37,234 bases of DNA, from contig JAAYVM010000191.1 of NCBI GenBank assembly GCA_012517145.1, positions 1 to 37,234 of the forward strand. Direction: 5' to 3'. Position numbers and translations under genes: made by a program. The stretch comes from Acholeplasmataceae bacterium (lineage in GTDB: Bacteria; Bacillota; Negativicutes; Acidaminococcales; Acidaminococcaceae). How positions within the stretch are numbered: the first letter of the stretch is position 1; each line of letters begins with the position of its first letter. This document shows, one piece after another, positions 1-37,234 of the stretch. The notes below the pieces were generated by a model that was not told where the DNA came from, ran no database searches, and saw only the letters and a program-made list of their open reading frames with translations.

Positions 1-1068
1 CTTGGCAATTACATCCATTTTTGGCGGTAAATTAGCTATGATATCCTCTTTCTTGAAAATCTCCAGACTGGCAAGACCAGCAGCACAGGCCAGTGGATTT
101 CCCGTATAAGAATGTCCATGATAAAAAGTTTTGTATTCTGTTGGTTCACCTAAAAAGGCATCATATATTTCATCAGTTACCAAAGTTGCACCAAGCGGCA
201 GATAACCTGCCGTTATGCCTTTAGATAAGGTCATCAGATCAGGGCTTATTCCTTCGTTGTCGCAAGCCCACATTTTGCCCGTTCTGCCGAAACCGGTTGC
301 AACTTCGTCCACAATCAGAAGAATGTCATATTTTTGGGTTAGCTCCCTGACGCCTTTGATGTAGCCTTTTGGCTGCATCAACATGCCAGCCGCAGCTTGC
401 ACTAAAGGTTCAATTATCATTGCCGCTGTTGTGTCAGAATGTTCTTTAAGATAGGTTTCAATTTCATCCAGGCAATATTTCAGGAAAGCTTCTTCGCTTG
501 CCAGACCTTTTATTTTATTATGGTAAAAGGACGGACAAGTCATCTTTGATGTGCCGAAAAGCAAGGGCTTATAAACCTTGTGAAAAACATCAATATTGCC
601 GACGCTGACAGCTCCTACCGTATCACCGTGATAGGAGTCCCCTAAGTTTATAAAACCCTGCTTTTCAGGCCGACCTTTATGCTGCCAGTATTGAAAGGCT
701 ATTTTTACTGCCGCTTCGACAGCTGTTGAACCGTCATCTGAATAAAATACTTTATTTAAACCGGCAGGTGCTACTTCTACTAATTTCTCAGCAAATTCTG
801 CGGAAGGTTTATTAATTAGGCCCAGCAAAGTAGAATGGGCAATCTGCTCAAGCTGATCTTTGATTGCCTGATCTATCTCCGGCCTGTGATGACCATGAAT
901 ATTTACCCACAAACTAGAAATGCCATCGTAATAGCTGCGCCCTTCAGTATCGTATAATTTTACGCCTTCACCGCGTTCAATAACCAGTTGTTCATTTTCG
1001 TTCCAGCCCTTCATCTGCGTAAAAGGATGCCAGATATAATCTTTGTCCAGTTTTTCCCATTTATTCAC
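1..1068 (-). CDS. bioA: Adenosylmethionine-8-amino-7-oxononanoate aminotransferase, N-terminal part (cut by window edge)
   Basis: PLP-dependent class III aminotransferase that converts KAPA to DAPA with S-adenosylmethionine as amino donor, the penultimate steps of biotin synthesis. The first 356 codons are visible and open through position 1. The protein begins MNKWEKLDKDYIWHPFTQM, a typical BioA start with the WHPFTQM motif. It carries the SYHGDT segment, the cofactor-binding VDEVATGFGRTG stretch and the PLP lysine in LSKGITAG. The chosen start is GTG at 1066-1068, 8 nt downstream of GGAGG at 1077-1081. It overlaps the end of bioD by 8 nt, so the two are translationally coupled. It is the last visible gene of the bio operon. 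The C-terminal portion lies beyond the window. Confidence 0.95.
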   Translation of the reverse strand, partial: MNKWEKLDKDYIWHPFTQMKGWNENEQLVIERGEGVKLYDTEGRSYYDGISSLWVNIHGHHRPEIDQAIKDQLEQIAHSTLLGLINKPSAEFAEKLVEVAPAGLNKVFYSDDGSTAVEAAVKIAFQYWQHKGRPEKQGFINLGDSYHGDTVGAVSVGNIDVFHKVYKPLLFGTSKMTCPSFYHNKIKGLASEEAFLKYCLDEIETYLKEHSDTTAAMIIEPLVQAAAGMLMQPKGYIKGVRELTQKYDILLIVDEVATGFGRTGKMWACDNEGISPDLMTLSKGITAGYLPLGATLVTDEIYDAFLGEPTEYKTFYHGHSYTGNPLACAAGLASLEIFKKEDIIANLPPKMDVIAK

Positions 1069-1801
1069 TTGCTTTTCCTCCCGCCAAACCGATGATTTTA
1101 TCTATGGCAACGGTTTTTTCTACTATAGAAGCAATTTCAGCAACGTCACCGTCTTTAATAAGTTTCTCGTCTATAACTGGTAATTTGCCCAAAATAGGCA
1201 CTCCTGTGAGTTTTTCATAATAGTAAAGATTGCTTTGTTCTAAAACTCCAGCCGAATCTTCGTCCCAGCAGTTAACAATCAGGCCCAAAACATTAAGTCC
1301 ATGATTTTTTGCATATTCTACGGTCAACACAGCGTGATTGATATTGCCTAAAATAGATTTTACAACTACCAGTACAGGAACATTGATTTCCTTAAAAAAA
1401 TCTTTGACAAGATAATCATACGTAAGGGGAGCAGAAATACCACCGACACCTTCCACAACAGTTATCTGCTTGCTTTCAATCATCTCGACAGCTTTCCTTG
1501 TCATGACCGCAGGTTCGATCTTTATACCAGCCAGGCGGCTTGCCTGTGCCGGTGACAAAGCATCTTCCAGAACATACGGGACTACTTTTACTTGCTCATC
1601 TTTATCAATACCAGCACAAGTCATCAAAAAGTCGGCATCCGTCGACAATAACTTGCCATCTTCCATTCTTACACAGCCTGAGGCTGCCGGTTTAAAAACT
1701 CCTGCCTTCAACCCTCGCATGTTAAATGCAGCGGCTAATGCACCGCTGACCATTGTTTTGCCCATGTCAGTATCAGTAGCCGTTATCCCGATTGCAATCA
1801 T
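1061..1801 (-). CDS. bioD: Dethiobiotin synthetase
   Basis: ATP-dependent carboxylase that closes the ureido ring of dethiobiotin from DAPA and CO2. The P-loop near the N-terminus reads GITATDTDMGKT, and the VEGVGGISAPL segment of the family is present. The open frame extends to an ATG at 1834. The ATG at 1801 is preferred because it is preceded by GAGGG at 7 nt spacing, gives the canonical MIAIGITATD start, and avoids overlapping bioF. bioF ends only 2 nt upstream. The length of 246 aa is usual for BioD. Confidence 0.94.
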   Translation of the reverse strand: MIAIGITATDTDMGKTMVSGALAAAFNMRGLKAGVFKPAASGCVRMEDGKLLSTDADFLMTCAGIDKDEQVKVVPYVLEDALSPAQASRLAGIKIEPAVMTRKAVEMIESKQITVVEGVGGISAPLTYDYLVKDFFKEINVPVLVVVKSILGNINHAVLTVEYAKNHGLNVLGLIVNCWDEDSAGVLEQSNLYYYEKLTGVPILGKLPVIDEKLIKDGDVAEIASIVEKTVAIDKIIGLAGGKASE

Positions 1802-1803
1802 CT

Positions 1804-3000
1804 CTAAGCCCTCTTTCTTTTTGCATCCTGCCATACTTTAATTATTAGGTCTGCTGCATGGGCGAGCTGTTCTTCAGTATGTGCCGCTGTAACCGTAAGC
1901 CGCAGACGACTCTGCCCCTGCGCCACAGTTGGTGGGCGAATGGCGGATATCAATACGCCTTTTTCTGCTAAAGCCCCAGCAATTTCGCTTGCCAGCGAAG
2001 CTTCTCCTACCATGATAGGTATTATTGGGGTTTCTCCCTCTACCAGCGGAATGCAGGCATTCTCCAGAAGTTGCCGCATCCGAACAGTATTTGACCAAAG
2101 TCTTTGCAAATAAATTTCTTTGTTCTTTATCAGCAAGTCAAGAGCCGCAGCTGCAGCTGCGGCTGGTGCTGGCGCAAGTGCCGTAGAAAAAATGAAGGGT
2201 CGTGACTTGTTGATTAGATAGTCTATGAAAATTTTCTTCCCTGCTACATAACCACCCTCTGCCGCCAAAGCCTTGCTCATGGTACCTACCTGCAAGTCAA
2301 CTTTCCCCTGCAAGCCAAAGTGTGCCGATGTGCCGCTGCCATCATCACCAATGACACCAACAGCATGGGCATCATCGACAATCAGCGTAGCCTCATATTT
2401 TTCTGCCAGCTTAACCAAATCGGGCAAAGGAGCAATATCTCCATCCATGCTGAAGACACCATCGGTAATAATAAATCTGTTACCCTCAGTTGCGTCTTCT
2501 TTCAATAACCGTTCCAAATCAGCCACATCCGCATGTTTGTACACTTTAACCGTTGCCTTGCTGATTTTCGCGCCGTCAATAATGCTCGCATGATTCAGCT
2601 CATCACTAAAAACAACATCTTTATGTTTGACCAGGCCGTAAAGTACCCCAAGGTTGGTCATATAACCAGTATTAAAAATCAACGCTTTTTCGGTATGTTT
2701 GAAATCTGCAAGCTTTTTTTCCAAAATACCTGCTTCAAAATGCCCGCCGGTAGTTAGTCTAGCGCCGCCGGAACCGGTTCCGTAATTATTTGCTTCTTTG
2801 GCCGCTTCAATCACTTCTGGAGCATGGGTCAAACCTAAATAGTTATTACTGGAAAAAACCACATACTCTTTGCCGTCTTCAGCAACCGCCCTTACAGGAT
2901 CAAGAAAACGCAGGTTCTTGATTTTTCTGGTCAGGCCACGTTTCTCTATCAGATCTAATTCTGCTTTGAGTTCTTCTTCCAACTTAGACGTTCTCTTCAC
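1804..3000 (-). CDS. bioF: 8-amino-7-oxononanoate synthase
   Basis: PLP-dependent alpha-oxoamine synthase that condenses pimeloyl-CoA with L-alanine to KAPA. Visible hallmarks are SSNNYLGLT near the N-terminus, GSGGARLTTG, the VDDAHAVG aspartate-histidine motif and the PLP lysine in GTMSKALAAEGG. The 398 aa length is usual. The GTG start at 3000 overlaps the 3' end of bioW by 17 nt, and GGGAG lies immediately before it. The ribosome-binding context is therefore tight and the exact start is less certain than the gene. It takes its pimeloyl-CoA from BioW, encoded just upstream. Confidence 0.95.
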   Translation of the reverse strand: MKRTSKLEEELKAELDLIEKRGLTRKIKNLRFLDPVRAVAEDGKEYVVFSSNNYLGLTHAPEVIEAAKEANNYGTGSGGARLTTGGHFEAGILEKKLADFKHTEKALIFNTGYMTNLGVLYGLVKHKDVVFSDELNHASIIDGAKISKATVKVYKHADVADLERLLKEDATEGNRFIITDGVFSMDGDIAPLPDLVKLAEKYEATLIVDDAHAVGVIGDDGSGTSAHFGLQGKVDLQVGTMSKALAAEGGYVAGKKIFIDYLINKSRPFIFSTALAPAPAAAAAAALDLLIKNKEIYLQRLWSNTVRMRQLLENACIPLVEGETPIIPIMVGEASLASEIAGALAEKGVLISAIRPPTVAQGQSRLRLTVTAAHTEEQLAHAADLIIKVWQDAKRKRA

Positions 3001-3754
3001 CTCCCAGACTGATTAGAACAGCTTGTTCCTGCAAATATGAGCACAAACTATTAAGGTCTGTCCCTTCTTTGACGAAAAAAATTCTACCGCCGACCGGGCT
3101 GCCCATCTCTTTCATCACCGGTATCCTTTTATAGCCAAATTTGCTTGAAGCTACATAGCCTGTTACATAATCCGGGTCATCGGACCAGCATAATTCAGCA
3201 ATAATGTCATCCGCACCTGCAACCTTGGAAGCAAGCACCAGAGCTTCGCGTACATGTTCACCACTAAGACCGCGTCTCTCCAGATCCGCTTCGTAATCCG
3301 CTGAATCAGCGCAATCCATTTTGCTTACGCGCACACCGCGCTGGCCTAGTCCGTCCAGACGCTTGCCGCTGACTGCATCGAATATCATTGCGCCACGTAA
3401 ACTATCAGGTAAAGACAACAACGCTGAAATACCATTTTGAGCTGCCGCTCTTGTGACTCCGGCCTTTTCAAGTTCTGTAATAGCTACAGCATGACCCTCA
3501 GAAACATCAGCTGCTTCAAAACTTTCCATGTGCAACAGGGGCTTATAAACAATATCTTCATTTTTTACTTCTTCTATCCGAATGCTGATGAAATCGGCCT
3601 TACCTCTTTGGTGTGTCCGCGCTCTGTCCAGCATGCTTAATACAGTTTTCTCCAAGCCGGGCTCACTTAAAATGCGCTCAGCACCAGAAATATGCCGTCC
3701 TCCCTTTTCGTGGGCACCACCTTGGGCGGCACGCATCTTTACACTGAAAAGCAT
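2984..3754 (-). CDS. bioW: 6-carboxyhexanoate-CoA ligase (pimeloyl-CoA synthetase)
   Basis: Activates free pimelate with ATP and CoA to pimeloyl-CoA, the first committed step of biotin synthesis in the BioW-type pathway. The protein starts with the family motif MLFSVKMRAA and then HISGAERI. It carries the conserved internal segments RGVRVSKMD and DDPDYVTGYVAS. At 256 aa it matches the family size. ATG at 3754 is preceded by a purine-rich GGGGGAAGAG. It sits 16 nt after bioB and overlaps bioF. No bioI, bioC or bioH is visible, so the source of pimelate is not encoded in this window. Confidence 0.94.
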   Translation of the reverse strand: MLFSVKMRAAQGGAHEKGGRHISGAERILSEPGLEKTVLSMLDRARTHQRGKADFISIRIEEVKNEDIVYKPLLHMESFEAADVSEGHAVAITELEKAGVTRAAAQNGISALLSLPDSLRGAMIFDAVSGKRLDGLGQRGVRVSKMDCADSADYEADLERRGLSGEHVREALVLASKVAGADDIIAELCWSDDPDYVTGYVASSKFGYKRIPVMKEMGSPVGGRIFFVKEGTDLNSLCSYLQEQAVLISLGGEENV

Positions 3755-3770
3755 TTTCTCTTCCCCCTTC

Positions 3771-4751
3771 TTATATCTGTGGCTTTGTTAATGGTCTTCC
3801 CAAATCTTTTAACATTGTCTTGTCATCTTCCGGTCTGCGACCGCCGGTTGTCAGATAACCGCCAACCATAATGCCATTCATGCCGCCATTCAAAGCCAAG
3901 GCCTGCAAATCACGCAGGTTTACTTCACGCCCGCCGGCAGTGCGAATAAGCGCCTTGGGCAGAATAAAACGGAAGACCGCAAAAGCACGTAAAATTTCCA
4001 GGGGAGTCAAACTTTTATTATTTTCAAAAGGAGTTCCTTCAATCTGATTTAATAAGTTGAGTGGAATCGAATCTATGTTAAGACGTTTCAGTTCGAAAGC
4101 CATTTCTACGCGTTGCTCAGGCGTTTCGTTCAGTCCGAGAATACCGCCGGAGCACACACGTATACCAGCCTCTTTCGCTGCTTGAATGGTTGACATTTTA
4201 TCCTCATAGGAATGTGTGTTGCAAATATCCGGGAAATGACTGGGAGCAGTTTCAATATTGGCATGATAACGGGTAACGCCAACTTCTTTGAGCTTAATTG
4301 CCTGCTCAGGCGTCAAAATTCCTAAAGATGTACAAATCTCGATGCCAACTTCTTCTTTTATCCTTATAAGAGCCTGCAAAATGTTTTCGAAGTCATCAGC
4401 TTTACTCTGCCCACGTCCGCTGGTAACAATAGAAAAACGTACCGCTCCGGCTGCTTTGGCTTTTTTTGCTGCTGCAACAAGTTCTTCTACTGACAAAAGT
4501 GGATACTCTGTAACACCTGTATGGTAATGTGCTGATTGAGCACAGAATTTGCAATTCTCAGGGCAGCGTCCGCTTCTTGCATTAACAATAGCGCAAACAT
4601 CGACTTCATCACCGTTAAACCTCTGTCTGATCCTGTCAGCCATAGCCAAAAGCAGCATAGTGTCCTGATCCGGCACGTTTATCAGCTTAACAGCTTCCTC
4701 CCTGGTAATTTCTCCGCCTTTCAGAACTTTCTCTGCATACTCAATTATCAT
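3771..4751 (-). CDS. bioB: Biotin synthase (radical SAM)
   Basis: Radical SAM enzyme that inserts sulfur into dethiobiotin, the final step of biotin synthesis. The radical SAM cysteine motif is in CPENCKFCAQS, with YHTGV following. The later segments CSGGILGLNE, NLLNQIEGTP and TAGGREVNL are BioB signatures. At 326 aa it has the usual length. ATG at 4749-4751 has GGAGG at 4760-4764. It is the first gene of the operon and lies directly behind the promoter and BirA-type operator. The operon therefore opens with the last enzyme of the pathway and continues bioW-bioF-bioD-bioA. Confidence 0.97.
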   Translation of the reverse strand: MIIEYAEKVLKGGEITREEAVKLINVPDQDTMLLLAMADRIRQRFNGDEVDVCAIVNARSGRCPENCKFCAQSAHYHTGVTEYPLLSVEELVAAAKKAKAAGAVRFSIVTSGRGQSKADDFENILQALIRIKEEVGIEICTSLGILTPEQAIKLKEVGVTRYHANIETAPSHFPDICNTHSYEDKMSTIQAAKEAGIRVCSGGILGLNETPEQRVEMAFELKRLNIDSIPLNLLNQIEGTPFENNKSLTPLEILRAFAVFRFILPKALIRTAGGREVNLRDLQALALNGGMNGIMVGGYLTTGGRRPEDDKTMLKDLGRPLTKPQI

Positions 4752-4797
4752 TCCAAGCGCCTCCGTAAACCTTTTATTTATTTTAGTTAACGTTTAG

Positions 4798-4826
4798 ATT
4801 ATAGCACTGCCTTTTTGTATCGTCAA
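4798..4826 (-). promoter_or_regulatory. bio operon promoter
   Basis: On the minus strand, -35 TTGACG (4821-4826) and -10 TATAAT (4798-4803) are separated by exactly 17 nt, upstream of bioB. The match to the sigma-70/sigma-A consensus is near perfect. The -35 lies inside one arm of the BirA-type operator. Confidence 0.85.
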
Positions 4827-4854
4827 CCACTATAATTGTGCAGGTTAACGTTAC
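4817..4854 (-). promoter_or_regulatory. BirA-type biotin repressor operator
   Basis: A 12-nt inverted repeat with a 14-nt spacer: half-sites GTATCGTCAACC and GGTTAACGTTAC, matching at 10 of 12 positions. The GTTAACC-N14-GGTTGAC core resembles known BirA operators of Firmicutes. It covers the -35 of the bioB promoter, as expected for repression by biotinyl-AMP-bound BirA. A further GTTAAC lies just downstream of the -10 at 4786-4791. The birA gene itself is not in the window. Confidence 0.75.
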
Positions 4855-4888
4855 AAAAAAAGAATAACCGCAGCATTTGCTGCGGTTA
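4852..4888 (-). terminator. Intrinsic terminator of the rubredoxin/Cof operon
   Basis: A perfect hairpin, TAACCGCAGCA paired with TGCTGCGGTTA at 4865-4888. On the minus strand it is followed by ATTCTTTTTTTG. It lies 23 nt after the stop of the Cof-type phosphatase and abuts the BirA operator. Confidence 0.88.
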
Positions 4889-4911
4889 TAAAACCTAAAC
4901 AATTATCTTCT

Positions 4912-5727
4912 CTAATCTTCAACTAAAATTTGCTGCGCCAAAACAGTTTCAATGGCCAATGCTACGCCGTCTCCGTTATTAGCAGCCGTTACCATTTTTG
5001 CCGCATTCCTGATGCGGTCGTTGGCATTGGCAACAGCAACGCCCAAACCTGCACTGGAAATCATTTCGAAATCATTGTTCGAATCGCCAATACACATAGT
5101 ATCACGCAAATCAATGCCATTTTGTTCAGCTAATGCCTTAACGGCGTTCCACTTGCTTACTTCAGGATTAATTACTTCCAAAAAATCACTGAAAGAATTC
5201 GTCATCATAATTTTATTGCCAAATTCTTCCGTCAATTCTTGTTTGATTTCTGCATTCCTGCCCGGGGCAGTCATCAAAAGCAATTTATGCGGTGCTTTAG
5301 CCAGTTTGTAAAAGCGCTCTCCCAGAGCTACAAATTCTACACCGGCAAAACTTGCATACATTTGGGCAAAATCACTTGTCTCTTTTACTAATAATGTATC
5401 ATCAACGTAGGCCTGAACATAATAGTTTTTCTGTCTGCAGTAATCAAGCACCGATAGAGAAGTTTCATAATCAAGCGGTGAATCATACAAAACCTCTTTG
5501 GACAAGGAGCCTTTGACATAAGCACCATTATAGGCAATCAGCGGCACATCCAGCCCCAGTTTTTCAGCATAAGGTTCAATGGAACAATACATTCTGCCAG
5601 TAGCAATGGTGAATATCACCCCTGCATCAAGAGCTTTGCGAATCGCTGCTGCATTGCGTTCAGAAATTTTTCCCTCATCATTCAGTAGTGTGCCATCCAT
5701 ATCACTGGCAATTAACTTAATTCCCAC
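4912..5727 (-). CDS. Cof-type HAD-IIB phosphatase
   Basis: Member of the haloacid dehalogenase superfamily, Cof/YidA subfamily, acting on sugar phosphates or related phosphometabolites; the substrate cannot be told from sequence. Motif I is DMDGTLL near residue 9, the ATGR of motif II follows near residue 43, and motif IV appears as GDSNNDFEM near residue 218. The large C2-type cap lies in between. At 271 aa it is the usual length. The start is GTG at 5727 behind AGAGG. It follows the small membrane protein by 17 nt and is the last gene before the terminator at 4852-4888. Confidence 0.88.
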   Translation of the reverse strand: MGIKLIASDMDGTLLNDEGKISERNAAAIRKALDAGVIFTIATGRMYCSIEPYAEKLGLDVPLIAYNGAYVKGSLSKEVLYDSPLDYETSLSVLDYCRQKNYYVQAYVDDTLLVKETSDFAQMYASFAGVEFVALGERFYKLAKAPHKLLLMTAPGRNAEIKQELTEEFGNKIMMTNSFSDFLEVINPEVSKWNAVKALAEQNGIDLRDTMCIGDSNNDFEMISSAGLGVAVANANDRIRNAAKMVTAANNGDGVALAIETVLAQQILVED

Positions 5728-5744
5728 TATTTTACCTCTCTTTT

Positions 5745-6083
5745 TTACCTATCTTCTATCAAGAAACCAATTATTGCTGCCGCCAGACAAATTTGCAAAA
5801 TAACAAGTGTTGCGCCGGCAATATCGGAAACAATATAACCCGGAAGAAGCTTGATTGTCAAATAACTTATGATTGCTGTGCAAACAGTAGCAAAAGCAGC
5901 ACGTATGGTTTTTCTTACAAATATTTTTTTACTGACCGTGTGCAATAAAGCAGCTGCAAGCGCAATGATGCTGCTACCCAAAATTTGACCGCCTAAAGTA
6001 ACAATGTGAAGTGAACCTGTTGCGTCAAACAAAAAGAAATAGAACAAACCCAGGGCAACAACCCTCAATAAAAATCCGCACAT
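5745..6083 (-). CDS. Small four-helix membrane protein, possibly phage-holin-4/YvlD-like
   Basis: A 112-residue, very hydrophobic protein with four predicted membrane segments, roughly residues 4-21, 29-50, 58-82 and 86-108. The basic stretch KKIFVRKTIR lies between the second and third. The layout recalls the small holin-superfamily IV/YvlD membrane proteins, but I do not recognise a diagnostic motif and no function is claimed. An in-frame GTG exists at 6095. The ATG at 6081-6083 is preferred because GGAGG ends 5 nt before it and the GTG lies within the AGGTGGAGG sequence. It is co-directional with rubredoxin and the Cof phosphatase. Confidence 0.6.
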   Translation of the reverse strand: MCGFLLRVVALGLFYFFLFDATGSLHIVTLGGQILGSSIIALAAALLHTVSKKIFVRKTIRAAFATVCTAIISYLTIKLLPGYIVSDIAGATLVILQICLAAAIIGFLIEDR

Positions 6084-6110
6084 GATGTCCTCCACCTATT
6101 ATCACAGAAG

Positions 6111-6140
6111 GAAGGATGCTCCGCAAGCGAAACATCCTTC
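6111..6140 (-). terminator. Hairpin after rubredoxin (no U tract)
   Basis: GAAGGATG pairs with CATCCTTC, and the interior can extend the stem with G-U pairs towards a CGC/GCG tip. The minus-strand sequence after it lacks a T run. It may be a weak terminator or an mRNA-stabilising hairpin that lowers expression of the two downstream genes relative to rubredoxin. Confidence 0.5.
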
Positions 6141-6147
6141 CCCAGAA

Positions 6148-6306
6148 TTATGCCTTTTCAAATTGATCCTTGCTAACACCACAAACCGGGCAAACCCAGT
6201 CTTCAGGCAAATCTTCAAATTTTGTGCCTGGTGCAATACCGCTGTCAGGATCACCAACCGCTTCATCATAAACATAACCACAAACGATACAAGTCCATTT
6301 ATCCAT
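6148..6306 (-). CDS. Rubredoxin
   Basis: A 52-residue rubredoxin starting [19 protein letters not shown]. It has the two iron-binding CxxCG knuckles, CIVCGY (Cys6, Cys9) and CPVCGV (Cys39, Cys42), and the conserved [10 protein letters not shown] segment. It is a one-electron carrier, typically feeding rubrerythrin, superoxide reductase or similar oxygen-defence enzymes in anaerobes; no such partner is adjacent. The ATG at 6304-6306 has AAGGAG at 6315-6320, 8 nt away. It has its own promoter. Confidence 0.96.
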
Positions 6307-6338
6307 AAGGTCAACTCCTTTTAAAGAACTTCGTGGTT

Positions 6339-6367
6339 ATTATAACATAATGCATAGGTATTCGCAA
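6339..6367 (-). promoter_or_regulatory. Rubredoxin promoter
   Basis: Minus-strand -35 TTGCGA (6362-6367) and -10 TATAAT (6339-6344) are separated by 17 nt, with a TG extension just before the -10. It lies immediately after the uvrC stop codon, and no terminator separates the two. Confidence 0.75.
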
Positions 6368-6377
6368 TTAATTATCA

Positions 6378-8204
6378 TTACAAAATAGTTTCTCTTTTTG
6401 CCTCTAAGTCCATACGGAAGAAATCATAAATTTTTTGGGCAATCGCTTTATTCATACCTTCAACTCCAGCCAAATCTTCCAGTGCAGCCGCTTTGATTGC
6501 TTCCAACGAACCAAAATGTTTCCATAGCGCTTGTCTTCTCTTTGGTCCAATACCCTCAATATGATCAAGAATTGAAACGAGATTCCTCTTGCCTCGTAAC
6601 TTACGATGATAGGTTATTGCGAAGCGATGTGCTTCGTCCCTTATACGCTGAATAAGTTTTAAGGCATCAGAATCTTTGGAAAGCAGAATACTTTCGTGCG
6701 CGCCCTCTACAAAAATTTCTTCTTCTCTCTTAGCGAGGCCGATGACAGGCAGCTCATGCAGTCCCAGCCCTCTAATAACTTCAAGTGCCGAACTAAGCTG
6801 TCCTTTGCCACCATCAATGATAACAAGGCTCGGCAAATCTTTGATATCACGGTAACGCCTATAAACAACTTCCTGCATAGATTTGAAATCATCAGGTTTA
6901 CCTTCGGTTGAACGAATCTTGTATCTCCGATAATCCTGCTTGCTTGGTTTGCCATCACGGAAAACCACCATAGATGCAACAGTCTCACTGCCTTGCGTGT
7001 GAGAAATATCAAAGCAGTCAATTCTATCCAGTGTTTGCAGTAAGGATAAGGCAAGGCGAAGATCTTCAGCTGCCTGCTCTTCGCTTTTCAGCGAAATCTG
7101 GCCTTTGCGAAGCCTTTCTGCTAAATTCTTTTCCGCATTTTCCGCAACCATTTTCAATAGTTCATATTTTAAACCTTTCTGTGGTTTCAGCAGCTCAACT
7201 TTTCTTTTTGCCTTTTCTGTTAACCATTCAGTCAGAAGATCCAACTCGTCTTTTTCCGGCAAAACTGGCAGCAGAATTTCCCGCGGGACAAAAGTTGCGT
7301 CAAGATAATACTGCTTAAGAAAAGCTGTTATTATTTCTTCTTTAGTTTCCTTGTTTTCAGCACTGAGGAAATAACTGTCCCTGCCTACCAACTTGCCGCT
7401 GCGCACAAAGAAAATCTGCAGGCAGGTACCTGTATCATCGCTGGCAAGAGCAATTGCATCCTGGTCACCACCGCTGGTGACCGCTTTTTGCTGTTCATTG
7501 AGCCTGTCCACTGCATGAAGTTGATCACGCAGTCTGGCAGCTTCCTCGAAATTATAATCTTCGGCAGCTTCCTTCATACGCTGTTTAAGATCCTTTACAA
7601 CTTCGTTGGTACGACCTTCCACAAGCATAAGAACGGCTTTGATCATCTTGCCGTAATCTTCAGAGCTGATATAGCCGGCACAGGGAGCAAGACAACGTTT
7701 AATATGATATTGCAGGCAAGGCCTGTCAGGATTCATTTTACGGCAATTTCTCAGAGGGAACAATTCTCTGACTAATTTTACTGTAGCATGCAACGCGCCA
7801 GCATCGGCATATGGGCCATAATACTTGGCACCATCACGTATAACCCTTCTGGTGACGTAAATCCTTGGGTATTGCTCCTGAACAGTTACTTTCAGGTATG
7901 GATAGCTTTTATCATCCTTGAGACTTATATTGTAGCGAGGCCGATGTTCCTTGATAAGATTACATTCAAGAATCAGTGCCTCCAGCTCATTATCAGTAAC
8001 GATAGTTTCAATATCATCAATTTTGGCAACCATGGCTTTTACTTTTGGCGTATGTGCTGCCAGATTTCTGAAATAGCTGCGTACCCTATTCTTCAGAACG
8101 ACGGCCTTACCTACATAGATGATCTTACCTTTGTCATCACGCATAAGGTAAACACCAGGTCTATCCGGCAAAACCGCTAATGCCCTGGAAAGCTTCTCGT
8201 TCAT
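6378..8204 (-). CDS. uvrC: Excinuclease ABC subunit C
   Basis: Dual-incision nuclease of nucleotide excision repair. The N-terminal GIY-YIG domain is visible ([19 protein letters not shown]). A cysteine cluster follows ([22 protein letters not shown]). A UVR motif lies near residues 205-240, then the RNase H-like domain with CFDISHTQG and [11 protein letters not shown]-terminal helix-hairpin-helix tail follows ([18 protein letters not shown]). An in-frame GTG exists at 8213. The ATG at 8202-8204 is preferred because it gives an ATGA overlap with the uvrA stop and has GGGTGG upstream. At 608 aa it is the usual length. It is the last gene of uvrB-uvrA-uvrC. Confidence 0.96.
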
Positions 8205-11044
8205 TCTGTCCACCCATTCTTAGCTGCTGCATCAAGAACCTGTTTGATATACACTGCCGTATAAGACTTTTTGCTTTTTGCCACTTCTTCTGGTGTGCCT
8301 GTGGCAACAAGTGTTCCGCCTTTATCGCCGCCTTCAGGGCCAAGATCTATGATATAATCAGCAGTCTTGATTACATCAAGATTATGTTCAATAACAACAA
8401 CAGTATCACCAGCCTCAACCAACCGCTGTAAAACTTCGAGCAGTTTGTGCACATCAGCAGTATGCAGACCGGTAGTCGGCTCATCCAGAATATAGATAGT
8501 TTTGCCGGTGCTGCGGCGTGAAAGTTCAGTTGCCAATTTTACGCGCTGTGCCTCGCCGCCAGAAAGTGTAGTCGCAGCCTGACCAAGCCTTATATAGCCT
8601 AAGCCGACATCCTCCAGAACTTCCAGTTTGCGATGAATGCGCGGTAAGTTCTTAAAAAATTCGCAGGCATCAGAAACGGTCATATCCAAAACTTGTGCAA
8701 TATTCTTCCCTTTGTAATGAACTTCCAACGTTTCTCTATTATACCTGGAGCCGCTACAAACCTCACAGGGCACGTAAACATCCGGCAAAAAGTGCATCTC
8801 TATCTTATTCATGCCATCGCCGCGGCAGGCTTCACATCTGCCGCCCTTGACATTAAAGCTGAATCTTCCTGGCTTGTAGCCTCGCATCTTTGCTTCGTTG
8901 CTGTTGCTGAACAGTTCACGGATAAAATCAAAAACACCTGTATAAGTAGCAGGATTTGACCTTGGCGTGCGTCCTATCGGCGACTGGTCAATATTAATTA
9001 CCTTATCGACATTCTCCAAGCCAATAATCTCATCATGCTCAGCTGCATGAAGGCGTGCGCCGTGCAGCTTGGCTGCAAGCGCATTATAAAGGATATCGTT
9101 AACCAAGGTGCTTTTGCCGGAACCGGAAACACCTGTCACAACAGTCAAAACACCCAGTGGGAAAACAACATCAATATTTTTCAGGTTATTGGCACGCGCG
9201 CCTTTGACAGTCAGGAAATTGCCGTTTCCCTGACGGCGTTTTTTAGGTACCGCAATAAATTTTCTGCCGCTCAGATACTGCCCCGTAATAGATTTGCTGT
9301 TTTTCTTGATTTCTTCCACAGTTCCCTGAGCCACAACATGCCCGCCATTTTCACCGGCGCCTGGTCCAATATCAATAATCTGATCAGCCGCGTACATTGT
9401 TTCTTCATCATGTTCGACAACCAGCAAAGTATTGCCCAAGTCACGCAAGTGCTTCAGGGTTTCCAGCAGTTTACCGTTGTCACGCTGGTGCAAACCAATG
9501 CTAGGTTCATCGAGAATATAGAGAACGCCGACCAAGCCTGAACCAATCTGTGTCGCTAGTCTGATACGCTGTGCCTCACCGCCTGATAAGCTGCCGGAAG
9601 CGCGATCAAGAGTCAGATAGTCGAGGCCAACATCATTAAGAAAATGCAATCTGGCAAGAATTTCTTTCAAAATCTGACGCGCAATGATTTGCTGTCTCTC
9701 AGTCAATTCCAACGTATCGAAAAATTTTATACAGTCTCTGACGGTCAATGATGTTACATCGCAGATGTTTTTGCCGCCGATAAGAACAGCCAAAGCCTCA
9801 GGCTTTAATCTTTTTCCTTTGCATTCAGGACAAGGTGTACTGGTCATAAAGCTTTCAATGTCAAGGCGCATGCTCTCCGACATAGCCTCTCTATGACGTC
9901 TTTCCAGCAATGGAATGATACCCTCAAAGGCTGTTTCATGATGCCTTATTTCACCTTGCAAATTTTCATAAAGAAAAGCAAATTTTACGCCGTCACTGCC
10001 ATAAAGAAGTATCTGTTTTAATTCTTCTGGCAGTTCATTCCAGGTTGCGTCTAAGTCAAAATTATATTTTTCTAATACTGCAGCAACTTGTTTCATGAAA
10101 TAAGAGTTAACGTTATTGCTGACTGCTGCTATGACACCTTGGGCAAAAGTTTTGCTGCCATCAGGAATAACAAGCCGCAAATCAATTTCCAGCTTCATGC
10201 CCAAGCCGGTGCAAACCGGGCAAGCGCCGTAAGGATTGTTAAAAGAGAACAACCTAGGTTCAATTTCTGGTAAATTAATATCACAATCACTGCAGGCAAA
10301 ATGCTCGCTGAACATGAAAGTGCTGCCGCCGATAATCTCGATTTCTACGAGTCCTTCAGCTAACCCTAAAGCTGTTTCTATAGAGTCTGCCAGTCTTTGG
10401 GTGATACTTTTTCTGACCGCTAAGCGGTCAATTACAACGGCTATATCATGTTTTTTCTTTTTATCGAGCACAATTTCTTCATCAAGAGTCCTTACTTCAC
10501 CATCTACGCGCACGCGAACATAGCCGGCTTTTCTCATATTTTCCAGCATTTTCTGGTGCTCGCCCTTGCGTCCTCTGACTAAGGGGGCAAGAACCATGAA
10601 TTTGGTTCCCTCATCTAATGCCAATACTTTATCAACGATTTGTTGGACAGTTTGCCTTTCAATCACTTTCCCGCATTTTGGACAATGAGGTACGCCTGCA
10701 CGTGCAAAAAGCAAGCGCAGGTAATCATAAATTTCGGTAACCGTACCGACAGTAGAACGCGGATTATGGCTGGTCGTTTTCTGGTCAATAGAAATTGCTG
10801 GAGATAACCCCTCTATATAATCAACATCCGGCTTATCCATCTGTCCCAGAAACTGTCTTGCATAAGCAGACAGTGATTCTACGTAGCGACGTTGCCCTTC
10901 AGCATAAATCGTATCAAAAGCCAGTGAAGATTTACCTGACCCTGAAAGTCCTGTTATGACAACTAACTCGTCACGCGGTATTTCTACTGTTATATTTTTA
11001 AGGTTATGTTGGCGTGCACCTTTGACAATTATTTTCTCTTTCAT
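8201..11044 (-). CDS. uvrA: Excinuclease ABC subunit A
   Basis: Damage-recognition ATPase of nucleotide excision repair. It has two ABC modules. The first P-loop is GLSGSGKSS near residue 33, and the second is GVSGSGKST near residue 640. Two signature segments ([14 protein letters not shown] and [14 protein letters not shown]) precede Walker B aspartates. Zinc-finger cysteine pairs are seen at CPKC, CSDC/CPVC and CEAC/CEVC. At 947 aa it is complete. The ATG follows the uvrB stop TAG directly, with AACAGGAG inside the end of uvrB as ribosome-binding site. It needs UvrB to load onto damage, which makes the broken uvrB upstream notable. Confidence 0.97.
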
Positions 11045-13057
11045 CTATTTTCTCCTGTTGCTTTTAGGCAATAACTTCTGTCCAAGCTCTCCTTTTACAA
11101 TTATCAGTCGGTCCCTGTATTCTGCGGCTCTTTCAAAATCCAATTCTTTAGCCGCTGCAGCCATATTTTTTTCCAACTCTTTGGCCATTTTACTAAGTTC
11201 CTTCTCTGACTGTTTTCTGATCTCCTTGACAGAATAATTAATACTGGTATTTTCTTCACTGACTTTCGTCAGCTTGATCAATTCACGTACTTGTTTTTTG
11301 ATAGTCTGTGGTACAATACCATATTTTAAGTTGTGAGCTTCCTGTTTGGCACGACGTCTGTTGGTCTCATCAATAGCTCTTTGCATGGAGTCTGTCATTC
11401 GGTCAGCGTACATGATAACGCGGCCATTAACATTCCTAGCAGCCCGGCCAATTGTCTGAATCATTGCCGTATCTGAACGCAAAAAACCTTCTTTATCCGC
11501 GTCCAGAATTGCGATTAAAGAAACTTCCGGTAAATCAAGTCCCTCACGCAGAAGGTTAATACCGACCAAAACATCAAATTCACCGGCACGTAAAGCGTGA
11601 ATTATCTCAGCGCGTTCGATTGTAGCTATTTCTGAATGCAGGTAACGGACTCTGACACCTGCCTTCTTCAGGTATTCGGTCAGATCTTCGGACATCCGCT
11701 TAGTCAGCGTAGTAACTAATATCCTTTCGCCGGCAGCAGTAACTTTGTGGATTTCTCCCAGCAAATCGTCAATCTGCCCTTTAATTGGCCTAATTTCCAC
11801 CATCGGATCAAGCAAACCTGTAGGTCTGATAATTTGTTCTACAATATTATCGGCTTCTTCAAGCTCATATTTTGCCGGCGTAGCCGAAACATAAATTGCC
11901 TGCTTCCGTTGCTCCTGAAACTCATCAAAGGTCAAAGGTCTGTTGTCAAAAGCAGATGGAAGGCGGAAACCATGCTCGACAAGCATGGACTTACGAGAAC
12001 GGTCACCTGCATACATCGCCCTGATCTGCGGTAAAGTAACGTGTGACTCATCGATTACTAAAAGGAAATCTTCCGGGAAATAACTGACCAGTGTAAAAGG
12101 TGGTTCTCCTGCCTTGCGATTGGCTAAATGGCGCGAGTAATTTTCTATGCCTGAACAATAACCCATTTCATTCATCATTTCCAGGTCATAATTCGTTCGC
12201 TGTTCCAAACGCTGCGCTTCCAGGAGCTTGTTCTGTGCTTTTAATTCCGCTAGCCTTTCTGCCAGTTCCTGCTTAATGTCTTCCATTGCCCTGACAAGAT
12301 TCTCTCTGGAAGTAACATAATGAGAAGCAGGGAAGATGGCAACGTGCGTCCGCCTTGCTAAAACCTCACCTGTAATTAAGTCCACTTCCAGCAAGTTTTC
12401 AACTTCATCATCGAACATTTAGATACGAATTGCTTTTTCATTGTACCCTGCCGGTATGACCTCGATGACATCGCCTCTTACGCGGAAAGTGCCGCGTTGG
12501 AATGAAATATCATTGCGGTTGTATTGTATCTCGACAAGTTTCTTTAAAACAACCTGACGGTCTATTTGCTGGCCAACACGCAAAGAAAGCACCATATCAT
12601 AATAGTCTTGCGGCGCACCTAAGCCATAAATGCAAGAAACGCTGGCAACAATAATCACGTCACGTCTTTCAAAAAGAGCGCTGGTAGCAGAATGGCGCAG
12701 CTTATCTATTTCGTCATTGATAGAAGCATCCTTCTCAATATACGTATCTGTCTGTGGTATATAAGCCTCCGGCTGGTAATAATCATAGTAGGAAACAAAA
12801 TATTCTACCGCATTCTCTGGGAAAAAAGATTTCAGCTCGCTTGCCAGTTGAGCGGCTAATGTTTTGTTGTGAGCAATAACCAATGTCGGTTTTTGCACTT
12901 TATTTATGACTTGTGCTATTGTGTAAGTTTTACCAGTGCCTGTTGCTCCAATAAGGACCTGTGTTCTTGCTCCTTTTTCGATGCCACTGACAAGTTTTTC
13001 AATAGCAACCGGTTGGTCCCCTGCCGGTTCAAAGGGTGCTTTAATGTCAAATTCCAT
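11045..13057 (-). pseudogene. uvrB: Excinuclease ABC subunit B, interrupted by an in-frame TAA
   Basis: UvrB is the helicase-like damage-verification subunit of excision repair. The sequence encodes a full-length UvrB in a single frame except for one TAA codon at 12419-12421. The N-terminal piece (from 13057) carries the P-loop GATGTGKT and [12 protein letters not shown] of the beta-hairpin region, and ends ...NEKAIRI. After the TAA the frame resumes with ATG TTC GAT GAT GAA. This continues the expected family sequence (RI-E-MFDDEVE) and carries DESHVTLPQ, the later helicase motifs and a C-terminal UVR coiled coil. GAA to TAA is a one-base change. Start: ATG at 13057 has GGAG at 13064-13067, whereas an in-frame ATG at 13087 lies almost on the predicted transcription start. 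A sequencing error, a genuine nonsense mutation or reinitiation at the adjacent ATG are all possible. Confidence 0.85.
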
Positions 13058-13096
13058 TTTGTACTCCGTAATAATAAAGTTTCTCAATTGAGATTA

Positions 13097-13102
13097 ATTA
13101 TA
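13097..13102 (-). promoter_or_regulatory. uvrB promoter (-10 element)
   Basis: Minus-strand TATAAT preceded by GC. The -35 region at about 17 nt is weak (TATGAA-like). The expected transcription start near 13090 supports translation from 13057 rather than 13087. I searched this region for a GAAC-N4-GTTC type LexA box and did not find one. Confidence 0.55.
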
Positions 13103-13141
13103 GCATTTTTTCTTGCTATTTCATAGAATTGTAGTGATATT

Positions 13142-13177
13142 AAAGGGGCATCCGCTATGAAATGCGGACGCCCCTTT
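13142..13177 (-). terminator. Terminator after ctpA
   Basis: A 14-bp stem of AAAGGGGC..TCCGC with its complement (one G-U pair) and an 8-nt loop. On the minus strand it ends in UUUAAUAU. It lies directly behind the ctpA stop and separates the envelope cluster from the uvr operon. Confidence 0.8.
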
Positions 13178-13180
13178 TAA

Positions 13181-14329
13181 TTATTTATTTGCTAGTTCTT
13201 TTTCCAAATAACTAATTGCCTCAGTTAGCTGATTTTCGCCGTTCTCACCCGTCGCCTCAATCACAACGTCCGGTTCTATACCGGTGCCATTGATAGAACG
13301 ACCACTAGGTGTATAATAGCGAGCTATTGTTAATTTCATGCCCGTGCTTTCATCAAGATTGCTGACAGACTGCACTGACCCCTTGCCGAAAGTTTTAGTC
13401 CCAAAAAGTTTTCCCGCTTTCGTATCCTGCAATGCACCCGCTACAATTTCCGCAGCGCTTGCTGATCCCTGGTTAACAATTACTGCCACAGGATATTTGG
13501 TCTTTTCCAGGCTGGAATATTCAGTAACACTTTTTCCGCTTCTCTCGGTCACGGAAACGATCGGTCCTTTAGGCACCATCAGTTCCGCTACTTTGACGCT
13601 TTCACTGAGGAGACCGCCAGGATTGTCACGAAGATCTAGTACTAAGGCTTCCATACCTTGGCCTTCAAGCTCGTGAAACTTCTTAATAAAATCTGAACCG
13701 GTATTTTCATTAAACATGCCTATCCGAATATAACCTATTTTATTATTTTTCATTTCCCCGGCAACTGTTTCCAGTTTGATATCAGACCTTATTACTCGAA
13801 CTGTCTTTACTTCTCCAGCTTTAGTTTTTAGCTCTATTTCAACACTGGTTCCTTCTTTACCGCGAATCTGCGCAACAACATCTTCCAATGTCTGTCCAGC
13901 AGTCTTTTTGCCGTCAATGGCAGTTATCTTATCGCCGCTTTTTATACCTGCTCTATCGCCTGGCGTTCCTTTAAGCGGCGCAATCACAACAAAATTGTTG
14001 TCCTTCATACCAATAACTATGCCAATACCGCCGAAATGTCCCTCGGTGCTGGTAATCAATGATTTGAAACTTTCCTCATCAAGATAAACAGAATAGGGAT
14101 CACACAGAGCATTAACCATACCCTTAATAGCCCCTTCATACAGCTTGTTGTAATCAACAGATTCAATAAAACTGCTGCGAACTATAGAAAGCGCTCTCAG
14201 AAATTTAAAGGTTCCCGGTAAGCTGCCCGTTACAGACTGCAGTCCATAAAGCAACGCAGCAATAACCAGGGTGCAGGAGCAAATGCAAGCTATCACAAGT
14301 GTAACGATACTAAATCTTTTCTTTAACAT
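13181..14329 (-). CDS. Carboxy-terminal processing protease (S41, CtpA-like)
   Basis: Periplasmic or extracytoplasmic serine protease of family S41. An N-terminal membrane anchor covers about residues 8-30. The DPYSVYLDEESF segment precedes a PDZ domain (GIGIVIGMKDNN to about residue 185). The catalytic domain carries LVLDLRDNPGG, the serine in GSASAAE and the lysine in TFGKGSVQ, which form the Ser-Lys dyad. At 382 aa it is standard. ATG at 14329 follows GGGGGAG. It is the last gene of the ftsE-ftsX-M23-ctpA group. Proteases of this kind often tune murein hydrolases, so the M23 enzyme upstream is a plausible partner (inference). Confidence 0.92.
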   Translation of the reverse strand: MLKKRFSIVTLVIACICSCTLVIAALLYGLQSVTGSLPGTFKFLRALSIVRSSFIESVDYNKLYEGAIKGMVNALCDPYSVYLDEESFKSLITSTEGHFGGIGIVIGMKDNNFVVIAPLKGTPGDRAGIKSGDKITAIDGKKTAGQTLEDVVAQIRGKEGTSVEIELKTKAGEVKTVRVIRSDIKLETVAGEMKNNKIGYIRIGMFNENTGSDFIKKFHELEGQGMEALVLDLRDNPGGLLSESVKVAELMVPKGPIVSVTERSGKSVTEYSSLEKTKYPVAVIVNQGSASAAEIVAGALQDTKAGKLFGTKTFGKGSVQSVSNLDESTGMKLTIARYYTPSGRSINGTGIEPDVVIEATGENGENQLTEAISYLEKELANK

Positions 14330-14347
14330 GCTCAGGCTCCCCCATTT

Positions 14348-15484
14348 TTATGGTAAGTAATCCATTGGATCCGTTACTTCACCATGAATACGCACTTCAA
14401 AATGACAATGCGGTCCTGTAGAATAACCAGTACTGCCTGCATAAGCAATCGTCTGGCCTTTTGCTACCTGTTGGCCATTATAGACAGCAAGACTATTGTT
14501 GTGTCCATACAAAGTAACCAAGCCACCGCCATGGTCAATCATAACAGCGTTTCCATAGCCACCCATCCAGTCAGCGTAGATTACAGTACCAGAATTAGCA
14601 GCTACCACCGGATCACCATAATCTGCTGCAATATCAAGGCCTGAATGAAATTTCTGCGTGCCGAAAATCGGGTGCGTACGCCAGCCAAAAGGAGAAGTAA
14701 TTTCGCCATAAATAGGCCAGACAAAACTACCAGATCCCCTGCTCGCCGATGAGATTGTACCCCCGCTTTCCATATTGCGAATCATATCAGATATGCGCTG
14801 GGATGTAGCCATCAATTCATTGTATTCCTCATCCAGTCTGCTCTGTTCAGCTACTGCGTCATTATAGGCGACTTCACGTTCCATTGTTTTTTGAGCAACC
14901 AGCTGCTGCTTAGAGGATACTTCACTATGCACAGCCTTGACTCTGGCCATATTGCTTGCCAAGACTTCCTGTGCTGCTTCCAGCTCTGCTTTTTTCTTCT
15001 TCAGGTCTGCAAGCAAATTAACATCATTGGCTATAATCTTTTTCAACAAATACATACGGGAGGAAAAATCCGAAAAATCCTTTGCGCCTAAAAGCACATC
15101 GAGATAATTAATCTGTCCGTTAATATAAATATCTTTCAAACGTCCTCGATAAACGGCAACACGTTTATCAACCTGTTCTTTTTTTCTATCCAAAGCCACA
15201 GTATTGTTTGAGATCTTGTCTTCCAGATCTTCACGTTCTTCTTCAACCGTAGCAAGATCGTGCTGTGCTTCGCTGAGCTGGGATTGCGCTTCAAGAAGTT
15301 TGTCTGTTGCTGAAGCGACAACCTGCTTGGCATTTTCACGTTCCACATCTTTGTTATAAAGCTGTTGTTGAATACTTTCCAATTCAGCTTGTTTATCTTC
15401 TATTGATGCTGCACCAACAGGCGCAACCAAATTCAGAAAAAATGTTGCGGCTATAAACACAGCTATTATCTCTCTCTTCAACAT
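14348..15484 (-). CDS. M23 murein hydrolase with N-terminal coiled coil (EnvC/PcsB-like)
   Basis: Exported protein with a signal peptide (about residues 1-26, cleavage near VGAAS). A long coiled coil of about 200 residues follows, then a C-terminal LytM/M23 domain. The metal and catalytic residues are intact: HSGLD and, towards the C-terminus, HCHFE. This differs from E. coli EnvC, whose LytM domain is degenerate, so this protein can probably cleave peptidoglycan itself. ATG at 15484 is chosen because GGAGG lies 5 nt before it; an upstream in-frame ATG at 15499 precedes that site. It follows ftsX directly. The coiled coil followed by LytM suggests activation by FtsEX in cell separation. Confidence 0.9.
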   Translation of the reverse strand: MLKREIIAVFIAATFFLNLVAPVGAASIEDKQAELESIQQQLYNKDVERENAKQVVASATDKLLEAQSQLSEAQHDLATVEEEREDLEDKISNNTVALDRKKEQVDKRVAVYRGRLKDIYINGQINYLDVLLGAKDFSDFSSRMYLLKKIIANDVNLLADLKKKKAELEAAQEVLASNMARVKAVHSEVSSKQQLVAQKTMEREVAYNDAVAEQSRLDEEYNELMATSQRISDMIRNMESGGTISSASRGSGSFVWPIYGEITSPFGWRTHPIFGTQKFHSGLDIAADYGDPVVAANSGTVIYADWMGGYGNAVMIDHGGGLVTLYGHNNSLAVYNGQQVAKGQTIAYAGSTGYSTGPHCHFEVRIHGEVTDPMDYLP

Positions 15485-15498
15485 AGACGCCTCCGCCA

Positions 15499-16386
15499 TT
15501 AAACCTTTAAGAATTTACGCAGAGATATACTGCTGCCTGCAGCCCCGATAGCCGTGCCAATAACTATCAGCGTAATATCTATATACAACAGTAACGGCCA
15601 GGTAGGAAGCAGTGGGAAAAAAGCAAGGGTTGCGTGTACGCTGTTTAAGATAGCGCCGTATACCTGATTAATGATAATCGTAGCAACCAAAGCACCCGTA
15701 AAACCCAGAAACATGCCTTCCAGCAAAAACGGCCAACGAATGAACCAGTCAGTAGCACCAACGTATTTCATTATCGTTACTTCCCTGCGGCGGGCAAAAA
15801 CGGTGATGCGTATCGTGTTAACAATAATAAAGAGCGTAGCCATAGCTAAGAGCAGGACAAGCAATATACCGCCAAGTCTCATGATCTTTGTCAGTTTGAA
15901 GATATTTTCAACAACTTCCTGCCCAAATTTAGCAGTTTCAACTCCAGCAAGATCGTCAATTTTAGGTGCCAGTTCGCTGATGCGCTCCGGCTTATCTACA
16001 TGTACTTCAAAAGAATAAGGGAAAGGATTTTCATCACCCATAAAATCAAGTAGATTACTTTGGCTTCCCAATCTGTCCTTAAATCTTTCTAAAGCTTCAT
16101 CCTTAGTTATATTTTTTACGCTGGTAACGCCCGGCAACTCCTTCAATGTCTTTTCAGTGGCCTTCAGCGTTTCTGCACTAGCTGAATCTGACATATATAC
16201 AGAAATCTGAACCTGCGTTTCTAAAAACTTGGCAACATGATTGGTATTAAAAACCATAACCATAAAAATACCAAGAACAAGCAGCGAAAGCGCTACTGTT
16301 GAAACTGAAGCAAGACTCATCAGTTGATTGCGTTTTATGGACTTGAAAGTTTCCCTGACAAAATACTCTTTAGTGCTCAGACTCAT
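15499..16386 (-). CDS. ftsX: Cell division protein FtsX
   Basis: Permease-like subunit of the FtsEX complex. It has a short cytoplasmic N-terminus, a first membrane helix (residues about 22-45), an extracytoplasmic domain of about 115 residues, and three further helices at the C-terminus. The FARRREVTIMKYVGAT segment and the FLLEGMFLG motif are typical of FtsX. The preferred start is the ATG at 16384-16386, behind AGGGAG, overlapping the end of ftsE by 17 nt. An in-frame alternative lies at 16419. The extracytoplasmic loop would contact the coiled coil of the M23 protein encoded next. Confidence 0.93.
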   Translation of the reverse strand: MSLSTKEYFVRETFKSIKRNQLMSLASVSTVALSLLVLGIFMVMVFNTNHVAKFLETQVQISVYMSDSASAETLKATEKTLKELPGVTSVKNITKDEALERFKDRLGSQSNLLDFMGDENPFPYSFEVHVDKPERISELAPKIDDLAGVETAKFGQEVVENIFKLTKIMRLGGILLVLLLAMATLFIIVNTIRITVFARRREVTIMKYVGATDWFIRWPFLLEGMFLGFTGALVATIIINQVYGAILNSVHATLAFFPLLPTWPLLLYIDITLIVIGTAIGAAGSSISLRKFLKV

Positions 16387-17062
16387 ATCCGTAAACTCCC
16401 TTGGCATCATCTCTGACAATTACACCATTTTCTATTGCAATTACACGTTTACCCATTGCATCAACAATTTCTTTGTCATGAGTTGCCATTACTATTGTTG
16501 TACCACTTTCATTGATGCCAGTGAAGATGCGCATGATATCTTTACTCGTTTCCGGGTCCAAATTGCCGGTAGGTTCGTCTGCAATTACCATAATAGGGTC
16601 ATTAACAATTGCCCGGGCAATAGCTATTCTCTGCTGCTCGCCACCGGATAGCTCTGCAGGATATGCATTGGCCCGGTTTTTCAGACCAACAAGTTCTAAA
16701 ACTGTCATTACGCGCCGCCTGGTCTTCACCGCTGGAGCTTCAATAACCTGCATGGCGAAAGCAACGTTGTCATAAACAGTACGGTCAGGCAAAAGACGAT
16801 AATCCTGAAAAATAATGCCCAGCTGTCTTCGCAGAAAAGGTACTTCCTTATCAGTCAAAGCCAGCACATCGACACCGTCAACATATATTTTACCAGTGGT
16901 AGGAAGAACTTCTTTAAACAACATTTTAATAAAGGTAGACTTTCCAGCGCCGCTAGGCCCAACTATAAAAACAAATTCGCCGGGCTTTATATGCAAATCA
17001 ATATTTTTTAGAGCCACTGAACCATTACGATAGGTTTTACTGACACCACTCATTAATAGCAA
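16370..17062 (-). CDS. ftsE: Cell division ATP-binding protein FtsE
   Basis: ABC ATPase partner of FtsX. The P-loop is GPSGAGKST near residue 35. The signature is SGGEQQRIAIARA near residue 140, and Walker B with the catalytic glutamate is ADEPTGNLDPE. The 230 aa length is usual. The start is TTG at 17062, 7 nt from AAGGAGG; a later ATG (17053) would be too far from it. It follows csaB by 21 nt. Confidence 0.95.
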   Translation of the reverse strand: MLLMSGVSKTYRNGSVALKNIDLHIKPGEFVFIVGPSGAGKSTFIKMLFKEVLPTTGKIYVDGVDVLALTDKEVPFLRRQLGIIFQDYRLLPDRTVYDNVAFAMQVIEAPAVKTRRRVMTVLELVGLKNRANAYPAELSGGEQQRIAIARAIVNDPIMVIADEPTGNLDPETSKDIMRIFTGINESGTTIVMATHDKEIVDAMGKRVIAIENGVIVRDDAKGVYGYESEH

Positions 17063-17083
17063 GGCAAGGCCTCCTTCATTTTA

Positions 17084-18172
17084 TCATTTTGGTAGCAAGG
17101 CAATTGCACGAGCAGCATTTTTTTGTGCTTCCTCGCGCAGTGCTTGTATCTTGGCATTCTGTTTTTGCGGCACCTGCCGCCACATTCTTGCACTTTCACG
17201 CAGGATATCTTCGCTGGTTATCTTATCTATGCTGCCTGCAACATTTCCTTCCATTCCTTTGACAAAACGGTCAACCTTTGGATCGTAGGATACAGCCAGG
17301 AAAGGTACGCCAGCCAGCGCTGAAAAAACAAGAGCATGAAGTCTCATGCCTATCAGGAAGTCAAGATTACTGATAAGAGAAACATATTCTTCCGTCGTAT
17401 ATCCTTCTTTAAGAATAATGGTATCTGTTCTGTCTGGCATAAGCAGTGCAATTTCTTGAGCAATGTTCGTATCAGCAGGGAACTGCAAAGGCACAAAAAC
17501 AATGTAAGCATTGTATTGTTTGCGGAGCTTAAAAGCGGCATCGGCAAACACTTGCATAAATCTTTGCTCTCCTGTCCAATGCCTGACAGCGATACCAATA
17601 ATCGGCTTGTCGCCCTCCAGACCATTTTCCAGAAGAATTTGTCTGCCGATATCTCTTCGATCAGCAAGCAATGAAAATACAGCATCGGCAGTAACCAGTA
17701 TCCTGTCAGATGGCAACCCCATTTTCAGCAATTCGTCATAGGAGCCATCATCCCTTACTGTAATAAGGTCTGCTTTTCTACAAACATTTTTTGTTAAAAT
17801 CCGTGCTACAGAAGAATTTATCGGGCCAATTCCCTGGGCATATAGCATAACCTTTTTACCCAGCAGTTTTGCCAACAGCAGAATACTTAAGTAGTAGATA
17901 ATGCTTCGTTTGCTCGTGACATCCTGCAGGAGACTGCCGCCTCCTGACAAAAGTAAGTCCGTACTCAACATTGCTTTAAATATTTTTAGTGGATTAAACC
18001 TGTGAATCGAATTTACTCCATGTTTTTCCGCTGTGATTTCCGGTTTGCCGGACATGACGGTAATTTCGACATCTTGCCGTTCAGCACGTAAAGCCCCTAT
18101 TATGGCTGTCAACATTGCTTCATCACCGGCGTTCGAAAAACCATAATAACCGGAAATCAAAATTTTACTCAT
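17084..18172 (-). CDS. csaB: Polysaccharide pyruvyl transferase CsaB
   Basis: Transfers pyruvate from PEP to a cell-wall polysaccharide, making the ketal that SLH-domain proteins bind. The protein begins MSKILISGYYGFSNAGDEA, the typical CsaB start. It contains LLSGGGSLLQD, VMLYAQGIGP and GMRLHALVFSA, and is 362 aa. ATG at 18172 overlaps the end of the upstream DUF5693-like gene by 8 nt. This overlap and the shared neighbourhood with ftsEX point to envelope assembly. In a diderm such as a Negativicute its acceptor polymer is not established. Confidence 0.9.
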   Translation of the reverse strand: MSKILISGYYGFSNAGDEAMLTAIIGALRAERQDVEITVMSGKPEITAEKHGVNSIHRFNPLKIFKAMLSTDLLLSGGGSLLQDVTSKRSIIYYLSILLLAKLLGKKVMLYAQGIGPINSSVARILTKNVCRKADLITVRDDGSYDELLKMGLPSDRILVTADAVFSLLADRRDIGRQILLENGLEGDKPIIGIAVRHWTGEQRFMQVFADAAFKLRKQYNAYIVFVPLQFPADTNIAQEIALLMPDRTDTIILKEGYTTEEYVSLISNLDFLIGMRLHALVFSALAGVPFLAVSYDPKVDRFVKGMEGNVAGSIDKITSEDILRESARMWRQVPQKQNAKIQALREEAQKNAARAIALLPK

Positions 18173-20270
18173 GCTTCAAGTATCTCCTTTGTAAAGCCTG
18201 CAAATAAGGATAGAATATGGCAAAAGCTATAAGGACACAAATACCTATTGCTGCGCCTAGCATATAGCCATCAATTGCCCTGATATATGACATAATTATG
18301 GGAGTTCTCATATGTGCAAAAGTTTGCACCAATGAGCCCTGTCCGATAGTGGCAGCTAAGATAAACGCAACACTGAGAATGCGTGGAAATTTATTATAGA
18401 CTGCAAAAGCAGCCAGATAAAATGCCGGATGGCCAACCATAAATTCTTTTTCACGCGGACGCGCTTTCATCATTTCTTCAAGGAAAAGTCTTAATTTCAC
18501 TTCAATATCTGGCACCGGCACTCCCGCTGTATGACCGGAACGACCGATAAATACCCACGCGATGAAAGCAAAAACAATCATGGCAAAAACTACCTTCAAA
18601 GTTATAGGACGGGAAAGCACATTTTCAATTCTGGCAATTACATTTTTCCTGTCATCATCGCCCTCAAATAAAGAATACCTTCTGACACAAAGGAAAAACA
18701 TCAGTAATATAGGTAAAATAAAGGTTAGCTTAACTCCTTTATAAATATCAATCTCCATAAGAAAACGAACATCGCCAAGAATTGCCCCAACAAATGAAGC
18801 GCCAACCAATGAAATTGCTATAGCCAGAGCCAACTGCCAGGTAGCCGCAAAAAGAACAGCCCTCAAAGCCTTGCCGCCGCCATGGTAATTATCCCAGATG
18901 TTAAGAATAAAGTTCAGAGAGAGCACCGGGATAACGGTAGCAGCACATAATGCAAGCACTTGCCTTGCCAGTAGTCCCTTAGCAAACAAGATTACCCCGC
19001 TAAAAAGCAAGCCGACAACCAATATTAAAAGATATTGATGTTTCTTCTTGATTTCGATGAGCTGCGTGAGATAAAGCATTCCGGCCGAAAGAATTCCAAA
19101 GATAATTGGGATAAACAGCAGGCGATTTGGCATGTATTCAGAGAAGATGCCTGCCTTGCCAATGTTGAAATTCCGTGCTTCTACACTTTTCGTGATATCT
19201 TCTACATAGTCCAGATTAGTCTGCAGCAAGGTTTTACCATCCTGTGGTTCCAAGAAGGTCTTAACATAATTTATTCTTATGTTACGCTCCTCATCGGTCA
19301 AAGCCCAGCGCTGCATTGCTTCATTTACTTTCAGCTTCTTTTGTTCGGCTTTATCAATAACGTAAGTGCGCGCACCTTTGTAATCCATCAGTTCGGCCAT
19401 AGGTACAAGCCCCTCCAATGGTACAAACTGAAGCTGAACGATATTTTCTACCATAGCCATCGTAATATCACGTTTGAGAAGATTTTCTGCTACATAGTCA
19501 AGATTTTGCTTGTAACCAAGTATCGTCTTACCGCTGCCGGCAAAAGCGGATATCTTAGCACCTGATTTATCAAGACGGTTGAAAAAACCATCAATTTGCT
19601 CACGCTCAGGGGCGGAAGCCATATTGTAGCCATGCCCGTAATTTACTGGTCTGGCAATAACCATAAAACCGAGATTTTTGGCGAGTAGGAGTTCTTCTGA
19701 CGACAAGCCAAGATCCATTTGCAGAATGCCTTTTTGTTCACCATACGCTTCGCCTTCAACAAGTTTGGTATCTCCTTTCACCTCTATAACCTTCGGTGAT
19801 TCTGAAATAACATGAACAAGTTCTTTACCAAAGCGTAGATTAAGGTCCTCTTCCACATCCTGCATGGTAAGAGGAGATGAACCTTCAGTAATATAGGCAG
19901 CATTCGTCAAAATCTTTCCTTTAACAATCAAATCCTGCCATATACCGCCCTGTATCTGATTTGTGTGATAGGCATGCAGAAGCGCAGAACCTGTGACAAC
20001 CGTTATCTTACCTTTGTCGCCAAGTTTCTGCAGGGTTGTGTCAAAAAGGACGAGACTCGTCACACCGCGGTCCTTGAACATCTTCAGCACTTTTTCTTCA
20101 GGCACACCCTCGCCATGTGCCATTCTGGCTATACTTTCGTATTCCATAGCCATTTCCACAGTTCGGTTAGCCTGCTCAACAGAATGACGCTCGAAATTCA
20201 ATAGAACTGAGAAAATCAGCGCTATCGCCATTATAATAATTAACACCGGATTATAACAGGTTTTCCTCAA
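18165..20270 (-). CDS. DUF5693-family multi-pass membrane protein
   Basis: A protein of about 701 residues with one N-terminal helix, a large extracytoplasmic region (about residues 30-390) and a C-terminal half with roughly eight to nine hydrophobic segments. I recognise it as the DUF5693 type commonly found beside csaB; its activity is unknown. The outer domain contains repeated GVTSLVLFDTTL-like and FMVIARPVNYG segments that look like an alpha/beta fold. An in-frame GTG at 20282 exists. The TTG at 20268-20270 is preferred because AGGTGGAG lies 6 nt before it. It starts only about 35 nt after prfB and overlaps csaB, so it is probably cotranscribed with both. A role in export or modification of the polymer that CsaB pyruvylates is only inference. 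Confidence 0.78.
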   Translation of the reverse strand: MRKTCYNPVLIIIMAIALIFSVLLNFERHSVEQANRTVEMAMEYESIARMAHGEGVPEEKVLKMFKDRGVTSLVLFDTTLQKLGDKGKITVVTGSALLHAYHTNQIQGGIWQDLIVKGKILTNAAYITEGSSPLTMQDVEEDLNLRFGKELVHVISESPKVIEVKGDTKLVEGEAYGEQKGILQMDLGLSSEELLLAKNLGFMVIARPVNYGHGYNMASAPEREQIDGFFNRLDKSGAKISAFAGSGKTILGYKQNLDYVAENLLKRDITMAMVENIVQLQFVPLEGLVPMAELMDYKGARTYVIDKAEQKKLKVNEAMQRWALTDEERNIRINYVKTFLEPQDGKTLLQTNLDYVEDITKSVEARNFNIGKAGIFSEYMPNRLLFIPIIFGILSAGMLYLTQLIEIKKKHQYLLILVVGLLFSGVILFAKGLLARQVLALCAATVIPVLSLNFILNIWDNYHGGGKALRAVLFAATWQLALAIAISLVGASFVGAILGDVRFLMEIDIYKGVKLTFILPILLMFFLCVRRYSLFEGDDDRKNVIARIENVLSRPITLKVVFAMIVFAFIAWVFIGRSGHTAGVPVPDIEVKLRLFLEEMMKARPREKEFMVGHPAFYLAAFAVYNKFPRILSVAFILAATIGQGSLVQTFAHMRTPIIMSYIRAIDGYMLGAAIGICVLIAFAIFYPYLQALQRRYLKHE

Positions 20271-20304
20271 CAAAATCTCCACCTATTCCAATTCTTCTGC
20301 ATGA

Positions 20305-21412
20305 TTATTTTATCTTCTGCAAACTTCGCAAGTATGCTTCGACAAAAAGTTCCAAATCGCCATCCATAACAGCCTGCACATTGCCTGTTTCAGCACCTGT
20401 ACGATGATCTTTAACCATATTATATGGGTGAAAAACATACGATCTTATCTGACTGCCCCATTCTATCGCCTGGTATTCACCGGCAATATCTGATTTTAGT
20501 TCAGCTTGTTTTTGTTTTTCATACTCAAATAATTTCGCCCGCAACAACTGCATGCAACGCTCTCTGTTTTGTATCTGCGAACGTTGATTCTGGCACTGTA
20601 CAATAATGCCTGTAGGAATATGTGTCATACGTACGGCAGAATCTGTCTTATTAATATGTTGTCCGCCCGCACCACTGGCACGATAGGTGTCAACTTTTAA
20701 ATCTGCAGGATTGATATTAATTTCCACTGTATCATCAATTTCCGGCATAACATCAACTGCGGCAAACGAAGTATGCCTGCGCGCATTGGAGTCGAACGGA
20801 GAAATGCGGACCAAGCGGTGCACACCTTTTTCCGATTTCATATAACCGTAGGCATTATGCCCATTAATACCAAGTGTAACACTTTTAACGCCAGCCTCAT
20901 CGCCCGGCTGGTAATCAAGAACATCAACGCTGAAGCCTGAACGCTCTGCAAAGCGTCCGAACATTCTGAGCAGCATGGATGTCCAATCCTGAGCTTCTGT
21001 GCCGCCTGCACCTGCGTGTAAGGTCAGTATGGCATTGTTTGCATCATATTCACCCGACAGAAGCATGCCTAATTCAAGGTGTTCGATATCAGCACGTACC
21101 GATGCTAATGATTGCTCGATTTCGCCGACAATATCCGCATCTTCTTCTTCCATTGCGAGTTCCCACATAACTTCAAGATCTTCGGTTCTTGTTTCCAAAG
21201 ACCTGAAAATACCTACTTCGTCTTTGAGTTGTGTAACAACTTGTGCTACTTTTTGTGCTTCTTCCGGGTTATCCCAAAAACTTGGTTCCCCCATTTTGTG
21301 CTCTAATTCAGCAATACGGTCCTCTTTGCGAGCGACGTCAAAGAGATCCCCTCATTTCGTCTAACTTCTGCTTTAAATTATTTATTTCCGGTCTGTATTC
21401 TTCTATAAGCAA
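20305..21412 (-). CDS. prfB: Peptide chain release factor 2 (programmed +1 frameshift)
   Basis: Recognises UGA and UAA stop codons and triggers peptide release. The first 24 codons (TTG at 21410-21412 onward) end at a TGA at 21338-21340. The rest is read in the +1 frame from GAC at 21337-21339 to 20305, giving about 368 aa. The stop-recognition tripeptide SPF (RISPFDSN) and the catalytic GGQ ([10 protein letters not shown]) are present. TTG is preferred with AAGGAAG upstream. A GTG at 21421 is a possible alternative but sits too close to that site. It is downstream of secA in the usual hpf-secA-prfB order. The frameshift autoregulates RF2 level. Confidence 0.95.
21338..21352 (-). promoter_or_regulatory. 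RF2 programmed frameshift site
   Basis: The sequence AGGGGATCTCTTTGAC on the minus strand reproduces the classic RF2 signal. It has an internal Shine-Dalgarno-like AGGGG (21348-21352), the slippery CTT, the in-frame TGA stop and a following C. The codon phasing AGG GGA TCT CTT TGA C matches that of E. coli. Confidence 0.95.
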
Positions 21413-21456
21413 ACGTCTCACTTCCTTCCGCTGTTTATTTCCAATAAATAACCCAA

Positions 21457-21490
21457 GCGAAGCCGAAACCTTAGTAAGTTCCGACTTCGC
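21457..21490 (-). terminator. Hairpin between secA and prfB
   Basis: A 13-bp stem (GCGAAGTCGGAAC with GTTTCGGCTTCGC, some G-U pairs) and an 8-nt loop, followed on the minus strand by TTGGGTTATTTATTGG. The tract is only moderately U-rich, so this is a weak terminator or attenuator that could lower prfB relative to secA. Confidence 0.55.
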
Positions 21491-21498
21491 TCAGTTCG

Positions 21499-24027
21499 CT
21501 ATTTGTCACTTCCGCAACAATTTTTGTATTTTTTGCCGCTGCCGCAGGGACATGGGTCATTGCGCCCGATAGTCTCGCCTTTGACGACGGGCTTTTTAAC
21601 GTCTGCCTCGCTGTCGCCGCTGGGATTATTGACTGTAGCATTCTGCAAACGATCTTCAACCTTCGGTTGAGTAACCACGTTTACCCTGTATATATAGCGC
21701 ACGACATCATCCTGAATTGCATCAATCATTGCCTGGAACATATCATACGCTTCAAGCTTATATTCAACCAATGGGTCTCTTTGGCCATAAGCACGCAGCC
21801 CTACACCTTCGCGCAGCATATCCATGGCATCCAGATGCTGCATCCAGTGACTGTCAACAACTTTAAGCATTACAAGGTTTTCAAGTTCCCTCATAATCCC
21901 TGGAGTAATTGACTCTTCTCTTTGTTCATAATAATCTACAGCTAGGTTTTGCAAATACTCATTTAATTCTTCACGGCTCAGCGTCTGTAAATGCTCAACA
22001 GTTAAGGTATTAGGCGGTGCATAGAATTCTTCCGCATATGCAATCATCGCTGGGAAATCCCAATCCTCAGAATAAACATCCGGTGGAGCATACATTGCCA
22101 TCGTTCTTTCAACAACGCGTGTAACCATATCCATGATGTTTTCGCGCAAATTATTTTCCACAAGAATCTTTTTGCGCTGAGCGTAGATAACTTCACGCTG
22201 CTGATTCATAACATCGTCATATTCCAGAACATGCTTACGCATATCAAAGTTGCGCGATTCCACTTTCTTCTGCGCTGATTCGATGGATTTCGTTACCAGA
22301 CTATGTTCAATCGGTTCGTCCTCTTCCATGCCCAGTTTATCCATTATGCTGGAAATATTATCTGAACCAAATAAACGCATAAGGTCATCTTCCAGAGAAA
22401 GATAAAAACGTGTGGAACCAGGATCGCCTTGACGTGCGCAACGTCCACGCAGCTGATTATCAATACGTCTGCTTTCATGACGTTCGGTACCGATAATGTG
22501 AAGGCCGCCTAAAGCAGGAACAGCTTCGCCTAGTACAATGTCGGTACCACGGCCTGCCATATTGGTAGCAATCGTTACTGCGCCAAATTGTCCGGCATCA
22601 GCGATGATTTCGGCTTCCTTCTCATGGAATTTAGCATTCAAGACATTGTGAGGAATTCCGCGTTTTTTCAAAATATCAGAAAGCTCTTCCGACTGCGCTA
22701 TGGAAGTTGTACCAACCAAGACAGGCCTGCCTGTCTTATGGCATTCTTCTATTTCTTTAGCTGCCGCTTTATATTTGGCTTTCTTGGTTTTATAAATAAC
22801 ATCCGGGTAGTCAATACGTTGATTTGGCTTGTTGGTAGGAATAACTATTACATCCAGGCCATAAATCTTCTGGAACTCCTGTTCCTCCGTTTTAGCCGTA
22901 CCGGTCATGCCGGAAAGCTTATCATACATACGGAAGTAGTTCTGGAAGGTTATGGTAGCAAGTGTCTGGCTTTCACGCTCAACTTTAACGCCTTCCTTAG
23001 CCTCAATTGCCTGATGCAGGCCTTCCGAAAAACGACGTCCGAACATCAGACGACCGGTAAATTCATCAACAATAATAACTTCGCCATCTTTAACAACATA
23101 ATCTCTGTCACGATGCATGATTGCCTTTGCTTTTAAAGCCTGCATTAGCTGGTGCGAGAAATCGATGCTTGCTTCACCGGCGTACATGTTGGAAACACCA
23201 AGCATCTTTTCTGCTTTGGCAATACCAACTTCCGTCGGAGCTGCTGTCTTCAGTTTTTCGTCAACAGTATAGTCTTCTCCCTCAACTAATTGAGCAACAA
23301 CACGTGCCAAAACTTTGTAAAGATCTGTAGATTTTTCGCCCGGTCCGGAAATAATCAATGGTGTACGAGCCTCATCAACAAGAATACTGTCAACCTCATC
23401 GACAATTGCATAGTTAAGTGGCCTTTGTACCATCTGGTCAAGCGCAACGACCATGTTGTCACGCAAATAATCAAAACCAAATTCATTATTAGTTCCATAA
23501 GTTATATCTGCAGCATAAGCAGCTTTTCTTTCAGGAAAATCGAGTCCATGAATGATTAAGCCTACAGAAAGGCCTAAGAAATTGAAAACTCTTCCCATTT
23601 CCTGGCTGTCACGGCGAGCCAGATATTCGTTGACGGTAACAACATGAACACCCTTACCTGTCAGAGCATTCAAATAGGCAGGCAGCGTTGCGACCAGTGT
23701 CTTACCTTCACCGGTACGCATCTCTGCAATTTTGCCACGGTGCAGTACGCAGCCACCAGCTAACTGCACATCAAAATGGCGCAGACCAAGAACACGTTTA
23801 GAAGCTTCACGCACAACTGCGAAAGCCTCCGGCAATATGTCATCCAAAGTTGCACCTTTAGCAAGCCTGTCCCGAAATTCCTCTGTTTTTGCTGTAAGAC
23901 TGGCATCGCTCATATTTTCTATATCTTTTTCTAAAGCATTTACTGCATCAACATATACTTGAACTTTCTTTAATTCCTTTTCATTGGGATCACCGAAAAT
24001 TTTTTTCATTAAACTTTCGAGCAACAC
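21499..24027 (-). CDS. secA: Protein translocase ATPase SecA
   Basis: Motor ATPase that drives preproteins through SecYEG. Walker A is [11 protein letters not shown] near residue 104 and the DEAD-like box is [16 protein letters not shown]. The second helicase domain carries [13 protein letters not shown] and the [12 protein letters not shown] arginine finger region. The C-terminal zinc motif [13 protein letters not shown] is intact. At about 842 aa it is full length. Start: GTG at 24025-24027 and TTG at 24022-24024 both fit the AGGAG at 24033-24037; GTG is used here, and another GTG at 24033 overlaps that site. It has its own promoter just behind the hpf terminator. Confidence 0.96.
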
Positions 24028-24074
24028 AATCACTCCTCATTTTTCGCACTAAATCGGCCTACGCTCAATAGTAA

Positions 24075-24103
24075 ATTTTAACAGAACAGGCAGTAAAAGT
24101 CAA
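24075..24103 (-). promoter_or_regulatory. secA promoter
   Basis: Minus-strand -35 TTGACT (24098-24103) and -10 TAAAAT (24075-24080) with 17-nt spacing. The -35 touches the hpf terminator, so transcription restarts right after it. Confidence 0.75.
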
Positions 24104-24132
24104 AAAACCCGGGATGTACATCCCGGGTTTTT
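24103..24132 (-). terminator. hpf terminator
   Basis: A perfect 30-nt self-complementary sequence (AAAAACCCGGGATGT and its complement) with T runs on both sides. It lies 17 nt after the hpf stop. The symmetry would allow it to work in both directions. Confidence 0.92.
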
Positions 24133-24149
24133 GTAACATTTTCATGAAC

Positions 24150-24707
24150 TTATTTCAATTCAGGAGACAGTAAACCATAATCACCATCTTTGCGACGATA
24201 TACAACATTTACAGCCTCAAGCTCTTCATCAAAAAATACGAAGAAATCATGGTTCAAAAGATTCATCTGCATAATTGCTTCTTCAACACCCATCGGGCGC
24301 ATAATGAAACGTTTATTTCTGACAACCTTAAATTCAGGTTCTTCAACCGGAGCAGCTGATATCGCAGGCGCTTCCTCACGGAAGTTATTATATCTGCCTC
24401 TCATCAATTTTGTTTTGAATTTGTGAATCTGGCGTTCAATTTTTTCAATTACCAGATCAACAGAAGAGTACATATCCTTGGTTATTTCCTGGGCTCTGAA
24501 ATTCACGCCGCCTGCTGGGAAAGAAATCTCTACTACGCAATCACCAATGCGTTCGCCTTTAATGCTATCGCCTTTCTCTACTCTCATCAGTACAGAAATA
24601 TCACCAATATTTTTAAATTGTCTTGTAACTTTTAAAACCTTTTTCTCAATATAATCTTTTAGTGCCGGTGTTACATCAATGTTTTTACCACGTACATTTA
24701 CTGTCAT
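24150..24707 (-). CDS. hpf: Long-form ribosome hibernation promoting factor
   Basis: Binds the 30S decoding region and dimerises 70S ribosomes to 100S in slow growth. The N-terminal RaiA/HPF domain covers about residues 1-105 (MTVNVRGKNIDVTPALKDYI). A linker follows, then the C-terminal dimerisation domain (about residues 125-183, VVRNKRFIMRPMGVEEAI, ending GLLSPELK). At 185 aa it is the long type usual in Firmicutes. The ATG at 24707 is preferred, 8 nt from GGAGG at 24716-24720; an in-frame TTG at 24713 is only 2 nt from it. It is preceded by a candidate sigma-H promoter and is followed by secA and prfB. Confidence 0.95.
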   Translation of the reverse strand: MTVNVRGKNIDVTPALKDYIEKKVLKVTRQFKNIGDISVLMRVEKGDSIKGERIGDCVVEISFPAGGVNFRAQEITKDMYSSVDLVIEKIERQIHKFKTKLMRGRYNNFREEAPAISAAPVEEPEFKVVRNKRFIMRPMGVEEAIMQMNLLNHDFFVFFDEELEAVNVVYRRKDGDYGLLSPELK

Positions 24708-24768
24708 AGTCAAAACCTCCTTCTATAAAAAACAAAGCCAAAATCACTTTGTTTATTTCTTGCTTTAT

Positions 24769-24797
24769 AGATTCGGCATCAGTTGACTTATTCCTTC
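24769..24797 (-). promoter_or_regulatory. Candidate sigma-H promoter of hpf
   Basis: The minus strand has GAAGGAATA (24789-24797), an 11-nt spacer, then GCCGAATCT (24769-24777). This fits the sigma-H consensus RnAGGAwWW-N11-12-RnnGAATww at all but one position. The predicted start gives a 5' leader of about 55 nt. That leader includes a short A/T-rich hairpin with a U run at 24726-24753, just before the ribosome-binding site. No good sigma-A promoter was seen here. In Bacillus subtilis the orthologue yvyD is known to respond to sigma-H and sigma-B. Confidence 0.6.
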
Positions 24798-24879
24798 TAG
24801 CAATAAAGGAAAACGCTGATTTGATGCAAATTCAGGCCTTGAGAGGTTTAAATATGAAACAATTGAAACAATGTACCAT

Positions 24880-25599
24880 TTAGAGAATTTTTGATAAAAA
24901 GCTCTTGGTCCGCTCTTCTTTAGCACAGGTAAAAATAGCCTCCGGAGGCCCTTGTTCTACTATTTTGCCGCCATCAACAAAAATTACTCTGTCGCCAACT
25001 TCACGTGCGAAACCCATCTCATGAGTTACAACAACCATGGTCATACCTTCCTGCGCAAGGTCTTTCATAACATCCAGAACTTCTTTGATCATTTCTGGGT
25101 CCAGCGCGGAAGTAGGCTCATCAAACAACAATGCCTTGGGTTTCATTGCTAAAGCGCGGGCAATAGCCACCCTTTGCTGCTGCCCGCCGGAAAGTTGTTC
25201 CGGATAAGCATTTGCTTTGCTTTCCAAGCCTACCTTTGTCAAAAGGGTAAGAGCATTTTTTTCTGCTTCGGCTCTCGTCAGTTTACGTACTTTCATTGGC
25301 GCCAGCAAGAGATTTTCCATTACAGTCATATGCGGAAACAAATTGAAGCGTTGGAAAACCATACCGACTTCTCGACGGATTGCATTAATATTGGCCTCAC
25401 CGCTCAGTTCAATGCCATCAACAGTAATAGTACCGGAAGTTGGTTCCTCCAGATAATTTATGCAGCGTAAAAGCGTGCTCTTGCCTGAACCGGAAGGTCC
25501 AATTATTACAACTACCTCTTTTTCCGCAATTTCCAGGTCAATTCCCCGCAAAACTTCCAAAGTGCCAAAATTTTTGTGCAAATTACTAATCTTTATCAT
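24880..25599 (-). CDS. Polar amino-acid ABC transporter ATP-binding protein (GlnQ-like)
   Basis: Energises uptake through the adjacent permease. P-loop GPSGSGKST near residue 38, signature [14 protein letters not shown], Walker [14 protein letters not shown] and the switch histidine in [11 protein letters not shown] are all present. At 239 aa it has the usual length. The open frame runs further upstream, but ATG at 25597-25599 overlaps the permease stop as ATGA and gives the canonical [12 protein letters not shown] start. The family transports glutamine, glutamate, cystine or basic amino acids; the substrate is not deducible here. Confidence 0.93.
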
Positions 25600-26252
25600 T
25601 TCGTCTGGTACCTCCGCTCCAAATATGCCACGAAGCGTGAAATTGTAAATGTCATTATCAGATAAATGAAGGCCACTGCAAGCCAAATTTCAAAAGACGC
25701 ATAAGTACGCGCAATAATCAATTGTCCTCTTCTGGTTAATTCCTCAAACCCGATAACGGAGACCAGCGAAGAGTCCTTAAGCATGGCAATAAATTCATTG
25801 CCCAAAGGTGGAATAATTCTTTTGAAGGCCTGTGGCATAATTACGTACCGCATCGTTTGGTACCAGCTTAATCCAAGGGAACGGCCTGCTTCAGTCTGTC
25901 CAATATCAATTGATTGGATGCCACCGCGGAAAATCTCCGCAATATAGGCACCGCTGTTAATTGAACACGCAGCAATGGCAGCAATAAAAGGATCAATGCG
26001 TGAGCCCGTCAAAATCGGCAACGCGAAATAAACAAGAAAAATCTGTACCAACAGAGGCGTGCCACGAATGAAGTCCACATATATGTTAGCCAGATACTTA
26101 ACAGTTTTAATTGAAGACAGCCTGGCAACACCAACAATCATGCCTATAAGCAGACCAAGTCCAACACTCAAGGCCGTAATCTGTATGGTAATCCCGGCTC
26201 CTTGCAAAAGAAGAGGAAGTGCATTTTGTATGATTTCAAAATTCAAATCCAC
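25596..26252 (-). CDS. Polar amino-acid ABC transporter permease (HisM/GlnP type)
   Basis: Inner-membrane permease with the His/Glu/Gln/Arg/opine three-transmembrane signature and an EAA-loop segment ([26 protein letters not shown], residues about 126-151). About five hydrophobic segments are visible. The preferred start is GTG at 26250-26252, giving [18 protein letters not shown] and 218 aa. A TTG at 26270 is an alternative, and neither has a strong ribosome-binding site. It overlaps the ATPase gene by 4 nt. It is separated from the upstream binding protein by a hairpin that probably reduces its expression. Confidence 0.9.
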
Positions 26253-26308
26253 GCAAACACCAACTTTCAAAAAATATCATTAGAAAAAAATAGCTCAGCA
26301 AAGAAAAT

Positions 26309-26345
26309 CGGAGCACATCCTGGCAAAACGCTGCGATGTACTCCG
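26309..26345 (-). terminator. Partial terminator between binding protein and permease
   Basis: An 11-bp stem (CGGAGTACATC with GATGTGCTCCG, one G-U pair) and a 15-nt loop, followed on the minus strand by ATTTTCTTTGC. Such hairpins behind binding-protein genes commonly set a high ratio of binding protein to membrane subunits. Confidence 0.65.
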
Positions 26346-26363
26346 GTTTTGAAAATAACTTGA

Positions 26364-27134
26364 TTATTTTACTTGTTCGCCAAACCAAGTTTTATAAATT
26401 TTGTCGTATTCGCCGTTCTTTTTCAATTCGGCCAGGGCTTTATTAATGTCGCCAGCCAGCTTATCATTGCCCTTTTTCACAGCTATCGCATATTCCTCAG
26501 CGGTTACAACCTTGCCAACCATCTTAGCAAAATCTTTGCCGCCACCTTGTTGCAGGAAGTATGCAACTACAGGCAGATCGTTAACTACTGCGTCAACACC
26601 GCCATTTTTCAATTCCAAAGCAGCTTCTGTATTTGTATTAAATTCTACTACTTTCGCATCAGCAATCTTGTGAGCTTCCATAGCACCGGTAGTACCGATT
26701 TGTACAGCTATTTTTTTGCCTTTCAGACTTTCGATACCGGTAATAGCATTTTCATCCTTGCGCACCATGACAGATAAGCCTGATTTGTAGTAAGGCTCAC
26801 TGAATTTAACACTATTTGCACGTTCAGGTGTAACGGTCATACCAGCTGCAACAGCATCAATATTGCCAGCGTTAAGAGCAGGAATCAAACCATCAAAACC
26901 CATGCTTACGATTTCAACTTTCATGCCAAGTTGTTTGCCAATCGCACGCGCAAGATCCATATCGAAACCTGTATAGTCTTTACTGCCTTCTTTTTGGAAT
27001 TCAAAAGGAGCAAAAGTAGGCTCCGTGCCAACACGCAAAACCTTCTGCTCAGCCTTTTTCTCGCCGCCGCAGCCTGCCATCAACAAACCCAGAGCAAAAA
27101 TAAGAGTAATTGCTGCAAAAAAACTTTTTTTCAT
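26364..27134 (-). CDS. Amino-acid-binding lipoprotein, copy 2
   Basis: Periplasmic-type binding protein family 3 (SBP_bac_3), the substrate-capturing part of the transporter encoded downstream. The signal peptide ends in a lipobox LMAGC (Cys22), so it is membrane-anchored. Family segments include GTEPTFAPFEFQKEGS, GFDMDLARAIGKQLG and GIDAVAAGMTVTPER-like motifs, and IGTTGAMEAHKI. At 256 aa it is typical. It has its own promoter at 27167-27196, and AGGGGG precedes the ATG. It is a close relative of the neighbouring copy at 27236-28003 along its whole length. Confidence 0.93.
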   Translation of the reverse strand: MKKSFFAAITLIFALGLLMAGCGGEKKAEQKVLRVGTEPTFAPFEFQKEGSKDYTGFDMDLARAIGKQLGMKVEIVSMGFDGLIPALNAGNIDAVAAGMTVTPERANSVKFSEPYYKSGLSVMVRKDENAITGIESLKGKKIAVQIGTTGAMEAHKIADAKVVEFNTNTEAALELKNGGVDAVVNDLPVVAYFLQQGGGKDFAKMVGKVVTAEEYAIAVKKGNDKLAGDINKALAELKKNGEYDKIYKTWFGEQVK

Positions 27135-27166
27135 TTACCTGCCCCCTAGCGTTTTTATCTTCGCTA

Positions 27167-27196
27167 ATTATACAACCAAAAGACAGGGAAGTGCAA
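27167..27196 (-). promoter_or_regulatory. Promoter of binding-protein copy 2
   Basis: Minus-strand TTGCAC (27191-27196) and TATAAT (27167-27172), spacing 18 nt, upstream of the gene at 26364-27134. Confidence 0.7.
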
Positions 27197-27235
27197 CAAT
27201 TTTAGCACTCTTTGCGTTTTCTCAACAGGAATGTC

Positions 27236-28003
27236 TTATTTTTTTGGCAATTCGCCAAACCATTTTTTGTATAATTTATCGTATTCGCCATTTTGTTTCA
27301 AAGTGTCAAGAGCCTTATCGACATCCTTAGCTAATGCAGTATTACTCTTAGCTACAGCAATGCCATAATCCTCGGAAGTGAGTGTTTTACCAACAATCTT
27401 AGCAAAATCCTTGCCACCTTGTTGTAAGAAATAAGCCTCAACTGGCAAATCGCCGATAACAGCATCAACAGCTTTATTTTTTAATTCGAGACAGGCCTCA
27501 CCGTTAGTATTAAAGGAAGTAATCTTTGCGCCTGCAATTTTTTCAGCTTCCATAGCGCCTGTAGTTCCAATTTGTACGGCAATTTTCTTGCCTTTCAAAT
27601 CGGCAATATCATTAATTGCATTGTTGTCTTTGTTAACTACTATCGCCAAACCTGATTTATAGTATGGTTTAGAGAAATTAACTTTTTTTGCACGCTCATC
27701 AGTTATGGTCATGCCAGCTATAGCAACGTCGATGTTCTTAGCATCAAGAGCCGGAATTAAAGCATCAAAACCCATGCCTTGAATAGTGCATTTTTCATAG
27801 CCCATTTGTTTTGCAATAGCCTGAATAAGGTCAATATCAAAGCCTACAAAATCTTTGGAATTCTCTTTTTGGAACTCAAAAGGTGCAAAAGCCGGCTCCG
27901 TTCCAACAATTAGTTCCTTTTTTGCCTTGCTTCCGCCGCAGCCTGCAACTAATAAGGCAAAGACAAACATGCACAAACACACAATCTGGAATTTCTTTTT
28001 CAC
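27236..28003 (-). CDS. Amino-acid-binding lipoprotein, copy 1
   Basis: Second family-3 solute-binding protein, with lipobox LLVAGC (Cys22). It aligns end to end with the downstream copy, sharing KGKKIAVQIGTTGAMEA, FNTNGEACLELKN, AYFLQQGGKDFAKIVGK and a C-terminal NGEYDKLYKKWFGE. This indicates tandem duplication. The start is GTG at 28001-28003 behind AGGGGG. Differences are spread over the ligand-binding lobes, so the two proteins may feed one permease with different substrates (inference). A promoter lies between it and the RNA terminator upstream. Confidence 0.92.
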   Translation of the reverse strand: MKKKFQIVCLCMFVFALLVAGCGGSKAKKELIVGTEPAFAPFEFQKENSKDFVGFDIDLIQAIAKQMGYEKCTIQGMGFDALIPALDAKNIDVAIAGMTITDERAKKVNFSKPYYKSGLAIVVNKDNNAINDIADLKGKKIAVQIGTTGAMEAEKIAGAKITSFNTNGEACLELKNKAVDAVIGDLPVEAYFLQQGGKDFAKIVGKTLTSEDYGIAVAKSNTALAKDVDKALDTLKQNGEYDKLYKKWFGELPKK

Positions 28004-28047
28004 AAAAAATACCCCCTTAATTAATATTTATTCCTAAAACTTCTATT

Positions 28048-28075
28048 ATTATAAGGCATTTAAGAAAAAAAACAA
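28048..28075 (-). promoter_or_regulatory. Promoter of binding-protein copy 1
   Basis: Minus-strand TATAAT (28048-28053). The best -35 is TTGTTT (28070-28075) at 16 nt, which lies within the terminator of the upstream RNA gene. Confidence 0.55.
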
Positions 28076-28116
28076 TACCTTTTAAATGTATACATAAATA
28101 TCATTTAAAGGTATTG
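28065..28116 (-). terminator. Terminator of the raiA-type RNA
   Basis: A strong intrinsic terminator: CAATACCTTTAAATG pairs with CATTTAAAAGGTATTG (one bulge), loop of 13 nt, then eight T on the minus strand. It follows the closing stem of the RNA by 26 nt. Confidence 0.88.
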
Positions 28117-28142
28117 GCTTTTAAATACGGTATATTAAGAAA

Positions 28143-28346
28143 ACAACTCAGCTGACCTGGTTTTCGCCCCCACACTCGCCTGCAGGAAGTTTCGCTCCTA
28201 AGCGTTCTCGCTCCCCACTACTACCTCTCTCGCTTTTCGCGGCAGGACTTACTTCTAAGCTGCACCGTGCTCACAATACTTTGATTGCTTACGTGGATCG
28301 TTTCGCCTGCAACTGGCATCGATTTGCAACCACAGACCTGAGTTGT
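28143..28346 (-). ncRNA. Structured non-coding RNA, assigned to the raiA motif
   Basis: An island of 204 nt, GC-rich compared with its flanks and without a plausible reading frame, is bounded by a perfect 9-bp closing stem (ACAACTCAG with CTGAGTTGT). Inside it are several short hairpins and purine-rich joints with repeated GGCGAAA/GAGCGA-type sequences. It has its own promoter (28359-28387) and its own strong terminator (28065-28116), so it is a free-standing RNA and not a simple leader. The raiA motif is known as a conserved RNA of about 205 nt found near raiA/hpf and comF genes in Firmicutes. Length, closing stem and location between comF and hpf all fit. I assigned it from length and context, not from a covariance-model hit; a different RNA class remains possible. 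Confidence 0.68.
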
Positions 28347-28358
28347 ATCTCTTCGCAT

Positions 28359-28387
28359 ATTATAATTTCAAGTTGTCGAAATAGCAA
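28359..28387 (-). promoter_or_regulatory. Promoter of the raiA-type RNA
   Basis: Minus-strand -35 TTGCTA (28382-28387) and -10 TATAAT (28359-28364), spacing 17 nt. The predicted start is about 28352, a few nucleotides before the closing stem. Confidence 0.82.
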
Positions 28388-28546
28388 GAAAAATATGCTT
28401 CAAAGTAGATATATAGCTGTTTGACACAAATATCAATTATGGTTATACATAATTTTTTTCGCAACATTGCCCTCTAATACGTTTCTTTTGCTTCTTTTTG
28501 TAGTATACTGTATTTGGTTACATTATTTAGTTAAGGACGGATCGAC

Positions 28547-29149
28547 ATGCTTACCATTCCACAGTTCCTTGAATTTCCTAACGACGGAAAGACGAAGGAG
28601 CTATGCAATTTTTTCTTATCCATTTTGGAACAAAAGAATAAGACATTGTATTTGCATAGCCAGCAGGTAAGCAATTACTCCGTCAGTATATCTGCTAAAA
28701 TGGGCCTCCCTTTTGATGAAGTGGCCTGTATAAAAACAGCGGCGCTTCTGCACGACATCGGACATTTGGCAGTGCCCAACACCATTTTAAGTAAATATCC
28801 ATATCTGAGTACACGCGAGTTCTCGACCTACAAAAATCATTCTCTGGCTGGAGCAAGCATGCTGGAAAACATACCAGAGTTTTCTCATATTATGAAGATT
28901 ATCCTGTGTCACCATGAAAATTGGGACGGTACAGGCTATCCCAAACGTTTAAAGGGCGTTAACATTCCTCTGGGAGCACGCATTATTGCTGTAGCCAATC
29001 ATTACGACCGCATAATCAACCCCTGTACAGAACACTGGCAAAAGTCCCATGCTGAGGCAACACGAGAGTTGCAGGACCGGGCCGGTCTGAGCTTTGACCC
29101 TGATGTAGTCAATGCCTTTTTAAAATCCGTAATATCTGCAAAAAAATAA
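28547..29149 (+). CDS. HD-GYP-type phosphohydrolase without sensor domain
   Basis: A 200-residue single-domain protein of the HD-GYP family, whose studied members hydrolyse cyclic di-GMP. Visible motifs are HDIGH (residues 69-73), KNHSLAGA (H98), HHENWDGTGYP (residues 122-132) and ARIIAVANHYD (144-154). Two positions differ from the usual pattern: HDxGK is HDIGH, and the VAD of the metal site is VAN (Asn151). Activity may therefore be altered. No sensory or receiver domain is attached. ATG at 28547 has AAGGA about 11 nt upstream. It points away from the RNA gene and converges on comF, with a shared terminator. Confidence 0.85.
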   Translation: MLTIPQFLEFPNDGKTKELCNFFLSILEQKNKTLYLHSQQVSNYSVSISAKMGLPFDEVACIKTAALLHDIGHLAVPNTILSKYPYLSTREFSTYKNHSLAGASMLENIPEFSHIMKIILCHHENWDGTGYPKRLKGVNIPLGARIIAVANHYDRIINPCTEHWQKSHAEATRELQDRAGLSFDPDVVNAFLKSVISAKK

Positions 29150-29180
29150 CATTCCGTTTTCACATTGGAAAACGGAATGT
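29149..29180. terminator. Bidirectional terminator between HD-GYP gene and comF
   Basis: A perfect 13-bp stem (ACATTCCGTTTTC and complement) with a 6-nt loop. It has TTTTTATTTG on the plus side and ATTTTTTTGC on the minus side, and serves both converging genes. Confidence 0.88.
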
Positions 29181-29182
29181 TT

Positions 29183-29854
29183 TTATTTGTCTTCTGCACC
29201 GCCAGCAAAAGCCATGACCCAGACATGGCCTGCTCCTTGCTTGCGAAGAACATGCGCTGCCTCTTCGGCAGTAGCACCGCTGGTAAAAATGTCATCAACA
29301 AGTAAAATCGGCCTTTTGCTAATATCTTTGATTGTACTGAAACAGCCCCGAACATTCTTACGGCGTTCGTTGCGGCCCAAACCATATTGAGGTTGCGTTG
29401 AACGAATTCTTGTAAGTGCTTCATACCAGACAAAACCGTGTTTCAGGGACCAGCTTCTAAAAATACCCTGTGGTACATCATAGCCCCGTTCCTCCACACG
29501 CTTCCTATCCGTCGGTATCGGAACAACAACAATATTTTTGGGCAAATTCCATATATTGCAAACACGCTTCGGTGTTTCAAGTATTGCCATTTCCTCAGCC
29601 ATAGCTGCAAGCAGCCTTTTCTTGCCATGAAATTTTACGTCATGCAGAGCTTTCTTTATGGCCGCATCATAGCTATAAAATAAACATATGCTTTCAATAT
29701 CAGGACAACAATAAGCTCTCGGCTGCAATATTCTAAAAGCTGCGAGCTTTCTTCTGCAGGCTGGACATAGAATTCCCTCAGAAATTCTTTGCCTGCATTC
29801 AACACAGACAGGTGGAAAAAACACATCTGTAAGTAACTGCCAAAAACTGGGCAC
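29183..29854 (-). CDS. ComF family phosphoribosyltransferase-like protein
   Basis: ComFC-type protein linked to DNA uptake in competent bacteria. It has an N-terminal zinc ribbon (CVECRQRI and LCPACRRKL) and a phosphoribosyltransferase fold with VPIPTDRKRVEERGYD, the TQPQYGLGRNERRKNVRG segment and the PRPP loop LLVDDIFTSGAT. At 223 aa it is usual. The usual RGFNQ is RGYDV here, a mild divergence. GTG at 29854 is preceded by GAGG. It follows recD2 by 20 nt. No comFA helicase gene is adjacent. Confidence 0.9.
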   Translation of the reverse strand: MPSFWQLLTDVFFPPVCVECRQRISEGILCPACRRKLAAFRILQPRAYCCPDIESICLFYSYDAAIKKALHDVKFHGKKRLLAAMAEEMAILETPKRVCNIWNLPKNIVVVPIPTDRKRVEERGYDVPQGIFRSWSLKHGFVWYEALTRIRSTQPQYGLGRNERRKNVRGCFSTIKDISKRPILLVDDIFTSGATAEEAAHVLRKQGAGHVWVMAFAGGAEDK

Positions 29855-29874
29855 TTCACTTCGCCTCTAGACTA

Positions 29875-32034
29875 TTAAATGAGATTGCTTTCTTCCTGCA
29901 TTCTCTCCGCCAACAAAGAATAACGCTTTCTCATGTCGTCTTTGCTGACAGCTGTGTTTACCGCCGCACGACTGCCAACCAATATTACCCTCTTCTTAGC
30001 ACGCGTTACACCGGTATAAAACAGATTGCGCTGCAGCAGCATGAAATGGCTCGGGACAAGCGGCATTATAACTGAAGGATATTCACTTCCCTGAGCCTTG
30101 TGAACACTCATCGCGTAGGCCAGCTGTAATTCATCCAATTCGCTTTGTGCATAATCAACTCTTTCACCTTCTGGCCTTTCCGGGAAAAGAACTCTGACAG
30201 TTGTTCCGTTAATCGTGTCTATCCTGCCTATATCGCCATTAAAAACATCCTTCTCGTAATTATTGCGAATCTGCATAACCTTGTCACCTGTCCGCAATAA
30301 ACCATTAGGTGTCATTATTTCATTCTTACCTGGTTGCGCGGGATTCATTCTTTCCTGCAGAAGCTTATTCAAATTCATAACGCCGCAAGGATTTTTATGC
30401 ATTGGTGCAAGAACCTGCACGCCTTCCCAACCCTCATCGGCAGTTATTCTCGCGTAGTTTTCTACTATATACTCCGCTGCCTCTTCCTCATCATTGATTT
30501 CCGTAAAACAAAAATCATTGCATTTATCACATTCCGGCTGTAATCCTTTGTTGATTCTATGCGCATTTAAGACAATAGGGCTTAGTGCCGCCTGGCGAAA
30601 AATGCTGTTTAAACGAACCACGGGCATCATTTTGCTGCGTATGATATCTTTAAGCACAGTTCCCGGGCCCACTGAAGGCAGCTGATCAACATCGCCGACA
30701 AGAATCAGGCGGCAGCCTACTGACACCGCTTTCAAAAGATTATGGGCAAGTGTAATATCAAGCATTGAAGCTTCATCAACAATAATTGCATCTGCTTCCA
30801 AGGGGTTTTCTTCATTGCGACCAAAAAAATAGGCATCCCCGTTCGGTGTATACTCCAGCATTCTATGTACTGTGGAAGCCGGATGTCCTGCTGATTCTGC
30901 GAGCCTTCTGGCAGCGCGTCCGGTAGGAGCAGCCAGTAAAATTTTGCAGCCAGCCTTTTCCAAAACAGCTAAAATACCTTTGACAACAGTCGTTTTACCC
31001 GTTCCCGGTCCACCAGTCAAAATAAAGATACCATGCTCCACAGAGGCACTTATCGCTTCTATCTGCGCCTCCGCTAATTTCAGGCCGGTCTCATGTTCCC
31101 AGTTTTCTATAATGGACTGGTAATCAACCTGCCATATTCTGTTTACCTTATCACGTAAATACAACAGACGCCTGGCGACACCAATCTCTGCACGATAAAG
31201 ATACTCCGGGTAGACCAGGCGTGTACCGGCAAACTCTTCCTTTCTCAACAAGTCATCCCTGATCAGCTTTTTATAAACCTCATAAACATCAGCGTAAGCA
31301 ATTTGTAAAAGCCTGGCCGTTTCCGTGAGCAATTTATCTTCTGGAAGACAAGTGTGACCGGCAGAGGCAGTCTGCATCAAGGCAAATTCAATACCTGCTT
31401 TTATCCTGCTCTCATTTTCAGGTTTAATCCCCATTGACATCGCCATTCTGTCAGCTGTACGAAATCCTATACCAGATACATCACTTGCAAGACAATAAGG
31501 ATTATCTTCAATCCTCTTCAAGGCTGTATTACCATATGTCGCTTGTATCTTCCCTGCATAATGAGAACTTATACCATGCTCTTCCAAAAACAGCATCAGC
31601 TCTTTCATATCTGAAAGTTCGGCATAAGAAGAAGCAATAGTATCGGCTTTCTTTTTACCAATCCCAGAAACTTCTGTTAAACGATATGATTGTTCGCCAA
31701 GAATTTTCAATGTATCATCACCGAACATTTCGACTATCCTGGAGGCCATAGCCCTGCCAACGCCTCGTACAGCACCCGATCCTAAAAAACGCTCAATGCC
31801 TGCTGCTGAAGATGTCTGGATTGTTTGCCAGGTAAATGCCTGAAACTGTCTGCCAAACTTCGGATGTTCAGCCCAATTGCCTGACAACCTGACTTGTTCT
31901 CCCAAAAAAGGCGCTAATCCTTTATAAACAACTGATATTCTTTCCATCTTTTTACTGCGAACACGAAAGACAGAAAACCTACCATCTTCAGCCTGAAATA
32001 CTATATTTTCAATTGTTGCTTCCAACTCATCCAT
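29875..32034 (-). CDS. recD2: ATP-dependent DNA helicase RecD2
   Basis: Superfamily 1B 5'-3' helicase of the RecD2/YrrC type, acting in DNA repair and replication-fork maintenance without RecBC. An N-terminal OB-like region is followed by helix-hairpin-helix segments (FLGSGAVRGVGRAMA, LTEVSGIGKKKAD). The helicase core has Walker A LTGGPGTGKTT, DEASMLD, VGDVDQLPSVGPG and the C-terminal VHKAQGSEYP. The preferred start is ATG at 32032-32034 (MDELEATIENIVFQ), behind GGTGGTG. The open frame extends to an ATG at 32091, which lies upstream of the predicted -10. Length is 719 aa. Confidence 0.94.
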   Translation of the reverse strand: MDELEATIENIVFQAEDGRFSVFRVRSKKMERISVVYKGLAPFLGEQVRLSGNWAEHPKFGRQFQAFTWQTIQTSSAAGIERFLGSGAVRGVGRAMASRIVEMFGDDTLKILGEQSYRLTEVSGIGKKKADTIASSYAELSDMKELMLFLEEHGISSHYAGKIQATYGNTALKRIEDNPYCLASDVSGIGFRTADRMAMSMGIKPENESRIKAGIEFALMQTASAGHTCLPEDKLLTETARLLQIAYADVYEVYKKLIRDDLLRKEEFAGTRLVYPEYLYRAEIGVARRLLYLRDKVNRIWQVDYQSIIENWEHETGLKLAEAQIEAISASVEHGIFILTGGPGTGKTTVVKGILAVLEKAGCKILLAAPTGRAARRLAESAGHPASTVHRMLEYTPNGDAYFFGRNEENPLEADAIIVDEASMLDITLAHNLLKAVSVGCRLILVGDVDQLPSVGPGTVLKDIIRSKMMPVVRLNSIFRQAALSPIVLNAHRINKGLQPECDKCNDFCFTEINDEEEAAEYIVENYARITADEGWEGVQVLAPMHKNPCGVMNLNKLLQERMNPAQPGKNEIMTPNGLLRTGDKVMQIRNNYEKDVFNGDIGRIDTINGTTVRVLFPERPEGERVDYAQSELDELQLAYAMSVHKAQGSEYPSVIMPLVPSHFMLLQRNLFYTGVTRAKKRVILVGSRAAVNTAVSKDDMRKRYSLLAERMQEESNLI

Positions 32035-32067
32035 ACTTTCACCACCATTACCGAACCTATGTTCTTT

Positions 32068-32073
32068 ATTATA
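32068..32073 (-). promoter_or_regulatory. recD2 promoter (-10)
   Basis: TATAAT on the minus strand with TG one base before it (extended -10) and a weak -35. Its -35 position overlaps the -35 of the divergent promoter at 32093-32121, so the two operons share a control region. Confidence 0.6.
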
Positions 32074-32092
32074 GCATACTTCTGGCATCATT

Positions 32093-32121
32093 TTGACATT
32101 CTACAGCCAATACGCTATAAT
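32093..32121 (+). promoter_or_regulatory. Consensus promoter of the AdoMetDC-like operon
   Basis: TTGACA (32093-32098), 17 nt, TATAAT (32116-32121): a perfect match to the sigma-A consensus. A perfect inverted repeat CGCTATA-A-TATAGCG (32113-32127) covers the -10 and could be an operator. Confidence 0.85.
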
Positions 32122-32179
32122 ATAGCGAACATTAGATATTATTATCCTGATATTTACATAATTTGGAAGGAGTTTTTCC

Positions 32180-32638
32180 GTGAAATTAAAAGGTGCTCAA
32201 ATTGCCATAGATATGTATAGCTGCAAAGACGAAATATTATCCGACTGCAAAAAGGTAGAAACAATTCTGCAAAAAGCAGTAGAGGACTATAAAATTGGTG
32301 CTTATTCTATTTGCTTCAACGCTGATGAAAATGGTGAATACTCTTTCAGTATTCCTTGCAAACGCGGCCATATAAATCTGCACGTTTATCCGCAACTGGG
32401 ATTTGCCGCGGTTGATGTTTTTACTTGTAATGACGAAGCTGATCCGGACCGTTTGGTAGGATTTATTAAAAAACAATTCTCACCGGATAAAGCTAAAATT
32501 ACTTTTCTGCAACGTGGAGACTTCGGTTCCCAGAGCGATATGAAGCCTAGACGTAAATCTCAGATCAAACCCATGCATCGCGCCAGAAATGCCGGCAACA
32601 GACTTTTGAAAATAGTAATGAAGCCGAAATCAGAATAA
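32180..32638 (+). CDS. AdoMet decarboxylase-like protein lacking the pyruvoyl serine
   Basis: A 152-residue protein aligning over residues 5-110 with prokaryotic S-adenosylmethionine decarboxylase (SpeD/SpeH). The shared core is GHINLHVYPQLGFAAVDVFTC, where the enzymes read [21 protein letters not shown]. His68 and Cys83, both catalytic in that family, fall at the same numbering. The autocleavage residues Glu-Ser at 62-63 are Arg-Gly. Without Ser63 the pyruvoyl cofactor cannot be formed by the known route, so canonical decarboxylation is not expected. A basic C-terminal tail (about residues 122-152, many K/R) is extra. GTG at 32180 has GGAAGGAG at 7 nt. It is the first gene of the operon; no speE is seen. 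Confidence 0.75.
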   Translation: MKLKGAQIAIDMYSCKDEILSDCKKVETILQKAVEDYKIGAYSICFNADENGEYSFSIPCKRGHINLHVYPQLGFAAVDVFTCNDEADPDRLVGFIKKQFSPDKAKITFLQRGDFGSQSDMKPRRKSQIKPMHRARNAGNRLLKIVMKPKSE

Positions 32639-32673
32639 TAAGCTTATAGGATTAAAGTTCTTTGGAGGAACCA

Positions 32674-33369
32674 ATGAAATATTTGTTTTGGGACATCGAC
32701 GGCACACTTCTTCTTTCTGCCCGTGCCGGTGTTGATGCCCTCAAAGAAGCGATACGTATTCGTTACAACTGCAGTGATTTTACTTTTTCACATGAGCTGG
32801 CTGGTTGTACAGATTCACATATTATCAAAACAGCCATTATTGATATAAAAGGGAGCTGCAATGCCTCGGATGCCGCAGGTCTTTTAATTCTCTACTACAG
32901 ATTATTACCGGAATTTTTGCAATCCCACAAAGGCAGTCTTCTGCCAAATGTGAAAAATGTTTTAAACTATCTTGAACAAAATGAGACTGGCTACACTTCG
33001 GCGCTTTTAACCGGAAACGTCGGCCATGCCGCCCATATGAAGCTTAAGCACTATGGTATTGAAAAATACTTTGACTACGGTTTGAGCGCTTTCGGTGAAT
33101 TAAGTGAAGATCGTACAATTCTTGCCCAAGCCGCTTTTCAGAAACTCTATGTGAAAAACCCATCAATTAAACCTGAAGAAGTCACAATCATAGGTGATAC
33201 GCCTAACGACATCAAATGTGCTAATGCCATAGGCGCTCGTTCTTTGATTGTTTTGGTTGGCTCGTCTTACAGTGCTGAAGAGCTCGCAAAGCATAAACCA
33301 TGGAAGATTATCAAGAAATTGCCTGATAAATCACAGGAATTTCTGACTGAGCTGGCAGATAGGAGCTAA
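32674..33369 (+). CDS. HAD-family hydrolase (phosphoglycolate phosphatase-like)
   Basis: HAD subfamily IA phosphatase of 231 aa. Motif I is DIDGTLL (residues about 7-13), motif II is LLTGNVGHA, and motif IV is IIGDTPNDIKCA. A helical cap lies between motifs I and II. Candidate substrates are phosphoglycolate or other small phosphoesters, not resolvable here. ATG at 32674 is chosen because GGAGG (32664-32668) is 5 nt before it; a TTG at 32662 precedes that site. It is 35 nt after the AdoMetDC-like gene and 2 nt before the pentapeptide-repeat gene. Confidence 0.85.
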   Translation: MKYLFWDIDGTLLLSARAGVDALKEAIRIRYNCSDFTFSHELAGCTDSHIIKTAIIDIKGSCNASDAAGLLILYYRLLPEFLQSHKGSLLPNVKNVLNYLEQNETGYTSALLTGNVGHAAHMKLKHYGIEKYFDYGLSAFGELSEDRTILAQAAFQKLYVKNPSIKPEEVTIIGDTPNDIKCANAIGARSLIVLVGSSYSAEELAKHKPWKIIKKLPDKSQEFLTELADRS

Positions 33370-33371
33370 TC

Positions 33372-34112
33372 ATGGGTAAAAAAATATTTGTTTTATCCTT
33401 AGTTTTGTTTCTCAATACAATGCCTGCCTTAGCTTATAACCAGGCCGATCTTGACAGGCTTCTGGCAACCGGAAGTTGCCCTCACGGCAACCTTACCGGG
33501 GCACAGCTTGCCAACGCAAACCTGACGTATGCCGACCTCACTGGAGCCGACCTAAGTTTTACCGACTTAGAAGGGGCTACTTTGGAAAGTGCCTCGTTGA
33601 CAGGTGCGAAGCTGGTTAAAGCTAACATGAAAAATGTTTATGCCGAAAAGGCTAATCTTACCGGTGCGGATTTGTCACATGCAAATCTGAGAGAAGCGAC
33701 TTTTTCGCGTGCTGATTTTTCCGGTGTTAACGCTTTCCGTACCAGCTTCAGTCATGCAATTATTGACTTTGCCACTTTTCGTTCTGCTGACATCCGGGAA
33801 GCTACCTTCGATTATGCGAATGGCTACTCTGCTGATTTTAGCAGTGCCAATCTTGCTAATTCCTGGTTTTACCAGGCTGACTTACGCAAGACAAACTTCA
33901 CTTCCGCTAATTTATATAATGCTAAATTGCAAAACGCTTATTTAAGTGAAGCCACTTTTAAGTACGCCAATCTTACGCAAAGCATTCTTAGCGCTGCTGA
34001 TTTGACAAAAGCAGACCTCGATGGTGCGCTGCTTTCCGGTGCTGATATTATTGGAGCCAAAACTGAAGATATCCGCTTTGGCAACGCTATTATAACTGAT
34101 CTCAAAAAATAA
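33372..34112 (+). CDS. Exported pentapeptide-repeat protein
   Basis: A 246-residue protein with a signal peptide (residues 1-21, cleavage near ALA-YN). It is followed by almost continuous A(D/N)LxX pentapeptide repeats from about residue 40 to 235, for example NLTGAQLANANLTYADLTG. Such repeats form a right-handed quadrilateral beta-helix. Cytoplasmic members can mimic DNA (Qnr), but an exported one is more likely structural or involved in binding. Function unknown. ATG at 33372 has AGGAG 6 nt upstream, and it follows the HAD gene by 2 nt. It is the last gene of the operon before the terminator at 34124-34163. Confidence 0.85.
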   Translation: MGKKIFVLSLVLFLNTMPALAYNQADLDRLLATGSCPHGNLTGAQLANANLTYADLTGADLSFTDLEGATLESASLTGAKLVKANMKNVYAEKANLTGADLSHANLREATFSRADFSGVNAFRTSFSHAIIDFATFRSADIREATFDYANGYSADFSSANLANSWFYQADLRKTNFTSANLYNAKLQNAYLSEATFKYANLTQSILSAADLTKADLDGALLSGADIIGAKTEDIRFGNAIITDLKK

Positions 34113-34123
34113 GATTTTAAAGC

Positions 34124-34163
34124 AAAAGTCCCTGTGTATATTTAAATATACACAGGGACTTTT
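34124..34163. terminator. Bidirectional terminator
   Basis: A perfect 40-nt palindrome (AAAAGTCCCTGTGTATATTT and complement) ending in TTTTTT on the plus side and AAAA-complement T on the minus side. It sits between the converging pentapeptide-repeat gene and the AICAR formyltransferase gene. Confidence 0.92.
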
Positions 34164-34169
34164 TTAGTT

Positions 34170-35345
34170 TTAATGATGGAATAAGCGTAACCCTGTAAAG
34201 GCCATTGCTATATTATATTTATCACAAGTTTCGATGACATTGTCATCACGAATGGACCCGCCTGCCTGAGCGATAAACTCAACACCACTGCGATGAGCAC
34301 GTTCAATGTTGTCACCGAATGGGAAGAAGGCATCCGAACCAAGAGCTACCCCCTTCAGAGTTGCCAGCCATGCTTTCTTCTCTTCACGGCTCAGGCGTTC
34401 CGGCTTCTCAGTGAAAAATTGTTCCCAGATACCATCAGCCAAAACATCCATATCATCATCAGAAATATAAACGTCTATCGTATTGTCCCGATCCGGACGT
34501 CTGATACTTTCTTTGAAAGGCAGTGACAGAACTTTAGGATTTTGTCTCAGATACCAGTTATCAGCTTTATTGCCGGCTAAGCGAGTGCAGTGAACACGTG
34601 ACTGCTGTCCAGCTCCTATGCCTATAGCCTGACCGTCTTTAACGTAACAAACAGAGTTCGACTGAGTATACTTAAGAGTAATCAAAGCTATCAAAAGATC
34701 CCTGGCAGCTGCTTTCGGTATTTCTTTATTATTTGTCGGGCGGTTTATTAGCAGTTCTTCAGTAATTTTCGCTTCATTCCGTCCCTGTTCAAATGTTACG
34801 CCAAATACTTCCTTGCTTTCCACAGGATCAGGTACATAATTCACATCAATTTTGATGACATTATAAGTACCTTTGCGTTTTGATTTCAAAATTTCCAACG
34901 CTTTGTCGGTATAACCAGGAGCAATAACACCATCAGATACTTCACGAGCCAGCATTGTTGCCGTTTGTTCATCACAAATATCAGAAAGCGCTACGAAATC
35001 ACCATAGGAAGACATCCTGTCAGCACCGCGCGCCCTTGCATAGGCATTTGCAAGCGGAGAAAGTTCCAGGTCATCGACATAATAAATTTTTTTCAAAAGA
35101 TCTGACAATGGCAAGCCAACCGCTGCGCCCGCAGGGCTTACATGTTTAAAAGAAGCTGCTGCCGGCAGTCCTGTTGCCTCTTTTAATTCCTTTACCAACT
35201 GCCAGCTATTTAACGCATCAAGAAAATTAATATAGCCGGGACGTCCGTTTAACACTTCTACGGGCAAATCGCTGCCATCCTTCATATATATGCGTGCCGG
35301 GTCCTGATTAGGGTTGCAGCCATACTTCAATTTCAGTTCATTCAT
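34170..35345 (-). CDS. Stand-alone AICAR formyltransferase (PurH C-terminal domain type)
   Basis: Transfers a formyl group from 10-formyl-THF to AICAR in purine synthesis. The 391-residue protein corresponds to the AICAR transformylase half of PurH. The catalytic Lys-His pair is in SFKHVSPAGAAVG (Lys67, His68), with YTQSNSVCY, GIGAGQQSRVHC and SDAFFPFGDN also conserved. The N-terminal IMP cyclohydrolase (MGS-like) domain of bifunctional PurH is absent, so cyclohydrolase must be encoded elsewhere. ATG at 35345 has AGGGGA at 7 nt. It is preceded by a ZTP riboswitch, which senses accumulation of its substrate-derived nucleotide. Confidence 0.92.
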   Translation of the reverse strand: MNELKLKYGCNPNQDPARIYMKDGSDLPVEVLNGRPGYINFLDALNSWQLVKELKEATGLPAAASFKHVSPAGAAVGLPLSDLLKKIYYVDDLELSPLANAYARARGADRMSSYGDFVALSDICDEQTATMLAREVSDGVIAPGYTDKALEILKSKRKGTYNVIKIDVNYVPDPVESKEVFGVTFEQGRNEAKITEELLINRPTNNKEIPKAAARDLLIALITLKYTQSNSVCYVKDGQAIGIGAGQQSRVHCTRLAGNKADNWYLRQNPKVLSLPFKESIRRPDRDNTIDVYISDDDMDVLADGIWEQFFTEKPERLSREEKKAWLATLKGVALGSDAFFPFGDNIERAHRSGVEFIAQAGGSIRDDNVIETCDKYNIAMAFTGLRLFHH

Positions 35346-35369
35346 TCTGTATTCCCCTTTCTTTATATG

Positions 35370-35466
35370 AAAAAAGCCGCCACTCCGGGCTGCTTCTGCC
35401 CAGACGGTCGGCTCATACTAGTCATACTCCATGTGGTTATCCACTTCCGTCAGTTATATGACCTCT
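35370..35466 (-). promoter_or_regulatory. ZTP (pfl) riboswitch with terminator platform
   Basis: The minus strand has P1 (GTCATA with TATGAC), the TAACTGACGGAA joint, a GTGG-ATAA-CCAC hairpin, GGAG, a linker and then CCGTCTGGGCA (35397-35407). That is one base from the hallmark CCGCCUGGGCA. The pseudoknot GACGG (35447-35451) with CCGTC (35403-35407) is conserved by covariation: consensus GGCG/CGCC becomes GACG/CGTC. A terminator hairpin (35370-35413, AGCCG...CGGCT then TTTTTT) uses the CCGTCTGGGC strand. Ligand-stabilised folding should therefore block termination, making an ON switch in response to ZMP/ZTP. This fits the purine gene it controls. Confidence 0.9.
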
Positions 35467-35475
35467 CTAGAATCG

Positions 35476-35505
35476 ATTATACCTTTTCACCCTCTTCTTT
35501 GTCAA
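35476..35505 (-). promoter_or_regulatory. Promoter of the ZTP riboswitch and AICAR formyltransferase
   Basis: Minus-strand TTGACA (35500-35505) and TATAAT (35476-35481), spacing 18 nt. The predicted start near 35469 falls right before P1 of the riboswitch. Confidence 0.85.
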
Positions 35506-35581
35506 TCAGAACAAAGGGGTCAACGCCTCATCTATATCTATCGAATTATATACCACATTAGCAAGTTATGGTTTTCTATCG

Positions 35582-35686
35582 GTCAAGGGGTAAAGAGTTC
35601 CTCTGGCTGCTTCCACACGCGACAATTCGCCTGCAAGCAGTCGGTAGCTGATGTGCAGCAAGCCCGTCACTTCTTTATCCCTTGGC
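35582..35686. other. Unidentified hairpin-rich element, candidate structured RNA
   Basis: A closing helix of about 15 bp joins 35582-35596 to 35672-35686 (GGTCAAGGGGTAAAGA with TCTTTATCCCTTGGC). Three smaller hairpins lie inside: GCTGC/GCAGC (35606-35610 with 35655-35659), GCGA/TCGC (35619-35630) and CTGC/GCAG (35631-35640). Two helix positions are G-U pairs only if the plus strand is the RNA and become A-C mismatches on the minus strand, which favours plus. No promoter or terminator was convincing on either strand. I do not recognise the family. It fills most of the gap between the riboswitch promoter and the radical SAM gene. Confidence 0.45.
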
Positions 35687-35831
35687 ACTCTTTGAATTAT
35701 ATTTCAGTTAATACTATTGGCATTCAATTCATTTTCATTTGTGCCTGATAGTAGGAGAAAATTGGTCTTTGCCTGCTGCAGCTTGTGTATTCTGTGTTAC
35801 AATAATAAATATCCAGAAGGGGGATGTTTGA

Positions 35832-36725
35832 ATGACTCTCTGTTATATTTGCCCGCACCGCTGCGGCGTCGACCGCCCTGAAACCATGTCTTCAAGCGGC
35901 ACCTTCGGTTCCTGTGGCTGCGGTATGAAACCTATAGTAGCACGTGCTGGCCTGCATATGTGGGAAGAACCTTGTATCAGCGGCACGCGTGGTTCCGGCA
36001 CTGTCTTTTTCAGCGGCTGCAATCTGCACTGCATTTTTTGTCAAAATCATAAGATTAGCTGCGAAGGCTTTGGCAAAGAAATAACGATGGAGCATCTGCA
36101 AAAGATTTACCAAGATCTTATTGCGCAAGGCGCTCATAATATAAATCTCGTGACACCTACTCATTTCGCCCAGGCAATTATTGAAAGCCTCAAGGAAAAA
36201 CTGTCGGTTCCGGTAGTCTATAATACCAGCGGGTTCGAAACTATCGATACCTTACGAAAACTGCAAGGCAAGGTACAGATATATTTGCCGGATTTCAAAT
36301 ACTCAGATGACCTCGCCGCCATCAAGTATAGTAATGCACCTGACTATTTCAGAATTACAGCTGCCGCTATCAAAGAAATGTACCGCCAAACCGGTGACTA
36401 CATCATTGATGATGAAGGAATCCTGCAAAGCGGCGTTTTGATCAGGCATCTGATCTTACCGGGTCTCATTGATAACAGTAAACGTGTCATTGATTGGGTG
36501 GCTGAAACATTTAAACAGGGTCAGGTCCTTTTCAGTCTCATGCATCAATACATACCTTGCGGCGATGCTGCTAAATATCCTGAGATTAACCGAACTGTTT
36601 CGAAGGCAGAGTATGAAGAAATCGAAGCATACTTATTTGCCTCAGGTATTGAAGACGGGTTTGTGCAAGATGGAGATGCAGCAAGTTGTGATTTTATTCC
36701 TGACTTTGACGGTACAGGTATTTGA
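35832..36725 (+). CDS. Radical SAM protein, PflX-type (pyruvate formate-lyase activase homologue)
   Basis: Iron-sulfur radical SAM protein of 297 aa, resembling the uncharacterised PflX group. The SAM-cluster motif is GCNLHCIFCQN (Cys63, Cys67, Cys70). An N-terminal cysteine set (Cys4, Cys7, Cys11, Cys28, Cys30) may hold a further metal centre. The LVTPTHFAQAI segment and LIRHLILPGL with HQYIPCGDA are seen across this group. The substrate is unknown; no glycyl radical enzyme is adjacent. ATG at 35832 has AGGGGG about 8 nt upstream. An extended -10 like TGTTACAAT lies some 30 nt upstream of the ATG. Confidence 0.88.
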   Translation: MTLCYICPHRCGVDRPETMSSSGTFGSCGCGMKPIVARAGLHMWEEPCISGTRGSGTVFFSGCNLHCIFCQNHKISCEGFGKEITMEHLQKIYQDLIAQGAHNINLVTPTHFAQAIIESLKEKLSVPVVYNTSGFETIDTLRKLQGKVQIYLPDFKYSDDLAAIKYSNAPDYFRITAAAIKEMYRQTGDYIIDDEGILQSGVLIRHLILPGLIDNSKRVIDWVAETFKQGQVLFSLMHQYIPCGDAAKYPEINRTVSKAEYEEIEAYLFASGIEDGFVQDGDAASCDFIPDFDGTGI

Positions 36726-36758
36726 TTGCTAAAACTACCAGCAGGAGGTGAGCCTATT

Positions 36759-37234
36759 TTGAAGTACAGCCAATTCAGTCTGGAGTCATTAGCTAAAATC
36801 GGTCTTACCCTACAAGTAATAAAAACAGCTCTAGCAGCAGGAGCATCCTATGGACTTGCCCTTTTTTTATCTGACAATCCCTACCCGATATTTGCTCCTT
36901 TAGCAGCTATCTTAACTATTCAGGTTACAATTGCGGATTCTATACAAAAAGGTCTTTACCGCACTTTGGGAGTTATCATAGGCGTTGCCATCGGTGCTTT
37001 AATCAGTCACTTTTTTGTAATCAGCGGCATTTCTATCCTGATTGATATTTTACTTGCTTTTTCTCTTTCAACAGCCTTTCAGCTTAATCAGCAAATTATC
37101 TCTCAGGTTGGCGTAAGTGCCTTGTTAGTGCTCGGTTATGGCCAGGAACATGGTTACATGGTTGGACGCATCGTAGAGACAATTGTCGGCGCTCTTACAG
37201 CTGTTATCATTAATATGCTTGTCTCTCCGCCTAA
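36759..37234 (+). CDS. Aromatic acid exporter-like (FUSC/ArAE) membrane protein, N-terminal part
   Basis: The frame is open from TTG at 36759 to the window edge (158 codons). AGGAGGTGA lies 7 nt upstream. The visible part is hydrophobic, with about five membrane segments and the pattern ALAAGASYGLALFLSD...PIFAPLAAILTIQ, then GVIIGVAIGALISH, which is typical of the small N-terminal membrane domain of ArAE/FUSC proteins. These are thought to export organic acids, but the substrate is not known. It starts 33 nt after the radical SAM gene and may be cotranscribed. The soluble C-terminal domain lies outside the window. Confidence 0.8.
   Translation, partial: MKYSQFSLESLAKIGLTLQVIKTALAAGASYGLALFLSDNPYPIFAPLAAILTIQVTIADSIQKGLYRTLGVIIGVAIGALISHFFVISGISILIDILLAFSLSTAFQLNQQIISQVGVSALLVLGYGQEHGYMVGRIVETIVGALTAVIINMLVSPP

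Follow-up and report, generated by a model that had tools for sequence, protein, structure and literature searches.

A single-copy raiA (ModT) RNA between comF and hpf and the presence of its family in relatives without Spo0A and GGDEF proteins

A structured RNA element lies between comF and hpf in the window, i.e., the whole 37,234-nt stretch of DNA that was analysed, and this raises the question of what the RNA is, whether it is expressed independently of its neighbours, and which role it could play. raiA (ModT) is a known, very conserved bacterial RNA. The published lead for its function is c-di-GMP and sporulation.

Identity and fold of the RNA

The RNA and its expression signals, all on the minus strand, are as follows.

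28143–28346, minus strand: raiA (ModT) RNA core, 204 nt, variant with P6-P7-P8 (Rfam RF03072, covarying structure)
28359–28387, minus strand: raiA promoter, sigma-A type, TTGCTA-17-TATAAT, expected start near 28352 (site scan, conserved position)
28065–28116, minus strand: raiA intrinsic terminator, bulged hairpin followed by U8 (folding)
28048–28075, minus strand: probable separate transporter promoter, TTGTTT-16-TATAAT, with a weak −35 (sequence)

The window was compared with all 4227 Rfam families using cmscan, which gave two features above the cut-offs, raiA and a ZTP riboswitch. The match to RF03072 has a score of 195.6 bits relative to the cut-off of 101.3 (E = 2.1e-50) and extends over the model from 1 to 209, end to end. 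Neither 6S RNA nor any other of the 4227 families exceeded its gathering score at this site. An earlier note on this DNA had identified the element as raiA and proposed a scan with the raiA covariance model and every other Rfam model; the outcome is clearly raiA, far over the threshold and with no rival family. The 204-nt element with a 9-bp closing stem that it described is located exactly at 28143–28346 on the minus strand, and the nine base pairs of P1, ACAACUCAG/CUGAGUUGU, are perfect. The genome scan gave a copy number of one. Of 41 relatives, 37 carry raiA, among them 31 of the 32 that are near-complete.

In the window RNA, P3a and P3b both form, and the pseudoknot pk-1 consists of seven out of seven pairs between AGUUGCA and UGCAGCU at RNA positions 33–39 and 83–89. 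P6, P7 and P8 with the AGUA/GAA letters are also present, which indicates the larger variant 2. The model numbering is identical to that of the C. acetobutylicum cryo-EM study (PMC11751092), at least through the 5' half, and the features are therefore directly comparable. The C. acetobutylicum RNA likewise has pk-1, at model positions 33–39 with 86–92, as well as P3a, P3b and P6-P7-P8 with the AGUA/GAA letters of the E-loop. Monomer structures of raiA containing both pk-1 and pk-2 have been published (PMC11751092; PMC12286853).

The covariation was evaluated in 28 aligned relatives of the same class, where 500 shuffles and a sliding of the pairing partner by one to three columns were used as controls. 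Standard pairs occupy 98.4% of the pair cells, and both sides have changed in 21 of the 53 pairs. The covariation of raiA is 0.349, compared to 0.163 in the shuffles and at most 0.076 after sliding; none of the measures was reached in the 500 shuffles, and all of them collapse when the partner is slid. P1 is 95.5–100% paired with changes on both sides in nine pairs, and pk-1 is 98.5% paired with compensatory changes on both sides in two pairs. The regions of the 2-bp pk-2 are conserved, its two invariant pairs being too short and too conserved for covariation. These alignments indicate that all core raiA helices and the pseudoknot pk-1 of the cryo-EM structure form and covary in the relatives. 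Judged from its sequence, the element is a single-copy, ordinary and well-formed member of the known raiA (ModT) family.

Expression signals and neighbouring genes

The genes around the RNA are as follows.

21499–24033, minus strand: secA (Pfam)
24150–24713, minus strand: hpf/raiA, long hibernation-promoting factor (Pfam PF02482 and PF16321)
24880–25686, minus strand: ABC ATPase, GlnQ type (Pfam PF00005)
25596–26270, minus strand: ABC permease (Pfam PF00528)
26364–27134, minus strand: second solute-binding protein, SBP_bac_3 (Pfam PF00497, 7.2e-48)
27236–28003, minus strand: solute-binding protein of an amino-acid ABC transporter, SBP_bac_3 (Pfam PF00497, 8.9e-46)
28547–29149, plus strand: divergent stand-alone HD-GYP-like protein, 200 aa, degenerate motif (Pfam HD_5, 8e-38)
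29148–29181, both strands: bidirectional terminator between the HD-GYP gene and comF
29183–29854, minus strand: comF, ComFC-like, DZR_2 and phosphoribosyltransferase (Pfam matches weak and below the cut-off; syntenic tblastn matches in relatives)
29875–32091, minus strand: recD2 helicase (Pfam)
35391–35467, minus strand: ZMP/ZTP riboswitch (cmscan, 52.7 bits)

The Pfam assignments agree with the earlier calls of comF, the HD-GYP gene, the two solute-binding proteins (SBPs), the permease, the ATPase and hpf. On the strand of raiA, comF lies 0.84 kb upstream and hpf 3.4 kb downstream, which is the comFC/hpf neighbourhood.

The promoter ascribed to the RNA, which was described as its own, consensus-like and with 17-nt spacing, was found as TTGCTA at 28387–28382 and TATAAT at 28364–28359. 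Its score is among the top two for sigma-70-like sites in the region 24000–30000, where 14 such sites were found relative to 12.6 expected, so that a single site is not above chance; its position is kept in the relatives. An exact TATAAT is located 6–17 nt 5' of the motif in 31 of 37 relatives, and the mean best promoter score is 9.4 out of 12 in the relatives compared to 7.4 in shuffles.

The claimed U8 terminator was borne out by folding, which gave −16 kcal/mol for the hairpin (z = −5.1, with none of 200 shuffles as stable) before the U8. A simple terminator scan misses this bulged hairpin, which folding reveals. None of the terminator's bases takes part in the raiA fold. A full transcript of about 288 nt is predicted, of which the core makes up about 204–210 nt. 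The TATAAT of the probable transporter promoter is at 28053–28048, its weak −35 overlaps the T-run of the raiA terminator, and this TATAAT recurs in many relatives whose gap is at least 100 nt.

Having its own promoter and its own terminator, raiA is expected to occur as a free RNA in this species. This part of the earlier proposal stands; whether raiA is independent of the next gene depends on the lineage. In many relatives there is no terminator between raiA and the next gene (simple scan: 11/35, 3.9 expected; the scan misses the bulged type), and free raiA would require processing there. In three relatives (G003, G012 and G017) the SBP starts 30–44 nt 3' of raiA with no visible terminator, which indicates that raiA is probably contained in a longer transcript in these relatives, at least at first.

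The trans action, abundance, isoforms and SigA promoter of ModT have been published for C. difficile (PMC11706538), and the RNA in the window resembles it in length, full model match, pk-1, the P6–P8 variant, the housekeeping-type promoter, a terminator giving a long isoform, and the comF–hpf neighbourhood. However, the ModT isoforms are 260 and 215 nt (PMC11706538), the longer being shorter than the about 288 nt predicted here; here an HD-GYP gene lies on the comF side and a four-gene transporter on the hpf side, and the host family has no Spo0A. Unlike in C. acetobutylicum (PMC11751092), for which a long isoform is unreported, there is a clear terminator. The earlier note expected the RNA to rise in stationary phase, which is not the behaviour of ModT in C. 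difficile, where it is abundant in the exponential phase and later falls, except for the long isoform on sugars (PMC11706538).

The transporter had been regarded as an insertion at this locus, which the relatives contradict. The SBP-SBP-permease-ATPase block lies between raiA and hpf in most relatives of family f1 and in most other families sampled, and outside the class it occupies the same place in four of eight raiA loci examined. On this comparative evidence, the four-gene transporter has long stood beside raiA and cannot be called an insertion specific to this genome. In most other families, an ORF with two treble-clef zinc-finger domains (zf_Tbcl PF13451 and zf_Tbcl_2 PF23477) begins about 33–39 nt 3' of raiA, which there, too, probably starts out within a longer transcript. 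It was seen after raiA in G030, G033, G038, G040, L241 and L243–L247, which include other classes, with no obvious terminator between; the zf_Tbcl genes of the window's own genome are on other contigs. In G006 and G019, secA follows about 290 nt after raiA, and no match to the transporter or hpf was found in that stretch.

Spo0A, GGDEF and HD-GYP proteins in the class

The HD-GYP gene is indeed situated between comF and raiA as first described; the adjacency has to be understood differently. It is divergent from raiA in 23 of 23 f1 genomes with the locus, at a gap of 101–349 bp, and convergent with comF, and it also adjoins raiA in f28 and f31. In motile families, the orthologue lies beside comF in the same orientation, usually 10–35 kb from raiA, the distance reaching 55 kb in G040 and about 356 kb in G214 of f7. 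The gap read in G089 and G047 consists of flagellar genes (FlgM, FlgL, FliW, CsrA, flagellin and FliS; Pfam, G089). The HD-GYP gene adjoins raiA in f1, f28 and f31 because a flagellar block of 10–17 kb is absent, and the separating genes of the motile families are likewise missing here.

The HD-GYP protein has HDIGH in place of HDxGK and VAN in place of VAD and keeps GYP, and thus departs from the motif of c-di-GMP phosphodiesterases. As in the HD-GYP phosphodiesterases 4mcw (PmGH) and 5z7c (specific for 3'3'-cGAMP), it belongs to the HD_5 fold family and all metal-site histidines are present. In contrast to these enzymes, the lysine of HDxGK is replaced in nearly all orthologue rows (by H, Q, L, E, S, M or T), VAD is often VAN with asparagine for the aspartate, and the protein is kept in genomes without GGDEF. 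The degeneracy is class-wide and includes motile, GGDEF-rich species. From these motifs, it is unlikely that the substrate of the orthologues is c-di-GMP. In the profile search, the closest named match among the matches listed is from Megasphaera micronuciformis, the others being mostly generic HD-GYP proteins; no raiA was found within 2.5 kb of the M. micronuciformis match.

The occurrence of these proteins was surveyed in 300 genomes of the class, with E < 1e-50 as the threshold for HD-GYP orthologues and at least 95% completeness for near-complete genomes. raiA is present in 181 genomes, GGDEF in 216, Spo0A in 56 and the HD-GYP orthologue in 167. Spo0A is absent from 130 of the 181 raiA genomes (85 of 126 with at least 95% completeness), and GGDEF is absent from 56 raiA genomes of at least 95% completeness, which are spread over five families. 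As raiA is kept in relatives that have neither Spo0A nor any GGDEF protein, its conserved target cannot lie in sporulation or in c-di-GMP synthesis. The gene content thus robustly indicates that the core role of raiA would require neither of them. The window's own genome has GGDEF genes, and c-di-GMP signalling therefore exists in this species; the statement on GGDEF-free genomes concerns the relatives. That raiA occurs in non-spore-formers was noted earlier by Lence et al., and no statement on GGDEF-free raiA hosts was found in a limited search of the raiA/ModT literature. The retention of raiA in relatives without Spo0A and without GGDEF, as read from their genomes, would thus be a new but modest result.

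raiA is present in 164 of the 167 genomes with the HD-GYP orthologue. The three exceptions are fragmented or incomplete genomes: the G186 contig stops short of the place where raiA would be expected, and completeness is 75% and 89% for the other two. In the large family f15, none of the sampled genomes has raiA or the HD-GYP orthologue, although GGDEF genes are numerous in most of them. According to a SecA tree built from 30 genomes, HD-GYP was lost several times with raiA kept, and raiA was lost only two or three times. Among the six independent pairs in which HD-GYP differs, a median of one also differs in raiA, which allows no significance; no significant coupling can therefore be claimed. 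A functional couple of raiA and HD-GYP was considered and set aside, being unproven on the SecA tree, with a shared absence that is mostly that of one clade.

Probable role of the RNA

It is highly probable that the locus carries a single-copy raiA gene with its own promoter and terminator, which gives an abundant, pseudoknotted, trans-acting RNA whose conserved target is neither sporulation nor c-di-GMP. The RNA would start at its housekeeping-type promoter just 5' of the motif, end at its intrinsic terminator, giving the predicted length of about 288 nt, and fold into the known pseudoknotted raiA architecture. As suggested by the published work on other species, it would accumulate as an abundant, stable monomer and would act in trans, being most likely a structural RNA bound by protein and not a switch for the adjoining genes; the work on C. 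difficile and C. acetobutylicum further suggests that raiA may help cells to leave exponential growth. The most likely role, by analogy, would be that of a housekeeping-like structured RNA that acts in trans, probably with protein partners, and supports the exit from exponential growth.

Three other explanations have to be weighed. That the stretch is another RNA, such as 6S or tmRNA, or a chance fold is hardly conceivable: no support for it was found, and the sole Rfam match above the cut-off together with the class-wide covariation rules it out. It is improbable, to a far lesser degree, that raiA is a cis-acting, riboswitch-like leader of the next gene, i.e., the transporter here and the zinc-finger ORF in most other families. 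The short gaps to the SBP and the zinc-finger ORF with no obvious terminator, the transporter as a downstream neighbour across the class, and the Rfam type of RF03072 ('Cis-reg; riboswitch') agree with such a leader. However, raiA and the transporter are separated in the window by a strong terminator and by a probable promoter of the transporter itself, the terminator and the raiA fold have no bases in common, and the downstream gene varies among zinc finger, SBP, SecA (G006 and G019) and HPF (G021). A continuous leader with one regulated gene and an expression platform, as expected for a cis-acting riboswitch, was not found. The published mutants were rescued in trans (PMC11706538), and trans-complementation in both C. 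difficile and C. acetobutylicum argues against a cis role (PMC11706538). The terminator, the probable transporter promoter and this complementation also uphold the earlier view that raiA does not regulate hpf in cis. In the lineages with short gaps and a probable longer transcript, a cis role stays alive despite the trans-complementation, and the treble-clef zinc-finger ORF is a possible partner or cis target of raiA.

That raiA and the divergent HD-GYP gene work jointly in c-di-GMP signalling is slightly less probable still. It would agree with the higher c-di-GMP seen when modT is mutated in C. difficile, with the divergent or adjacent arrangement in f1, f28 and f31, with the lack of any further HD_5 gene in 17 f1 genomes, and with the near absence of HD-GYP genomes lacking a raiA match. 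However, the HD-GYP orthologue is kept in 54 of the 56 near-complete, GGDEF-free raiA genomes, its motifs are degenerate class-wide, the adjacency is accounted for by the missing flagellar block, and the six pairs of the SecA tree allow no significance. Somewhat less remote, and still unlikely, is that raiA belongs to a pathway independent of c-di-GMP and sporulation, in which the degenerate HD-GYP protein, kept after the loss of flagella and every GGDEF protein, handles another nucleotide or RNA ligand.

The retention of raiA in dozens of small-genome, non-sporulating, GGDEF-free relatives suggests that the published lead reflects a downstream effect in Clostridia and not the core function. 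The GGDEF-free raiA genomes are a good place to seek this core function, and f15, where raiA was lost, is a natural comparison group. The interest of the raiA in the window is confined to what the comparative data say of the whole family.

Elsewhere in the window, the ZTP riboswitch lies directly upstream of a gene with the AICARFT/IMPCHase domain (34170–35345, minus strand), which is the classical purine-linked arrangement.
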